Assembly (NCBI GenBank): GCA_003963305.1
Contig: RXJR01000004.1
Coordinates: 370,562-434,561 of the forward strand
Length of the DNA stretch: 64,000 nucleotides
From: Candidatus Melainabacteria bacterium
Lineage (GTDB): Bacteria > Cyanobacteriota > Vampirovibrionia > Obscuribacterales > Obscuribacteraceae
Reading direction: 5' to 3'
Position numbers and translations under genes: made by a program. This document shows, piece by piece, positions 1 through 64,000 of the stretch; position 1 is the stretch's first letter; each line of letters begins with the position of its first letter. Below the pieces are notes generated by a model. It made no database searches, was not told the DNA's origin, and saw only the letters and a list, made by a program, of their open reading frames with translations.

Positions 1-879
1 GGCTGGCTGAGCCTGCCTGTGGCGGGCGCGATGCTTACGGCAGCAGGCATGGCGACCAAGTTCATCAAGCATGAAATGAAAGTGCAGCACCCCTTTATGG
101 ATGTTCGGTTATTTGCCAATCGGGTTGTAACCATCTCTTGCCTGTCGGTTTTCGTTACTGGAATAGGCATGTTTGGTTCGATTATGCTCCTGCCAATCTT
201 CTTTCAAAGCGTAGTCGGTATGACAGCCGCAAAATCAGGTACGCTGCTTACTCCGCTTATTGTCGTCGTCGCTTTGACCAGTATCATAGGTGGTTACTGG
301 ATGTCGAAATCAAAACGGTACAAAGCGATTCTCTACGCCGGTCTATCTTGTATGACACTCGGGACGTTCATGCTGGCGCAGATAAATACATCATCGTCGA
401 TCGCCTACATGCTCTCCAACATGCTCCTAGTAGGAGCAGGACTGGGGCTTCTTCTTCCCATCTATACGGTGGTCATACAAAATGCCGTCGACGAAAAAGA
501 TATCGGTGCAGTAACCGGTTTCAGCCAATTCTTTCGTTCAGTAGGAGGCACGACTGGCGTCGCCGTCTTTGGCACCGTCATGCTTGCCCTTTACGAGGTA
601 GGCTTGAAAGCTGGTTCAGCAGCACTTTCTACCCTCAGCCCACAGGCCCGGGCGTTGCTGCATAATCCGCTCGAATCTGCAAAGTTACATCGCAGTCTGG
701 AAAATCTGCATTTAGCGCCGCAACAGATAGACAGCATTCTTGCAGTCGTCAAACAGTCACTGGTTGATTCGATTGACAAAATCTTCTTTCTATACGGAAT
801 GCTGCTTCTAGCAACGCTTATTGCTACTCTCTTCTTGGCAGAGTTACCTCTTCGTGAGAAGCCGAGTTCTGCTGATTGA
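1..879 (+). CDS. MFS drug exporter, DHA2/EmrB-QacA type, C-terminal part
   Basis: The reading frame is open from base 1, so the N-terminal half lies outside the window. What remains has about seven to eight hydrophobic helices. It includes the segment FFRSVGGTTGVAVFG (near 530-575), typical of the C-terminal half of 14-helix DHA2 proton-driven multidrug exporters, and ends with a membrane helix before a short charged tail (LPLREKPSSAD). Family role: inner-membrane efflux of hydrophobic or cationic compounds in exchange for protons; the substrate cannot be told from this part. The last 56 bases overlap the longest 3' end of the convergent response-regulator gene on the other strand, so the two genes share their ends tail to tail. 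Confidence 0.85.
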   Translation, partial: GWLSLPVAGAMLTAAGMATKFIKHEMKVQHPFMDVRLFANRVVTISCLSVFVTGIGMFGSIMLLPIFFQSVVGMTAAKSGTLLTPLIVVVALTSIIGGYWMSKSKRYKAILYAGLSCMTLGTFMLAQINTSSSIAYMLSNMLLVGAGLGLLLPIYTVVIQNAVDEKDIGAVTGFSQFFRSVGGTTGVAVFGTVMLALYEVGLKAGSAALSTLSPQARALLHNPLESAKLHRSLENLHLAPQQIDSILAVVKQSLVDSIDKIFFLYGMLLLATLIATLFLAELPLREKPSSAD

Positions 880-1636
880 TAAAATCTTTGATTCGGGAAA
901 AAGCAAGAGAGAGCGCTGTAAAACCCTCCTTTGCTTCGTGAAAGTCTTTAAGACCGGCAGAACGCTCCAGTAGCAAACAAATTTTGGCGGCTCCTTTAGC
1001 GCCCACCGAAGCACTAGAGCCTTTCAGTTCATGAGCTAAATAAGCGAGCTTATCGCCATTGCTTTCCGTGATTGACTGATCAATCTCTTGCATCAATCTA
1101 TTCGTGCTTCTCACAAATGTAGCCAGCACGTCACCGACTTCCTCACCGTAATAATCATGCAGTTCTGCCAGATCGATTGGCGGCTCGATTTCTGAAACAA
1201 ATAAAGCTGGTTGGGCAAATTTTTTGGAAAGCTCCTGATTCCTCAAGACGATATCTTTCTGCAACCAGTGATGGAGCTTAATTTTCAACATCTGCCTGTC
1301 AATCGGTTTGGAGATATAGTCGTCCATTCCGGCTGAAATACAACGTTCTTTATCACCGACCATAGAAAGAGCAGTAACAGCGATTATCGGCGTGTAGCTG
1401 CCCCGTAGAGCCTCTAATTTGCGGATCGCTTTTGTTGCTTCAAAGCCATCCATCTCAGGCATCTGACAGTCCATAAGGATGACTGCGTAGACTTCCCTCT
1501 CAACTGCATGCAGCGCTTTCTTGCCACTGTCTACAACATCTGCAATCAGACCCAATTGCTGCAACAGTAGTGTCGCCATCTTTTGATTGACGATGTTATC
1601 TTCAACGAGAAGAACCTTCTTGTTATCATCAGGCAT
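824..1636 (-). CDS. Response regulator with C-terminal HPt domain
   Basis: An N-terminal receiver domain (KKVLLVEDNIVNQKMA, phospho-acceptor Asp in ILMDCQMPEMDG, conserved Lys in YISKPID) is followed by a linker and a histidine-phosphotransfer domain whose phosphorylatable His sits in YLAHELKGSSASVGA. REC-HPt proteins normally pass phosphate onward in multistep phosphorelays and are usually the detached C-terminal half of a hybrid kinase. No output domain is present. The start is taken at 1636, because GAGG lies about 8 bases upstream; the frame stays open to a TTG at 1735, which would overlap the upstream gene. It is the last gene of the kinase-REC-HHE-REC/HPt group, so it likely takes phosphate from the PAS histidine kinase encoded upstream. 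Confidence 0.85.
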   Translation of the reverse strand: MPDDNKKVLLVEDNIVNQKMATLLLQQLGLIADVVDSGKKALHAVEREVYAVILMDCQMPEMDGFEATKAIRKLEALRGSYTPIIAVTALSMVGDKERCISAGMDDYISKPIDRQMLKIKLHHWLQKDIVLRNQELSKKFAQPALFVSEIEPPIDLAELHDYYGEEVGDVLATFVRSTNRLMQEIDQSITESNGDKLAYLAHELKGSSASVGAKGAAKICLLLERSAGLKDFHEAKEGFTALSLAFSRIKDFINQQNSASHEEVTLPRRE

Positions 1637-1725
1637 AAGAAGGACCTCACTACGGTCATCTAATTTTCTCTTTCTGCCGACAAGCGGCAAACTGATCTTG
1701 CCCATATAAATGATTGAAATAATCG

Positions 1726-2262
1726 TCACGCACAACGGCGTCGTATCGAAAACGGAGGCTGGAAGCGACTCTCACCGCGACAATCAGTGAGCTTGCGACA
1801 GAGCTTCTGTTTCAGCTCGATTCTGTAAGTTTCCATTCGATCCGCCATGCTGGCGAGCTGGCTGCGCCAATCAACGGCCCACTTCTCCATCTGTCTAAAA
1901 AGACCTTCGTCTTTGTGCACATGCTGCTCGAAACGCTCACTTAAAAGAGCCAGAGTAGATTCAAGCGGCGCTTCGCTTGCGTATGTACTCTCCAACTCGA
2001 GCATCAGTGTGAGCATGAAGTACAGTTCTTTGCCAAGCTCTGCTATTTGCTTTTGATCGACGACCGGAGCCAGTGACGGATAAAAGAATTGCTGCTCGAG
2101 CACCGACAAAATTCGCAAATCAAGAAATAGTTCTGCCAGCACACGGTCCTGCTCAGCTTTGTCAGCCGCGCTTCTCAGCCGCGCCATCAAATCCTTTATG
2201 TGACCGTGATCGGCACGCAGCATGCCAATTACCTGCGCGCTGCCTTGAGCATCTTCACCCAT
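1726..2262 (-). CDS. Hemerythrin-like (HHE) domain protein
   Basis: A 178-residue, mostly helical protein with the spacing of the hemerythrin HHE cation-binding family: a first helix with RADHGHIKDL, a second with SVLEQQFFYPSL, a third with ELYFMLTLMLELES and a fourth with FEQHVHKDEGLFRQM. Several expected His ligands are replaced (the second helix has LEQQ where HHxxEE is usual, and the third lacks His), so a full di-iron site is doubtful. HHE proteins bind O2, NO or iron and often serve as sensors. Its place between two receiver-domain genes suggests a sensory or modulatory part in the phosphorelay. The ATG at 2262 has GAGGTGGGAG just upstream. The C-terminal extension after residue 150 is basic and of unknown role. 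Confidence 0.7.
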   Translation of the reverse strand: MGEDAQGSAQVIGMLRADHGHIKDLMARLRSAADKAEQDRVLAELFLDLRILSVLEQQFFYPSLAPVVDQKQIAELGKELYFMLTLMLELESTYASEAPLESTLALLSERFEQHVHKDEGLFRQMEKWAVDWRSQLASMADRMETYRIELKQKLCRKLTDCRGESRFQPPFSIRRRCA

Positions 2263-2376
2263 GCTCCCACCTCTGCTCTTAATATGCGTTTACTAAAATA
2301 GTTGTCGATCTGTGAACAGAAAAGTTCCCAGGTATCGAACCGCGTCCACAGGTTAGAACGACAGCCTGTGGGTATT

Positions 2377-2760
2377 TCAGCTGGCAGCCGGCAGCCAACG
2401 ATCGAGAAGTTCCCTCAACTGGCCAAGCATAACGGGCTTAAAAATAAAGTCGTCCATGCCGGCATCAAGACATCTCTGTCTGTCCGGGTTAGCAGTCATA
2501 GCGATAATCGGCACACGAGCGTTGTTCTTGGAATTTTCCAACTGACGAATTGCGCTGGTCGCTTCAATGCCATCCATTCGCGGCATTTGTATATCCATCA
2601 AAATGAGAGAATAGTCAACCCTGGCCGCCTTCTCCACAGCTTCACTGCCGTCGGCTACAGCATGACCTTCGAAACCAAGTTTCGCCAGCTGCTTAGTGGC
2701 GAGAAGACGCAGTGTCTCATCGTCTTCAACGACTAAAATCACTTTCGCGTTACTGCTCAT
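2377..2760 (-). CDS. Single-domain response regulator (REC only)
   Basis: A 127-residue protein made of one receiver domain: acidic pair in LVVEDDETLR, phospho-acceptor Asp in LILMDIQMPRMDG, Thr in IIAMTANPD and Lys in FIFKPVM. There is no output domain, so it acts either as a phosphate shuttle or by protein contact, in the manner of CheY or Spo0F. Its start overlaps the 3' end of the PAS histidine kinase by 11 bases, which implies translational coupling and makes that kinase the likely phosphodonor. The neighbouring REC-HPt gene could be the next carrier. Confidence 0.9.
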   Translation of the reverse strand: MSSNAKVILVVEDDETLRLLATKQLAKLGFEGHAVADGSEAVEKAARVDYSLILMDIQMPRMDGIEATSAIRQLENSKNNARVPIIAMTANPDRQRCLDAGMDDFIFKPVMLGQLRELLDRWLPAAS

Positions 2761-4405
2761 GGTTAGCCTTCGCTAAAACCTCCATGGGAACTTCAAACCA
2801 GAAATCGGAGCCTTTTCCAATTACAGAGGATACACCAATATCACCCGACATGAGTTTGATTAAGCGTCTGCATATTGATAAACCTAAACCTACACCGCCG
2901 TACTTGCGAGTATTCGAACCGTCGACTTGAACGAACGGCTGGAACAGAGTCTCCTGCTGAGCCTTCTCGATGCCGATTCCGGTATCACTTACGGTGAAGC
3001 GCACTATCATACCGCCGGCGAACTGACGGGCTTCTGTGACGGAGACGTTTATCTTTCCCTTCTCTGTAAACTTGATGGCATTGGCGGTGATGTTGTTGAG
3101 CACTTGCTGAATACGCAATTTATCGCCCATCATTTTCCGCGGAATATTCTCATCTATGCGCGAGACCAGGGCGATCCGCTTCTGTTCAGCACTGGCTGAA
3201 ATGCTCTGCAGGCTTGCTTGCACCAGATCGTGAATATCAACCTCCGCTTTCTCCAGATACAATTTGCCTGCTTCCAGTCTGGAAAAATCCAGCAACTCAT
3301 TTACCACTTTCAAAAGATTTTGAGCCGACTCATAGATATATACAGCCAGTTCCTTCTGTTCAGGCTCAAGACCCATTTCAAGCAACAATTCAGTCATTCC
3401 AAGAACGCCGCTCATAGGAGTACGCAACTCGTGACTGATGTTAGAGACAAATTGCGATTTCAATTCGGAGGCCGCTAGCGCTTCATCACGAGCGGCAAGC
3501 AGTGCCTCCTCAACTTGCTTACGAGGAGTTATATCGCGCAGCACAGCTGCACCGCCGCGCAATTTCCCGTCTTTATCTCGCAGCGGCTGAGCGCTGGCAC
3601 TGACCGTAATGCCTTCATTATGATAGGGAGTGCGTACAAACAACTCCAGATCACGCACTTCCTCGCCTTTGATAGCGCGTGCCAGCGGCAATTCCTCCTG
3701 GGCATAGCGCGTCACTTTATCAGGCATGAAAAGTCCGTATTTACCACGCGCATTGTCCAGTCCATGCAGTTTGATAGCAGCAGGGTTGAACAGAAGCAAA
3801 GCTCCACTTTGATCGACGGCAATGACAGGATCACCGATGTTATTCAAAATCAGTTCGAGAAGTTCGCTCTTTTCCCGCATTTGCTCTTGCTTCTGCTTTT
3901 CGGCAGTGATATCAAATGCAATACCACCAAGAAAACAGCGCCTCCGTGAGTCAAAAATGGGAAATCGATGAACATGCCATGTTTTCGTCACGCCGTCGGC
4001 ATCAGTAATTTCTTCTTGCTCTGACGATGCGCATTGATTCGTCAGTACTTCGTGATCGCGCAAGCGGATCTTTTTAAAGAATTCCTCGCCTAGCCACGAT
4101 GAAGCGTTTCTGCCGATCAAATCGCATCGTCTGACTCCGAACTGACGCTCAAATTCCTCGTTGATAAAGACGTAACAACCTTGATCGTCTTTCACAAAAC
4201 AAGGCGCCGCGCAGTCGTCGAAAAAAAACTTAAAAAGAGACGAACTCTGTGGCACAGCCTCGAGGCGCTCACCATCCGAATCGCCACGGGTGACAGCAAG
4301 TAGCTCGCCGTCTCCAGTTTCGGTGACGTCGACTATCGGCCTACCTCCGCTGCTTTTCACTTTCGAAGGTTGCGACAATTCTTCCATCTCTACCGCCGGA
4401 AACAC
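2750..4405 (-). CDS. PAS-domain sensor histidine kinase
   Basis: A 551-residue soluble kinase with no membrane helix. After about 50 unstructured residues come two PAS domains: the first includes FFDDCAAPCFVKDDQGCYVFIN with a PAC-like HVHRFPIFDSRRRCFLG, the second includes ILNNIGDPVIAVDQSGALLLFN. A HisKA domain follows, with SNISHELRTPMSGVLG (His near residue 324), then a HATPase_c domain with DTGIGI and GVGLGLSICRRL. It autophosphorylates in response to an intracellular cue (redox, ligand or light are all possible for PAS; no heme or flavin signature was identified). It lacks its own receiver, which is supplied by the overlapping downstream REC gene and the REC-HPt gene. It is the first gene of the signalling group. 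Confidence 0.93.
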   Translation of the reverse strand: MFPAVEMEELSQPSKVKSSGGRPIVDVTETGDGELLAVTRGDSDGERLEAVPQSSSLFKFFFDDCAAPCFVKDDQGCYVFINEEFERQFGVRRCDLIGRNASSWLGEEFFKKIRLRDHEVLTNQCASSEQEEITDADGVTKTWHVHRFPIFDSRRRCFLGGIAFDITAEKQKQEQMREKSELLELILNNIGDPVIAVDQSGALLLFNPAAIKLHGLDNARGKYGLFMPDKVTRYAQEELPLARAIKGEEVRDLELFVRTPYHNEGITVSASAQPLRDKDGKLRGGAAVLRDITPRKQVEEALLAARDEALAASELKSQFVSNISHELRTPMSGVLGMTELLLEMGLEPEQKELAVYIYESAQNLLKVVNELLDFSRLEAGKLYLEKAEVDIHDLVQASLQSISASAEQKRIALVSRIDENIPRKMMGDKLRIQQVLNNITANAIKFTEKGKINVSVTEARQFAGGMIVRFTVSDTGIGIEKAQQETLFQPFVQVDGSNTRKYGGVGLGLSICRRLIKLMSGDIGVSSVIGKGSDFWFEVPMEVLAKANHEQ

Positions 4406-4640
4406 TTCAGAAAAAACGTGCAGGTGAATAACTACCCGTCGACTATCAGTGACTAGTAAGATCCTACCTCGATTGTCCGTCAGTGGACGAGCTAAGGCGA
4501 TAATTAATGAGACCGCAGAAAATATGTGCCGTCAATGACTGCAGGATGGGCTGCCACTGGCGCAGAAGTGGATAGAGGAGTCGTCCCCGTAACAAAGTTT
4601 CAAGCGCTGCCCGCCAGACTAAACAGGGCGGAATATGTCT

Positions 4641-5771
4641 CTATCGAGCCCCAACTGGTTGTTGCAACTGCGACAGCAGCACGTTTGCAGAGGCCAGGTC
4701 CGCAGTCTTCTCTACAGGCTTCAACTTGACAGGCTCAGTAGTCACCTCACCAGTCATAACACAGCGGTCTGCTACCTCAACATTGTTACCAAGAACAGAG
4801 TCTATTAATATGGCATTGGCGCCAACAGTTGTGCCGGCCCAGATGATCGAGTCTTCGATAACTGCACCAGATTTGATGTGACAGTTATCACCGATTATGA
4901 CGTGACCTTTCAGCGTCACGCCCGGGTCGAGGCGAGAATTCTTACCGATCAATACTCTGGCATCTATGTTGCAATCAGAAGCCACTGAGGCTCCAGAATC
5001 GTACCAACCGTGTTGAGTTTTCTGCCCCGGCAATTCGATATCAATCAAGCCTTTCAATGCATCAAAGCTCGATAACTTGTAATTTTCCATTGTGCCGATA
5101 TCAGACCAGTATCCAAATACCTGAACACCTAAAACTGGCAAACCTTTCTCGACGAGCGACGGAAACAACTGCCGACCAAAACCGTATTGACCATCTGCTG
5201 GCATATGGTCGAACACTTCCGGCTCGAGGACATATATGCCTGTTGATGCCAGATCTGAAATAGCTTCTTCGGGCGAAGGCTTCTCCTGGAAGCCTTTGAT
5301 GAATGAATCGGCGTCAGTCACAGCGACACCGAAGTGTCGAACATCTGCCACCTTCTGTAGTGCTATCGTAGCGATCGCACCTTTGGACTTATGCTGCTCG
5401 ACCACGTAAGAGATGTCTGCATCAGTGATCAGATCTCCCATGATCACAAGGAAGGTTCCATCCTGGAGAAATTTGCGGCAGGAACGAACTCCACCGGCAT
5501 CTCCCGATAAGATCTGCTCATGTTTGTAGGTCAGGTTCATGTCCAAGTTGCTGCCGTCACCGAAGTAAGCGGGCACCTGTTCAGGCAAGTGATGAACATT
5601 GGAGACGATGTCGTTGATATTGTGGCGTTTCAGTAGAGCGAGAATATGCTCCATGACCGGTCGATTAGCGAGCGGAACGAGAGGTTTGGGAGTTGACCTT
5701 GTCAACGGATCAAGACGCGAGCCAACACCAGCGGCCAGAACCATTGCCTTCAGGCCCTTAATTGTTTCCAT
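4641..5771 (-). CDS. Sugar-1-phosphate nucleotidyltransferase (mannose-1-phosphate guanylyltransferase-like)
   Basis: The N-terminal nucleotidyltransferase domain carries the signature AMVLAAGVGSRLDPLT and STPKPLVPLANRPVMEH, a Mg-binding Asp in VIMGDLITDADI, and EKP in FQEKPSPEEA. Residues from about 255 on form a left-handed beta-helix with hexapeptides (CNIDARVLIGKNSRLDPGV, VIIGDNCHIKSGAVIEDS). This layout fits the GDP-mannose or dTDP/UDP-glucose pyrophosphorylases that make activated sugars for surface polysaccharides. The exact sugar and nucleotide cannot be read from the sequence. The 235 bases between its stop and the PAS kinase start suggest separate control. Start ATG at 5771. Confidence 0.85.
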   Translation of the reverse strand: METIKGLKAMVLAAGVGSRLDPLTRSTPKPLVPLANRPVMEHILALLKRHNINDIVSNVHHLPEQVPAYFGDGSNLDMNLTYKHEQILSGDAGGVRSCRKFLQDGTFLVIMGDLITDADISYVVEQHKSKGAIATIALQKVADVRHFGVAVTDADSFIKGFQEKPSPEEAISDLASTGIYVLEPEVFDHMPADGQYGFGRQLFPSLVEKGLPVLGVQVFGYWSDIGTMENYKLSSFDALKGLIDIELPGQKTQHGWYDSGASVASDCNIDARVLIGKNSRLDPGVTLKGHVIIGDNCHIKSGAVIEDSIIWAGTTVGANAILIDSVLGNNVEVADRCVMTGEVTTEPVKLKPVEKTADLASANVLLSQLQQPVGAR

Positions 5772-6252
5772 TCTCTAATCCTCGTAATTCAGCGCAGCAT
5801 GACATCCTCAAGCAACAAGCAAGAGGAGAAAAATCTAAAAAAGCGAAAGTTTCAGGCACGACTAACAGCGGCATCAGACCTGTTTTTCGTAGATCGTAAC
5901 GACCCACGGAAGCCATCGACTGCAACTTTCAACTCCCTAATAGCGACAACCAACGTTGTGACGAGCGTCACAAAAGATATCACCTTTCGAATAGTTCCAA
6001 ACATTTATTCGGTCTCCATTAACTAACAGTGAGCTTTGGTTGCATGACGGTTTCAGGCTTTGCTAGTTCCCGTAGTGAAAGCAACTGGCAAGTTAGAAAA
6101 GCTGCATTTTACCGAGACCTCAAATGAATGTTAGTGGGAACTTAGGCGCCTGTTCGGCAGTCGAAAATATATAGAGTAAGGATCGCCACTCGACAGATTC
6201 AAGTGCGCCTATACTTAGGACTCACCGTCGCGGCGGTGCCTGAGGGTGATCA
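5772..6252. other. Intergenic region between divergent genes
   Basis: These 481 bases separate the minus-strand nucleotidyltransferase from the plus-strand AsmA-like gene and must hold both promoters. A -10-like TATACT lies at 6210-6215 and AATATATAGA near 6167, but no well-spaced -35 partner is visible. A 75-codon open frame at 5799-6026 has no ribosome binding site and a composition unlike its neighbours, so it is not called. No RNA gene or terminator was recognised. Confidence 0.5.
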
Positions 6253-9200
6253 TTGATAGACCTCCAATCGCAAACTAGCGAACGCGCTACTCGTTCGCCC
6301 CGCAAGCAGTGGGGGTGGATAGTCGGCGTCGTCCTACTTGTCGGTGTGGTCGGCTATTTGACCGGGCAGTACTACTTGCGCAAAGTGCTGAGCACCTGGT
6401 CTCGAGCAAGACTGGAGTCGGTGATCAGTGAAAATATGAATCGCCAGGTGCATCTAGGCAGTGTGCGGTGGTCCGTCGGTCTGCCAGGGATAATCTTTCA
6501 CGCAGACAAAATCACCATAAACGAACTAAACGGTAAGCCGTTTGTCGAGGCCGGTCGAACAGAAATTGCCGTGGCACTGATTCCGCTGATTCGTTCTAAA
6601 GAGTTGATGCTTTCCAATCTCAACTTCACAAATCCAGAAATATGGGCGACGCGATTATCTAATACGAAATGGAACTTTTCAGATTTACCGGAGTTGCCGG
6701 CGCTGAAAGATTTGTCGCATCTAGGTGTTCATGCAGGCAGAGTCCACATAACCGACATTCGCAGACCGAAGATGCAATTAGACTTCGAATCCATCGAAGC
6801 AAAAATGGACCGGCCGTTTTATAGAAAAGGCTGGCCGTTCGCAATTTCAATGGACCTGAAACACCCTTCCTTTACCACGCATTTCGAGATCGATGGCACC
6901 GGTCACGGAGACCCAAAACTCTGGAAAGACAACCAATTTGCCTTCAACGCCAAAGTAAAAGATCTGGTGCTGGCTGACTTTGAAGACTTCACCGGACCAC
7001 TCTCGCTTCCAGACATAGGCTCCCCAATCAATGCCACCTTTTCAGGCGAAGGAATCCCAAATCAGGGCATAAAAGCGAAGACCTCCATCGAGACGCCAAA
7101 GTTCACCCTATCAGCCCAGAAAATCGAAGAAACCGGGCCGCTGCCGTTTTTGCCCGACAAAGATGGAGTACCGGTGCCGTTTGATCGGGCCGACTTGAAA
7201 GTGACGAATGTTCATTTCGAGTACCCACAGGGCAAACTGGCGGTTAAATCTCTCAACGGCGAAATTCATCTAACCAGAGAAAAACTGGCTTTTGAAAAGA
7301 CGAAAGGGCGCCTCGGTCACAGCGAGTTTGAGGCAGATGGCTGGGTCGACGCCAATCGCAAAGCCGATATACGTTATCACGGCAAGCATATTCAGCTCGA
7401 TGAAGTCAGGCAGACGCTCGACGCTCTCAAAATTCCGGCACCAGATGTGGTGCACCAGCCGATGTACGGCACTGTCAAGGAAGCTCTGATGACGCTGCAA
7501 GGCGACCTGACGGGCAATTCGGGGTCGCCGCGCATCACACTCAATGCCACGCCGGAGAAACTCTATTACATGCCCAGGGAGCCACAGAGGCTTTTTGAGC
7601 TGGGCGGCGGCAAAGTTGATTACAACGGCACCACTGCCACGTTTACCAACTTGACAGGAAAACTTGGCAGAGGCTCCTTCTCGCTGGATGGCACTTCGGA
7701 GTTGAGCGAAAAAGGCAAAGTCGATGTTCGCGTTGCCAGCAATGACATAGATCTTTCAGACGTAAAGACTTTGCTCAAAGAAGCAAAAATAGACAGCCCT
7801 CTAGTCAACGAACAGACCCTCTACGGTCGCATCAGAAGCGCTCGGGGCGAAGTCAAGGGCAGCCTCAAGAATCCATCCATCGCGCTCAAAGTAGTGCCGA
7901 TCAATCTCTACTATCAGCCGACCAACTCAAAAACGCGCATATTTGAAGTGAACGGTGGTGAAATCGGCATAGTCAATCAATCGCTTGATTTTCGCGACAC
8001 AAGCGGCACTTTAGGCAACGGCAAATTCTGGCTAAACGGTTCAGTAGGAGCCAGTCCCAGCGCACCAGTGAATGTCAAAATCCGAGCCGAAAATATCGAT
8101 CTGTCCAACGTAAAAATGGCCATGCAGGCCATGAAAGTACAGTCTCCACTGTTGGCTGAACAGCTCCTTTACGGCGTAGTGAAAAAAGTGGACCTCAGTC
8201 TGAGCGGCTCACCTAAAGTTCCGACCATTTCGATGACCGCCCTACCTAAAGATATTACCTATCAGCCGCTCGGCTCGAGCCGAGCCGTGCACCTGATGAA
8301 CGGTAAAGTAATCTACGACAAAGATACGCTCTCATTGCAAGATGTTGACGTAAGCAGCCCAAGAAGCAGGTTGCGCACCAGCCTCAGTATCAACAATCTT
8401 TCCAAAGCAACATCGTCCATTTCCAGCTTTTCTGTTGATACACCTAACTTCGACTTGAGTGATTTGCATTCATACCTGGCTGCGGCAAACACACCCAAGC
8501 CAATACGCGATCGCTACCTCAAAGAAATGTCGGATTTCAACATCACACCACCAAAAGGAAAAGTCCGAGGTCATGTCGCTATTAACGTCAACGGCGGCAA
8601 TGTTACAGCCACAGGAGACATGAGTTTCGATGAAGTAGCGGCGCGCGTCTCCGGGTTTCCTATCAGTCACGTCAAAGGGCACTTCCTGACGGCAGGTAAA
8701 AATCTCAACATCGACAGCATCACAGGCAATCTGGGCAAAACTGATTTCAACGCCTCAGGCAGTGTGACCAACTTTACCGACAAAACGACAAAGGCCTACA
8801 ACATCAAGGTTCTGACCCACATCGACTTAAATGACTTCTTCAACGTCATGGGTCAAAAACAAGACCAGCAGGCAAGAGAACTTGTTTCGTCAGGACCGCT
8901 GCCGATCACGGCACAGCTGACGGGCACAGAAAAGACCGTGACGGCGGTTTTCCAGGGCTCCGTACCGGCGAACCAGGAGTTCAGCTTCGTCGGACCTTTT
9001 GGCACACTTTCTAAACCAAAGACCGAACCTGCCACCGCATCTGGTACCTTGATGCTGCAAGACAACAAGATCACTCTGCAAAATGTTCAACTGCAAGCCG
9101 GAATCGCCATCATTCGAATCAATGGAGTTTACAACTCACCGACATCAGAAGATAGGGCGCCAAACATAGACATTACCCTGGATCTTCCTAACCCGATACA

Positions 9201-10443
9201 GGCGAAAAATCTGATTGCATTCCTGCCGGCCGGAACCATAGACAGTGGCTTGAAGAATTTAAACGGCAGTATCAGCGGCAGTATCGAGATGAAAGGTCCG
9301 ACCACCGCCCCCGCTGTTAAAGGGTCAGTACACATCAACGATTTTGGCGTTCCGGCCTACAAACTCTTCCATGTCACAGGTGATGTCAGTTCAAACGAGT
9401 GGGTGACGGGAAACGCAGCGGCCGCTGATGAACGGCAATCAACTCCATTCGACGTCAATATCCAGTCCATGACTTTGAACAAACTGCCCGTAAAAGGTCT
9501 GAAAGGCAAACTGGTAGCGGGCTACTACACAAGCAAAACAAACGAGAAAGTGCGAAACATCTCACTGAAAGACATCACAGCCGATATCGCCAAAGGCAAA
9601 CTGAAAATGCGCGGATGGACAGCTCAGGATAAAGCGCTCTTCGGTGGCACAGCAGACTTGAGCGGTGTTGATGCCAATGTTCTCTTTACACAGTTGTTCG
9701 ACTTGCCCAACGAAATTACTGGAACACTGCAGTCGCATATCAGATTTCGAGCCGATATAAGCCCTGGCAAGAACGTTTACGACACACTGGAAGTACCGCC
9801 ACCAGATGAAAGTGACATGGTCAACCTGGGAGCTCATCAACCAAGCAGTTTCAAGCTGGAGAACGGCCGGGTCTCGCGTTTCAGCTTATTGCAAAGGCGA
9901 ATCGATCAGGCCAATCTCATCAAAGGCGGTCTGGTCGGGTTCAACATTAACAACTTCCTGCAGAGTGTTGCTCCTGTAAAGAACGGCAACTACAAAACAA
10001 TCGCCGGAACCTTCGTTCTAAAACCGGGACTGAAAGTTGTGTTTGGCAATGCTGACCCTGATATGGCCCGCTTTGGACCGGTTGAATTCAACGGTGATGA
10101 GCTGCGTATGCGCTCTTCCGGAAACATAGACTTCAAACAGGACACCTTGAAGGTAGATGTTGTGGGCAACATTCCCCGCACATCCACTCGAGGTTTCTTA
10201 GGCAAGGTCGGACCGATGTTCAGCATCGGCGGCATCCTGGACGTTCTTGATGGGTTGCCTATCGTGCCTAATGTCTGGCCTGATAATAAACCGCGGGCAT
10301 TCAGCTTCAAGATATCGGGCACGCTCGACAATCCAAATGGCATGAACAAATCAATTTATGACTCATTCAAGTGGTTACCGAATCAAAAGGATGCAACGCC
10401 TCACCCGACACTGGCAGGTGCCAATACTTCGGCCAGCGGTTAG
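6253..10443 (+). CDS. Large AsmA/TamB-like envelope protein
   Basis: A 1396-residue protein with one N-terminal membrane helix (WGWIVGVVLLVGVVGYLTG, about residues 20-38) followed by a very long beta-rich region. The N-terminal part resembles AsmA domains (RLESVISENMNRQVHLGSVR, VEAGRTEIAVALIPLI). The C-terminal 200 residues resemble the AsmA-like/DUF3971 end (NFLQSVAPVKNGNYKTIAG and a terminal glycine-rich FSIGGILDVLDGLP). Known members bridge inner and outer membranes as lipid-transport tubes. Residues of about 425-700 hold three diverged copies of a unit of about 120 residues, recognisable by IDLSDVKTLL / IDLSNVKMAM and LYGRI / LYGVV. The start is a TTG at 6253 with TGAGGGTGAT upstream. Likely role: phospholipid or lipid A traffic to the outer membrane. 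Confidence 0.8.
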   Translation: MIDLQSQTSERATRSPRKQWGWIVGVVLLVGVVGYLTGQYYLRKVLSTWSRARLESVISENMNRQVHLGSVRWSVGLPGIIFHADKITINELNGKPFVEAGRTEIAVALIPLIRSKELMLSNLNFTNPEIWATRLSNTKWNFSDLPELPALKDLSHLGVHAGRVHITDIRRPKMQLDFESIEAKMDRPFYRKGWPFAISMDLKHPSFTTHFEIDGTGHGDPKLWKDNQFAFNAKVKDLVLADFEDFTGPLSLPDIGSPINATFSGEGIPNQGIKAKTSIETPKFTLSAQKIEETGPLPFLPDKDGVPVPFDRADLKVTNVHFEYPQGKLAVKSLNGEIHLTREKLAFEKTKGRLGHSEFEADGWVDANRKADIRYHGKHIQLDEVRQTLDALKIPAPDVVHQPMYGTVKEALMTLQGDLTGNSGSPRITLNATPEKLYYMPREPQRLFELGGGKVDYNGTTATFTNLTGKLGRGSFSLDGTSELSEKGKVDVRVASNDIDLSDVKTLLKEAKIDSPLVNEQTLYGRIRSARGEVKGSLKNPSIALKVVPINLYYQPTNSKTRIFEVNGGEIGIVNQSLDFRDTSGTLGNGKFWLNGSVGASPSAPVNVKIRAENIDLSNVKMAMQAMKVQSPLLAEQLLYGVVKKVDLSLSGSPKVPTISMTALPKDITYQPLGSSRAVHLMNGKVIYDKDTLSLQDVDVSSPRSRLRTSLSINNLSKATSSISSFSVDTPNFDLSDLHSYLAAANTPKPIRDRYLKEMSDFNITPPKGKVRGHVAINVNGGNVTATGDMSFDEVAARVSGFPISHVKGHFLTAGKNLNIDSITGNLGKTDFNASGSVTNFTDKTTKAYNIKVLTHIDLNDFFNVMGQKQDQQARELVSSGPLPITAQLTGTEKTVTAVFQGSVPANQEFSFVGPFGTLSKPKTEPATASGTLMLQDNKITLQNVQLQAGIAIIRINGVYNSPTSEDRAPNIDITLDLPNPIQAKNLIAFLPAGTIDSGLKNLNGSISGSIEMKGPTTAPAVKGSVHINDFGVPAYKLFHVTGDVSSNEWVTGNAAAADERQSTPFDVNIQSMTLNKLPVKGLKGKLVAGYYTSKTNEKVRNISLKDITADIAKGKLKMRGWTAQDKALFGGTADLSGVDANVLFTQLFDLPNEITGTLQSHIRFRADISPGKNVYDTLEVPPPDESDMVNLGAHQPSSFKLENGRVSRFSLLQRRIDQANLIKGGLVGFNINNFLQSVAPVKNGNYKTIAGTFVLKPGLKVVFGNADPDMARFGPVEFNGDELRMRSSGNIDFKQDTLKVDVVGNIPRTSTRGFLGKVGPMFSIGGILDVLDGLPIVPNVWPDNKPRAFSFKISGTLDNPNGMNKSIYDSFKWLPNQKDATPHPTLAGANTSASG

Positions 10444-10571
10444 TCTCAGCAGACCGGATTGAAAAAATTGAGAAATTGTTGTTATTGCACGATTGTGCCC
10501 CGATCTTCGAAACACCACAGAGACGCGAAGCGTCTATTCTATTCAGCCTTTCTACGCAACGGAGTCTCGAG

Positions 10572-11021
10572 ATGAGAAATTGGTTTATTGCAACAACTTT
10601 GAGTGCCGTTCTACTGAGTGGTTGCTCAGGAGCATTCGAGAATAAAGCACCTCACGTTGCTGTAGAAGTGCAATCTACGTCTGACGCGCTGTTCGATACC
10701 GACGTCTTAAAAGCAAAAGAGCCGGTGCTCGTAGACTTCTACGCCACCTGGTGTCCACCTTGCAAACGCATGGCGCCGATTGTCGACGAAGTCGCCGAAC
10801 AGTTCCAGGGCAAAGTAAAAGTCTTGAAAGTAAATATTGATGAAAACCCCGGGCTCGCTCGAGCGCTCGGGATCGAATCAATACCGACCCTGGTCGTCTT
10901 TAAAGATGGGCATCCGGTCCAGGCAAACGTCGGTCTCCTGCCCAAATCTGAAATTATCTCGATGGTAGAGAGTGCCTTAACGCCGAACCTGGCTGAACAG
11001 GGTACGAAAACACCCTTATAG
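10572..11021 (+). CDS. Thioredoxin-fold lipoprotein
   Basis: From the ATG at 10572 (GGAG at 10561) the protein is 149 residues. A signal peptide ends in the lipobox LLSGC (lipidated Cys18), followed by a complete thioredoxin fold with DFYATWCPPCKRMAP (Cys61/Cys64), the cis-proline loop in SIPTLVVFKDG and the final helix. The active site is WCPPC rather than the WCGPC of cytoplasmic thioredoxin. It is predicted to be anchored in the envelope, where it would reduce or exchange disulfides of exported proteins or of c-type cytochrome or peptidoglycan enzymes; the partner is unknown. The frame is open upstream to 10371, overlapping the AsmA-like gene, but that start would bury the signal peptide. 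Confidence 0.85.
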   Translation: MRNWFIATTLSAVLLSGCSGAFENKAPHVAVEVQSTSDALFDTDVLKAKEPVLVDFYATWCPPCKRMAPIVDEVAEQFQGKVKVLKVNIDENPGLARALGIESIPTLVVFKDGHPVQANVGLLPKSEIISMVESALTPNLAEQGTKTPL

Positions 11022-11112
11022 AGAAACGGACCGGGCAAGATTTTATATTACATTCGCTGTCAATCGGCGAATTTATGCGTCATCCTTAAGACACAACTCC
11101 AGGAGGTGTTAC

Positions 11113-11241
11113 ATGAGCGATCAAGCAACCAAAGACAAAGAAGAAGTCAAAAAGGAAGAGAAACAGCCTGCTCAGCAGCAAGAAAAGAAAGAAGAGCAAG
11201 CTAAAAAACCAAACTCGGGCGGCTGCTGCGGCGGTCACTAA
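11113..11241 (+). CDS. 42-residue Lys/Glu/Gln-rich protein ending in GGCCGGH
   Basis: A short gene with an ideal ribosome binding site (AGGAGG at 11101-11106) placed 6 bases before ATG 11113. The product begins MSDQATKDKEEVKKEEK, continues with charged and Gln-rich sequence without hydrophobic residues, and ends SGGCCGGH. A Cys-Cys pair flanked by glycines with a terminal His is a plausible soft-metal site (Cu, Zn, Ag) or redox site, but no function is established. It follows the thioredoxin lipoprotein by 91 bases and precedes a hairpin terminator, so it may be co-transcribed or stand alone. The perfect Shine-Dalgarno argues strongly that it is translated. Confidence 0.7.
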   Translation: MSDQATKDKEEVKKEEKQPAQQQEKKEEQAKKPNSGGCCGGH

Positions 11242-11327
11242 TTGACTGTCCGTTCATCGAAGCCTGAGAAAGCTTCTTTGATCGGTATCTATTCCATCGA
11301 GTGCGATGGGTGAGTTATACAAGTGAA

Positions 11328-11353
11328 AGGCGCGGTCTGAGACTGCGCCTTTT
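11328..11353 (+). terminator. Rho-independent terminator
   Basis: AGGCGCGGTCT pairs with AGACTGCGCCT (one G-T wobble, very tight loop) and is followed by a short T run. It lies 87 bases after the 42-residue gene, so it would end the thioredoxin/small-protein transcript. Confidence 0.6.
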
Positions 11354-11402
11354 GCTCGTCGGCGCCTCTTTGAGCGCCCATGCCTTCTGCCTGTAAGCGC
11401 GG

Positions 11403-11720
11403 TCAGGCAGCTTCCAGGTTGCTCGCATCTGCCTGAACAGCTGCTTCGAAAATTAAGATGCCGTCTTCTGCATCTTCTACAAAATGAATGAATTCGCGAA
11501 ATTGAACTTTCAAAACTCTTTTCAAATCTATCGGCAATTCGTGAACATCAGCCACAAAGGTCTGGAATCTCACTGTGTTCATATTCGGCACCTCGACTAA
11601 TTCAAACATTATCGACGCCACGCAAATATTCAAGTTCCTGAGTGTTATGCACTGTTTCTGAATCAATGTGGAAGATTGTGCCTTAATCGGAAACTGAATC
11701 GACACCGCCTCCGTCACCAT
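11403..11720 (-). CDS. Hypothetical protein, about 105 residues
   Basis: An open frame on the minus strand from ATG 11720 (open further to 11792, just overlapping the divergent gene start). The product alternates beta-like hydrophobic stretches (ITLRNLNICVASIMFELVEV) with VHELPIDLKRVLKVQF and ends acidic. The pattern resembles a small regulatory beta-barrel such as a PilZ-type fold, but no diagnostic motif is present. No convincing ribosome binding site precedes the ATG. It is kept because the stretch is otherwise empty and the composition is protein-like. Expression is unproven. Confidence 0.4.
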   Translation of the reverse strand: MVTEAVSIQFPIKAQSSTLIQKQCITLRNLNICVASIMFELVEVPNMNTVRFQTFVADVHELPIDLKRVLKVQFREFIHFVEDAEDGILIFEAAVQADASNLEAA

Positions 11721-11790
11721 TGCCGGTGCAATTTTTAAAACGCAAATATATAGCGACGGGTCGGTCCCGTCGCAAAGTGGAGGAACTTTC

Positions 11791-12330
11791 ATGGCTAAGC
11801 TATTAACGGCGATTTTCCGCAGTCGCGCCGCAGCAATGACTGCAGTTGAAGATCTGATTCGACATGGTTTTTCTCAGGACGACATCAGTCTGCTCATGTC
11901 TGAAACGACACGCGGACGTGAGTTCATGGTTGATGAATCAACCAAAGCTCCTGAAGGATTGGCAACCGGTGCGGCTGTAGGTGGCGCGCTCGGCGCCATC
12001 GCTCTTGGCTTGACCGCAACAGGCCTGGTGGCTGCCCCGGCGATTGGCTTATTCGCAGCCGGTCAATGGTTGGCGATGCTGGCTGGTTTCGGAGCAGGCG
12101 CGCTGGGAGGAGGGCTTTTGGGCGGTCTGGTCGGGCTCGGCATCCCCGAACACGAAGCCGAACTTTATCGTGGCGAACTCGAGAAGGGTGGCATCCTGCT
12201 GGGAGTTTATGCAGAAAAGGACGACGACAGAACCAAAGAAGCACATCGGCTGCTTGAGGCAAACGGTGGAGAGCATGTAAAAGCTGAGTTCGTCAAAGAC
12301 GAAGCGCGCCGCATCGAAAAGGTGCGCTAA
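11791..12330 (+). CDS. Glycine-zipper membrane-associated stress-like protein
   Basis: A 179-residue protein. The N-terminal 45 residues (LTAIFRSRAAAMTAVEDLIRHGFSQDDISLL) form the alpha/beta unit seen in general-stress proteins of the YflT/GSP17M type. Residues of about 57-115 are a long Gly/Ala-rich hydrophobic stretch (GLATGAAVGGALGAIALG ... AGALGGGLLGGLVGLG) typical of glycine zippers that pack as paired membrane helices. The C-terminal part repeats an alpha/beta unit with GGILLGVYAEKDD and HRLLEANGGEHV. Function is not established; relatives are often induced by stress and thought to sit at membranes. The ATG at 11791 has GTGGAGGAAC upstream. A strong terminator follows. Confidence 0.75.
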   Translation: MAKLLTAIFRSRAAAMTAVEDLIRHGFSQDDISLLMSETTRGREFMVDESTKAPEGLATGAAVGGALGAIALGLTATGLVAAPAIGLFAAGQWLAMLAGFGAGALGGGLLGGLVGLGIPEHEAELYRGELEKGGILLGVYAEKDDDRTKEAHRLLEANGGEHVKAEFVKDEARRIEKVR

Positions 12331-12355
12331 GCCAACCATATTGCAACAATGAAAG

Positions 12356-12384
12356 AAGCCACCTGGAATACAGGTGGCTTTTTT
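12356..12384 (+). terminator. Rho-independent terminator
   Basis: AGCCACCTG, loop GAATA, CAGGTGGCT, then TTTTTT: a perfect 9-bp stem with a T run, 26 bases after the glycine-zipper gene. Confidence 0.92.
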
Positions 12385-12433
12385 CTCTTAGCTTTGCACC
12401 AGGGCGGAAATGACCCGGTCGCAAACAAGCTTT

Positions 12434-13429
12434 CTACTTTTCTTGCGGCTGTGGCACTTTAGCAACTATCTTGCCGCGCACATGACGCATGGAAAGACGT
12501 ACCAGAGCATCCGGAATATCTTCCAGATTTACAACCTCTTCCACCATCGGCTTGACCTGACCTTTGGCAACGAGATTACCGAACTCCATTCCGATCTTTG
12601 CAAGATCATCAAGAGCTTGTGTGTCATTGGCCGCGTAGGCGCCACCAAGTGCAATTTCGTGCACTGAAAAGGCTTTTTCACCAGCGCCGACTTTAGTGAT
12701 GTCCGGCATACCGGCGACACAGGCGATGGCTCCATTGAAGGCAAGCATCTCGAGCGCTTCTGTGGCGCTGGCGCTGCTTACAGTATCGACGATGTAGTCA
12801 ACACCGCGACCCTGCGTGATTTCATCGACGGCGTGCTTAACGTTCTCGGTTTGATAATCGATGATTTCAGTAGCACCGAGGTTCTTGACGAAGTTAACAT
12901 TGTGCTTGGAGCAAGTCGTGATGATTTTCAGCCCGGCAAGCTTGGCCAGCTGAACTGCAAAACCGCCCACGCCTCCAGCTCCACCGAGAATGAGGATTGT
13001 TTTGTCTTTCTGCACATGCAGCTTTCTGTGCAGCGCTTGATATGCGGCAAAACCGGCACACGGCAAAGCAGCTGCATCGGTATAAGACAGACCGTCGGGC
13101 AACCAGGACAATGTGCGCGTGGTGACGATGGCATATTGGCTGTAGCCACCCGGCTTCGAAAGGTCGCCGTGATAATAGACTGGGTCTCCAGGTTGCCATT
13201 CATCGACACCTTTGCCAACGGCATCAATGACACCGGCTACGTCGAGCCCGAGGATCATTGGATAGTCCCAACCTGGGTAGCCTGACGCAGCGAGTTTGTA
13301 ATCAACAGGATTGAGACCGACTGCATAAACTTTGACGCGGACCTCACCAGGACCTGGTTTTGGTTGCTCAACGTCTGATGTATAAAGTGATTCCGGTGTA
13401 CCGGGCTTATCGAGGACTAGTGCTTTCAT
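12434..13429 (-). CDS. Zinc-independent MDR oxidoreductase (quinone oxidoreductase-like)
   Basis: A 331-residue medium-chain dehydrogenase/reductase. The GroES-like N-terminal half includes AVGLNPVDYKLAASG and LGLDVAGVIDAVG. The Rossmann half has the NADPH-binding loop LILGGAGGVGGFAVQLAK. The Cys/His ligands of zinc alcohol dehydrogenases are absent, placing it with the quinone oxidoreductase/zeta-crystallin-like enzymes that reduce quinones or alpha,beta-unsaturated carbonyls with NADPH. The start is ATG 13429. A perfect 7-bp inverted repeat about 50-75 bases upstream could be an operator. It looks like a free-standing detoxification gene. Confidence 0.88.
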   Translation of the reverse strand: MKALVLDKPGTPESLYTSDVEQPKPGPGEVRVKVYAVGLNPVDYKLAASGYPGWDYPMILGLDVAGVIDAVGKGVDEWQPGDPVYYHGDLSKPGGYSQYAIVTTRTLSWLPDGLSYTDAAALPCAGFAAYQALHRKLHVQKDKTILILGGAGGVGGFAVQLAKLAGLKIITTCSKHNVNFVKNLGATEIIDYQTENVKHAVDEITQGRGVDYIVDTVSSASATEALEMLAFNGAIACVAGMPDITKVGAGEKAFSVHEIALGGAYAANDTQALDDLAKIGMEFGNLVAKGQVKPMVEEVVNLEDIPDALVRLSMRHVRGKIVAKVPQPQEK

Positions 13430-13480
13430 CTACGAACTCCGAATCTCATGTGAGGAACATCATTTTAACGGTAGATATTG

Positions 13481-13502
13481 GAACGACATGCAGGAGTCGT
13501 TC
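13481..13502. promoter_or_regulatory. Inverted repeat, possible operator of the oxidoreductase gene
   Basis: GAACGAC, 8-base spacer, GTCGTTC: perfect 7-bp arms. It lies in the divergent intergenic region, 52-73 bases before the minus-strand MDR start, where a repressor would act. On the plus strand it is followed by TTTCTTTATTTT, so a terminator is formally possible, but no plus-strand gene ends here. Confidence 0.4.
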
Positions 13503-13709
13503 TTTCTTTATTTTGCAATGGATTAGGAAACTTGCACGAAAATCATGCCAGCGATAAAAACAGCTTCAATAGACACTTTCAGCAAATTTCGTAAAAATTG
13601 TAGAAGTTCAAAATGTTAAGAGTTAAGAACTGACAACTGGCTGTGCGACTGCTGAAAACTCCTGACTATATGGTTTAAGGGGAGAAAAATTTTTCTGGAG
13701 TGACGACGA

Positions 13710-14666
13710 GTGCGATATCTCGCTTACGAAAAATCAAGAGTGCTTCCCAATATCATCGTTGATGGGAAGGCAAACGAAGGGACAGTACTGACTCTGTCGC
13801 ACTGGCCAGGAAACAGCACGCCACAAGAGTTCAAGGCAGACCTCTCTGCCGAAATAGTATTCGACTATCTGCTGAACGCCGCGGAGGGCGCGAAAGCTGA
13901 GATAGTCTCGAACAATCATTTTGATGCTGACGGATTAGTGGGACTGTACACGCTTCTCAACCAGAATGAGGCAATGGCTCGTAAAGACTTACTTCTGGAT
14001 ATAGCCGGTGCGGGTGATTTTGAAATTTATAGAGACAGAGATGCGGCGCGAATTAGTTTTGTGCTGGATGCCTGGCATAACCCCAAATCGTCGCCACTAA
14101 AAACCAGCATTTTTTCCGAAAGTTACGACACCGTCACAGACATACTGTACGAAGAACTGCTGCCACGCTTCGAAAGAATTGTAGAAAAGATCAACTCATT
14201 TGAAAAATTCTGGAGAGAACAGGACGATTTACTCGACGAAAGCGAAGCGGCATTTCGCAAAGGTACATACAGACTGACTGAAATACCGGAATTAGACCTG
14301 GCAATTGTGACCATGCCTGATTCCAACAGAACTCCAGACAAATCCGTGCACCGCATGGCTGTTCACAATCTGACCAGTTGCATGCGCATACTTTTGATGC
14401 AGGAGACAAATTTCCAGCTCTATTATCGCTACGAAACATGGGTTGACTATCAATCACGAAAGACCGTCCCCCGGGTAGATTTGCAAGATTTAGCCGAAAG
14501 TCTTTCTAAGCAAGAGTCGATGGACGGCAGATGGACTTTCGGTGGTATAAATGACATCGTGCCGATTTTGCGCTTATCAGGCGATATTCAAAGCAAGATC
14601 ACACCCGAAAGTTTTCGCAGCCAGGTGCTGGCGTTTCTTGCGCAGCAAAAGAACGTCGACTCATAA
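13710..14666 (+). CDS. Unknown protein with DHH-like NHFDADGL motif (DUF6687-like)
   Basis: A 318-residue soluble protein starting at GTG 13710. A conserved-looking core is LTLSHWPGNSTP and IVSNNHFDADGLVGLYTLL; the NHFDADG stretch recalls the DHH-type Asp/His metal site of phosphoesterases (for example SDxDADG of RecJ-like enzymes), although the remaining DHH motifs were not found. From memory this resembles an uncharacterised family (DUF6687), and I cannot verify that here. A helical segment (ERIVEKINSFEKFWREQDDLLDE) and a C-terminal domain with a possible substrate pocket follow. The HD-domain hydrolase gene follows after 20 bases, so the two probably act together, perhaps on a nucleotide or phosphate ester. 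Confidence 0.7.
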   Translation: MRYLAYEKSRVLPNIIVDGKANEGTVLTLSHWPGNSTPQEFKADLSAEIVFDYLLNAAEGAKAEIVSNNHFDADGLVGLYTLLNQNEAMARKDLLLDIAGAGDFEIYRDRDAARISFVLDAWHNPKSSPLKTSIFSESYDTVTDILYEELLPRFERIVEKINSFEKFWREQDDLLDESEAAFRKGTYRLTEIPELDLAIVTMPDSNRTPDKSVHRMAVHNLTSCMRILLMQETNFQLYYRYETWVDYQSRKTVPRVDLQDLAESLSKQESMDGRWTFGGINDIVPILRLSGDIQSKITPESFRSQVLAFLAQQKNVDS

Positions 14667-14686
14667 CTGCTGCAGGAGGAGTCAGA

Positions 14687-15373
14687 ATGGGAGCGATTGA
14701 ATTGGAAACTGCTCACACCACGAAGCAAAAGGAAATCATTGAGCGCACTGAAGAATTTGTTCGGGAGACCCTGAAAGCAGATTCTACCGGGCATGACTGG
14801 TGGCACATCAATCGCGTCCGCAATGTGGCAGTGAAACTTGCCAGAGCCGAAGGAGCAGATCCGTTCATAGTGGAACTGGCAGCATTATTGCATGACATTG
14901 CCGATTGGAAGTTTCACGGCGGTGACATCACGGCTGGTGCCACTAAATCTCGCCAGTGGCTCAGTTCCATTGGTGTCGATGAAACAACACAGGCTCGCGT
15001 TGCGCAGATCATTCTCACAGTCTCTTTTAAAGGCGCTGGTGTAAAAAACGAAGTCGATACGCTGGAAGGTCAAGTCGTTCAGGATGCCGACCGAATCGAT
15101 TCACTCGGTGCAATAGGAATCGCGCGCACTTTCGCGTATGGCGGGCACTTCAACCGCATCATGTACGATCCCGAGCAGAACCCCGTACAACATGAGACTT
15201 TCGAGCAATACAAGTCAAGCACTGGAACGACCATAAACCATTTCTATGAGAAGCTGCTCTTGCTCAAAGACAGATTAAATACAAAAGCAGCCAGAGACAT
15301 GGCTCAAAATCGGCATCAGTTCATCGAGCAGTTTCTGGAGCAGTTTTACGATGAGTGGGAGGGGCGGAAATAA
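14687..15373 (+). CDS. HD-domain phosphohydrolase
   Basis: A 228-residue protein of the YedJ-type HD family: first metal ligand in GHDWWHINRVRNVA, the HD pair in ALLHDIADWKFHGG, and the late Asp in QDADRIDSLGAIGIARTFAYGG. These enzymes hydrolyse phosphomonoesters, often nucleotides, using a divalent metal; the true substrate is not known for most. The ATG at 14687 follows GGAGGAG. It lies 20 bases after the preceding unknown gene and is probably cotranscribed with it. The 81 bases downstream hold the shared element that drives the DUF47 gene. Confidence 0.88.
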   Translation: MGAIELETAHTTKQKEIIERTEEFVRETLKADSTGHDWWHINRVRNVAVKLARAEGADPFIVELAALLHDIADWKFHGGDITAGATKSRQWLSSIGVDETTQARVAQIILTVSFKGAGVKNEVDTLEGQVVQDADRIDSLGAIGIARTFAYGGHFNRIMYDPEQNPVQHETFEQYKSSTGTTINHFYEKLLLLKDRLNTKAARDMAQNRHQFIEQFLEQFYDEWEGRK

Positions 15374-15375
15374 TC

Positions 15376-15435
15376 GAATTACTCAAATTTTATTGCCTGA
15401 AAGAGCAAGCTCGGAGGAAAAACGGCAATAATCTA
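15376..15435 (+). promoter_or_regulatory. 60-bp element shared by the DUF47 and PiT genes, copy 1
   Basis: The left block, from GAATTAC through CAAATTTTATTGC (15376-15396), and the right block GCAATAATCTA (15425-15435) are separated by exactly 28 bases. The same blocks with the same spacing occur before the PiT gene at 17442-17501. TTATTGC and GCAATAA form an inverted repeat. Within the left block TTACTCA and TTATTGC recur 11 bases apart, the period of Pho boxes. TAATCT (15429-15434) may be a -10 box. Regulation by phosphate is inference. Confidence 0.65.
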
Positions 15436-15454
15436 GGTATCCGCGAGGCTCGCC

Positions 15455-16093
15455 ATGTCACCGTCTGTCGATAAATCAAGTTGGTTTGCCAGAGTATTTG
15501 AACCGAAGACCGACTTCTTCGCCCTGCTGAACATACAGTCAGCCACCACCCTTGACGGCATTATCGCGCTGGAACAGTGGATCAATGAAGGAACATTCGA
15601 TCGCTGCCAGAAAGTGCGCGATCTGGAAAACGATGCAGACGAGCACAAACTCGAGCTCGAGCGCAAATTAGTTGAATCCTTTGTCACGCCTTTCGATAGA
15701 GAAGACATCCACGATCTCTCAGTCAAACTCGACGAAGTGATTAACGGAGCAAAAGCAACAGTTCGCGAAATGGAAGCCCTCGATTTCAAAAGCTCCGATC
15801 CATTTCTCAAGGAGATGGCAGCCACTCTCGTTGAAGGAACTCGCTGCTTGAATCAGGCTTTCAACCACCTGCAAAATAATTCGACGGAAGCCTCCAATCA
15901 AGCCAGCCTGGCAAGGAAATCGGAAAAGCGGTTCGCCAAAATCTACAGGCAAGCGATGAAAAATCTATTTACTCTCGATGACTTCAAAACACTTTTGAAG
16001 ACACGCGAAGTCTATATCTGTATGGTGTCATGTGCCACAAAAATCGATATCGTTGGCGAGAAGTTATTACACGTCATCGTCAAGACGAGCTAG
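15455..16093 (+). CDS. DUF47/PhoU-like Pit accessory protein
   Basis: A 212-residue all-helical protein of the DUF47 (PhoU_div) family. Diagnostic features are the N-terminal PKTDFFALLN, the first helical pair with DLENDADEHKLELERKLVE, and TPFDREDIHDLSVKLDEVINGAK, the classic DUF47 motif. Members sit next to PiT-type phosphate transporters and modulate them or sense phosphate status. Here the PiT gene is 1.4 kb downstream on the same strand, separated by an antisense SUKH-ankyrin gene whose 3' end overlaps this one by 14 bases. Both phosphate genes keep the same upstream element, so they likely respond together. The ATG at 15455 has no strong Shine-Dalgarno directly upstream; a GGAGG occurs farther up at 15412. 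Confidence 0.9.
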   Translation: MSPSVDKSSWFARVFEPKTDFFALLNIQSATTLDGIIALEQWINEGTFDRCQKVRDLENDADEHKLELERKLVESFVTPFDREDIHDLSVKLDEVINGAKATVREMEALDFKSSDPFLKEMAATLVEGTRCLNQAFNHLQNNSTEASNQASLARKSEKRFAKIYRQAMKNLFTLDDFKTLLKTREVYICMVSCATKIDIVGEKLLHVIVKTS

Positions 16094-17321
16094 TAAGCTC
16101 GAAATTCTTAAGCTGCAACAGACAATTTTTCAAACCTTCCTCGCCCCTGAAATCATGCAGCACGCCTGCTTGCACCTCCGTTACAGAGCGTTCGAAGTTC
16201 TCTAAAAATCTCTGCTTAGCTCGTGCAAATTCATCTTCAAAGTCGGGCGACGCCGAACAAGCTTGAGCCAAGATGCGCGCGCTTTCATACTCGCCTGCCG
16301 AGGCGCATTGAACGATAGCGATGACGGTGGGCTCAGCCCCGCACTGAAGCAGCGCCCGCATGGCTGGTGCAGGAACAGCCCCACTTATCATGTTATAGAG
16401 GATATCTTTATTGACTGCCGCACGCAGATCGATCAAAGCTTCGAGGGCCTGAAACTTCTCGAGGGCAAAGGCATATTCCACTGGTGATGCGCCTCTTATT
16501 GAAGTATGCAAATTCACACCCGCATTAGAAAGTTCGAAAATCAAATCTCGATCGTCACGCTCTATGCTTTGCCTCAGTGCCATGTTTGCCAGGAGAGGGT
16601 TCTGAGCAAGCGTTTTTTGTTGAAGTGGCGTTCTCCAATCTACAATGGCCTGCCGGTAATACTCCAACACTTTGTCGGCCAGGGTCCTTGAAAGACCTGC
16701 CCGCACAGAGGTTTCCAAAAATGCGGCCAATTCGCCCCCGTCTCGCCCTTCTTCAGCAATCGAATCCTCTTCTAAAAACAACGCTTCAAACGCACCATAA
16801 AGATCCTCAGCAATCGTACCGAATGCATCGCCTCGACGATAATTCCCTTCGCTCCATCCTTGCACCTGTCCACTTTCAGGCGAGGCGCTTACATTTACGT
16901 AAACACGATCTGTGCGGTCGAACCCACCGATTGGAAGGTCCGTAAGCTTTGCCCTCAAGTTACTCGATATCTTAAGCAGGTTGAAACCAGAAGCCGCTCT
17001 GGTGAGTTTACGCTCGTGGTTGATCCAACCTTTTAGATCATTATATGAATCGCTACCGTTGTAAAAAAGTTCTTTCCACTCAAGTGGCTCAACGTTTCCG
17101 TCCATGATGATTGAAAGACGATAGGGAAGACGTCCACCAGCAGTCTGGCTCCAGAGGTCTAGCAGCGGTTTCGGAATCGGTCCAAGGCAATACTTTTGAA
17201 CAGCTTCAATATCTTTCTTCGACATGGGCGGCTGCGCTTCATAAATAATTCGATTTGCAAAAATCACAATGCCGAATTTCCGAAGCGTGGCGATTTCCCC
17301 CTCACAAAATCGCTCATGCAT
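16080..17321 (-). CDS. SUKH (SMI1/KNR4)-domain protein with ankyrin-like repeats
   Basis: A 413-residue protein. Residues of about 30-180 look like a SMI1/KNR4 (SUKH) domain: SKKDIEAVQKYCLGPIPKPLL then DLWSQTAGGRLPY, and later YGAFEALFLEED. The C-terminal part has ankyrin-type helical pairs (LIFELSNAGVNLHTSI, SPVEYAFALEKFQALEALID, MRALLQCGAEPTVIAIVQ, YESARILAQAC). SUKH proteins include immunity proteins against polymorphic toxins and bacterial housekeeping adaptors; the ankyrin part would bind a protein partner. No toxin gene lies beside it. It is antisense within the DUF47-PiT locus. The ATG at 17321 has GAGG about 9 bases upstream; ATG 17225 is an alternative closer to the domain start. Confidence 0.7.
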   Translation of the reverse strand: MHERFCEGEIATLRKFGIVIFANRIIYEAQPPMSKKDIEAVQKYCLGPIPKPLLDLWSQTAGGRLPYRLSIIMDGNVEPLEWKELFYNGSDSYNDLKGWINHERKLTRAASGFNLLKISSNLRAKLTDLPIGGFDRTDRVYVNVSASPESGQVQGWSEGNYRRGDAFGTIAEDLYGAFEALFLEEDSIAEEGRDGGELAAFLETSVRAGLSRTLADKVLEYYRQAIVDWRTPLQQKTLAQNPLLANMALRQSIERDDRDLIFELSNAGVNLHTSIRGASPVEYAFALEKFQALEALIDLRAAVNKDILYNMISGAVPAPAMRALLQCGAEPTVIAIVQCASAGEYESARILAQACSASPDFEDEFARAKQRFLENFERSVTEVQAGVLHDFRGEEGLKNCLLQLKNFELTSSS

Positions 17322-17441
17322 ACTGATTACCTCGCTCCTCGTGACTTTCCAATCGTGCCATGCTAATGGATGTATTCAAATAGAGTCAACATCACAACAT
17401 TGATTGTGGAAGAGAAATCGAAGTAGCTTTTGGAGCAGACT

Positions 17442-17501
17442 GAATTACCCAAATTTTATTGCAAAATCGCGCAGACCATGCCGAAAAGCAGCAATAATCT
17501 A
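17442..17501 (+). promoter_or_regulatory. 60-bp element shared by the DUF47 and PiT genes, copy 2
   Basis: Same arrangement as 15376-15435: a left block from GAATTAC through CAAATTTTATTGC (one C/T difference), 28 bases that differ, then GCAATAATCTA. Similarity continues weakly downstream (ATCC, CGA, GCT). It ends 10 bases before the PiT start codon, so a promoter whose -10 is TAATCT (17495-17500) would give an almost leaderless transcript. Confidence 0.65.
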
Positions 17502-17511
17502 TACATCCACG

Positions 17512-18576
17512 ATGCTGGAGCACCTATTGTCGATTTTAGCTCTGTCAATTCTGGTTTTCTTCCTCAGCGTCATTTTCACCTACACAAATGGGTTCCAGGA
17601 TGGCAGCTCAGTTGCTGCTGGTGCCATTGCATCGCGCGCGCTGACAAAATGGCAATCGATAATTCTAGTTGCCACGTGCGAATTTTTGGGAGCACTGTTT
17701 GGGGGTTCGGCGGTTTCCCATTCAATTCAGTCGCTGACAAGCTGGCGCCATGACCCGAGCCTGCTACCAGTGCTGGCCTCAGCTCTTTTCGCCGCCATCT
17801 TGTGGAATTACATCACCAAAGTCTGTCGCATTCCCTCCAGTTCGACGCACGCCCTGGTCGGCGGCATCATTGGGGCTGTCTACGCGGGCTCGGGTGGATG
17901 GCAAAATATCGGCTGGGGAACCCCCGATCACGTGATGCAGGCGACCGGTGTCTGGCGTGTTGTGTTCAGCCTGTTCCTTTCGCCCGTGATCGGCTTTGCC
18001 GCTGGCTATGCCTGTTTTGTCGCCGCTCTATTAGTTCTCATGCGCGCATCGACACGCGTAAATCGGGGATTGAAACAGCTGCAGATCATAACGACTGCCG
18101 TACTCGCATTTGCCCACGGAGCTAATGACACACAGAAAGCGATGGGCATACTTGTTTTAACTTTGAACGCCGGCGGTTATTTAGCAGGTGATGAAATTCC
18201 TCTCTGGGTGCGACTTCTGAGCGGCACGGCCATGGCGGTGGGCATCGCTTCTCTGGCACCCGGTATTGTCAAAAGAGTAGGTCTGGGAATCTATCGATTG
18301 AGACCATTACATGGATTTGTCACTGAATTCTCTTCTGCCGCTGTTGTATTGATAGGCTCAATTACAGGCGGTCCGGTCTCCGCTTCCCAGGTGATTGCAT
18401 CAACAGTCATGGGTATAGGCACTGCACAGCGAAAAAAAGGCGTGCACTGGCTCGTCGCCAGGGATATGTTGATGGCCTGGTTCCTTACCATTCCATGCGC
18501 CGGAATGCTTGCTTATGGGCTGCACATAGGCATCTTTCACTGGCTTAACGCACTTCTTGCAGCCAGTGCTCACTAA
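17512..18576 (+). CDS. pit: PiT-family inorganic phosphate transporter
   Basis: From ATG 17512 the protein is 354 residues with about ten membrane helices. The two inverted half-repeats of the family are visible: FTYTNGFQDGSSVAAGAIASR near the N terminus and FAHGANDTQKAMGIL in the second half, both variants of the GANDVANA phosphate signature. It imports phosphate as a metal-phosphate complex or with H+/Na+. The partner DUF47 gene upstream shares its 60-bp control element. The frame is open upstream to 17404, but that extension is charged and lies before the membrane segment. The distance from element to start leaves almost no leader. Confidence 0.93.
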   Translation: MLEHLLSILALSILVFFLSVIFTYTNGFQDGSSVAAGAIASRALTKWQSIILVATCEFLGALFGGSAVSHSIQSLTSWRHDPSLLPVLASALFAAILWNYITKVCRIPSSSTHALVGGIIGAVYAGSGGWQNIGWGTPDHVMQATGVWRVVFSLFLSPVIGFAAGYACFVAALLVLMRASTRVNRGLKQLQIITTAVLAFAHGANDTQKAMGILVLTLNAGGYLAGDEIPLWVRLLSGTAMAVGIASLAPGIVKRVGLGIYRLRPLHGFVTEFSSAAVVLIGSITGGPVSASQVIASTVMGIGTAQRKKGVHWLVARDMLMAWFLTIPCAGMLAYGLHIGIFHWLNALLAASAH

Positions 18577-18616
18577 TGAGTTCAGACAGCCTCAGCTGGA
18601 CAGACAATCGTTTTTC

Positions 18617-20008
18617 TTAAGTCGATCTGCGACGAGTACTGCTGCTGTTCGACGGTTTCTTGCGAGCCCCGCCGCTGCCACCAGATCTGGTGCCGAATTT
18701 TTTATCACCTGAAAACGATTTGCCGGCAGAACGACCGTACGATTTTGATTCTCCGGACTGTGGCTTGCGACCGTATCCGGAACCGCCACCTTCAGTCTTG
18801 CGACCGTATCCAGAACCGCCGCCTTCAGTCTTGCGCCCGTATCCGGAACCGCCACCTTCTGTTTTGCGACCGTATCCAGACCCGCCACCTTCAGTCTTGC
18901 GCCCGTATCCAGAACCGCTACCTTCTGTTTTGCGACCGTATCCAGAGCCGCTACCTTCTGTTTTGCGACCGTATCCAGAGCCGCTACCTTCTGTTTTGCG
19001 ACCATATCCAGATCCGCCACCTTCAGTCTTGCGACCGTAACGAGACTCTCCAGTAGCCGGTTTACGACCGTATCCGGAGCCACCGCCCTCAGTCTTGCGA
19101 CCGTATCCAGATCCGCTACCTTCTGTTTTGCGACCGTAACTCGAGCCTTCCGTTCCGGTGCGGCGTTTGTAGCCTGATTCGCCGCCTTCGGTGCGACGTT
19201 TGTAGCCTGATTCGCCGCCTTCGGTGCGGCGTTTGTAGCCTGATTCACCGCCTTCGGTGCGGCGTTTGTAGCCTGATTCGCCACCTTCCGTTCGGCGTTT
19301 GTAGCCTGATTCACCGCCTTCAGTGCGGCGCTTGTAACCTGATTCGCCGCCTTCTGTGCGGCGCTTGTAACCTGATTCGCCGCCTTCTGTTCGGCGCCTG
19401 TAGCCGGATTCACCGCCTTCTGGGCGGCGACCATAGCCTGATTCCTGACCACCTTCAAACCGGCGTCCATAACGAGGTCGAGCATCACCGCCCTCCGGTA
19501 TGCTACCAGACTCACCTTCTGTGGCACCTTCGCCTTCATTGGCAAGCACTTCAACGTCGAGTTGCTCATCCGGGGCACCATCTGCGGTTACGCCAGAATC
19601 ACTGCGCCAGGTGGCAATCTTTTTGTTGTTCTGACTGACAAATTCCGTCACATATTTGTCTGTTGCACCGAGACGCTTACCATGTGCCAGCAAAATGTAT
19701 TTGAGTGCCTCAGTCAGATACTGACGCAAGTTCATCTTTTCAGCTTGAGCAAGTTCCTCGGCAAGCTCCATCATTCTGGGGCTGAGGAATAAATTTACAT
19801 TGTCTTCTTGCTTCGGTCGCTCTGCTCGACCACCAGTTCTTCCACGTGGACGAGGTTGGTCGATTCCTTGCTCGGAACGTTCCCGGCGCTCTTTGAATGC
19901 CCGCTCACTATCGGCGGAAGCTCTTTGCACACGAGGTTTTCGCGGCTCCGACTCATTGCTGCGTGAACGACCGCCGTCTTCTTTCTTAACCATACCTGCT
20001 GATTCCAT
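18617..20008 (-). CDS. Low-complexity repeat protein (11-residue G/Y/R/K units)
   Basis: A 463-residue basic protein in three parts. Residues 1-70 are Arg/Lys/Glu-rich and disordered. Residues of about 75-130 form a short helical domain (VNLFLSPRMMELAEELAQAE, LRQYLTEALKYILLAHG), possibly a helix-turn-helix or oligomerisation module. From about residue 195 on come roughly twenty tandem units of the types TEGGESGYKRR and TEGGGSGYGRK, ending in a Ser/Lys/Arg tail. Tyr/Arg/Gly repeats of this kind resemble RGG/YG segments that bind RNA and drive phase separation in eukaryotes; whether that holds here is inference. The DNA is a 33-bp tandem repeat, which also leaves a second frame open (18592-19581) that is not considered real. 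ATG 19993 is an alternative start. Confidence 0.8.
   Translation of the reverse strand: MESAGMVKKEDGGRSRSNESEPRKPRVQRASADSERAFKERRERSEQGIDQPRPRGRTGGRAERPKQEDNVNLFLSPRMMELAEELAQAEKMNLRQYLTEALKYILLAHGKRLGATDKYVTEFVSQNNKKIATWRSDSGVTADGAPDEQLDVEVLANEGEGATEGESGSIPEGGDARPRYGRRFEGGQESGYGRRPEGGESGYRRRTEGGESGYKRRTEGGESGYKRRTEGGESGYKRRTEGGESGYKRRTEGGESGYKRRTEGGESGYKRRTEGGESGYKRRTGTEGSSYGRKTEGSGSGYGRKTEGGGSGYGRKPATGESRYGRKTEGGGSGYGRKTEGSGSGYGRKTEGSGSGYGRKTEGSGSGYGRKTEGGGSGYGRKTEGGGSGYGRKTEGGGSGYGRKTEGGGSGYGRKPQSGESKSYGRSAGKSFSGDKKFGTRSGGSGGARKKPSNSSSTRRRST
18775..19440 (-). repeat. 33-bp tandem repeat within the low-complexity gene
   Basis: About twenty consecutive 33-base units encode the 11-residue repeats. 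Two subfamilies lie in blocks: TEGGESGYKRR-type units at about 19145-19440 and TEGGGSGYGRK-type units at about 18775-19140. This suggests two rounds of block expansion and makes copy number prone to slippage or assembly collapse. Confidence 0.85.
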
Positions 20009-20059
20009 ATATGTGTTGGGTATGCAAGCATACTCGATTGTGGGGCCAAAGTCTTGCTT

Positions 20060-22183
20060 TTAGCGTCCCCATGAATACTCGGTTACACCGACAGCGCGAC
20101 GCACAGCCACCCCACCGTCAGGATTCGAAGGCTTGTGCCCAGAAAACATTCTGGGTGCCCGAAAATGATGAACAACCTTTGGTCTGCGCCTGCCAGCGGT
20201 TTTGTGCTCGACAACAGCATGCGCTGCTGTGGAATTGCTATCGTCGGGCAGATCCTTGATATCGGTCACAGCTCCTTCATTCTGACTGCTGAGGAAGGCG
20301 CCGGGAGGCACCGATACCCGAGAGTAATACATCTTGTTGTATTGACGCCAGAGCCGAGCCATCACCGTGCCGCCTGTGACGTGCTTATTGGCAATGGGCA
20401 GATTATTGTCATTACCGCCCCAGACCGCGGTCACCATATCCGGTGTAAATCCAACAAACCAGAGATCGGTAGCTTTGTCGGCCGTACCAGTTTTTCCGGC
20501 TGCAGGTCTGTCTCCAAGGCGAGCCTGCATTCCTGTGCCTGAATTTACGACCTCTTGCAATATGGAAACAAGCCAGGAGACTTCCTCTTCAGGGAAGACC
20601 CGGTGTGCATCAGAGTCAAAGTTTTCGAGTAATTCGCCGTTCATCGACTCGACCCGCCTCAAGGCGCGCGGGGTAATGACGACGCCGCCTCTGGCAAAGG
20701 TTCCATAAGCACCAGCCAGGTCGAGCGGCGAAAGCGCCGAACTTCCAAGGGCAGAGGAAATATTTGGAGCGATATCACCAGTAATCCCAGCTTCTCTGGC
20801 AATCGACAGCACCCGGCTCATTCCGACCATCTGAGCCGCACGAACAGCGCAAACATTGCGTGACTGCGCCAGGGCCTTGCGCACAGGAATCTTGCCGAGA
20901 AACTTTCCATCATAATTTTTAGGGCTGTAATCCGCGCTGTCGACCTGATGCACCGTCAGTGGTGTGTCGTCGATGAGAGAATTAGGACCAAGTGCATGTT
21001 CCAGAAAGGCAGTCAAATATACAAACGGTTTGAATGTAGATCCCACAGTATGGGGGTTGGTGGCGCAGTTCCATTGCTTGGTCCAGTAGTCGCCAGCACC
21101 GCCTACGATGGCGCGCACGCCGCCATCCTTAACAGAAATAGCAATCAACGCCTCTTGCGTAATACCAGCTGGAGCATGTTTGATCTCTTGCGCCAGAACC
21201 TTTTCACCGCACTGCTGCGCTACTTGATCCAAATTCGTGAAAACCTTGATGCCCTGCCGGCGCGCCACGGTTTCAGGATAACGCAGTTTGATCAAATCCA
21301 ATACATAACTGACATAGTAGGGATAAACGTTGAAAGCATGTTGGGGTTTTGGCTCCAGACTACTGTGAAAGTAGAGCGGGTAAAATTTAGCGTGCTGTCC
21401 CTGAGCGTGAGTAATGAAACCACATTCGGCCATACCATCAAGGATTTGCCGCTGCCTCAAAATTGCTTCGTCACGGTGTTCCGGACTTCCTAATGTAGAC
21501 GGCGAACGAATTAGCCCTGCTATGAAGGCAGACTCAGACAGATTGAGCTCCCAGACGTTCTTTCCAAAATACCTTTGTGCAGCCTGTTGTATACCATTGG
21601 CGCCGTTTCCGAAATAAATTTCGTTCAAGTAGATCTGCAAAATTTCCGGCTTGCTGTATCGTTTTTCGAGCTCAGTAGCAACAAGAGCTTCGGCAATCTT
21701 GCGGTCAGCTGACCGACCGGTGTCGAGAAAAAACAAATTTTTTACCAGCTGCTGCGTAATAGTCGAGCCACCTTCGACGACCTGACGTGCTTGCATATTG
21801 GCATAGGCAGCCCTGACCAGACTCTTAAAGTTGATACCACTGTGCTCATAGAAGTGTCGATCTTCTGCTGCGAGCACTGCTTGCTGCATGTATAGCGGTA
21901 TCTTCTTGAGCGGCACTACAACTCGGCTGACGTCCTGTTCCACTGCGCAGACGAGCTTATCTTTGTGGTCGAAAATTTGAATGGTGCGATTGGGGTGATA
22001 ATCTTTGAGAAAAGCCAGGTCTGGAACATGGCGCAAGTCATTGCAAACGAGGATGGCTATCACAGCGGCTGTGACTGTAATGATCAAGATTGCGAATCCA
22101 ACCGCAAGACTTACGATCTGAAAGATATACGAGATCCCGTCACGCGTACTAACGAGAACATTTGTTTTTCTGAGGTTTGGCAT
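20060..22183 (-). CDS. Class A penicillin-binding protein (PBP1A-like)
   Basis: A 707-residue bifunctional peptidoglycan synthase. One membrane helix (residues of about 20-46) is followed by a GT51 glycosyltransferase domain with AVLAAEDRHFYEHSG (catalytic Glu107), GGSTITQQLVKNLFF and EIYFGNGANGIQQAA. The penicillin-binding transpeptidase domain has the SxxK Ser in GSTFKPF (near residue 382), an SRN triad and AGKTGTAD. A basic, His-rich C-terminal tail of about 60 residues (AGRRRPKVVHHFRAPRMF) has no recognised domain. It polymerises lipid II and cross-links stems in the periplasm. The small membrane-protein gene at 22294-22428 lies upstream on the same strand. Confidence 0.95.
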   Translation of the reverse strand: MPNLRKTNVLVSTRDGISYIFQIVSLAVGFAILIITVTAAVIAILVCNDLRHVPDLAFLKDYHPNRTIQIFDHKDKLVCAVEQDVSRVVVPLKKIPLYMQQAVLAAEDRHFYEHSGINFKSLVRAAYANMQARQVVEGGSTITQQLVKNLFFLDTGRSADRKIAEALVATELEKRYSKPEILQIYLNEIYFGNGANGIQQAAQRYFGKNVWELNLSESAFIAGLIRSPSTLGSPEHRDEAILRQRQILDGMAECGFITHAQGQHAKFYPLYFHSSLEPKPQHAFNVYPYYVSYVLDLIKLRYPETVARRQGIKVFTNLDQVAQQCGEKVLAQEIKHAPAGITQEALIAISVKDGGVRAIVGGAGDYWTKQWNCATNPHTVGSTFKPFVYLTAFLEHALGPNSLIDDTPLTVHQVDSADYSPKNYDGKFLGKIPVRKALAQSRNVCAVRAAQMVGMSRVLSIAREAGITGDIAPNISSALGSSALSPLDLAGAYGTFARGGVVITPRALRRVESMNGELLENFDSDAHRVFPEEEVSWLVSILQEVVNSGTGMQARLGDRPAAGKTGTADKATDLWFVGFTPDMVTAVWGGNDNNLPIANKHVTGGTVMARLWRQYNKMYYSRVSVPPGAFLSSQNEGAVTDIKDLPDDSNSTAAHAVVEHKTAGRRRPKVVHHFRAPRMFSGHKPSNPDGGVAVRRAVGVTEYSWGR

Positions 22184-22293
22184 AGACAGCCCGCGAACAG
22201 CACAATCACTAGGGTAACAGTATTGCTGCCTGGCTGCGGACTAATGTGATCAAGCTTATCTAAGCCCAGAGCGTTGAAGGCGTTGGCCAACGG

Positions 22294-22428
22294 TCAGTGC
22301 GTAGCAGGATAAACCCACGGCGCATCGTAAGTATGCACTGGCTCTCTGTTCATCCACGTCGGAGAGAACGCAATCAAAAGACCAAGCATCACTCCCAGAT
22401 ATAAACTTCTCAACGGCGGGTTTTGCAT
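22294..22428 (-). CDS. Small single-pass membrane protein, 44 residues
   Basis: A short minus-strand frame with GAGGA five bases before ATG 22428. The product has a short N terminus (MQNPPLRS), a hydrophobic helix (LYLGVMLGLLIAFSPTW, about residues 9-25) and a polar tail rich in aromatic residues (VHTYDAPWVYPATH). It ends 110 bases before the penicillin-binding protein start on the same strand, so it could be the first gene of that transcript. No family was recognised; a helper of the peptidoglycan synthase is a guess based only on position. Confidence 0.55.
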   Translation of the reverse strand: MQNPPLRSLYLGVMLGLLIAFSPTWMNREPVHTYDAPWVYPATH

Positions 22429-22582
22429 GTGGTCCTCGGCCTGATGTGGCTCACAATGAATTGAACAGAACTCTAATCCTTATGTTCCCCCGCATTAACC
22501 ACACCAACCCTCTTGACTTCGCGAGTGAGGAAAAATCCCGAATCGCACACCAGTTGGGGCGTCCGCAATTCAACTGCAAACC

Positions 22583-22612
22583 AAAAACTCAACCGATAGC
22601 GGTTGAGTTTTT
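22583..22612 (-). terminator. Rho-independent terminator of the pyrophosphatase gene
   Basis: AAAAACTCAACCG and CGGTTGAGTTTTT form a long stem around a tiny loop (ATAG), with T runs on both strands. It lies 31 bases after the pyrophosphatase stop, and its symmetry would let it act in both directions. Confidence 0.9.
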
Positions 22613-22642
22613 GCATTCGATTATGAGCGATACAGTGCTGGA

Positions 22643-24718
<2,076 letters not shown>

Positions 24719-24958
24719 TCCAAATTAACTCCCAAAAAAAGACGACGCCATTTAGCCAGAGACCGCCACTTGGTAAGCGATGGAGGGCTCGAAACACGCA
24801 CGTAAGAGTATCAGTTTACTAATGGAGATAACAGAATCTGAATTTTATTTACGCCTCATATGTGGTGGCAGTGGATATCAAGAGAATATACAGTTCAAGC
24901 GAAGATGCAGTGCTGGCGTGTTAAAATTGAGTTTTGAAGGAAAAGTTAAGGTGGCTTC

Positions 24959-27328
24959 ATGTCGCTGAAATCGAGCCGGGTCGCTGGATTTCTATCGAGT
25001 CTCTTATTTGCCTCCGTATCGGTCGCTGCTTCTTTCGCGCAGCCGGCCTGGAATTTTGACCGCGTCGTCTCGTGCAAAGATGATGCTGATAACAATGCAA
25101 TCCTGATTAGCACCATGAAAGGTGAACAGATTAGCGCCCCTTCAATTCAATATCTGCCGGGTCCCAACGGTCACGCCATGATGGTCGCCGACTTCGCCGG
25201 GCTGAGCTACATGATGCCTCCGCACATCATTCATCCGGTCCAACCCCCTGGCAAGTGGGGCATCGAAGAGATTCGGGTCGGTCAGTTTCAGGTCAATCCA
25301 CCCATTTGCAGGGTTGCCGCTATATCCAGAAACCCTGCTTCATTAAAAGGACTTTCATTTACCGCTAATTCAGGAAGTTTAATCGTCAAGTGGACGGGTC
25401 CGAAAGGATTGGTTCCGGACCAGATCGAAACGGCTGAGGTGCCTGCCAGGGCGCCGGCTAAAACCGACCCGGTGATAAAAGTGGCGGAAAAATCAGACAA
25501 ACCGGCACGAGTTACTCAACGCAACCCAGCTTCTGCGAGTGATGAGCCGACCGTTACAAAAGACTCGAGTGTATCGGTGGCAAAATTGCCGGTCAAAGTG
25601 GCGACGAAAACGGCTGTCGTGGATACAAAATCTCAGCCAGTAGCGTCCGTACAGGTTGGATCTCGACCGGCTCACGCGCCCGCTTCCGATGACGAAGATA
25701 TTGACCGCGGCATTCAACAAATTCAGGCGTTGCTCGAAGCAGCGCGCCGATCAAAAGTTGGAACAGCAAAAACGACTGACGCAACGACGAATAAGCCGAC
25801 CGTTGCAGTCACACCTGGCGCGACTACCGCTGCAGCTGCCAAACCAACCATCTCTGCAACACCTGTCGCGACTACCGCTGCAGCTGCCAGACCAACCATC
25901 TCTGCAACACCTGTCACGACTACCGCTGCAGCTGCCAAACCAACCGTTCCTGCAACACCTGTGGCGACTGCCGCTCCTACTGCGAAGGCTACCGTTGCAG
26001 CGATGCCTAAAGCAACTGATGCACCCATCCTGAGGTCTTCGCAAGCCACGCCAGCACAGGCTTCTCCGGATTCCGAGCGAAATAACAAACTCCTAACAAC
26101 CGCTTCACAAGACCAGCCGGATCCGACAGATAGAATCAAAAAGCCGGCGCTGGACGAAACAACATCAGCAAAAAACCAACCCGACACTGACACAGCAGAA
26201 AAGACCGGCAGTGCAGACTTACCGAGCAAAGAAAAATCAGACGGTCTGCGCGCTGAGAAGAAAACCGAGAAACCACCCGGAGTACCAATGGCGCGGCTTT
26301 CAGTAGTAAGTGACACAGATTCAAGTGAGCCGAACGCGGCGATTCAGCTTTTGTCTGAACGCAACATCACTTACAAAAGTTTCCGGTTACATTCACCCGA
26401 GCGGTACATCATCGATTTAGAAAAGCCACCAGATTTAGATGAAGCGACCGTCTCAATCTTTCAAGAAAATTCTCTGTGCCGATCAGTGCGCATCGGAATG
26501 ACAGACAAACACACTTGCAGACTGGTATTTGACCTGACCGACGATAGCGTGCAAGTGCAAGAAAAGACTTTTGAAGAAGACGGAAAAGTTCTCACATTGA
26601 AGATTTTCAGTCAACCAGCATCGATGACGACGAAATCAAATCGTCCGCTGGAAGGTGTGAGCCTTGTACTTGATGCCGGACATGGTGGCAGTGATCCTGG
26701 TGCACAGCGTGGCGACGCACGCGAGAAAGAAATGACACTCGGCATCATAAATCAGCTCAAGAAGCGGCTTGAGGCAAATGGTGCCTTCATCACAATGACA
26801 CGCAGCGACGACACATTTGTCTCACTGGAAGACCGGGTAAAAATCACCAATCTCGTCATGCCGAAAGCTTTCGTTAGCGTGCACATAAATGCACTGGAAA
26901 GCACTAACGATATCAAAGGAGTAGAAACTTACTTCCAGACTGAACAGAGTAAACCCCTGGCAGAAGCAGTCCACAACTGTCTCTACACTTCCCTGGGCGT
27001 TCCAAATCGCGGCGTTCGTAAAGCTCGTTTTTACGTAATCAATCACACCACCGTGCCGGCGATCCTGGCAGAGGTCGGCTATATATCTAATAAGGATGAA
27101 CGTGAGAAATTAATATCATCTGATTACCAGGGCAAGATTGCAGATGCACTCACGCAGGGTGTTATTCTCTATGTAAACAAAAACCCCGAAACGCCAGTAA
27201 ATGCAGTGAAACCAGCCCCGGTCATCAACCCAAATCAGAACGAAGGAAAGGGAACATCTGCAGTGCCCACCAAGTCAGTGGCTGCAAGTCTCTCAGAGCG
27301 GGCAGACGCAGTCCGCGCAGTCAGGTGA
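24959..27328 (+). CDS. N-acetylmuramoyl-L-alanine amidase with AMIN domain
   Basis: A 789-residue exported protein. An N-terminal signal peptide (VAGFLSSLLFASVSVAASFA) precedes a non-catalytic N-terminal domain, a long Ala/Thr/Pro-rich linker (about residues 160-450, including 48-bp DNA repeats), an AMIN domain (SFRLHSPERYIIDLEKP, TCRLVFDLTD) and an Amidase_3 catalytic domain with zinc ligands in VLDAGHGGSDPGA, REKEMTLGI, FVSVHINA and the catalytic Glu in ILAEVGYISN. It cleaves the amide between MurNAc and the stem peptide, usually for daughter-cell separation. RBS AAGGTGG precedes ATG 24959. Glutamate racemase follows after 19 bases, forming a peptidoglycan operon. Confidence 0.93.
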   Translation: MSLKSSRVAGFLSSLLFASVSVAASFAQPAWNFDRVVSCKDDADNNAILISTMKGEQISAPSIQYLPGPNGHAMMVADFAGLSYMMPPHIIHPVQPPGKWGIEEIRVGQFQVNPPICRVAAISRNPASLKGLSFTANSGSLIVKWTGPKGLVPDQIETAEVPARAPAKTDPVIKVAEKSDKPARVTQRNPASASDEPTVTKDSSVSVAKLPVKVATKTAVVDTKSQPVASVQVGSRPAHAPASDDEDIDRGIQQIQALLEAARRSKVGTAKTTDATTNKPTVAVTPGATTAAAAKPTISATPVATTAAAARPTISATPVTTTAAAAKPTVPATPVATAAPTAKATVAAMPKATDAPILRSSQATPAQASPDSERNNKLLTTASQDQPDPTDRIKKPALDETTSAKNQPDTDTAEKTGSADLPSKEKSDGLRAEKKTEKPPGVPMARLSVVSDTDSSEPNAAIQLLSERNITYKSFRLHSPERYIIDLEKPPDLDEATVSIFQENSLCRSVRIGMTDKHTCRLVFDLTDDSVQVQEKTFEEDGKVLTLKIFSQPASMTTKSNRPLEGVSLVLDAGHGGSDPGAQRGDAREKEMTLGIINQLKKRLEANGAFITMTRSDDTFVSLEDRVKITNLVMPKAFVSVHINALESTNDIKGVETYFQTEQSKPLAEAVHNCLYTSLGVPNRGVRKARFYVINHTTVPAILAEVGYISNKDEREKLISSDYQGKIADALTQGVILYVNKNPETPVNAVKPAPVINPNQNEGKGTSAVPTKSVAASLSERADAVRAVR
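25811..26000 (+). repeat. 48-bp tandem repeats in the amidase linker
   Basis: Four units start at 25811, 25859, 25907 and 25955, each encoding a variant of ATPVATTAAAAKPTIS. The first three are nearly identical and the fourth has drifted. They form part of a flexible Ala/Thr/Pro linker. Confidence 0.9.
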
Positions 27329-27347
27329 GCGTCAGAGGAACCTAGAA

Positions 27348-28265
27348 ATGGCAGAGCAGCTCAGAGACTTCAATCGCATCGGCTTATTCGATTCAGGCGT
27401 TGGTGGATTATCGGTTTTGCGAGAAATGGCTAAACTGCCTGCAACATCCAGGGGACGGAAGTTTTCGTACGTCGGTGACACAGCTCGATGCCCCTACGGC
27501 AATCGAGAACCGGCTGAAATAGTTCGCTACGTCGACGAAATCATTGATTTTCTGATGACGAAGAACGTCGATTCGATTGTAATGGCATGCAACACCAGTG
27601 CAGCGCACGCCTTCGAGTCAGCGAAACGCCGCTCGCCCGTGCCAGTGTTCGACCTGATCAGCGCTACGGCCGAATACACTGCCAGTCTAAACAAGAAGGT
27701 GGGTGTCATGGCCACTGCTTCCACAGTGCGCAGTCACATCTTTTCCAGATTGATCAAATCGCATCAACCAGGATTAGATGTATTTGAGCTAGCCTGCCCA
27801 GAGTTTGTACCAATCATTGAAAGCGGCAATATAAATCAGCCCGGCACTCTCGGTGTCGTCGAGCAGCACGTACGAACGCTCCTGGAGCAAGAGGTAGAAG
27901 TCCTGATTCTGGGCTGCACACACTTCCCCTTCCTGCGTGCACATCTGGAGCGCTTACTGGACGGAAAAGTACAACTTATCGATCCGGCGGTGATTCTCAG
28001 AGAATTTTTGACGGCAGGCTCGAACTACAATGATGCGCCAGTCAATGTTTCCAATCAAGATGAATTCAACTTCTATGTCACTGGCAATGCCGAGACATTT
28101 TCTCGCGCTGCTACAAGCTGCCTGGGGGCTCTTCCAGGTCCAGTTCAGGCAATATCGGTAGAGCAATTTTCTGAGCAAAGTCTCATGGAAAAAATCACCG
28201 ACGTCGTCATCGCTGCCGCCGAATCGATGGCGTCACCAGCGGTACCAAGCATCGTCACACCGTAA
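27348..28265 (+). CDS. murI: Glutamate racemase
   Basis: A 305-residue cytoplasmic enzyme that makes D-glutamate for peptidoglycan precursors. Motifs include GLFDSGVGGLSVL, SYVGDTARCPYGNR, the first catalytic Cys81 in VMACNTSAAH and the second, Cys190, in LILGCTHFPF. Length is slightly above the usual 265-285 because of a C-terminal extension of about 30 residues (FSEQSLMEKITDVVIAAAES). It follows the amidase gene by 19 bases on the same strand, so precursor supply and wall remodelling are probably expressed together. Confidence 0.95.
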   Translation: MAEQLRDFNRIGLFDSGVGGLSVLREMAKLPATSRGRKFSYVGDTARCPYGNREPAEIVRYVDEIIDFLMTKNVDSIVMACNTSAAHAFESAKRRSPVPVFDLISATAEYTASLNKKVGVMATASTVRSHIFSRLIKSHQPGLDVFELACPEFVPIIESGNINQPGTLGVVEQHVRTLLEQEVEVLILGCTHFPFLRAHLERLLDGKVQLIDPAVILREFLTAGSNYNDAPVNVSNQDEFNFYVTGNAETFSRAATSCLGALPGPVQAISVEQFSEQSLMEKITDVVIAAAESMASPAVPSIVTP

Positions 28266-28370
28266 GCAAAGTACATATTCTTCATATCGGGCGCATATGG
28301 CTGAGCCCGAACGCAGACAGGCGCGCGCGCGACGTTAAGGAACGTATAACTAAAAACGTGCGCATAGTTC

Positions 28371-28398
28371 TTGCATAAAAACGGTGCTACAGTAATCT
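28371..28398 (+). promoter_or_regulatory. Sigma-70-like promoter
   Basis: TTGCAT (28371-28376), 16 bases, TAATCT (28393-28398). It lies about 40 bases before the start of the 99-residue gene and after the racemase stop, so it likely drives that gene and the kinase behind it. Confidence 0.45.
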
Positions 28399-28440
28399 CA
28401 ACTAATGAATCCTGAAGTGGAACATTTTGAGAGGGCATCC

Positions 28441-28740
28441 ATGGGCCAGAAAACAGAATCATTCTACGTAGACATGCTCGATCGAGAAATCGTTGATGCA
28501 GTCAACAACGATTTTGGAAAAGCCGTTCTGAGACTTCCCAATCAAGGCAGGGGAGAAGTCAGAGAAGAAGTCTTGGTTTACTTCTCGGCGATCGCTATGC
28601 AGCAAGTAAATTCTGTCGCCGAAAAATATGGCATAAACGATCAAGAAGCATTGCACGAACTGTATCAATTGATGCGCGTCAATCTCGTGCAAGGCTTTAG
28701 AATTGGTCAAACAATGAAGCGGACCTGGGCGCCGAGCTAA
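28441..28740 (+). CDS. Hypothetical protein, 99 residues
   Basis: From ATG 28441 (GAGAGGG just upstream) the product is a small acidic helical protein: TESFYVDMLDREIVDAVNND, a region RGEVREEVLVYFSAIAMQQVN and a C-terminal helix with LYQLMRVNLVQGFRIGQ. No motif was recognised. The frame extends to ATG 28405, which lacks a good ribosome site. The Ser/Thr kinase starts 35 bases further on the same strand, so the two may be cotranscribed; it could be a kinase substrate or partner, but nothing in the sequence proves this. Confidence 0.65.
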   Translation: MGQKTESFYVDMLDREIVDAVNNDFGKAVLRLPNQGRGEVREEVLVYFSAIAMQQVNSVAEKYGINDQEALHELYQLMRVNLVQGFRIGQTMKRTWAPS

Positions 28741-28775
28741 GAACTCTAAGCCCTAAATAAGGATTCATCCTGCAC

Positions 28776-30674
28776 GTGGGCTCAGACGACGTCGAAACGC
28801 CAATTAGAATGCGCTGCATGCGCTGCCAGGAAGAATTTGCCGACGGCAGGCAAGTCTGTCCGCACGATGGAACGCGTCTGATTGTCGCGCTGCCTGATCC
28901 CATGATCGGCAAGACATTTGCCGATCGGTACGAGATCATAGATGTGCTCGGGCGCGGCGGCATGAGCGTGGTCTACAAGGCGCAGCAGATTTTCATGCAA
29001 AATCTTGTCGCCATCAAAGTGTTGCATCAAACCCTCAACTCTGACCCGACCAGCTTCGACCGATTCAAACAAGAGGCAGTCGCGGCAATATCAATTCGAG
29101 ACAAGAATGTCATTCAGGTTCTAGACTTCGGAATCAGCGACGAGAAAGCTTTCCTGATTATGGAATATCTGGAAGGACAGGACCTCTCCGATTGGCTGAC
29201 AAAAAATGGAGATATGGATGTCGAACGAGCTCTCGATATATTCATCCAGGCTTGCAGCGGGCTTGCTAGCGCGCATGCAAAAGGAGTAATTCACAGAGAT
29301 CTCAAACCCGGCAATCTCTTTCTTATGAAAGAAGATGACGGCAGTGATCTGGTCAAGATTGTCGATTTCGGCATTGCAAAAATCGAATCAAGCCATTCGC
29401 AAAGTTTGACACAACCAGGCGAAGTTTTCGGAAGTCCACTCTACATGAGCCCGGAACAGTGCCAGGGCAAACCGCTCGATGCGCGTTCAGATATTTATTC
29501 GCTCGGCTGCGTCCTTTACGAAACGCTATCAGGATCGCCACCACTGATGGGGATAAATTCTTTCGAGACGATGAACAAACACGTCGGCGAGCAACCTCTT
29601 CCGATTCGCGCAGTGGTGCCAAACAAAGAGATTCCCGAAGCTCTCGACGCCTGCATTCTCAAAGCGCTGCAAAAAAATCCCGATCAGCGCCAGCAAACAA
29701 TGCAAGAATTCAAACAAGAGCTAATTGACTCGATAAAAGGCTCACGATTCCATCTACAAGAGAGTCGGACAGGGCTTAAACCAGTTGGTACGCCACCTGG
29801 CCCTGAAGATGTTGGCGCAGAGACGGTCGTAGATCTGGAACTCGGTGCCAGGGCCAAAGAAGAATTGCAAAAGCTTGTGCTGGACGCAGTCGACCTGACA
29901 AAAAAACAAGATGCGCACAATCGACGATTGCGCCAGATGGTGCTGGTTCTGTACGTCATGTTGGGTTCCCTGGTGATGACACTTTTCTGGCTGGCCACTA
30001 AACCTGGTCCACAATCTGATCCCGCCCCGTTCTACAAGCAAGAGCCCTATCGGTGGAAAATTTCAGAAGCTGAGGCTGAAGTGCGTGAGGGCAAATACAA
30101 GCAAGCTCTCGAATCTTATAAAACTGCCGTAGAGATGTCTAAGGATTTTGGCGAAGGAACTGAGAAACGAACGAAAGCACTCCTCGGTCTGTTGATCTGC
30201 CTTGAGCATACCGGCGCGGATCAAGAGACAATAACGCAGGCTCGTCATGAACTGCTCGACGCCAACGTCAAACACATGGAGTATATCTATGGACACGACG
30301 GTCACGACCTGGCGAGGATAATCGACATGGATGCAGGGCTGCTGCAGAGAATCGGCGGCAGCAAAGTCGACCGAGCCTATGCAGAAACGCTGGCGAAGAA
30401 ATATGTAGCCAATGCCAGAGACGATTTTCAAAAAAAGAACTTCGTCAAGTCTTTAAGTTGGCTTCAAGAGGCGCTTGAAATCGAAGAACAGAACCATTGT
30501 GATGCAGGAGTGGCCACGACCGCGGAAGGATTCCAGGCTTCGCAGGAAGGTAAAGAGCACATCGAACAAATCAAAGAATTGCTGAACCGAGCCGTCATCG
30601 CCGAACAATCGTCACCACAGCAAAGCGAATTAAACACTAAAGAACTCAACCAACCCAAAAACACAATGCAGTGA
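28776..30674 (+). CDS. Zinc-ribbon Ser/Thr protein kinase with C-terminal helical repeats
   Basis: A 632-residue kinase starting at GTG 28776. An N-terminal zinc-ribbon-like module (Cys14, Cys17, Cys28 and His30 in RCMRC...VCPHDGT) leads into a Hanks-type kinase domain: glycine loop LGRGGMSVVYKA, Lys81, HRDLKPGN (173-180) with catalytic Asp175, DFG at 197-199 and activation segment GSPLYMSPEQC. A membrane helix follows at about 388-407 (MVLVLYVMLGSLVMTLFWLA). The outer part has TPR-like helices (KYKQALESYKTAVEM, KKNFVKSLSWLQEALEI). Known relatives phosphorylate cytoplasmic substrates in response to envelope cues. It converges on a second kinase gene only 21 bases away. Confidence 0.92.
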   Translation: MGSDDVETPIRMRCMRCQEEFADGRQVCPHDGTRLIVALPDPMIGKTFADRYEIIDVLGRGGMSVVYKAQQIFMQNLVAIKVLHQTLNSDPTSFDRFKQEAVAAISIRDKNVIQVLDFGISDEKAFLIMEYLEGQDLSDWLTKNGDMDVERALDIFIQACSGLASAHAKGVIHRDLKPGNLFLMKEDDGSDLVKIVDFGIAKIESSHSQSLTQPGEVFGSPLYMSPEQCQGKPLDARSDIYSLGCVLYETLSGSPPLMGINSFETMNKHVGEQPLPIRAVVPNKEIPEALDACILKALQKNPDQRQQTMQEFKQELIDSIKGSRFHLQESRTGLKPVGTPPGPEDVGAETVVDLELGARAKEELQKLVLDAVDLTKKQDAHNRRLRQMVLVLYVMLGSLVMTLFWLATKPGPQSDPAPFYKQEPYRWKISEAEAEVREGKYKQALESYKTAVEMSKDFGEGTEKRTKALLGLLICLEHTGADQETITQARHELLDANVKHMEYIYGHDGHDLARIIDMDAGLLQRIGGSKVDRAYAETLAKKYVANARDDFQKKNFVKSLSWLQEALEIEEQNHCDAGVATTAEGFQASQEGKEHIEQIKELLNRAVIAEQSSPQQSELNTKELNQPKNTMQ

Positions 30675-30695
30675 GTCAAGCACCGCATATGGTGA

Positions 30696-32267
30696 CTATT
30701 TTTTCTCCACGTTGGCGACGAGCTTACTAATAGTGGTGCGCAGTTCATCATTATTCATGGCAGTCCAGCCGCCATAGCCAATCAGAACAACTAAGACGAC
30801 AGTAAGAACCTTCTGGATAATTGACAGCGAATTTGACTTGCTGGTCGTTGCGACCTTGGCCTTAGAACTGAAACCCTTGCCCTGTCCGTCGCTCTTGTTG
30901 GCCCTGGTCGGGCTGTATTGACCGACCGGTCCTGTCAGTTGATGGTTGCACTTTATGCAGAATTTGATTTCCGGCTGCACCGCAGCATGGCAGTATGGAC
31001 ACGTGTCCAGTAGTGGATGCTCACCTGTGGCGACAGACTCTGACTCATCTTCTCCCTTTCTCTGAAACCGGCTCATCCAGCCGCTGTCGGAAAGAATCTT
31101 GTTGGCCTTAGACGTACGCTGCTCACTTGAATTTTCTTTGTTGCGCATAAACTGCACGCCATCCAGATCAGCAGCAGCTTTGGCGACTTGCGCAGTAACG
31201 GCCTTCATTGCTTCATTTTCCAGTGTCGCTTTGTGCAAAGCCTCAGCTTCACTGACCAGATCCTTGAAGTTTGCTACCTCAATTCTGTGTTTGAAAGTTC
31301 GAAGCTTCAAAGCATCTCTAGACAGGGCGTCGTGCAGTTCCTCTCCGAATTCCTGGACAGTTTGATGCCTTGCTTCAGGATCCTTTTGCAGAGCCTTATT
31401 AAGGACATGCGTCACCTCCGAGCAGACCTTCAATTCAGGCAATGCCTGATTGAATGGGATTGGAGTGGCGTAAAGATGAGCATCGAGCATTTCGATAGCC
31501 GACTTAGCGTTGAATGGCAGCCTGCCTGTAAGGGTTTCATATACACACACAGCAAGCGAGTAGATGTCGCTGCGCGGATCGACGACCGTGGAAGAGAGGC
31601 ACTGTTCCGGACTCATATAGGGTGGGCTGCCGCAGACATCGCCGACTTTGGTAATCTGATAAGCATCTTCCTGCTTCGGTTCGCGAAGCTTCGACAAACC
31701 AAAATCGACCAGAGTCACCCAATCTGGATCGTTTGCGTTTTTGCTGAGCATGATGTTCTCAGGCTTCAAGTCGCGATGCACCAGATTCATCTGGTGGGCT
31801 GTTGCCAATCCGTCTATGACCTGTTGATAAATGTGATCAGCACGCTCAAAAGGCACCATCCCTTCTTCTTTGATCACATTCTTGAGGCTTGTTCCCTCCA
31901 GAAAATCCATGACCAGATAAGGCTGACGCTGTGAGCTCATGCCAAAGTCGTAAAGGGTAATAATGTGATGGTGTTTAACCTGAGAAACGGTCTTCGCTTC
32001 CCGATGAAAACGCTTAACAGCCTCCGGTTCCGAAACAAGGTGCGAATGCAACATCTTCACGGCCATGAAGCGGTCCATCATCTCGTGTCGTACCTTATAG
32101 ACGACACCCATACCGCCCCGTCCAACCACACCGAGGACCTCATATCGGTCTGCCAGGCGGCTGCCAACCAGGGGATCTTTCTCGATGTTTTTCAGGGTCG
32201 CTGAATCTTCAGGACAACGCTCGACCGAGTCCTCATACTCTGAAAAGCATTCAGGGCAGGATTTCAA
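30696..32267 (-). CDS. Zinc-ribbon Ser/Thr protein kinase with second C-terminal zinc ribbon
   Basis: A 523-residue kinase. The N-terminal ribbon (Cys4, Cys7, Cys18 in SCPECF...RCPEDSATL) is followed by a kinase domain with VGRGGMGVVYKV, the catalytic loop VHRDLKPENI, DFGLSK and GSPPYMSPEQC. Unlike its neighbour, it carries a four-Cys ribbon near residues 418-440 (CPYCHAAV...FCIKCNHQ) and ends with a membrane helix (VLTVVLVVLIGYGGWTAM) close to the C terminus, so nearly the whole protein faces the cytoplasm. The start codon appears to be TTG 32267, with a weak ribosome site. It converges with the preceding kinase gene; the shared architecture suggests an old duplication. Confidence 0.9.
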   Translation of the reverse strand: MKSCPECFSEYEDSVERCPEDSATLKNIEKDPLVGSRLADRYEVLGVVGRGGMGVVYKVRHEMMDRFMAVKMLHSHLVSEPEAVKRFHREAKTVSQVKHHHIITLYDFGMSSQRQPYLVMDFLEGTSLKNVIKEEGMVPFERADHIYQQVIDGLATAHQMNLVHRDLKPENIMLSKNANDPDWVTLVDFGLSKLREPKQEDAYQITKVGDVCGSPPYMSPEQCLSSTVVDPRSDIYSLAVCVYETLTGRLPFNAKSAIEMLDAHLYATPIPFNQALPELKVCSEVTHVLNKALQKDPEARHQTVQEFGEELHDALSRDALKLRTFKHRIEVANFKDLVSEAEALHKATLENEAMKAVTAQVAKAAADLDGVQFMRNKENSSEQRTSKANKILSDSGWMSRFQRKGEDESESVATGEHPLLDTCPYCHAAVQPEIKFCIKCNHQLTGPVGQYSPTRANKSDGQGKGFSSKAKVATTSKSNSLSIIQKVLTVVLVVLIGYGGWTAMNNDELRTTISKLVANVEKK

Positions 32268-32455
32268 TGGATTTTCGACTCCCGAAGCATGGGCATCTCC
32301 CGAGAGCGCTAATGGCGCCAGCGAACGTTATAACCATACCCGTGCTACCCGAACGCTAAACTGCCACGGGGGCGGCTGACGGCGCAAGAGGGTATGACAG
32401 ACCGTGAGGAGGCAGCAGCGCAGGGTTAAATCATCCGCAAAGCGACCGAATTAAT

Positions 32456-33592
32456 CTAAAAGAACTCGGAGATGATTGAGTTACTGACGAGTACCCCGTG
32501 GTCGGTAATACGCAACCTGCGGTCCACAAGCTCGACCAGACCCAAGCTGGTCAGCTTTTCCACTTGCGACCGGTAATTCTCCAGAAATTTGACGCCAAAA
32601 TCTGCTTCAAACGAAGTCAGGTCAAGCCCGCTCCTCAATCTCAGCCCCAGCATAATCGCCTCGCGCTTGCGGGTCTCCGGGTCGATCACCTCCGAGGTCT
32701 CGTTACCAAGGTAGTCTTTCATGTACGCGGCTATCGATCGCCAATTAGAGCTTCGCACGCCCGCAACATGCCTGTGAGCGCTGACACCATAGGCTACGTA
32801 TTCACTGTTATTCCAATAGGAAAGATTATGTCGGGATTGATTTCCTGGTCGGCAAAAATTTGACACCTCGTAGTGCTGAAAGCCAGCCTTCGATGCCATT
32901 TTTACGAGCGTCACAAACATCTCTTCGTGAATTTTGTCTTCTGGATAAAGGGGAGAGTCTTTGGGAAATCTCGAATACAGAGGCGAATTATTTGAAAGAT
33001 GCAAACCGTAGGCAGAAAAATGTTTGATCTGCTGAGAACGCTCGGTGAGAGCGAATAGCTGTTCGAGTGTATTTGTCCACGATTCTATAGTTTGAGTGGG
33101 TAAACCATACATAAAGTCAAGACAGACATTATCCAAACCATGAGCTAACGCTTGCTCGATTCCTTCGTAAGCCTGGGCTCTCGTATGATCGCGTCCAATT
33201 GCTTTCAGTTCAGCATCCTGAAACGACTCGACACCGATAGACAGACGATTGACACCAAGTTCTTTCCAGCCCTGCAGTTTATCCGATGTAATCGCATGTG
33301 GTGTCGTTTCCAGATTGATTTCACAGTTTGCGGAAAGCCCAAATTTATTTCTCAGTTGATCTTGAATCTTTGCCAGGTTGGAGATGCTTATCAAGCCAGG
33401 AGTTCCACCACCATAGAAGATTGAATCAAGCGCGGTCCCCTCAAGATTCGAGACATCACGTTCGCTGATTTCGCAACAGACGATCTGACAATATTCATCT
33501 TCCAGATGCGACAGTCCGGCAAATGCTGCGAAATCGCAAAACTCGCATTTGTGCGTACAAAAGGGAATGTGAACGTATGCGCTTAAAGACAT
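32456..33592 (-). CDS. hemW: HemW-like radical SAM heme chaperone
   Basis: From ATG 33592 the product is 378 residues. It has the radical-SAM cluster motif in HIPFCTHKCEFC (Cys12, Cys16, Cys19), YGGGTPGL, the SAM-binding strand GVNRLSIGVESFQDAEL and DFMYGLPTQT, with a HemN-type C-terminal domain (YWNNSEYVAYGVSAH). The CX3CX2C motif with the FCDF continuation fits HemW, which handles heme, rather than the anaerobic coproporphyrinogen oxidase HemN, which has a longer N terminus. The frame is open 26 codons further to 33670, but that extension is Cys/Arg/Ile-rich and unlike the family. No strong ribosome site is seen. Confidence 0.88.
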   Translation of the reverse strand: MSLSAYVHIPFCTHKCEFCDFAAFAGLSHLEDEYCQIVCCEISERDVSNLEGTALDSIFYGGGTPGLISISNLAKIQDQLRNKFGLSANCEINLETTPHAITSDKLQGWKELGVNRLSIGVESFQDAELKAIGRDHTRAQAYEGIEQALAHGLDNVCLDFMYGLPTQTIESWTNTLEQLFALTERSQQIKHFSAYGLHLSNNSPLYSRFPKDSPLYPEDKIHEEMFVTLVKMASKAGFQHYEVSNFCRPGNQSRHNLSYWNNSEYVAYGVSAHRHVAGVRSSNWRSIAAYMKDYLGNETSEVIDPETRKREAIMLGLRLRSGLDLTSFEADFGVKFLENYRSQVEKLTSLGLVELVDRRLRITDHGVLVSNSIISEFF

Positions 33593-33742
33593 GAGTACAG
33601 ATATTATGCGGCAAATCACAATTACTCTGCACCGGTGATGAAGGAATTTCCTGCACTCTGGAAAATTCAAGACCTTCCAGCCAGAGGTTAATTACGCAGC
33701 TAAAATACTAAGAATCGGACAACTTGCTACGATTGAAGAACT

Positions 33743-34945
33743 TTGAGCTTCGTGAACATTTTGCTTAACAGTAGCCACAATACATCCATCTGGCCCAACT
33801 TCGTAGTCCTCGGACTTATCTATTCATGCTCGGTTGCATACGCATCAGCGCAATCAACGAGCAGCTCGCAAAGTCTCACCCCGGCGATGGATATGCTCAG
33901 GCAGAAATCTGCCGAGAATTTGATTCCCAGGACTCCGCTAAATGGCATCATGAAAACAAACGTGGGACCGACGGTGACAAGAAAGCCGCCGGTCAGCCGT
34001 CTCAACCGTAAGCCGGTGGAGCTGACATCTGAGGAGAAAGCTCAAGATTTTCTCGGCGATCTGGATTCTGTCGTCAAGGTAGTGAAACTGGATCCTGCTT
34101 CAGCCGACCTGCATGCCATCGGCGATTTGCTGATCAGCTTTAGACGACAGGTTACCGACCATCCTTCTGATCCCATGCTGAGGCGGAAGTTAGGAGCATA
34201 CCTCTTTCTGGCGGGAGACTACGAGGGCGCAGCCACAGAGCTCAAACGAGCGATCGCGCTCAAACCTGATGATTATGTTTCTCACACATTGTTGGCTTGC
34301 GTTTATGACGACGTAAACGCGCGAGAATCTGCCAGTGCTGAATTTCACAGAGCTATGGAGCTGTCTCCTGATTCACCTGATGTTCATATCTTGTACGCCG
34401 ACAGTCTTGCCAGTCACGGTGACGTTTCAGAAGCGATTGCCGAATATCGAAAAGCAGTGGCAATCAAACCAACAGCAGACGGCTACTCTGGGCTAGCCGA
34501 AGCTTTGCTTGTTGCACACGACAATATCGGTGCCGTCAAAGCAGCCCGTCAGGGAGTTTCGGTGGAGCCAGGCTCTGCCAAGGCACATGTTGCGTTGACA
34601 AAAGCGTTGCTGCTTTCAGGAAATACGCAGTCGGCGATACGCACGGCCCGACAGGCGGTCTTGCTCAGCCCTGCCTCGGCAGACAGCCATATAGCACTCG
34701 GTCGAGCCCTGCACGCAAAAAATAATCTGAACGGCGCTGTCGAAGAATTCAAACAAGCGGTGGCACTTGATCCACTCAATGCACAAGCAAGAAATGATCT
34801 TGGTTATGCTCTGTACGGCAAAGGAGATATATTTTTGGCTATCTCCGAACTTCGTCTGGCGTTGCGGATCAATCCACATTTGAGCGAAGCTCGAAACAAC
34901 CTGGAAATCGCCATTCACGGGCTTTCCGGCAAAAAACATCCATAA
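33743..34945 (+). CDS. Exported TPR-repeat protein
   Basis: A 400-residue protein with a hydrophobic N-terminal segment (NFVVLGLIYSCSVAYASA) likely to be a signal peptide. After a proline-rich spacer, about seven tetratricopeptide repeats run from residue 150 to the end (GAYLFLAGDYEGAATELKRA, HIALGRALHAKNNLNGAVEE, LGYALYGKGDIFLAISELRL). The start appears to be TTG 33743 with GAAGAA upstream. TPR proteins of this sort assist outer-membrane complexes. The secretin gene follows about 145 bases downstream on the same strand, so a pilotin-like or assembly role in that secretion/pilus system is a reasonable guess. Confidence 0.82.
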   Translation: MSFVNILLNSSHNTSIWPNFVVLGLIYSCSVAYASAQSTSSSQSLTPAMDMLRQKSAENLIPRTPLNGIMKTNVGPTVTRKPPVSRLNRKPVELTSEEKAQDFLGDLDSVVKVVKLDPASADLHAIGDLLISFRRQVTDHPSDPMLRRKLGAYLFLAGDYEGAATELKRAIALKPDDYVSHTLLACVYDDVNARESASAEFHRAMELSPDSPDVHILYADSLASHGDVSEAIAEYRKAVAIKPTADGYSGLAEALLVAHDNIGAVKAARQGVSVEPGSAKAHVALTKALLLSGNTQSAIRTARQAVLLSPASADSHIALGRALHAKNNLNGAVEEFKQAVALDPLNAQARNDLGYALYGKGDIFLAISELRLALRINPHLSEARNNLEIAIHGLSGKKHP

Positions 34946-35090
34946 CCATATTCGATACCATTGCAGTTGAAAAGCGATTTAAACTAGCTAATGATCTCGA
35001 AGACAGGCACCAGATGTGGCGGCGCGGCGTCGTATGTCTGACGGTACATTGCAATTTGATACCATGCAGGTAAAATTATCAGGGAAACAA

Positions 35091-37466
35091 GTGGGAATTG
35101 CCCGAACGGGCCCAATGAACCAAAGAAACAGCAAACGAAGATCCAGACAATTTCGAAGCTTCATCAACACCGCTGTAACACTGAGCATGGTGTCAGTTTT
35201 GTTGTCCTCGTTTCCGGCTTCCGCCCAAACTATAAACTCAACTGCGTCAAACCGTCTCCGGCAAAATAGCACTGACACTATTGCCGGTGCAACCAACCCG
35301 ACTGTACCACCAGGCTCGGTCAATCCTTCCATTCCGCCGGACCAGCCCAGCGCGAAAGACTTTTCGGCTAATGCAGCAGGCGCTCCTGCTCAAGCTTCAG
35401 GCAAATCAACGTCTCTTTCGTATAGTGCAGGCGAGAGCAGCGATGCAAAATCAGCGGCAGGGAATTCTGCCACACAGACTGCCGACGCCGATCCTGCCTC
35501 CAGCCCGCCCAAATCTATAGCCAGCAAAGATACAGGCAAAGACGACGGTGACATCCTCGGGGCTTCAAACCCTGCCGGTGCTCCGGGCGACTCAGGCAAT
35601 GGTCTCTCGATAGCGCAAAGCCCTCCCCGCCCCGCGAGTTCAAAACGCAATCCGATTCCGGGAGTAGTCGGAACAGTAAACATCCGCAAGCAGTTCAAAC
35701 TATTTGCCAACGAACAACTGATCCACAACATGAGTTTTCGCGATACTCCAGTACGCGAAGTAATTGCAGAACTGGCTCGTCGTGGCAATCTCAATATCAT
35801 CATCGACAAATCGGTAGCTGGAAAAATTACAGGCGATCTGCGCGACGTCACATTGAACGAAGCTATGGACAGTGTTCTGGCTGCCGCCGGTTTACAAAGT
35901 CGAACTCTGGACAACAACACGGTCATTGTCGCGACATTGCAGGCCATGGTGCAGTTGGGACTGAACCGCCCCATGGCTCGTGCTTTCAAGCTCAGTTATG
36001 CATCGCCTTATGACGTGGCCATGATTTTGCATGCCTCTATATTCAACAAAGGAATGCTCCCTGATTTCAACTCTCAGTTCAGAAGGCGAAGCAGCAACGA
36101 ATCAACAGACACATCGTCAAACGACCGCGTGCGTAAAGCTGGTGGCACGACGCCTGAGGGTGATGTTTCGACCGAGAACCACGGCACCACAGGCGAAGGC
36201 GATAAGTCGACCAGCGAAATCGATAGTTCGCAAACCAATAGACCGGATGTAAATCGCACCGTACGTGGCTCGAGCCGCAGCCAGACACAGGAAGGGGTGG
36301 GCTTCAACAATGCCGCCACTGACCCCGGTTCGCAACAGATCCGTTCGTTCCAGGAAATCAATTCAGACTACATCGTCGAACAAAATGGTGGCGGGGCAAT
36401 CGTCATACCAGACGCAAAGAACCGCCAGATCCTGGTCGTTGGCACCCAGGAAGACATAAATATCGCCGAAGAGTCGATCAAATTACTGGATCGCCGTCCG
36501 AAACAAGTACACATTCAAGCCTCACTGATAGAACTGACGAACCAGGGGATCCGCCAGCTCGGTGCTACTTTGAACGTGCAGGGAGAGGGCGCTTCCTCAT
36601 CAATCCTGGGTAACTCTAGAGCACCGTTGATTCAATACCTTCCTGGTTTAGGCAGCACTTTCCCTTCGCCGGCACAACCGTTTGGCGCGACGTTGCCGAC
36701 AACCAATCCGACTCCAGTGACACCAAGTAGCCCTGGCACCGCCTTCACCGGACTGGTCGGGTCTCTTCTGCCTGTCGCTCCTACCATCGCAGGCATTCAA
36801 GCCTCACAGTTTGCACAGTCGGCATTCAACTTCCTCACAGGTGGTAAGGGTACAGGCGGAAAGCAGAATATAGCCACTGTACCTACGGCTCTGAACCTCG
36901 ACCTACAGCTCTTGCTGCAAACTAATAAAGCTAAAGTTGTCGCCAATCCAAGCGTGGTTGTCGTGGACGATACAGAGACTTTGATTACGATTGCCAGTGA
37001 AGTCGTACACAAAGTGACGTCTACGGTCAGCTTGGGCGTGGTTACAACGAACGTCGAGCTGACCAAAGCTGGTATCTTTTTGAACGTATTGCCCAAGTGC
37101 ACCGAGGACGGTTTCATCACGATGAGGCTGCGCCCTCAGGTCTCCACTCCACTGGGTCCGCCTCAGGTTTTTGGCTCTACGGCCAGCCCTACAATTGTCA
37201 CGCTCTTGAACGTACGTGAAATCATGTCGCAAGAAGTGCGCATCAAAGATGGTCAGACGCTGGTACTAGGTGGTTTGTTCTCAGAGCAAGAAGCAGCCCA
37301 GCTGGCCAAAGTTCCGTATCTGGCTGAAGCTCCAGTTCTTGGCGCATTATTCAGAAACAGTTTGAAGGGACGAAATCGTTCGGAGCTGATGCTTCTATTG
37401 ACGCCAAAAATCGTAGAGGACGATCCGACATCAATCACTGATGCGTCACCAACACCGACACTGTAA
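35091..37466 (+). CDS. Secretin (type II secretion / type IV pilus outer-membrane channel)
   Basis: A 791-residue protein from GTG 35091 (CAGGGA upstream; ATG 35115 also possible), with a signal peptide (AVTLSMVSVLLSSFPASAQ). A Ser/Ala/Pro-rich disordered region of about 150 residues leads to an STN/secretin N-terminal domain (FRDTPVREVIAELARRGNLN, then TLNEAMDSVLAAAGL), a second N-domain split by a Ser/Thr/Arg-rich insert, and the C-terminal secretin beta-barrel (VRIKDGQTLVLGGLFSEQE, VPYLAEAPVLGALFRNSLK, LMLLLTPKIVED). It forms the gated outer-membrane pore of a pilus or secretion system. No other pilus gene lies in the window, so the system type is unresolved. Confidence 0.93.
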   Translation: MGIARTGPMNQRNSKRRSRQFRSFINTAVTLSMVSVLLSSFPASAQTINSTASNRLRQNSTDTIAGATNPTVPPGSVNPSIPPDQPSAKDFSANAAGAPAQASGKSTSLSYSAGESSDAKSAAGNSATQTADADPASSPPKSIASKDTGKDDGDILGASNPAGAPGDSGNGLSIAQSPPRPASSKRNPIPGVVGTVNIRKQFKLFANEQLIHNMSFRDTPVREVIAELARRGNLNIIIDKSVAGKITGDLRDVTLNEAMDSVLAAAGLQSRTLDNNTVIVATLQAMVQLGLNRPMARAFKLSYASPYDVAMILHASIFNKGMLPDFNSQFRRRSSNESTDTSSNDRVRKAGGTTPEGDVSTENHGTTGEGDKSTSEIDSSQTNRPDVNRTVRGSSRSQTQEGVGFNNAATDPGSQQIRSFQEINSDYIVEQNGGGAIVIPDAKNRQILVVGTQEDINIAEESIKLLDRRPKQVHIQASLIELTNQGIRQLGATLNVQGEGASSSILGNSRAPLIQYLPGLGSTFPSPAQPFGATLPTTNPTPVTPSSPGTAFTGLVGSLLPVAPTIAGIQASQFAQSAFNFLTGGKGTGGKQNIATVPTALNLDLQLLLQTNKAKVVANPSVVVVDDTETLITIASEVVHKVTSTVSLGVVTTNVELTKAGIFLNVLPKCTEDGFITMRLRPQVSTPLGPPQVFGSTASPTIVTLLNVREIMSQEVRIKDGQTLVLGGLFSEQEAAQLAKVPYLAEAPVLGALFRNSLKGRNRSELMLLLTPKIVEDDPTSITDASPTPTL

Positions 37467-37518
37467 GTTCGCGTTGATCAATCAAACGGATCTGCGCGCT
37501 GACAGTGGGTCGCGGTTT

Positions 37519-37547
37519 TGATCAGCCTCTGCACATGAGGCTGATCA
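37519..37547. repeat. Perfect 11-bp inverted repeat
   Basis: TGATCAGCCTC, 7-base loop, GAGGCTGATCA. It sits between the convergent secretin and glmS genes and would form a strong hairpin, but lacks a T run on either strand, so it is not a typical terminator. Confidence 0.7.
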
Positions 37548-37550
37548 GAT

Positions 37551-37627
37551 CTACGGATCCACGTGTTCAGGTGCTCACCGGTGCCGATCCACGTTTTGAG
37601 CATCCACGTGTTTGCGGATGCTCACAG
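37551..37627. repeat. Cluster of ATCCACGT repeats with a second hairpin
   Basis: ATCCACGT occurs three times in about 55 bases (near 37557, 37587 and 37602), with GTGCTCAC/ATGCTCAC variants between. GAGCATCC and GGATGCTC (37598-37623) form a perfect 8-bp stem. It is non-coding, and no known element was recognised. Confidence 0.6.
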
Positions 37628-37668
37628 TAGGAGCCGCTATGAAAAGTGGCTTAACCGGTACGATGGAC

Positions 37669-39537
37669 TTATTCGACCGTGACTGACTTAGCGAGGTTGC
37701 GCGGCTGATCGACGTCTTTACCAAGATAGTCGGCAATGTAATAAGACATCAGTTGCAGCGGCACGACTGTGAGCAGTGGGCTGAAGAATTCTTCCACTTC
37801 CGGAATGGTGAAAGTGGTGTCGAACATCTTCGCTACTTGCTCATCGCCCTCAACTGCCACGGCGATCATTTTGGCATTCCGGGCTCGCGCTTCCTGAGCA
37901 TTAGACAGAGTCTTCTCATAAACTGCGCCTGGCACAACTACAGTCACCACAGGTACGTTTGCGTCCAGTACGGCAATCGGTCCATGCTTGAGTTCACCGG
38001 CAGCGTAACCGGAAGCATGAATGTAAGACAGCTCCTTGAGTTTAAGAGCGCCTTCGAGTGCAGTGGGGAAATTCAGACCACGACCGATGAATACAACGTC
38101 ATGAGCTTCTGCATACTTGAGAGACGACTTGCGAATTTCGTTTTCCTTGCCCAGGATTTTCTCTTGCAGCGTGGGGATCAAATTCAAAGTTGATTTCAGC
38201 TCTTTGGCACGTTCCTTCGTGATTGAGCCGCGCACTTCCGCCAGATAGATGGCCAGTAAATAGAAGCTCGTCAGCTGAGCCACATATGTTTTCGTGGCAG
38301 CGACTGAGACTTCAATACCGCATTCAGTGACAATCAAGTTAGGTGTGATCTGTCCAAGATGCGAATCAGGACGGTTAGTGATTCCCAACGTGTAGGATCC
38401 ACGTGCCTTTGCTTCGGTCAATGCGGCGATTGTGTCGGCTGTTTCGCCTGACTGGCTGACTGCAATAGTGAGAGTCTTTTCGTTCACCAGCATTCGACGT
38501 CCGCGGATTTCAGACGCGATCTCAACGTCAACTGGGATTGAGCAAAGCTCCTCGAGAAGATATTTGCCGACCATACCAGCGTGATATGCAGTTCCGCAAG
38601 CAACGATGTGGACCCGTTCAAAAGATTTGATCTCTTCCGGTGTGAATTTCACTCCATAACCGAGGTTCTCATCAGCTTCGTGCGTGACGACAAAATTGAC
38701 CGGTTTGGTTGGAGCCGACAGGTATTTTCCGATCGTTTTGCGCAGCACCAGCGGTTGTTCATGAATTTCCTTAAGAAGGAAATGTTTGTATCCACCTTTA
38801 TCGATAATGTATGGATTGCTGTCCATCGAAACAGGCTTACGGAAAACTTCCTTGCCTTCAAAGTCGAACAGCCTGGCGCCACTTGCAGAAATCTCTGCTA
38901 CTTCGCTTTGTTCGAGTTTAAGAATCTTGTTGGTGTACTGACGCACGGCCATACTGTCGGAAGCAAGATAGCTTTCGTGCTCACCCAATCCGATCGCCAG
39001 AGAGTAGTGACGATTGACAGCATAAATCTTGTCTGGATGGCGCTGACAGACGATTCCCAGAGCATAGGCTCCATCCAGTCTGGCCACTGAACGCAAAATC
39101 GCTTTCAGAAGGTCCTGGTCTTTTTTATATTCGAACGACACCAGATGTGCCACCACTTCAGTGTCGGTCTCAGATGTAAAAACGTATCCAGCCTTAATCA
39201 GCTCTTCACGTAGCTCTTCGTGATTTTCGATAATTCCGTTGTGAACAACTGCAATCGTGCCGGTCGAATCCATGTGGGGATGAGCATTCTGGTCATTCGG
39301 CACACCGTGGGTAGCCCAACGAGTATGACCGATGCCCACTGTTGCTGCTGGTTTCTTGGTGACAAGTAAGGCTTCCAGATTGGACAGTTTGCCAGCCGCC
39401 TTCATTACAGACAACTGACCGTCTTCAATTACAGCCACGCCCGCTGAGTCGTAACCGCGATACTCCAAACATCTAAGCTCGGATAGCAAAACCGGTGCTG
39501 CCTGGGCTGGTCCAAGATAACCAACAATTCCACACAT
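37669..39537 (-). CDS. glmS: Glutamine-fructose-6-phosphate aminotransferase (isomerizing)
   Basis: A 622-residue enzyme, the first committed step to UDP-GlcNAc for peptidoglycan and lipid A. It starts with the N-terminal nucleophile Cys2 (MCGIVGYLG) of the class II glutaminase, with YRGYDSAGVAV and GHTRWATHG. Two SIS sugar-isomerase domains follow (ACGTAYHAGMVGKYLLEEL, VSQSGETADT; FIGRGLNFPTALEGALKLKE), ending DQPRNLAKSVTVE as in the family. The ATG at 39537 has a perfect AGGAGG. It lies 11 bases after the frr stop, so it is the last gene of pyrH-frr-glmS. No glmS ribozyme was recognised in the short leader. Confidence 0.97.
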   Translation of the reverse strand: MCGIVGYLGPAQAAPVLLSELRCLEYRGYDSAGVAVIEDGQLSVMKAAGKLSNLEALLVTKKPAATVGIGHTRWATHGVPNDQNAHPHMDSTGTIAVVHNGIIENHEELREELIKAGYVFTSETDTEVVAHLVSFEYKKDQDLLKAILRSVARLDGAYALGIVCQRHPDKIYAVNRHYSLAIGLGEHESYLASDSMAVRQYTNKILKLEQSEVAEISASGARLFDFEGKEVFRKPVSMDSNPYIIDKGGYKHFLLKEIHEQPLVLRKTIGKYLSAPTKPVNFVVTHEADENLGYGVKFTPEEIKSFERVHIVACGTAYHAGMVGKYLLEELCSIPVDVEIASEIRGRRMLVNEKTLTIAVSQSGETADTIAALTEAKARGSYTLGITNRPDSHLGQITPNLIVTECGIEVSVAATKTYVAQLTSFYLLAIYLAEVRGSITKERAKELKSTLNLIPTLQEKILGKENEIRKSSLKYAEAHDVVFIGRGLNFPTALEGALKLKELSYIHASGYAAGELKHGPIAVLDANVPVVTVVVPGAVYEKTLSNAQEARARNAKMIAVAVEGDEQVAKMFDTTFTIPEVEEFFSPLLTVVPLQLMSYYIADYLGKDVDQPRNLAKSVTVE

Positions 39538-39548
39538 GTTTGAACCTC

Positions 39549-40106
39549 CTAGATGTCCATCACTTCGACTTCTTTGTCGTGAATGGCTTTATCTACTTCC
39601 TTTACGTACTTATCTGTAACCTTTTGCAGAGCTTCCTCTTTGCGTTTAATTTCGTCTTCCGAGACACCTTCACCCTTCTGTTTCTTCAGATGATCGGCTC
39701 CGTCTCGGCGAATGTTGCGCACAGCGACGCGGCACTCTTCACCGTATTTCTTTACGATTTTGACCAGTTCTTTGCGACGGTCTTCAGTCAAAGTCGGAAT
39801 CGAAATTCTGATCATGGAGCCATCGCTGGTGGGCGTCAATCCCAGTCCGGACTTGTGGATAGCTTGTTCAATGTCTTTCAGTCCACTTTTGTCGTAGGGC
39901 TGAATCACAAGCGAACGACCATCAGGAGTGGATATATTTGCCAGACTTTTGAGCGGAGTGGGTGTTCCGTAATAGTCAACTTCAACACGATCGAGCAATC
40001 CAGGATTTGCACGTCCTGTGCGGACTGTCTGCAATTCTTGATGCAGATTTCCAATTGCCTTTTTCATGCGCTCTTCGGCATCAGCAATAATGTCACCGCC
40101 GGTCAT
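39549..40106 (-). CDS. frr: Ribosome recycling factor
   Basis: A 185-residue protein that splits post-termination ribosomes with EF-G. Family motifs are [29 protein letters not shown] and the C-terminal helix with [16 protein letters not shown]. Length is standard. Its ATG overlaps the stop of pyrH by 4 bases, implying translational coupling; glmS follows 11 bases after its stop. Confidence 0.97.
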
Positions 40107-40918
40107 TTTCTTCCTCCAACAGCAGTCGCTACCAATGTACCTATTCTTTGTCCCGAGACGATTCTTTCAATACTTCCGGGCTTTGCGAAGTCGAACACAA
40201 CGATTGGAATGCCATTGTCCTGACAGACAGAGACAGCTGCTGGATCCATGACCTTCAGACCTCTTTGTATCACTTCTCCGAAGCTTATATCGTCAATTTT
40301 CTTGGCATTGGTGTTAGATTTCGGATCGTCGTCATAAACACCGTCCACGTTGTTCTTAGCCATGAGAATGACATTGGCCTTGATCTCAGCGGCTCGCAAG
40401 GCAGCGGCTGTATCTGTGGTGAAGAGGGGGTTGCCTGTGCCACCACCAAAGATGACGACACGATTCTTCTCCAGATGCCTGATCGCTCGTTGCCTGATGA
40501 AAGGCTCTGCCACTGCCGGCATAGCGATAGCTGTCTGCACGCGTGTGTCGACACCCTTGGACTTCAAAACTTCTTGCAATATCAAGCAATTCATAATTGT
40601 GGCAAGCATACCGACATAATCGGCAGCAGCTTTGTCCATGCCCCAGGCGCTTCCCTGGCTGCCGCGGAAGTAGTTTCCGCCACCAACTACAATGGCAATT
40701 TGCACACCTAGCTTGTGTGCGTTGGCCACTTCATTGGCGATGCGATCGATTACTTCCGGGTCGATATTGCCGCGAGTAGCAATAGAAGCAGCATTAACAG
40801 AGTGTTGAGAGCCCATCAGGGCTTCACCACTTAATTTCAAAAGAACACGTTTATATTTTATGTCGCCCACGATAGCTATTGAACCTTTGACGAGGTGGTG
40901 TTTTTGGTTCCCCGCCAT
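40103..40918 (-). CDS. pyrH: UMP kinase
   Basis: A bacterial UMP kinase of the amino-acid-kinase fold that phosphorylates UMP to UDP. Motifs: [62 protein letters not shown] and DGVYDDDPK. The start is uncertain: ATG 40918 is used, the frame is open to 40975, and the conserved domain begins near residue 20 of the longer form, so GTG 40870 is also possible. It is the first gene of pyrH-frr-glmS; its stop overlaps frr. The usual bacterial order rpsB-tsf-pyrH-frr is kept, but a terminator separates tsf from this gene. Confidence 0.95.
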
Positions 40919-41100
40919 AATAACCCGTTCGCCTGAACGCTGTCCTTTCAGCATTCTTACAAGGCTTATGTACATGTGCAGGCAGATCAGATATCGATCG
41001 GTATTGCGGGGATTAATAGGTCCGGTCGATGCTCTGAATTTTGGGTTATTCCTAACTGTTGTTCGAACTACTGTCTGATTAGTTTCTGTAAAAGAGTCAG

Positions 41101-41130
41101 AAAAAAAGGGCGATGCTTTCGCGTCGCCCT
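41101..41130 (-). terminator. Rho-independent terminator of rpsB-tsf
   Basis: Read on the minus strand: AGGGCGACGC, loop GAAA, GCATCGCCCT, then a seven-base T run, directly after the tsf stop. It divides rpsB-tsf from pyrH-frr-glmS. Confidence 0.93.
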
Positions 41131-41136
41131 CTCCTT

Positions 41137-42036
41137 TTAGTCTTCTTTACCGTTTGTCTCAGCCGCTAATTCACCGAGAATGAAAAGCGCGAACCTGACG
41201 GGTTTGAGCTCAGTACCAAGCTCGGCACCCTTGGTCTGCAAATACTTGCCAACGGTGCTGTTGGGATCCTTAACGAACATCTGATCGTTCAAAGAGCGTT
41301 CGTTCAAAATCTTGTCTACTCGGCCGGTGACGATCTTTTCTCTCATCTCCGGTTTCTTCTCTGCCAGATCGGCTTTTCCAAGCTCAATGCGACGCTCATT
41401 TTCGACAACATCAGCTGGAATTTCGTCTCTGGTTAGATACTGTGGTTTTGCCGAAACTACGTGCATGGCAACTTCGCGGGCAATGGCAGCGAGCTTTTCA
41501 CGATCGACTGGTTTAGTCGATGAAAGCTCGAGAATCGCTCCCATTTTGCCGCCCAGGGCATGAATGTACAGTCCGACGATGCCTTCTCCAGTCGCATCGA
41601 AAACAGCCAGTCGGCGAAGAATGATGTTCTCACCAGTTTTTGCCACTGCTTCGGTGACGAGTTCGCTCACCTGCTTGTCGCCGGCGCTCTGAGCGAGGAA
41701 CTTCTCGACATCTGCCGGTTTGTTCTTCAAAACGAGATCCGAGACTTGCTTGGTCAACTCGACGAATTGATCGTTACGGGCAACGAAATCTGTTTCGCAA
41801 TTTATCTCTACAATCGCGCCGGTCTTGCCGTCAGCAGAAATTTGACCGACCACGAGACCTTCAGAAGCAGTACGACCCGACTTCTTGGTGGCAACCGCGA
41901 CACCCTTCTGACGCAGCACCTCGAAAGCTTTTTCCAGATCTCCAGCCGCTTCGACCAGTGCCTTCTTGCAATCCATCATAGCGGCGCCGGACTTCTCTCT
42001 CAGCTCCTTAACCATGGATGCGGATATATCAACCAT
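41137..42036 (-). CDS. tsf: Translation elongation factor Ts
   Basis: A 299-residue nucleotide exchange factor for EF-Tu. The N-terminal UBA-like module ([21 protein letters not shown]) is followed by the family signatures [11 protein letters not shown] and [13 protein letters not shown], two core domains with [14 protein letters not shown], and a C-terminal segment ([12 protein letters not shown]). Length fits the long-form proteobacterial/cyanobacterial type. It lies 102 bases after rpsB with a strong terminator right behind it. Confidence 0.97.
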
Positions 42037-42138
42037 TTCATTACTCCTGCAATTTGCTTTCGACTCTAAATCTAATCACCAAACTACTTTCCGGGATTTT
42101 TTAAAGCCCGGAAAGTCGAATTTTGGATCATTCAGCTT

Positions 42139-42948
42139 TTAGGCTTTTTCTTCGTTTGATTCGTCAGACGAACCGGCACCGACCAGAGCATGCTCAGGTG
42201 CACGTTCTTCGGCATCCGGGGCGGCTTCGGTTTCTGCCTTGGACAAAGCCGGTTCGATTTCGACACGACCTTGCTTGCCTTCCAGAATGGCGTCAGCAAC
42301 CTTACCGGTGATCAATTTGATTGAACGAATCGAGTCGTCGTTGCCTGGAATCACGTAATCAATACCGGCTGGATCGCAGTTAGTGTCGATAATTCCGACG
42401 ACGGTCAAACCGATCTTCTTGGCTTCTGCCACTGCAATCAGTTCACGCTTTTGATCGATGATGAAAAGAATGTCTGGTTTGCCGCGCATGTTTTTGATGC
42501 CGCCAAGTGACTTCTCAAGCTTGAAAAGCTCACGATTGAGAACAGCCAATTCTTTCTTGGGGCGACGATACAATTCGCCGGTTTCTTTCATTTCTTCCAA
42601 CTCTTTGAGTCGGTTGATACGCAAGCGAATGGTTTCAAAATTGGTCAGCATGCCGCCTAACCAGCGTCTGTTGACGAAGTGAGCGCCGCAACGCAGTGCT
42701 TCTTCCTGAACGATCTCAGCAGCCTGTTTCTTAGTGCCGACAAAGATAATGTTCTTCTTTTCTGAAGCTGATTTGCGAACGAACTCGCAGGCTTTATCGA
42801 GGGCACGAGTGGTTTGCTCGAGGTCGATGATGTAAATTCCGTTGCGCTCTCCATAGATATATGGGCGCATTTTAGGGTTCCAGCGGCGGGTTTGGTGGCC
42901 GAAGTGGACGCCTGCTTCCAACAGTTGTCTCATAGATGCTACTGACAA
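42139..42948 (-). CDS. rpsB: 30S ribosomal protein uS2
   Basis: A 269-residue protein. The N-terminal [57 protein letters not shown] and [19 protein letters not shown] are diagnostic for S2. A Glu/Ala-rich C-terminal extension of about 40 residues ([19 protein letters not shown]) goes beyond the core. The start seems to be TTG 42948, with GAGGAG about 12 bases upstream; ATG 42933 is the only nearby ATG, but it would cut into the conserved N terminus. A leader of about 210 bases precedes it. Confidence 0.96.
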
Positions 42949-43162
42949 GGCTTGTACAATCTCCTCATGGTGCCGAGCACGAACGACGTGTAATAACGAA
43001 GGGTAATACTTGCGGACAGGAACGAGTAGCGGAGTTCAGGCACGGACCAAACACTCAAGAGCGTCAGTCTGACGGAGCTCGAACAGCGTCACTCGCTAGT
43101 CCAAACGATGCAACAGAGTCTAGCGCAGTCCGCTACAAACCTCGATTGCTCGATTAGACAAT
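42949..43162 (-). promoter_or_regulatory. Long 5' leader of rpsB
   Basis: About 210 non-coding bases lie between a likely promoter and the rpsB start. Short inverted repeats (CGTCA/TGACG near 43060) suggest folding. Leaders in front of rpsB bind S2 for feedback control in other bacteria; whether this one does is inference. Together with the HNH promoter, it accounts for the 321 bases without a gene here. Confidence 0.4.
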
Positions 43163-43168
43163 CACGTA

Positions 43169-43177
43169 ATTGTATCA
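43169..43177 (-). promoter_or_regulatory. Extended -10 promoter element for rpsB
   Basis: Read on the minus strand, TGATACAAT is a TGnTACAAT extended -10. The -35 region is weak. Transcription would begin near 43162 and give the leader of rpsB. Confidence 0.5.
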
Positions 43178-43201
43178 CAAAGCCCCTAAAAGGCTTATTT
43201 A

Positions 43202-43229
43202 TAGACATACTTGTTATTCTTGTTATAAT
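43202..43229 (+). promoter_or_regulatory. Promoter of the HNH gene
   Basis: TAGACA (43202-43207), 16 bases, then TGTTATAAT with a consensus TATAAT at 43224-43229 and an extended TG. It is about 40 bases before the ATG and back to back with the rpsB promoter. Confidence 0.6.
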
Positions 43230-43269
43230 ATTTCTATCGTAAACAATTGCTAAGTCGCACGGGTTTTGG

Positions 43270-43764
43270 ATGTCTAAAGTACTAGTTCTTAACGCTTCAT
43301 ATGAACCTCTGAACATCTGTACATGGCGTCGTGCAGTGGTTTTGCTCATGAAAGGGAAGGCTGAGCAAATCGAACACAACGGCAAACTTCTTTACGCAGA
43401 CTTCCCACTACCGACGGTGATTCGGCTGCGCTCGTACGTAAAGATTCCCTACAAAGAGATCAGCCTGTCAAGGAGAAACCTGCTGCACCGTGACAATTAC
43501 ACTTGTCAATATTGCGGTGACAGGCGCCACGATCTGACCATTGACCACATCGTGCCAAGGTCGAAGGGGGGCACAGACAGCTGGGATAACGTCGTGGCGG
43601 CTTGCCTGAAGTGCAACGTCAAGAAAGGCGACCGCACCCCCAAAGAAGCGAACATGGCGCTCCATGTGGTGCCGCGCCGTCCGCCCAGTCACGTTTATTT
43701 TGAAATTTCGAAGCACTCAGTCTCTGGTGAGTTCAGCTGGAAGAAGTACGTAATCGGCGCCTGA
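43270..43764 (+). CDS. HNH endonuclease family protein
   Basis: A 164-residue protein of the HNH type widespread in Cyanobacteria. The N-terminal LVLNASYEPLNICTWRRAV is typical of this subfamily. The nuclease core has the zinc knuckles CQYCG and CLKCN around LTIDHIVPRSKGGTDSWDNVV, which supplies the HNH catalytic residues. The C terminus is basic. It may act in DNA repair or restriction; its in vivo role is unknown for this subfamily. A good promoter lies upstream. PriA follows on the same strand. Confidence 0.9.
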   Translation: MSKVLVLNASYEPLNICTWRRAVVLLMKGKAEQIEHNGKLLYADFPLPTVIRLRSYVKIPYKEISLSRRNLLHRDNYTCQYCGDRRHDLTIDHIVPRSKGGTDSWDNVVAACLKCNVKKGDRTPKEANMALHVVPRRPPSHVYFEISKHSVSGEFSWKKYVIGA

Positions 43765-43876
43765 TTTAGTTCAGACCCGATTCAGTGCGATTTTGGCGAA
43801 TTTGAACTTTTGCAGGCAAAAGAACGTATTTGAATGTAAGCGTTCGCGCTCATACCCCTGCAATGAGGTCAGAGAC

Positions 43877-46492
43877 GTGTCTTTATCTCTATACTTTCAT
43901 GGAACCACAAAACGTTTTCATGCCGGTCTACTGCGGAGCAAAGGTTTGGCAAGCACCGTTTACGCCAATGTAATCGTCGATATCCAGGCCCGCGAGCTCA
44001 AGGATAAGCTCTTCACATACAGGGTCCCCGAAGAACTTGCAGCCGAGACCTTCATCGGCGCTCAGGTGCTTGTGCCCTTCGGCGGGCGAGACCTGGTCGG
44101 TGGCTATGTGGTATCGCTCAGCGATGAGGCCAAAACCGAGGTAACTCTCAAGGAGATAGCCGAGGTCATTGAGCCTGAGCCTTTGTTCGACAAGGAATAC
44201 GTCGAGTTTCTTTACTGGATTGCCGATTATTACTGCGCCAATCTCTCCGACGTGATCTCAGCCGCAGTGCCTTCTGTACTGAGCGCCAAATTCAAGCGTA
44301 TCGTCAGGTTGAATAGAGATGCCTATGAACGGCGCGGCGGCAGTCTTTCCAGCTATGAACCAGCCAGTCAAGCAATCATAAGGGTGCTTTTGGAAAGCAG
44401 AAATCTGGCTCTATCAATGGTGGCACTAAAGCAACGATGGCGGCGCACGGTGAAATCGAGAATGACGGCATCACATTTCTATCGAGCCGTGGGAATGTTG
44501 CGCGGCGAAGGACTTTTGACCGTCGTACAGGAGTCAACCAACGCCCAGGCACCACGAGTGGTTACGACAGTAATCTGGACTGGAGAAGAGGGCAAAACCG
44601 CTCGACAGAAAGAGGTAATAGGAATCCTGGCCAAAAATGGCGGTCAGATGACCCTGAAAGAGTTGCTGGATCAGGGCAAAACGACGCCGGCAACGATTAA
44701 AAAGCTAGCCGAGTCCGCAATCGTAAGCATCAGTCACGAAGAGACATTTCGAGACCCGCTCAGCAATCTGCAAGTATCCAGAACAACTAATACAGATCTC
44801 CGTTTGACAGAAGCGCAGGAGAAAGCTCTGGAGATTCTATCGGCAGAGCTGGCAAGAACTCTGGGCGATGAGGGTCCAATAGCAAACAATGGATCTGACT
44901 ATCCGGCCTGGCTCTTGCACGGGGTGACAGGTTCCGGCAAAACCGAGGTTTACCTGCGCCTGATTGAGCAAACACTTGCTGCCGGCAAGGCTGCCTTAAT
45001 GCTTGTTCCGGAGATAAGCCTGACACCTCAACTAGCAAGGCGACTGAAAGGGCGTTTCGGAGACCAGGTTTCGGTATGGCATAGTGCCATCACCCCCGGT
45101 GAGAAGTACGACACCTGGCGACGCTTGAGAAACGGCGAAGGCAGAGTGCTACTTGGTGCGAGATCAGCGATATTAGCCAATCTTCCCCAGGTCGGTCTGA
45201 TCATTCTTGATGAGGAACACGACTCAAGCTACAAACAAACCAGCCCCAGTCCCAGGTACAACGCTAAAGACGTAGCGATTGAAAAAGCCAGACGAACAGG
45301 AGCGATGGTGGTGCTCGGAAGCGCAACTCCCGACGTTGCTGTTTACGCCAGGGCCCGGGAAAGCAAAAAGATTCTCGAATTGCCCGAGCGAGTCTTCAAG
45401 CAAGCCATGCCCGCTGTGCGAATTGCCGACATGAGAAAAGAATTCGCCAATGGCAACAAAAGCATCTTTTCGCTTGCCCTTTCAAACGAACTGACAGCCT
45501 GCCTGGAGCGAAAAGAGCAGGCCATCCTTCTCATCAACCGACGCGGCTACGCAAGTCACGTTTTCTGTCGTGCTTGCGGGCATGTCGTCAAATGCCGCAA
45601 TTGCAGCGTTGCTCTGGTTTTCCATCAGCACTCAGGTCCAAATCGCAATACTTCATATCTGGCAGGCTTTCTTGCTTGCCATCACTGCGGCTTTCGCTGC
45701 TCCGCTATGGAAGAGTGCCCAAGCTGCAAAAGCCCGTTCATTAAACAGTACGGATTGGGAACACAGCGAGTCGAAGAGGAAGTCCAGGAGCGCTATCCAG
45801 CTAGCCGCATTCTCAGACTGGACAGCGATGTCACCAGTCGCAAAGGTGCCCATGATGAGATATTGCAGCGCTTTGCCGAAGGTGAGGCCGATGTTTTGAT
45901 TGGCACTCAGATGGTTTCAAAGGGATTGGATATCGCCAATGTCACACTGGTAGGAGTAATGACAGCAGACGCCGCTTTCAACCTGCCCGACTACAGGTCG
46001 ACGGAACGTGGCTTTCAACTATTGACACAGGTATCTGGTCGAGCCGGTAGAGGTGAAAGACCGGGAGTTGTGATATTGCAAACGTACGACTGCGAAATGC
46101 CTGCCCTCACATGGTCTAAAGACCACGATTACGCCAATTTTCTCAATGAGGAGTTGGAGGCGCGGCGGGCATTTGGCTATCCCCCTTTCAGCCAGATCAT
46201 TAGAGTAGTCGTGGCAGGCGACGAACCAATAACGGTAGAAGCCGCTTGCAAACAGCTAGCCGAGGAGATATCCAGCTTTATAGAAGAAACTTTACCTGCC
46301 AATGAAGTCCAGGTGCTGGGACCGGCCGCCTGCCTGATCGAGCGCTTGCGCGGCAAGTTCCGCTACCATTTGCTTCTCAAGAATCTCGGCGGTGAAGAAG
46401 GCCGACAAATGGTTACCGCCTTTTTGCGAAACAAATACCTGCCCCAGGGGCTGAGCATGGCAGTGGATGTAGACGCTCTTGACCTAGTCTGA
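43877..46492 (+). CDS. priA: Primosomal replication restart helicase
   Basis: An 871-residue PriA from GTG 43877 (GAGG 8 bases upstream; the frame is open to 43793). The N-terminal DNA-binding part begins VIVDIQARELKDKLFTYRVP. The helicase core has Walker A in LLHGVTGSGKTEVYLR, Walker B ILDEEHDSSYKQ, LGSATPDV and QVSGRAGRGE. The zinc-binding insert holds paired CxxC motifs (CRACG, CRNCS, CHHCG, CPSCK). PriA reloads the replisome at stalled forks. The zinc cysteines are complete, so it should be active. The gene stands between the HNH gene and the lipid A operon. Confidence 0.96.
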   Translation: MSLSLYFHGTTKRFHAGLLRSKGLASTVYANVIVDIQARELKDKLFTYRVPEELAAETFIGAQVLVPFGGRDLVGGYVVSLSDEAKTEVTLKEIAEVIEPEPLFDKEYVEFLYWIADYYCANLSDVISAAVPSVLSAKFKRIVRLNRDAYERRGGSLSSYEPASQAIIRVLLESRNLALSMVALKQRWRRTVKSRMTASHFYRAVGMLRGEGLLTVVQESTNAQAPRVVTTVIWTGEEGKTARQKEVIGILAKNGGQMTLKELLDQGKTTPATIKKLAESAIVSISHEETFRDPLSNLQVSRTTNTDLRLTEAQEKALEILSAELARTLGDEGPIANNGSDYPAWLLHGVTGSGKTEVYLRLIEQTLAAGKAALMLVPEISLTPQLARRLKGRFGDQVSVWHSAITPGEKYDTWRRLRNGEGRVLLGARSAILANLPQVGLIILDEEHDSSYKQTSPSPRYNAKDVAIEKARRTGAMVVLGSATPDVAVYARARESKKILELPERVFKQAMPAVRIADMRKEFANGNKSIFSLALSNELTACLERKEQAILLINRRGYASHVFCRACGHVVKCRNCSVALVFHQHSGPNRNTSYLAGFLACHHCGFRCSAMEECPSCKSPFIKQYGLGTQRVEEEVQERYPASRILRLDSDVTSRKGAHDEILQRFAEGEADVLIGTQMVSKGLDIANVTLVGVMTADAAFNLPDYRSTERGFQLLTQVSGRAGRGERPGVVILQTYDCEMPALTWSKDHDYANFLNEELEARRAFGYPPFSQIIRVVVAGDEPITVEAACKQLAEEISSFIEETLPANEVQVLGPAACLIERLRGKFRYHLLLKNLGGEEGRQMVTAFLRNKYLPQGLSMAVDVDALDLV

Positions 46493-46619
46493 GTCATCGC
46501 AAAATTGTCACGCTAATATGAACCGATCTGACTGGAACTCTGGACAGGAAAGGCTTTAGACTCGACACTTCTGTCATCTTCGACCGACTATAACTTCCTG
46601 CACTTTCGGAATTCCGGGC

Positions 46620-47948
46620 TTGTTCGCGTATTACATAGTGATGTTGGCAATAGCAGTGCTGGTCGGACCATTTCTGCTGCTCAAGCGCCGGGCTCGTTAC
46701 GGAATGCCACAAAAGCTCGGCATTGTTCCTGAAGCGATCAAAGAAAAATACAAATCGCCCGATGGTGTAAAACCGATCTGGTTTCACGCCGTATCTGTCG
46801 GCGAATTTAATGCCGCCTGGCCACTGCTCAAGCGACTCAACGACAAACACCCTCAACAGACTATAGTCATCTCGTCTACGACGGGAGCAGGTCATAAACT
46901 GGCGCTGGAGCGAGCCGCTTCCTTTGCCGACTGCATCTATTTCCCCTATGACCTGCCCTGGTGCACCGCAAACTGGCTCGATGCGCTGCGCCCTAAATTA
47001 GTGACAATCGTCGAAACTGAAATTTGGCCTGGTTTCGTCAACCAATGCAAAGAAAGAACTATTCCGATCACAATGATCAACGGAAGGATGTCGCCACGTT
47101 CGTTCGGGTCATACTACAGGTTCAGAACCTTTTTTGGTCCGATACTGCGTAATTTTGATGCGATAGGGGTGCAATCGACCGGGGAATCAGAGCGATATAA
47201 AAAAGTAGCCGGCGATAACCTTCCACTTCAAGTTTTAGGCAACATAAAGTTCGATGGACTTAAGCCAATCAGCCGAAGCGAACAAGATGAACTTCTAAAC
47301 CGGCTTAATCTCTCCCCCGACGATCTCGTTTTCATTGCCGGTTCCACACATGAAGGGGAGGAAGCAGCCGTCATCAACGCTTTCAAAAAGCTACCCGAGC
47401 CCAAACGAAAGCGATTGATCATTGCACCGCGCCATCCTGAAAGATTCGACAAAGTGGCAGACATCATTCGACTGGCCGGATTTCGCCCACGTCGTTTTTC
47501 AGAAAATGAAAAGTTTGAACAAGAAGGTAACGTCTATCTGCTTGACGCCATAGGTCATCTGGCAAAATTCTACTCTGTAGCAACGGTGGCATTTGTTGGC
47601 GGTACTCTAACTCCTATTGGCGGTCACAACATAGTTGAACCGCTGACATACTCGGTGCCTGTCATCGCTGGTCCTCATTTGCACAAAACAAAAGATGTTG
47701 CCGACGCCCTGAAGGCACACAACGCCTTGATCATTGTCCAGGACGAGAAAGAATTGGCCCAGCAACTAGAATTACTTTTCAACGACGCGAATTTACGTGA
47801 GCAACTTGGACGTCACGGCAATGAATGGTTGAAAGAAAGTCAGGGCGCTGTTGAGAGAGCTTTGACAATGATTGAAAAGGCAGCTGGATTGAATTCGGCT
47901 GTCCCTGAAACAATCCAGGTAGAAACCGCGCAAGGAGAAAGAAGATGA
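46620..47948 (+). CDS. waaA: Kdo (3-deoxy-D-manno-octulosonic acid) transferase
   Basis: A 442-residue GT30 glycosyltransferase with one N-terminal membrane anchor (YYIVMLAIAVLVGPFLLL). Motifs: FHAVSVGEFNAAWPLL, IVETEIWPGF, INGRMSPRSF, FIAGSTHEGEE and FVGGTLTPIGGHNIVEP. It adds Kdo to lipid A precursor at the inner face of the inner membrane. The start looks like TTG 46620, with no strong ribosome site; ATG 46641 would shorten the anchor. Its stop overlaps the lpxK start by 4 bases, so the two are translated together. It is direct evidence for a Kdo-type lipopolysaccharide. Confidence 0.95.
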   Translation: MFAYYIVMLAIAVLVGPFLLLKRRARYGMPQKLGIVPEAIKEKYKSPDGVKPIWFHAVSVGEFNAAWPLLKRLNDKHPQQTIVISSTTGAGHKLALERAASFADCIYFPYDLPWCTANWLDALRPKLVTIVETEIWPGFVNQCKERTIPITMINGRMSPRSFGSYYRFRTFFGPILRNFDAIGVQSTGESERYKKVAGDNLPLQVLGNIKFDGLKPISRSEQDELLNRLNLSPDDLVFIAGSTHEGEEAAVINAFKKLPEPKRKRLIIAPRHPERFDKVADIIRLAGFRPRRFSENEKFEQEGNVYLLDAIGHLAKFYSVATVAFVGGTLTPIGGHNIVEPLTYSVPVIAGPHLHKTKDVADALKAHNALIIVQDEKELAQQLELLFNDANLREQLGRHGNEWLKESQGAVERALTMIEKAAGLNSAVPETIQVETAQGERR

Positions 47949-49039
47949 GTTGGGGCAACCCCACCACTCCTCTCGAAAAGTTCCGGAAAACACTCCTGAC
48001 GCCGGCATCTGCAGCCTACTTTATAGGCTCACTGATGAGACTTCAAGGTTATCGAAACGGGCTATTAAAACGCGAGCAAGTTGAGATACCGGTGATCAGC
48101 GTCGGTAATATCACCTGCGGTGGCACAGGCAAAACACCTGTAACCATAGATCTTGCTCAACGTTTTGTCTTGGCGGGAGTCAAAGTGGGCATTTTAAGTC
48201 GAGGCTACAAACGCCAGTCGAAAGATGCAACCCTGGTCGTCAGTGACGGTGCTGGAAATTTTGCCAACTGCGCAGACTCTGGAGACGAACCGTACTTAAT
48301 TGCCAAACGAGTGCCTAAAGCAGTCGTGCTTGTCGGCTCGAATCGCAGGGCTTCAGCTAACCTTGCCGTCTCACACTACAACTGCCGGGTTCTCATTCTC
48401 GACGACGGCTTTCAACACCTAGCCGTGCACCGCGATGCAGATCTGGTTCTTATCGATTACAACGACGAGCCGGCCAACGATTCTCTTTTGCCAGCCGGAA
48501 GACTGCGTGAGCCACTCTCTGCACTATCTCGATCAACGTCACTTGTGATAACAAAGATACCCGACAATTACGACTCGAGTAAATTGGAACGGCTCGAAAA
48601 ATTCCTAAGTAGTTATGCGGCCGAACAAACAATTAGCAAGTGTCGCTTCACAGCATCGCAATTGGTATCACCGACTTGTGTCATGCTGCAGGCAGATGCG
48701 CTTAACGGCAATTCGATTGTAGCCGTCTCAGCATTGGCAAGGCCGGAACCTTTTCACAAACTACTGAGAGAGAGAGGTGCCAATCTGGTAGACACCCTGA
48801 GCTGGCCAGACCATCACTGGTATTCCGACGACGACATGAAGCGTATCGAAACAGCAGGGGAACGTGCTGACCTGGTAGTAACAACCGAAAAAGATATGGT
48901 CAAAATGAAGCCTTCTGAACGCCTTGCCGAGAAGCTATATGCACTGAGGATAGAGACTGAGTGGCTGAGTTCGCCACCACCCGCAGTGACTCAAATCCTC
49001 TCAACACTAACGCACAGCTCGCGGAGCGTCGGTGTATGA
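47945..49039 (+). CDS. lpxK: Tetraacyldisaccharide 4'-kinase
   Basis: A 364-residue inner-membrane-associated kinase that adds the 4'-phosphate to the lipid A disaccharide. It has the variant Walker A SVGNITCGGTGKTPV, GILSRGYKR, DSGDEPYLIAKR, LDDGFQHLAVHRDADL and the C-terminal TTEKDMVKM. It overlaps waaA by 4 bases at the start and the glycosyltransferase gene by 4 bases at the end, so three genes form one coupled operon. It comes before Kdo addition in the pathway. Confidence 0.95.
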   Translation: MSWGNPTTPLEKFRKTLLTPASAAYFIGSLMRLQGYRNGLLKREQVEIPVISVGNITCGGTGKTPVTIDLAQRFVLAGVKVGILSRGYKRQSKDATLVVSDGAGNFANCADSGDEPYLIAKRVPKAVVLVGSNRRASANLAVSHYNCRVLILDDGFQHLAVHRDADLVLIDYNDEPANDSLLPAGRLREPLSALSRSTSLVITKIPDNYDSSKLERLEKFLSSYAAEQTISKCRFTASQLVSPTCVMLQADALNGNSIVAVSALARPEPFHKLLRERGANLVDTLSWPDHHWYSDDDMKRIETAGERADLVVTTEKDMVKMKPSERLAEKLYALRIETEWLSSPPPAVTQILSTLTHSSRSVGV

Positions 49040-50139
49040 AAGCACATACAGACTTGCTGGCTTGCAGAAAAATACTGGTGATCCGCTATCGTTTCATTGG
49101 CGATACCATTTTGACAGTGCCGTTTTTACGCAACCTCAGATATTCGTTTCCCGACGCACATATCGACGTTCTGGTAGGTCCTCAAAGCGGCGAAGTTCTG
49201 CAAGGATGTCCGTTCGTAAATAAGTTCATTACTTTTGACACGACGCGTTTCCATAAATACGACAAAGGCGAAGGCGAAGCGAAAAGCTTCTGGTCATACG
49301 CAAAAGAGTTGCGCAAAGAAAAATATGATCTAGTGTTTGTACTGAAACGCTCATGGTCATCAGCCTTTCTGGCACTTTTGACGGGAGCCAGGCATCGCAT
49401 CGGGTACGCAACCGAGGGGCGCCAGATTTTGCTCACTCAAGGTATTCCCTGGCATAAAGACATTCATGAAGTCGATTCAACATTGGAAGTGCTGAGCGGA
49501 GCCAACCTGCCAATTCAGGATCGCTTTCTCGATGCCTGGATCAGCGAAGAAGAAGATAATGCCATTTCGAGAAAAGCTCCGGAATTAGCCCGAAGCAAAA
49601 CGAAAGTCCTTATCCACGCAGCTGCTGCGCATCCGGACAAGATGTATCCAATCGATCGCTGGGCAGAAGTAATGAAACTGCTAGGCGCTCAAATTGACTG
49701 CGATTTCTACTTCTCTGGTGCAGAACAAGACTATCTGCTCTACGAAGATCTGCAGCATTTAGCCGGAATCAAAGGATTCAATCTAGCCGGTAAATTATCT
49801 CTACGCGAAAGTATGGCGCTCTACAGACGCATGAACGTATCCTTGTGCGTCGACTCGGGACCAGCACATTTGAGCGCTGCCGTCGGAGTACCGACACTAG
49901 CCTTATTCGGTCCCACAGATCCCGAACGGTGGCGACCCTACGGTGACAGTCACCTGGCCCTGTTTAATCCCGATTTGACTTGCCGCCCATGCAATTACAA
50001 CAAAACATGCAACAACCGAGAATGCTTGACTGAATTCAGCCCTGCCAAAATTGTTGAAAAAACAATGTTGGTAATGCAGACCAGACTGAATTTCACTCCA
50101 GGCAACGCCCAAACCGTTCAAAACGAAACTGTCGGTTAA
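49036..50139 (+). CDS. Glycosyltransferase family 9 (heptosyltransferase-like)
   Basis: A 367-residue GT-B enzyme from ATG 49036, overlapping lpxK by ATGA. Motifs: KILVIRYRFIGDTILTVPFL, ARHRIGYATEGR, a C-terminal nucleotide-sugar half with VLIHAAAAHPDKMYP, and CVDSGPAHLSAAVGVPTLALFGPTDPERW, characteristic of ADP-heptose:LPS heptosyltransferases. Four Cys in the tail (CRPCNYNKTCNNREC) also occur in family members. It probably extends the inner core from Kdo; the donor may be ADP-heptose or another sugar. A terminator lies 230 bases downstream. Confidence 0.9.
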   Translation: MKAHTDLLACRKILVIRYRFIGDTILTVPFLRNLRYSFPDAHIDVLVGPQSGEVLQGCPFVNKFITFDTTRFHKYDKGEGEAKSFWSYAKELRKEKYDLVFVLKRSWSSAFLALLTGARHRIGYATEGRQILLTQGIPWHKDIHEVDSTLEVLSGANLPIQDRFLDAWISEEEDNAISRKAPELARSKTKVLIHAAAAHPDKMYPIDRWAEVMKLLGAQIDCDFYFSGAEQDYLLYEDLQHLAGIKGFNLAGKLSLRESMALYRRMNVSLCVDSGPAHLSAAVGVPTLALFGPTDPERWRPYGDSHLALFNPDLTCRPCNYNKTCNNRECLTEFSPAKIVEKTMLVMQTRLNFTPGNAQTVQNETVG

Positions 50140-50159
50140 TGTTCATCTTAGATAGGTCG

Positions 50160-50225
50160 AACCGTTATCGGTTGAGTTATTTGAAAACGGTTTTCACTCT
50201 CTGAAAGTAAACCGTTATCGGTTGA
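50160..50225. repeat. Pair of AACCGTTATCGGTTGA palindromic repeats
   Basis: The 16-base AACCGTTATCGGTTGA occurs at 50160-50175 and again at 50210-50225, exactly 50 bases apart. Each is a near palindrome (AACCG/CGGTT). A related copy, AACCGATAGCGGTTGA, forms the stem of the terminator at 22583-22612. Confidence 0.7.
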
Positions 50226-50368
50226 ATTTTGGTTGTCGTTCAGCTCCCTAAAACGGGAACAAACCCAATAGGCGGTCGTCAATCTGAGCATAACGCAGAG
50301 ACTCAAGTGAGTGGAAGCAGGGATGCATCCAACCGCGGGCAGCACCGGACCTGCGACCAATTTAAAAG

Positions 50369-50393
50369 CGCGCCTGAAAGGGCGCGTTTTTTT
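50369..50393 (+). terminator. Rho-independent terminator
   Basis: CGCGCC, loop TGAAAG, GGCGCG, then seven T. It would end the waaA-lpxK-glycosyltransferase transcript, 230 bases after the last stop. Confidence 0.9.
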
Positions 50394-50434
50394 CCTCAGT
50401 CGCCTATAATTGGACTTCCTTTCAGAAGAAACCA

Positions 50435-50929
50435 ATGTCAGACTACATCGCCTTTTTTGCCAGCCCAGCTTCTTTCCAAGAGTTACGCAATTTTGACTGG
50501 AACTCACCTGACGATGTTGCAGGTCTGTTCGAAAGGATGCGCAGCGAAGAAGGTCTGGTCAGAGTTTGGGGGGGCACAACAGACTCCTGGATCTTGTCAG
50601 GTTTAAGCGCCTGGATGACAAAAAGGTTTAAGTTACCCGGGTTCGGTTCTCGAACGGGCATAGAGTTTGTCGCGGACTGCGAATACGTGCACTGGGTGAT
50701 AGATTATCAAACCCAGACAGAATTGAAAGAAAAGATGGAAAAAGTCGATCCACGGCAGGAGCCGACTTTTGAACCGACCATCAGCGAGTTTTTTGAACCG
50801 CTTGGACTGGAGTATGTTGACACATACGTTGACGCCGGTCTGGATGAGTTTTACCAGATGTATGAAGATTTGAAGACAGATTTAGCCAGCTCTAAAGACG
50901 AAACTCTTGTCGTTCTAGTGCCTTACTAG
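50435..50929 (+). CDS. Hypothetical protein, 164 residues
   Basis: A compact acidic protein starting MSDYIAFFASPASFQELRNF, with aromatic-rich core segments (LVRVWGGTTDSWILSGLSAW, EYVHWVIDYQTQTELKEKME) and a C-terminal helical part (YQMYEDLKTDLASSKDE). It looks soluble; no catalytic motif was recognised. A distant likeness to small DUF1877/YfbM-type proteins is possible but not supported by a clear motif. It sits just after a terminator and so has its own promoter, and its stop overlaps the 3' end of the convergent Asn/Tyr-rich gene by 4 bases. Confidence 0.7.
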   Translation: MSDYIAFFASPASFQELRNFDWNSPDDVAGLFERMRSEEGLVRVWGGTTDSWILSGLSAWMTKRFKLPGFGSRTGIEFVADCEYVHWVIDYQTQTELKEKMEKVDPRQEPTFEPTISEFFEPLGLEYVDTYVDAGLDEFYQMYEDLKTDLASSKDETLVVLVPY

Positions 50930-52041
50930 CAGTCGAAACGATCGTAATACTGCCTGTGATGCTGGCTCCTGGTGATTGTTCCAAGCACACCACCGATCAA
51001 GTTTGAGAACAATCGTGGAATTGCGTCTGCTGGATTTGCATCCCTGTATACAGGTCTGTATGAGTCAGCGATCGTTGTTTCATAGATCGGCGAGTTGTAT
51101 CCATCGTCAAACCGAGTTGCACCGTATGTAGTGCCACCATAAAGATAATCGTTATTGTTATAAGTACTACCGTAGAGATAGTCCGAATTACCGTAAGTGC
51201 CGTTCAACAGAGGATCGTAACTATCAGCATAAGTGCTCTCATATATGGCGTTAGGATAGCGATACTGATCGGACTGATTCCACGCGTACTGATCGTACTG
51301 ATTCAATCCATATCGATTGTACGTATTGTTAAGTGACCATTGATCATAGTTATTGTATTGGTTGTACTGGTTATAAGTGTTCCAGTTACGATAGCTGTCG
51401 GTATTGTTGTATCCATAACCGTAGTCGCGGTTGGCATAATAAGTGCCCGCACCACCCAGTAGAGCACCACCGGCAAGACCGCCGTATAGATATTTCAAAT
51501 TGTTGTTGGTGTTATTGTGCTGACCGCTGTTTCCGTACTCGTAACGTTGGTTGTTATTGATAATTGTCCGGTTTACTTCAATGGGGTGTTGATTTTGATT
51601 ACCCCTGTATTGCTGGGCAATTTGATGGTTGCCGACAGCAGCCGTGTTTTGGACGACTTGCGGGGGATGAGCCACCACCTCCGGACGTGGGTGTGATGGA
51701 TTCCACTGCGGCCGAGTGTTCTGGTTGACGGGCGGCACGGGATGCGAAGCGTCATTGCGCGGTGCTGCGTTTGCCTGCGAAACTAGCCCTGGCAGCGCTG
51801 GGCGTTGATGGTTCTGTTGCTGTGGCTGAGGATGCGGAATTTCTCGGTGTGGTTCACGATGCGGCTGTTGTGCCTGAACAACAGTCGGTCTTACATCAGG
51901 GTGAACTGGGGCGCGATCATGCTTGATTTGATTCAAAACCTCACGATGACTCACATCCCATTTGGGTTGAGCCTGAGGAGCCGGATGATCTGGCTGCTTT
52001 GCGGCGTTAGCATCAAGAGCCTTCTGTGTTCCTAGAGACAT
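50926..52041 (-). CDS. Asn/Tyr/Gln-rich prion-like low-complexity protein
   Basis: A 371-residue protein from ATG 52041 (GGGGA upstream; open to GTG 52089). The N-terminal third is rich in Pro, His and Gln (HREPHREIPHPQPQQQ). A short Gly-rich hydrophobic segment (YLYGGLAGGALLGGAGTYYA) sits mid-protein. The remainder is dominated by Asn, Tyr, Gln and Asp (NWNTYNQYNQYNNYDQW, SDYLYGSTYNNNDYLYGG), with the short repeat DYLYG-T-YN. The composition resembles prion-like or amyloid-forming domains, and the glycine-rich helix could touch a membrane. There is no signal peptide and no recognised family. It converges on the preceding gene. Confidence 0.75.
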   Translation of the reverse strand: MSLGTQKALDANAAKQPDHPAPQAQPKWDVSHREVLNQIKHDRAPVHPDVRPTVVQAQQPHREPHREIPHPQPQQQNHQRPALPGLVSQANAAPRNDASHPVPPVNQNTRPQWNPSHPRPEVVAHPPQVVQNTAAVGNHQIAQQYRGNQNQHPIEVNRTIINNNQRYEYGNSGQHNNTNNNLKYLYGGLAGGALLGGAGTYYANRDYGYGYNNTDSYRNWNTYNQYNQYNNYDQWSLNNTYNRYGLNQYDQYAWNQSDQYRYPNAIYESTYADSYDPLLNGTYGNSDYLYGSTYNNNDYLYGGTTYGATRFDDGYNSPIYETTIADSYRPVYRDANPADAIPRLFSNLIGGVLGTITRSQHHRQYYDRFDC

Positions 52042-52221
52042 TGCACTTCCCCTATCAGCCGAAACAGAGGTGGGTTTCCCACCCTTCACGTTTTAGAGTG
52101 CCAATGCAACGTTACCGAAAGGTTACCGAATTAGAACAGCGCTACGTAATATGCCCATTCTTGGCAGCATAAGTTGGGCCCGGGAGGTGAGCAGATTCTG
52201 TCAGAGCAACTATGACAAGAA

Positions 52222-52884
52222 CTACTTAATTGATTCGGACGATTCTGACTTTGAATCTGCGGTCGCAACTTTTGGATCATCAACTTTTGGCTTGAAGATG
52301 AAAATATTGTCGCCTTCAAAAAAAACGGGTAAGCCCCGAACAACACAGAAAGCGGCAGAAAAATAAACGCAGAAGCTAGCAATCGCGGGCACCATTGTCA
52401 CGCTTCCCGCTTCGGTGTGCGCCGCTATCATGAGACAGAAGGCAACAGCTTTGGCAATGGCGTAACTGAAGCGGCTGAAGTTCGAGGCAACTAAAAACTT
52501 GCCCACCTTGCTTTGCATCATAGTGTTGACGCCGAATGCTGTGAACCCGTCTTCGGCGGCATGACTGCGCATCGCATCGACAAAAGTGCCGCGCACAACG
52601 AACAGAATTGGTATCCACACGGGAATCCAACCGAGCACGGAAAAAACAATCCAGTAGACCAGTTCAACAGCTCTGTCACCGGCGATATCCAGAACACCGC
52701 CCAATTTTGACGTTTGCTTGAGTTTTCTAGCAAAGTATCCATCCAGCCCGTCAGCCCAAATGACGAAAATCGTGAGGACAAATGCAGTCCATCGCACCTG
52801 TTCGCCAGGCATGAATAGCAAACTCACGGTGCCCAGAGCCAGTACGACTCTTGCTACCGTGAGTACATTTGCTACATTGATCAC
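52222..52884 (-). CDS. CDP-alcohol phosphatidyltransferase (PgsA-like)
   Basis: A 220-residue inner-membrane enzyme with about five or six helices. The family signature DG-x2-AR-x8-G-x3-D-x3-D is complete in DGYFARKLKQTSKL followed by GGVLDIAGD, so it should be active. Members transfer a phosphatidyl group from CDP-diacylglycerol to glycerol-3-phosphate, inositol phosphate or serine; the acceptor is not determined. A disordered tail of about 25 residues (KVATADSKSESSESIK) follows the last helix. It begins 8 bases after the gyrB stop, so it is cotranscribed with gyrase. Confidence 0.88.
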   Translation of the reverse strand: MINVANVLTVARVVLALGTVSLLFMPGEQVRWTAFVLTIFVIWADGLDGYFARKLKQTSKLGGVLDIAGDRAVELVYWIVFSVLGWIPVWIPILFVVRGTFVDAMRSHAAEDGFTAFGVNTMMQSKVGKFLVASNFSRFSYAIAKAVAFCLMIAAHTEAGSVTMVPAIASFCVYFSAAFCVVRGLPVFFEGDNIFIFKPKVDDPKVATADSKSESSESIK

Positions 52885-52892
52885 AAGCGAGC

Positions 52893-54968
52893 CTAAACGT
52901 CTAAATGCTGCACTTCGTGCGCGTGATTCATAATGAAGTCTTTGCGCGGTTGAACAGCTTCACCCATAAGCAAGTCTACGACGTGATCTGCTTCAGAAGC
53001 ATCAGCGACAGTCACTTGTCGAAGTGTTCTGGTTTCAGGATTCATTGTTGTATCCCACAACTGTTCCGCCTGCATCTCACCGAGACCTTTGAATCGCTGA
53101 ATCTCGGCTTTCTCTCCCATCTCGGCCAATACAGCCTCGAGTTTATGCTCGTTGTAGCAGTATTCGACGCGCTTACCTTTAGTTACTTTGAACAGCGGCG
53201 GTTGTGCAATGTAGACATAACCGTTGTTGACCAACGGACGGGCATAGCGGAAGAAGAACGTCAGCAGTAGAGTGCGAATATGGCTGCCGTCAACATCTGC
53301 GTCTGTCATGATGATGATTTTGTGATAGCGCAGCTTACTCAGATCTAGATTTTCGGCATTTGGTCTGAGCAAACCTGCAGTTTTGCCGCCCTCTTCATCA
53401 TCTTCTTTGACGACCAGACCGAGCGCTTGAATCATCGCCTGAATTTCAGTGTTTTCATAGATGCGACCGGGCTGTACTCTTTCCACGTTCAAGATTTTGC
53501 CGCGCAAAGGCAAAATAGCCTGGAAGTGACGGTTCCTTCCTGTCTTAGCGCTACCACCGGCGGAGTCACCTTCTACCAGATAAATTTCGCAATTGGAAGG
53601 ATCACGATCGGAGCAATCTGAGAGCTTGCCAGGCAGAGAAGAGTTCTCCAGGGCAGACTGACGTCGAATTGCCTTCTTGGCGTTCTGCGCAGCTTCACGA
53701 GCTAATCTTGCCTGCAAAGCTTTCTGAATAATCTTTTTGGCTGGATTGGGATTCAATTCCAACCAATCGGCCAGACGCTCAGAAACCACCGACTGGGTAA
53801 TACCCTGCACTTCGCGGTTTCCCAGACGCTCTTTAGTCTGACCTTCGAACTGAGGCTCTGAAACTTTGACGCTGATAATTGCAGTCAAACCTTCACGCAC
53901 ATCTTCGCCTGTGAAGTTGGCATCATTTTCCTTGATCAGATTCTGCTTACGAGCGTAATCGTTGATAATTCTCGTCAAGGCATTTCTGAAACCAGTCAAG
54001 TGAGTGCCACCATCACCGGTTTTGATGTTGTTGACGAAAGTGTAGATCGACTCAGTAAACGTCTCTGTCCACTGCATTGCACACTCGACAACGACATTGT
54101 TCTGCTCTTGCTCGAAATAAATGGGCGGCTTGTGCAATACATCACGAGTGTCGTTGATGTACTCAACGTAGCTTGCAATTCCACCCTCGTAGTGAAATTC
54201 CTGATGCAGATTCTCACCACGCTTATCTGTAACAGTGATTTTCAGACCTTTATTGAGGAAGGCCATTTCTCGCAAACGCGTAATGACAACATCCCAATCC
54301 ATCACGATCTTGACGAGTTCATTGTCTTCGTTGACGTCATGAAAGATCTGATCGTCAGGCCAGAAAGTAACTTTCGTACCGCGTCGATCGGAGGGTCCTA
54401 GAGTTTGCAATCCACCATCAGGCTCGCCCCGATTGTAGGCCTGCTTGTAGGCCTGTCCATCGCGATGGATTTCCGCCTCCAGACGCTCGGAAAGAGCATT
54501 CACAACAGAGGCACCGACCCCGTGCAAACCGCCTGAGACTTTGTAACCGCCGCCGCCAAATTTGGCGCCCGCGTGCAAGACTGTGAAAACAGTTTCCACA
54601 CCGCTCTTACCAGTTTTTTCAACAATACCGGTTGGAATACCCCGACCGTCGTCCTGGACGGTAACAGAGTTATCTTCATTGATGGTTACATCAATGACTT
54701 TACAAAATCCAGCCAGCGCTTCATCTACAGAGTTGTCGACAATTTCCCAGACAAGGTGATGTAGTCCGCGCGGTCCAGTGCTTCCGATGTACATGCCAGG
54801 ACGCTTGCGAACTGCTTCGAGCCCCTCCAGCACAGAGATGGTATCGGCACTGTAGTCAGCGGCATCGGTACCCGTCGCCGTGGATGGTTTGTTCTCTTTT
54901 TCTTCTTTTTCTGAATTATCTTCAGTCACTATTGAAGTACCTGCTGATGAATCTTGTTTGTTCGGCAT
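52893..54968 (-). CDS. gyrB: DNA gyrase subunit B
   Basis: A 691-residue type IIA topoisomerase ATPase subunit. An unusual Glu/Lys/Ser-rich N-terminal tail of about 40 residues precedes the GHKL ATPase (EIVDNSVDEALAGFC, QDDGRGIPTGI, GGGGYKVSGGLHGVGASVVNAL) and the transducer. The TOPRIM motif EGDSAGGSAKTGRNR, then PLRGKILNVE, DADVDGSHIRTLLLTFF and the C-terminal QRFKGLGEMQAEQLWDTTM complete it. It introduces negative supercoils together with GyrA, which is not in this window. A ParE identity is less likely given the context with recF nearby. ATG at 54968. Confidence 0.95.
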   Translation of the reverse strand: MPNKQDSSAGTSIVTEDNSEKEEKENKPSTATGTDAADYSADTISVLEGLEAVRKRPGMYIGSTGPRGLHHLVWEIVDNSVDEALAGFCKVIDVTINEDNSVTVQDDGRGIPTGIVEKTGKSGVETVFTVLHAGAKFGGGGYKVSGGLHGVGASVVNALSERLEAEIHRDGQAYKQAYNRGEPDGGLQTLGPSDRRGTKVTFWPDDQIFHDVNEDNELVKIVMDWDVVITRLREMAFLNKGLKITVTDKRGENLHQEFHYEGGIASYVEYINDTRDVLHKPPIYFEQEQNNVVVECAMQWTETFTESIYTFVNNIKTGDGGTHLTGFRNALTRIINDYARKQNLIKENDANFTGEDVREGLTAIISVKVSEPQFEGQTKERLGNREVQGITQSVVSERLADWLELNPNPAKKIIQKALQARLAREAAQNAKKAIRRQSALENSSLPGKLSDCSDRDPSNCEIYLVEGDSAGGSAKTGRNRHFQAILPLRGKILNVERVQPGRIYENTEIQAMIQALGLVVKEDDEEGGKTAGLLRPNAENLDLSKLRYHKIIIMTDADVDGSHIRTLLLTFFFRYARPLVNNGYVYIAQPPLFKVTKGKRVEYCYNEHKLEAVLAEMGEKAEIQRFKGLGEMQAEQLWDTTMNPETRTLRQVTVADASEADHVVDLLMGEAVQPRKDFIMNHAHEVQHLDV

Positions 54969-55272
54969 TTATGACACCCAAATGTAAATGGTTTCCGTAG
55001 TTCGATAGCTCAAATGAACCAGGAACTTAGAAACTCGCAGAAGCGTAAAAGACGGACAGGATAAGGCTCTTGCCCTCAAGGGACAATAATTCCCACAACT
55101 TCAATTTTAGCACGAAGGGCATGTAAAAATCCCCCCTCCGCGCTGTTCACTGGCGGCTTTCCGCAATATTTTCAGATGAAAACAGCTTAGTCTTAGCAGT
55201 CTTTTCATCTCTGGGCTAAAATACTGTGGCGCGAAGCCCGGTCTAAGCGTTATCAGCCAACAGGGAATTGCC
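54969..55272. other. Divergent promoter region of gyrB and ribF
   Basis: These 304 bases separate the divergent gyrB and ribF genes and must carry both promoters. A -10-like TAAAAT at 55217-55222 could serve ribF. A run of C and T (55130-55140) and AT-rich stretches are visible, but no terminator, RNA gene or FMN riboswitch was recognised. Confidence 0.5.
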
Positions 55273-56256
55273 GTGGAAACCTTTTACGAAGCCACACCAG
55301 GTCTCTTGAAGAAATCAGCGATAGCGCTCGGATTCTTCGATGGTGTGCATCATGGACATCAAGTTGTCATTGGAAAGGCCGTTGAAGAAGCTAAACGTCT
55401 CGGCGTCACAGCCGGCGTCGTCACCTTCAAAGATCACCCGCGCTCTCTGACAAGAGGTGCTGCGCCTCTCCTTTTGACGATGATAGAGCAACGCCTGGAG
55501 CTCTTTGAGCGTCTCGGTGTAGAGGCAACGCTAGTTCTATCGTTCACAGAAGATCTCTGCCGCCTGAGCCCCAGGGAGTATGTCGAAAACATATTGGTCG
55601 GCTCGATGGGTGCCAAATCGATATCGGTCGGCTATAACCATCACTTCGGCAAAGACCGAGAAGGCGACGCATCATTGCTCGGGACAATGGGAAAACAACT
55701 GGACTTCTGTGTTTTTGCCGCCCCGATGGTGCTGATCGATGGCGAAGATTGCTCGAGCTCACGCATCAGAGAACTTGTCTCCGGTTGCAAAGTCGAAGAG
55801 GCTACCCGGGTCTTGTCTCGTCCATACGCACTGATTGGTGAAGTCGTCAGAGGTGAAGGAAGAGGACGGAAGTTAGGCTTTCCAACAGCCAATATGGCAA
55901 TCAACGAATATCAACTTGTGCCTGGACGCGGTGTCTATGCTGGAGTGGCACGACTGGCAGACGGACGCAAATTGCCGTCTGTAATAAATGTCGGCTTCAG
56001 ACCGACCTTCAAACCTCAGCCGGGTGTAAGCGAATCAGGCGGAGCAGCGCTTCTTGTTGAAGTACACATACTGGATTTCGACGAGAATCTGTATAACTCG
56101 ACCATTCAAGTTGACTTCAACGCCCACTTACGCAGTGAGCAAAAGTTCGATGGGGTGGATGCTTTGCGCGCCCAGATCGCTGCCGATTGCAATATCGCTC
56201 GGGCCTTGCTCAACCAGTCAAACGACGGGATGACCAAAGACAAATTGCCTGCATAG
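55273..56256 (+). CDS. ribF: Bifunctional riboflavin kinase / FAD synthetase
   Basis: A 327-residue enzyme from GTG 55273 (AGGGA upstream). The N-terminal adenylyltransferase domain has ALGFFDGVHHGHQ, VVTFKDHPR and SVGYNHHFGKDREG. The C-terminal kinase domain has GEVVRGEGRGRKLGFPTAN, GRGVYAGVARL and INVGFRPTFKPQ. It converts riboflavin to FMN and then FAD. It is 19 bases ahead of recF on the same strand and probably cotranscribed. Confidence 0.95.
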   Translation: METFYEATPGLLKKSAIALGFFDGVHHGHQVVIGKAVEEAKRLGVTAGVVTFKDHPRSLTRGAAPLLLTMIEQRLELFERLGVEATLVLSFTEDLCRLSPREYVENILVGSMGAKSISVGYNHHFGKDREGDASLLGTMGKQLDFCVFAAPMVLIDGEDCSSSRIRELVSGCKVEEATRVLSRPYALIGEVVRGEGRGRKLGFPTANMAINEYQLVPGRGVYAGVARLADGRKLPSVINVGFRPTFKPQPGVSESGGAALLVEVHILDFDENLYNSTIQVDFNAHLRSEQKFDGVDALRAQIAADCNIARALLNQSNDGMTKDKLPA

Positions 56257-56275
56257 CGAGTTTTAGCGGGTTAAC

Positions 56276-57511
56276 GTGCGAGTCAAAAAAGTCACTCTGA
56301 CAAACTTCAGAAATTACGATTACGCCTCCGTTGACCTGCAGGACGGCAGAAACGTTCTCATAGGCGAAAATGCTCAAGGTAAAACCAACTTTCTGGAAGC
56401 TATCGAAATTATTGCGTTAGGGCGCTCAACCCGCGCGCAACAAGATGCCGACTTGATCAAAGCAGAAGCTGACAGTGCCCGCATCGAGGTTGTTTTTGAA
56501 AGCAACGGTGCCGAAGTAACAGCATCATTTGCCCTGGCTCGCAGTGACAAACCCAGAACCAAAGGCGTCGAGCGCCAGATAAAAATCAATGGTCTGACTA
56601 TCGGCTCAGCCAGGTCTTTACGTGGCCGACTGGTGATGGTCAGTTTTAAAAGTTCGGATCTGAATTTGCTCCGGGGTGGTCCTAAATTTCGTCGCGATTG
56701 GATCGATGACATTCTCATCACTCTGCGCCCGACTTACCAGGAAACACTCTCCAAATACGGCAAGAGTGTAGCTCAGCGAAATCGGCTGCTCAAGCAAATT
56801 TTCGAAAAAGGGAAAGCCAGCGTCGAGGACCAGAACCAACTGAAAGTATGGGACGAACAAACGGCAAGAATCGGCGCCGCAATCATCAAACAGAGACTTT
56901 ATCTGCTCAACGAATTACTGCCAAAGGCCGAAAGGCACCAACAACATATCTCGGGTAAGCGTGAGCTGTTAACAGCAGAGTATGTATTCCGCGCCCAAGA
57001 ATCACGTGACACAGAAGATGGAAACACAGCCGAGCAGCCTCGGGGAGTTGCCGCAAAAGACATTATCGATCAACCTGAGGCTGAACTGGTGCAGACGCTG
57101 ATCAGACTAATGAAGGAACGGCGCTACGAAGAAATAGCACGGAAACAGACATTGTGCGGTCCCCATCGTGACGATATCAAATTCGCCTTGAATGGAGCAG
57201 ATGCAGTTGAATTCGCCAGTCAGGGTCAACAACGCAGCCTGGTGCTCGCTTGCAAACTGGCCGAGCTCGAACGGGTGCAGGAAAATTTGTGCGAGCCTCC
57301 GATTTTACTGCTGGATGATGTACTGGCTGAACTCGACTTGAACAGGCAAGGTTTGCTGATGTCACAGGTTCAGACAGAAACGCAGACTTTAATTACCACG
57401 ACTCACGTGACCGGGTTCAAGCCAGAATGGGTAGCGGGGGCACATTTTCTGGCAGTCAAAGAAGGCTCTATCGAGCCAACCAGCGAAGCAGCGAGCATCC
57501 AGCTCACTTAG
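56276..57511 (+). CDS. recF: DNA repair protein RecF
   Basis: A 411-residue SMC-like ATPase from GTG 56276. Walker A is in LIGENAQGKTNFLEAIEI; the signature and Walker B are in SQGQQRSLVLACKLAEL and LLLDDVLAELD. It is somewhat longer than the usual 360-370 residues because of an insert at about 240-275 (QESRDTEDGNTAEQPRGVA), a flexible Glu/Thr-rich loop. It loads RecA at gaps with RecO/RecR. The recF-gyrB neighbourhood is common near chromosomal origins, here arranged divergently with ribF between. No dnaA or dnaN is in view. Confidence 0.95.
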   Translation: MRVKKVTLTNFRNYDYASVDLQDGRNVLIGENAQGKTNFLEAIEIIALGRSTRAQQDADLIKAEADSARIEVVFESNGAEVTASFALARSDKPRTKGVERQIKINGLTIGSARSLRGRLVMVSFKSSDLNLLRGGPKFRRDWIDDILITLRPTYQETLSKYGKSVAQRNRLLKQIFEKGKASVEDQNQLKVWDEQTARIGAAIIKQRLYLLNELLPKAERHQQHISGKRELLTAEYVFRAQESRDTEDGNTAEQPRGVAAKDIIDQPEAELVQTLIRLMKERRYEEIARKQTLCGPHRDDIKFALNGADAVEFASQGQQRSLVLACKLAELERVQENLCEPPILLLDDVLAELDLNRQGLLMSQVQTETQTLITTTHVTGFKPEWVAGAHFLAVKEGSIEPTSEAASIQLT

Positions 57512-57626
57512 TCCATACCCCTGGCGGCAGGATGTGGGTTAGTCCGCTATGATACGTGGGTACATGGTTAATGCTCGCCCCTGAGTGACTGCGTGGCAAC
57601 GCCCGATAAAGGACCTACGGAGAACT

Positions 57627-59255
57627 GTGTCCGCCGAAATCAAACCGATGAATGACAAAGTATGCCTGGAATGCAATCGGCAGTTCACGGGTATAGTCGC
57701 AGCCTGCCCACATGACGGCACTCTGCTCGTCAATGTTGTCCAGGATCCTCTCCTGGGCACGACTCTGGCCGGCAATTACGAGATTCAGGAAGTGATCGGT
57801 CACGGTGGCATGGGCGTAGTCTATAAGGCACGCCACGCCCTCATGGATCGCATCGTCGCCATTAAGATGTTGCAGGCTCAGTTGATTTCAGATTCAATGA
57901 GCGTAAAGCGATTCCAGCAAGAGTCGCAATCGGCAAGCAGAATCAGCCACCCGAATGTTATTACGGTTTACGACTTCGGCATCAGCCCAAGTGGTCAACC
58001 GTTTATCGTCATGGACTATCTGCAAGGCACCTCACTGGCCGACATAATCAAAGAAGAAGGTCAAGTAGGTGTAGAGCGAAGCATCAAAATTCTCTCTCAA
58101 GCTTGTGACGCGCTGGACCACGCGCACAAGATGGGTGTCATCCACAGAGACGTTAAACCGACAAACTTCGTACTGATCAATTACGACGAAGAAAAGGATT
58201 TTGTCAAAGTAGTCGACTTCGGTGTGGCTAAATTGATGAACTCTACCCCCGACGGGCAGAGGTTGACGCAGGCCGGCGAAGTCTGTGGCAGTCCGGTCTA
58301 CATGAGCCCAGAGCAGTGCACGGGCGGTGAGCTCGACCAGCGCTCGGATATCTATTCGATGGGTATCGTCATCTACGAAACGCTGACCGGGAAGTTGCCA
58401 ATTCTCGGAAAAACCATGGTCGATACCATGTCTAAGCACATCAGCGAGATGCCACCAACATTTGCTCAAGCCCGTCCCGACCTGTACATCCCGGAACGAC
58501 TGGAACAGGTCGTATTCAAAGCACTGGCCAAAGATCCAAACGATCGCCATCAGACTATGGATGAATTGCGCATCGAACTGGAGAACGCCATTCCGCGACC
58601 GGGAAGGAGTCAGGTATTAAGATCAGCGCCCGGCGATAGCAGAACTCCCGGTGAACTGATAGCGGAAGCGCTTAAAAACACTTCGATGAAAGTTTGGGCA
58701 GTAGTTCTGGCTGTCGTTGTCGCAGGCGGTCTGGGTGTACTTCAGCTGCGAAAAACAACAAACACTCAGAATCCACCAGCTTTACAGCAATCAGTCACTC
58801 CCGGCGCCGGCACAGCTTCCACCCAGACGACACCAAATGCAGTCGCCGGACAAACACCCAACAATGCAGCACAAACAACTCCTGATGGTACAGCGCCGAG
58901 AAATTCGGCTTCAACAACTGGTCCCACGACTGCCGTGACACCACCTGCACAGCCCGCAGATCCGACTGCGCAAAAGTCACCCAACCCGGCTGAGACGGCA
59001 CTCAAGTCGCACCAGGCGAAGCGTGGTGGCAAAACAGAAACAGATGACGGTTCGACTGATGTTGCGGTATCGCCCGCGACACCAGGACATCGAAGAGCAT
59101 ACAGCACCACCAATATCGTTGACATGATGCAATCAGCATCATCGGATAAACCAAAGAAACATAAGAAAGCTCGGGCCATCGCCGCTTCGACTGAGAGTCG
59201 CCCGGCCACCAAGAGTGACCCGTGGGCGAGCTTGCGCCACAGTTACGATCATTAA
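57627..59255 (+). CDS. Zinc-ribbon Ser/Thr protein kinase with Thr/Pro/Ala tail
   Basis: A 542-residue kinase from GTG 57627 (GGAG 5 bases upstream; the frame is open to 57585). The ribbon has Cys13, Cys16, Cys27 and His29 (CLEC...ACPHDGT), like the kinase at 28776. The kinase domain has IGHGGMGVVYKARH, AIKML, IHRDVKPTNF, DFGVAK and GSPVYMSPEQC. A membrane helix at about residues 354-373 (VWAVVLAVVVAGGLGVLQL) leads to an outer tail rich in Thr, Pro and Ala, ending basic (KPKKHKKARAIAAS). The tail has no folded sensor domain, so it may be surface- or wall-associated. Third of three related kinases in the window. Confidence 0.92.
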   Translation: MSAEIKPMNDKVCLECNRQFTGIVAACPHDGTLLVNVVQDPLLGTTLAGNYEIQEVIGHGGMGVVYKARHALMDRIVAIKMLQAQLISDSMSVKRFQQESQSASRISHPNVITVYDFGISPSGQPFIVMDYLQGTSLADIIKEEGQVGVERSIKILSQACDALDHAHKMGVIHRDVKPTNFVLINYDEEKDFVKVVDFGVAKLMNSTPDGQRLTQAGEVCGSPVYMSPEQCTGGELDQRSDIYSMGIVIYETLTGKLPILGKTMVDTMSKHISEMPPTFAQARPDLYIPERLEQVVFKALAKDPNDRHQTMDELRIELENAIPRPGRSQVLRSAPGDSRTPGELIAEALKNTSMKVWAVVLAVVVAGGLGVLQLRKTTNTQNPPALQQSVTPGAGTASTQTTPNAVAGQTPNNAAQTTPDGTAPRNSASTTGPTTAVTPPAQPADPTAQKSPNPAETALKSHQAKRGGKTETDDGSTDVAVSPATPGHRRAYSTTNIVDMMQSASSDKPKKHKKARAIAASTESRPATKSDPWASLRHSYDH

Positions 59256-59272
59256 TTGTCTACTGAAGTTTT

Positions 59273-60061
59273 TTAAACCGCCGCTGCAAGCGCATCAATC
59301 AATCGCTCTACGCGAGACTGATCTACTTCATTGGTCCAGAGTCCGTCATATTTGAGCGAGCTGCCGACAATAAGCGCATCTGCATGTTTAGCAAGCTTTT
59401 TGATATTAGTCGTGTCAACTCCCGAACCGACTAAAACATGAGTGGCCACTCCAGCCCGCACGCTGCTCACTTCCTCTTCTTCCGGAGCATGGGCAGTGGC
59501 AGGTCCAGTCACTATCACTCCATCGGCTTTGAAGAACTCTGCATGTCTGGCCGTCTCGACTAGATTGATATCAGCTGTAATGGCATGCGAAGAATGTTTC
59601 TTCTTAATGTCAGCGAAGATTTTGATGTGCTCTGCCTTTAGAACCGCACGGCGGCGTATCAATTCAGCAGCACATGACTGATGCACTCCCTCGTCGCCGA
59701 CATGAGCAAATACGAAACCTTCCACACGCAGAAAGTCCAGTCCTGCAGCCACTGCTACACCCAGTGCTTCCAGGTTGGCACCAGCCAATATCTGAATTCC
59801 TATCGGTAATACAGTCTCATATTTAATGGCATGAGCCACCACCGACATAGCTGCCGTGGTCTCAGGTTCTACGCGCCCTCTCAAATATGGAACATCATGC
59901 ATGTTTTCGATAATCAATGCATCGACACCACCGTCTTTATATGCCATTGCATCGGAAAGAGCGGTTCCTAACACAGCTTCCATACTTCCACCGTATGCGG
60001 CAGAGCCAGGAAGTGGTGGCAAATGCACTACGCCTATCACTGAGCACTTTCTTCCAAACAT
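59273..60061 (-). CDS. BtpA/SgcQ family TIM-barrel protein
   Basis: A 262-residue protein with the BtpA family start VIGVVHLPPLPGSA, GVDALIIENMHDVPY, the middle FLRVEGFVFAHVGDEG, ADIKKKHSSHAITADI and the phosphate-binding loop HVLVGSGVDTTNIKKLAKHADALIVGSS (given here in two parts: HVLVGSGVDTTNI and KHADALIVGSS). In cyanobacteria, BtpA is needed for photosystem I stability, but many non-photosynthetic bacteria and archaea carry the family, where the role is thought to be enzymatic and unknown. No photosynthesis gene is in this window. It lies 22 bases after the cyclase-family gene stop on the same strand, so it shares that operon. Confidence 0.88.
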   Translation of the reverse strand: MFGRKCSVIGVVHLPPLPGSAAYGGSMEAVLGTALSDAMAYKDGGVDALIIENMHDVPYLRGRVEPETTAAMSVVAHAIKYETVLPIGIQILAGANLEALGVAVAAGLDFLRVEGFVFAHVGDEGVHQSCAAELIRRRAVLKAEHIKIFADIKKKHSSHAITADINLVETARHAEFFKADGVIVTGPATAHAPEEEEVSSVRAGVATHVLVGSGVDTTNIKKLAKHADALIVGSSLKYDGLWTNEVDQSRVERLIDALAAAV

Positions 60062-60083
60062 TTATTGAACCTCTCAAGCCTTT

Positions 60084-60776
60084 CTAGTTAACGGACCAAT
60101 CCAGCAGTAAAGCGCGAACAGGCGATGCCTCCAATTCCATAAACTTCAGCGGCGCTGCCACAAGAAAATATTCGCCGCATGCCGCAGCGGTCAAATCCAA
60201 ATTTTCCAGCCAGTAAATGTCTTTAGCAAGCAGGCTGTGATGAGCACAGAGTGTCTTGGACTCGATGTGATCAACTGAAGGGCTATCGAGACCTACCAGT
60301 CTTGTACCCCGCTTAGCCAGCCATTCGACCAGCTCAGTAGAAAGAAACGAATAACTTTCCTCGAACACATGGTACCGCAATTGGTGACTGGTGCGAATCA
60401 GCAATCGTACAGCTTCAGTCTTCAAATGTTTCTCGACGTGTTCTGGTTTGATCGCGCCAACGAAAGGTGCGATATCAATGACCTCGGCCGGACCAATGAA
60501 GGCGTCGAGAGGCATCGTGCCGGCAGTCTCTTGCTCACCAGTCATGGAACCACGCACGTGGACCGGCGCATCGACGTGAGTGCCGACGTGCGGGCTCATT
60601 TTCAAAGCCGTTAAATTGATCACATTGCTTTGTTCATAGGAAACTGTCACTTCACGGCTAAAGGGTGTATCACCAGGAAAGCAGGCAGTGTCACTTTTAA
60701 TCGGCTGTGAGATATCAACGATACGAAAGGGTTTGGAGAGCAAGTCGTAAATTTGATGCATGCTTACACCACTCAT
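60084..60776 (-). CDS. Cyclase-family metal hydrolase (kynurenine formamidase-like)
   Basis: A 230-residue protein of the Cyclase/KynB family. The metal-binding motif HxGTHxDAPxH is complete in SPHVGTHVDAPVHV, with VDISQPIKSDTACFPGD at the start and GLDSPSVDHIESKTLCAHH in the second half. Characterised members hydrolyse N-formylkynurenine or cyclise polyketides; the substrate here is not known. No other tryptophan-degradation gene is near. Its ATG overlaps the asparaginase stop by 4 bases, and the BtpA gene follows. All three genes look like one operon. Confidence 0.85.
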   Translation of the reverse strand: MSGVSMHQIYDLLSKPFRIVDISQPIKSDTACFPGDTPFSREVTVSYEQSNVINLTALKMSPHVGTHVDAPVHVRGSMTGEQETAGTMPLDAFIGPAEVIDIAPFVGAIKPEHVEKHLKTEAVRLLIRTSHQLRYHVFEESYSFLSTELVEWLAKRGTRLVGLDSPSVDHIESKTLCAHHSLLAKDIYWLENLDLTAAACGEYFLVAAPLKFMELEASPVRALLLDWSVN

Positions 60777-61843
60777 ACCGGTGACGATACTGAAATCTCA
60801 AAATCGAAGTTGGATTTGATGTGGTCTTTGCGCACGGGCGGTCCGATGTGGGCTTTGTCTCGCTTGTGCTTGAGCAAATCAAGCTGGCGGAACAGCTCCT
60901 TCACCAGTGCCTGCATATGGCGCGTTTCGTTACCGGACGACAGCTTCACCAATATGCCGAGTCCATGAGGATATTTTTTGTTCGGAGCGATTCCGATGCC
61001 GAGTAATCCGTCTGCACCTTCTTTAGCGACGAGCGGCACTTCATCGACATTGGCGAACAGCCCCGACATCAACCGCGAATCGAATCGCTCCACCCCGCCA
61101 ATCACCTGCGGATGGCCCCGCATCAACTCTCCCAATTCGGACAGTTGCAAAACACGCTGATTGGAGGAATCATAACCACACGCCAACTTGAGATAAGCGG
61201 CGGCCATCTCTTTAGGTGTCAATGCAAAATTGGGAAGCTGGCAACCATCAGTGGTGGCAAAATTAAAATCATCGAGCGGTCGATGGGTCATATCCGAAAG
61301 CAATTCCTTCAGTGGCTGAAAGTGCTCACCGGTGGGGTCTGCGTAACTTTCCAGATCTTTTCCAGTCGCTTTCAAAGCCAACAAATAACCAAAGTGCTTA
61401 CCGCTGCAATTGTGATACAGCGAACTGGGCGGCTTGCCTTCAACTTTCAGGGCGATGCGCATTTCATTTGCCAGCGGATAAGTAGCAGGACATCGCAACA
61501 GATGATCGGACACGCCACCTATCTTCATGATCTCATCGAGCAGCTTCAGATGCGCAGCTTCAGCACTATGCGACGACATCATCAAAGTGAGATGCGATTC
61601 GCTCAGTTGAGGGTAATTGTCGACCACTTCCTTAAAGTGACTCAACAGTTGCCACGGCTTGAGGAGCGAACGGCTCCACAACATGTAATTGACATCTCCA
61701 TGGCTAAGAAGCGAGCGAGTGTCGCCGCTTGCTGTCCCCTCGACAACGGAGATAATGCCGTAAACTTGAACTTCTGTTATTCCGCTTCGCTCAATGGTGT
61801 AGAGAGACTGCCACGGGGTTACGCTTGAATTTAGATCTGTCAT
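60773..61843 (-). CDS. Asparaginase II family protein
   Basis: A 356-residue protein of the asparaginase II (Rhizobium-type) family. Motifs include RSLLKPWQLL, MMSSHSAEAAHL, YHNCSGKHFGYLLALKATG, TTDGCQLPNFALTP and MSGLFANVDEVPLVAKEGADGLLGIG (again shown in part: MSGLFANVDEVPLV). These enzymes hydrolyse L-asparagine by a mechanism distinct from classical asparaginases. No signal peptide is seen, so it is cytoplasmic. It is the first gene of a three-gene operon with the cyclase and BtpA genes; stop and start overlap by ATGA. Confidence 0.85.
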   Translation of the reverse strand: MTDLNSSVTPWQSLYTIERSGITEVQVYGIISVVEGTASGDTRSLLSHGDVNYMLWSRSLLKPWQLLSHFKEVVDNYPQLSESHLTLMMSSHSAEAAHLKLLDEIMKIGGVSDHLLRCPATYPLANEMRIALKVEGKPPSSLYHNCSGKHFGYLLALKATGKDLESYADPTGEHFQPLKELLSDMTHRPLDDFNFATTDGCQLPNFALTPKEMAAAYLKLACGYDSSNQRVLQLSELGELMRGHPQVIGGVERFDSRLMSGLFANVDEVPLVAKEGADGLLGIGIAPNKKYPHGLGILVKLSSGNETRHMQALVKELFRQLDLLKHKRDKAHIGPPVRKDHIKSNFDFEISVSSPV

Positions 61844-61969
61844 GCATTAATCATCTCGTTAAAATGCCTGACGGTAAAGCAAAATGCTCAGGTTCGAAAT
61901 AAATAATCACTGCAGTCAGGTATTCAAGAGACAAGTTCAAAGCTGGATGCAATAGAAAGCCAGATGTGC

Positions 61970-62073
61970 ATCCAATACAAGTTCTGCAGCTAGTTCATCC
62001 AACACAAGTTCAGAACCAGATCCAACACAAGTTCAGAACTACATCCAACACAATCAAAAGTGCATCCAATCAG
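61970..62073. repeat. Tandem repeats of ATCCAACACAAGTTCAGAAC
   Basis: About four to five units starting with ATCCAAyACAA: two 23-base units are nearly identical, flanked by diverged ones of 21-31 bases. It is non-coding, between the asparaginase operon and the exported-protein gene; its right end overlaps the last codons of the latter. Confidence 0.75.
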
Positions 62074-62557
62074 TTACTGATGGCTTCTTACTGAACGACG
62101 GCAATTCTTCCAGCGGTTGAAAAGTATTAGGCTTAATCAGTGGGTCGGCCCAGGGAGATGTGGTCCGTCCCGCGCCAGATAGGCTCGGCATAGCAGGATT
62201 GAAAGATTGCAAGGCTGGATTTGTTGTTCCTCCGGTGAACCCGTTTTCCAGCTTGGGTAAATGAAACTGAACTGTCGTATCAGCAACAAAAGCGGGGCGC
62301 GACGTAGCAGGCGAACTTTCGGAGGTAGGCGAAGTCGTGCCGATGAATGATGTGCCGATGCCACTACCATTGCCACCAAGAGAATGACGCGTCGGGTAAC
62401 TGATGTTACTTTCCTGAGTTGCGTTGATGCCGTATGCTTCGCGAGCACCAGCCGGAGGAGAAAACACAGTTCCGTTACCCACAGTTTGACTGAAAACAGG
62501 AGAGGCAACGCCTGACCAACCAAACAAAAACAACAACAGACTTAGCTTGAACTTCAT
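62054..62557 (-). CDS. Hypothetical exported protein, 167 residues
   Basis: A signal peptide (LSLLLFLFGWSGVASPVFS) is followed by a Ser/Thr/Gly/Pro-rich protein without a recognised domain (SLGGNGSGIGTSFIGTT, SAGRTTSP-like segments, DPLIKPNTFQPLEELPSF). It is likely disordered and periplasmic or surface-exposed. Its ATG overlaps the stop of the RND adaptor gene by 4 bases, so it is translated with the efflux operon. Whether it helps that pump is unknown. Confidence 0.7.
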   Translation of the reverse strand: MKFKLSLLLFLFGWSGVASPVFSQTVGNGTVFSPPAGAREAYGINATQESNISYPTRHSLGGNGSGIGTSFIGTTSPTSESSPATSRPAFVADTTVQFHLPKLENGFTGGTTNPALQSFNPAMPSLSGAGRTTSPWADPLIKPNTFQPLEELPSFSKKPSVTDWMHF

Positions 62558-63900
62558 TCACCACCTGCCGCACTATGCTTTCCAGCTTTCTCGATCTCTT
62601 CCTTACTTGCTGCTTTGGCAATCAAACGCGTACCTGTCTTGAGTTCGTCAGTAGCCTTCAATGCGACCATATCTCCAGCGTGCAGATTTCCAGAAATTTC
62701 GACTTCCTCATCCATAGTCAAACCTTTTTGAACGTCAATTCGTTCACTAACATTATCCTTTACCCGAATAACAAATGTGCCTTTGAGGTCAGATACGACT
62801 GCTGAGGAAGGCACGAACAGTGTCTGGTAGGGTCGTGAGACAAACCAGTGAACGGTCGCAAACATGCCAGGCTCAAGTTCACCACTGGAGTTGGACACGT
62901 CCAGTTCAACCGGCATTGTTCGTGTCGAGCTATCCAGTGCATAGCCCGGTCGGGCTACAGTACCGTAAAAATTTCGTCCGATGAAGGCAGGCACGCTAAA
63001 CTCCACTTTCTGGCCAACCTTAGTACCGGAAACTGAATCTTCTGGCACTGCCACAACAAGACGAAGATGATCCTTTTCCTGAACACGCACCAGAGGCGGT
63101 GCATCACGTCCTGTACCGATAGCAACAATGCTGCCGTTATGAACATTTCTTTCAGTCACTACACCATCGAAAGGGGCACAAATGGTCAAATAACCTCTCA
63201 TGTCACGGACAGAGTTGAGAACCTGACGAGCCGCCTGCACATTGTGACTTTCCGCCAGCACCAGATTTTGCGCGCCGGTTACCTCTTGTTTCACCGATTC
63301 GACGCGAGCACGATCAGACTCATAGGCCTTAGCTTGTACATCAACTTCGTTCTGTGCGACCGCCCCCGGAGTCTTGGCTGCTTGCTGCAAGCGGCTTAAG
63401 GTCAACTGATCCGCATCTGCTCTTGCCTGTGCTTCAACGAGTTTCGACTTCGTGGCGTCCAGAGTTGCTTGAGCCTGCCGATACGACGACTGTGCGGCAG
63501 ACAATTTTGCTTCCGCTTCTTTAACTTTTTCGTTCAACTCTGGACAAAAAATGGTAATCATCGGTTGACCTTTTTTGACAAAAGAGCCGCGATCAACTGT
63601 TATGGACTTTATGTAGCCTTCGACTTTCGCATGCACAGGTACGTTCTGATAAGCAACAAGCTCACCAGGCAGATTCAACTTATGTGAGAGCATCTCCGAC
63701 TTAACAGGCACCACAGGAACTGTGGGTAACTGAGCCACATGATGTTCCTTGCCGGCTTCACTGCCTTCGGATTTAACGGACTCGGCGTTAGAGTTGCCTG
63801 ATGGTGCCTGTTGTCTATTTCCCCCGCATGAAGTCAGAAGCGTCAATGACAAGATCGTCATCGCAGCAGCTTTGCCAATATCGCTCTTCAAGTAATACAC
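62554..63900 (-). CDS. RND efflux periplasmic adaptor lipoprotein
   Basis: A 448-residue membrane-fusion protein from GTG 63900. The lipobox is LLTSC (lipidated Cys about residue 25). A first lipoyl half (VPVHAKVEGYIKSITVDRGS then FVKKGQPMITI), a long helical hairpin (EAEAKLSAAQSSYRQAQATL ... EVTGAQNLVLAESHNVQAAR), a second lipoyl half (GYLTICAPFDGVVTERNVHNG) and a beta-barrel/membrane-proximal part (LEPGMFATVHWF) follow the family order. It couples an inner-membrane RND pump to an outer-membrane channel. The gene directly before it, cut by the window edge, may be the pump. Confidence 0.92.
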   Translation of the reverse strand: MYYLKSDIGKAAAMTILSLTLLTSCGGNRQQAPSGNSNAESVKSEGSEAGKEHHVAQLPTVPVVPVKSEMLSHKLNLPGELVAYQNVPVHAKVEGYIKSITVDRGSFVKKGQPMITIFCPELNEKVKEAEAKLSAAQSSYRQAQATLDATKSKLVEAQARADADQLTLSRLQQAAKTPGAVAQNEVDVQAKAYESDRARVESVKQEVTGAQNLVLAESHNVQAARQVLNSVRDMRGYLTICAPFDGVVTERNVHNGSIVAIGTGRDAPPLVRVQEKDHLRLVVAVPEDSVSGTKVGQKVEFSVPAFIGRNFYGTVARPGYALDSSTRTMPVELDVSNSSGELEPGMFATVHWFVSRPYQTLFVPSSAVVSDLKGTFVIRVKDNVSERIDVQKGLTMDEEVEISGNLHAGDMVALKATDELKTGTRLIAKAASKEEIEKAGKHSAAGGE

Positions 63901-63901
63901 T

Positions 63902-64000
63902 CTAAAACGCTCCTGCAGTTTGTTCTTCTCTAGCCAGCTGAGTGTGATTCTCGTCCGACTCCTCTGGGTTATCTTCCGGTAAAAGTGACACGGTCTTCCG
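63902..64000 (-). CDS. C-terminal end of an upstream gene, cut by the window edge
   Basis: A minus-strand frame runs from base 64000 to a TAG at 63902-63904. The 32 visible residues are acidic (LLPEDNPEESDENHTQLA then REEQTAGAF), with no stop earlier in the frame. The stop lies one base before the adaptor gene's GTG, a tight operon arrangement. An RND permease or another pump component would fit, but the residues seen are too few to say. Confidence 0.6.
   Translation of the reverse strand, partial: RKTVSLLPEDNPEESDENHTQLAREEQTAGAF

Follow-up and report, generated by a model that had tools for sequence, protein, structure and literature searches.

A duplicated two-block element in front of the separated DUF47 and PiT phosphate genes in a member of the Obscuribacteraceae

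An element of about 60 bp occurs twice in the window (the whole stretch of 64,000 nucleotides analysed here, positions 370,562 to 434,561 of contig RXJR01000004.1 from a Candidatus Melainabacteria bacterium), once at 15376-15435 before a DUF47/PhoU_div gene and once at 17442-17501 before the gene of a PiT-type phosphate transporter. We consider it probable, at roughly 0.7, that this element is the promoter of a DUF47-pit unit, with the right block acting as the -10 region and the left block as an upstream activator site, and that it was copied when the operon was split.

The element and its gene context

Each copy consists of a left block, GAATTACYCAAATTTTATTGC, followed by 28 bp and then by a right block, GCAATAATCTA. 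The features of the locus, numbered by position in the window and compared with two other members of the genus (labelled G033 and G034), are the following:

14687-15373, plus strand: gene of an HD-domain phosphohydrolase (Pfam PF01966) that precedes copy 1, the same neighbour being present in both congeners
15376-15396, plus strand: left block of copy 1 (GAATTACTCAAATTTTATTGC), also conserved in G033 and G034, putatively an activator site (about -62 to -43)
15397-15424, plus strand: spacer of copy 1, 28 bp, diverged, its identity to copy 2 being at shuffle level
15425-15435, plus strand: right block of copy 1 (GCAATAATCTA), putative -10 hexamer AATAAT at 15427-15432, invariant in four copies
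15455-16093, plus strand: DUF47/PhoU_div gene, 212 aa (Pfam PF01865, E 1.6e-17)
16080-17321, minus strand: orphan antisense gene of 413 aa between DUF47 and PiT, with a 14-bp overlap at the 3' end of DUF47
17442-17462, plus strand: left block of copy 2 (GAATTACCCAAATTTTATTGC), as read from the sequence
17463-17490, plus strand: spacer of copy 2, 28 bp, nearer to the spacers of the congeners than that of copy 1
17491-17501, plus strand: right block of copy 2 (GCAATAATCTA), putative -10 hexamer at 17493-17498
17527-18576, plus strand: PiT-type phosphate transporter of the PHO4 family (Pfam PF01384, E 1.1e-72), starting at a conserved TTG (17527) with GGAG before it

The first-pass annotation had described two blocks differing at one base, at the same distance in both copies, over a spacer that had drifted and with a whole antisense gene in between, and all of this was borne out: the blocks of the two copies show a single difference (C/T), the gap is 28 bp in both, the spacers match at 15 of 30 positions against a shuffle mean of 14.9, and the open reading frame at 16080-17321 lies on the minus strand between them. 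Similarity between the copies extends slightly beyond the blocks (75 nt at 72%), from GAATTA to just short of the start-codon region. For the full pattern with up to 3 mismatches the chance expectation in the window is 0. The same annotation had proposed searching the genome and its relatives for the pattern and had held that matches at random genomic positions would count against a regulatory site; exactly two matches were obtained in the 7.48-Mb genome, directly before DUF47 and PiT, and those in the congeners precede DUF47.

The PiT gene more likely starts at the TTG at 17527 than at the ATG at 17512, since a Shine-Dalgarno sequence and start codon are then placed 19-25 nt after the right block and the PiT genes of both congeners have the same TTG start. 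For the orphan gene, no relative was found in 50 genomes of the family, Pfam, NCBIfam or plasmids; its codon usage is typical for this genome, and the structure prediction of its product (pLDDT 35) was not usable. By eye, and without profile support, the N-terminal part of this protein recalls the SUKH type and the C-terminal part the ankyrin type. Downstream of PiT, at 18617-20008 on the minus strand, lies a gene made of many near-identical repeats (SGYGRKTEGG units), and similar repeat-rich sequence is found at the same place in both congeners.

Conservation of the blocks and the ancestral arrangement

A looser version of the two-block pattern was scanned against a collection of about 85,000 bacterial and archaeal species, which perhaps did not include the window's own genome, and only two records were returned, the metagenome-assembled genomes palsa_1080 (PLZS01000034.1) and SZAS-4 (JAFEAT010000003.1), which are the two congeners G033 and G034. 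A two-block search of 53 genomes of the order likewise gave matches only in the three members of the genus.

Conservation of the blocks was assessed on only four copies from three species. Any copy of the window is identical to either congener at 27-29 of the 30 block positions. Identity at the four-fold degenerate sites of DUF47 and PiT is only 32-47% across the same species, and relative to these neutral levels the block identity has binomial probabilities of 1e-7 to 1e-11 when columns are treated as independent. Because the blocks are this well kept where four-fold sites are not, the comparison shows both to be under purifying selection in the three species, and the earlier interpretation of the element as a selected cis-acting site and not a recent neutral copy is upheld and strengthened, all four copies keeping both blocks with neutral sites near saturation. 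The conserved bases reach slightly to the left of the right block (GAAAAnC).

The claim of fixed spacing holds for the two copies of this genome but not for the genus: the gap is nearly constant at 28, 28, 29 and 30 bp in the four copies, so that it is not fixed, and this variation is also incompatible with a reading frame spanning the element. The spacer of copy 2 matches those of the congeners at 23 of 31 and 21 of 32 positions, a level reached in at most 1 of 500 shuffles, while the corresponding values for copy 1 (18/31 and 17/32) are not significant. As the spacer of copy 2 is the closer to the congeners, it is copy 1 that has apparently moved further away from the ancestral sequence.

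Both congeners carry a single element, between the HD-domain gene and DUF47, and their PiT gene follows only about 15-18 bp after DUF47 in an apparent operon; DUF47 adjoins PiT in most other genera of the family as well. A DUF47-pit operon is defined by a DUF47/PhoU_div gene and a PHO4-family transporter lying side by side in the same orientation; this arrangement was found, the pair being split in the window itself. The comparison shows that in the ancestral state a single element preceded DUF47 and PiT, which lay close together. The arrangement in the window, with an antisense gene in between and a second element before PiT, is derived, since the congeners have a single element and adjacent genes and the pair is adjacent in most genera of the family. 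The most telling point, which the first-pass annotation could not see from a single sequence, is that duplication of the element went together with the break-up of an ancestral operon.

In a tree of DUF47 and PiT the window's species falls beside SZAS-4 (ultrafast bootstrap 88). For PiT, the branch leading to the window's species measures 0.150, about four times the 0.038 of SZAS-4, and the difference is smaller for DUF47 (0.088 and 0.058); faster change after the operon split or relaxed constraint may lie behind the long PiT branch.

As to how the copy arose, convincing similarity to copy 1 in the region upstream of PiT is confined to copy 2. The 120 bp before copy 2 show weak homology to the end of the HD gene (p 0.02-0.5), which we did not accept. 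Either a tandem duplication of the promoter together with DUF47, with the second DUF47 lost afterwards, or a direct copying of the promoter would fit.

The promoter reading and its alternatives

On the promoter reading, the right block would hold the -10 hexamer AATAAT, which matches TATAAT at 5 of 6 positions, and the transcript would have a leader of about 15-25 nt carrying a Shine-Dalgarno sequence (GAGG upstream of the ATG, GGAG upstream of the conserved TTG of PiT). AATAAT is invariant in the four copies, with Shine-Dalgarno sequence and start codon at a near-constant distance; the start codon follows the right block after 19-25 nt in all four, with GAGG or GGAG in between. A consensus scan of the region found no -35 hexamer TTGACA at 16-18 bp in the element, where the spacer is not conserved, and for want of a -35 did not call the element as a sigma-70 promoter. 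Activator-dependent sigma-70 promoters without a -35 hexamer exist, and positions -62 to -43 are a usual location for an activator site or an UP element. If the -10 is correctly placed, these are roughly the positions of the left block, which, as no -35 is conserved, is predicted to be one of the two; the site of a sequence-specific activator that recruits RNA polymerase is favoured because the block is strictly conserved, its non-A/T positions included, and a specialised UP element would be the less likely alternative. The genome encodes dozens of OmpR/PhoB-like regulators. Differences of 1-2 bp in the gap to the left block agree less well with an activator strictly bound to one helical face. 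A search for a generic -10 signal in 468 upstream regions of this genome gave only weak signals, and AATAAT, unlike TATAAT, has no strand bias in upstream regions of the genome, so that the promoter step is one that we infer. The second copy of the element would keep PiT under the control that governs DUF47 despite the broken operon.

With known activator-dependent promoters lacking a -35 the element would share the -10, here a putative one, and it shares the missing -35 and a conserved upstream site; it differs from them in being restricted to one genus, and its activator is a putative one.

The first-pass annotation had been reminded of Pho-box geometry by the inverted arms and an 11-base period, and had noted that the sequence is no known Pho box. 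A response regulator of the PhoB/SphR type binding tandem repeats with an 11-bp period in the left block, and so placing both genes under phosphate control as in Sinorhizobium meliloti orfA-pit, is the strongest of the rival readings, though an unlikely one. It has in its favour the gene context, the TTAC/TTAT motifs at 11-bp spacing in the left block, the many OmpR-family regulators of the genome and the Pho box reported close to the start codon of orfA-pit, with repression under phosphate starvation (PMC3131613). The consensuses of E. coli PhoB, cyanobacterial SphR and B. subtilis PhoP, written from general knowledge, nevertheless fit all four copies no better than shuffles. Searches with each block, with the dyad and with a two-block weight matrix (the last over 864 kb of the genome) gave no further genomic site above chance. 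The pattern is genus-specific and confined to a single locus, and no regulon was found. A weak intergenic match before a kinase gene (C4:194239) was rejected, being not conserved in a congener. Regarding sites before other phosphate-starvation genes, the search covered pst and the second PiT gene: no pst operon is present, the upstream region of the second PiT gene shows no such element by eye, and the left block does not occur elsewhere above chance. PstB and PstC have no match over the curated cut-off, and no PhoB passes a strict cut-off in the genome, a threshold that only 2 of 14 control genomes pass; Streptomyces pap-pitH1, for its part, has no Pho box (PMC7866108). Neither a Pho-like identity of the element nor a PhoB site is supported, though the two genes may still respond to phosphate.

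Further alternatives concern the inverted arms TTATTGC and GCAATAA, which the earlier annotation had also pointed out and which are indeed perfect over 7 bp in three of the four copies. That they form a dyad operator bound by a repressor or a looping protein, for which the occurrence of only one other instance with an 18-40 bp gap in the genome could also speak, seems improbable to us: dyads this large are found in 5-8% of shuffles, the dyad is broken in G033 (TTATTTGC) with both blocks otherwise kept, and the conserved sequence reaches far past the arms. An RNA leader element, in which the blocks would serve as arms of an attenuator or riboswitch-like stem, has slightly less to commend it still. 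The arms can pair, predicted folds show a small hairpin within the spacer, and copy 2 folds better than its own shuffles (z -2.4), yet folding energy is at shuffle level in three of the four copies, covarying pairs are absent (0 compensatory changes), 2 of the 7 pairs are broken in G033, and a promoter further upstream would be required, none being conserved before copy 2. As copy 2 is a duplicate in origin, the conserved blocks could in principle be a functionless leftover of a small duplicated segment, which we regard as very improbable, given that the orthologous blocks of two other species have retained the same bases although neutral divergence is near saturation, and that both copies here have kept the blocks while the spacer was randomised.

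Phosphate uptake in the family and comparison with known pit operons

PiT-type transporters were found in 49 of the 50 genomes of the family. PstC did not exceed the curated cut-off in any of these 50, nor PstB in the three members of the genus; in 14 control genomes, PstC and PstB pass these cut-offs in 12 and 13. Phosphate uptake in the family therefore appears to rest on Pit alone. In G033 a broken pstB remnant (C181:59748-60301, L137) was noticed, in two fragments with one internal stop, and no other pst gene is apparent among the ORFs listed around it. Candidatus Obscuribacter phosphatis, a non-photosynthetic relative, has been described with polyphosphate genes and a PiT transporter (PMC4040986); the window's species is probably close to it.

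Two known operons resemble the ancestral arrangement. S. meliloti orfA-pit likewise combines an accessory gene with pit behind one promoter, with a control site near the start codon (PMC3131613); that site is a Pho box, whereas here no Pho consensus fits, the operon is split and the promoter is duplicated. In Streptomyces pap-pitH1, which lacks a Pho box, a single promoter drives co-transcription of an accessory gene and pit; the portion of that report available to us makes no mention of a two-block element, and Streptomyces also has PstSCAB (PMC7866108). To the Pho box and the PhoB regulon the element is akin in preceding phosphate genes and in the apparent 11-bp period of its left block; it differs in that the sequence does not fit, no regulon was found and Pst is absent.

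Returning to the promoter reading, it is conceivable, and we put it forward tentatively, that a genus-specific transcription factor of these Pst-less relatives of cyanobacteria controls Pit-type uptake through a new site, and that copying of the promoter kept control of both genes. The locus offers a before-and-after record of the break-up of an operon with promoter duplication, the sister species being intact and the window's species split; what selection has kept can be read from the duplicated copy one base at a time. In a family that seems to rely on Pit and in which no Pst transporter was detected, the element marks a specific candidate site for the control of phosphate uptake.
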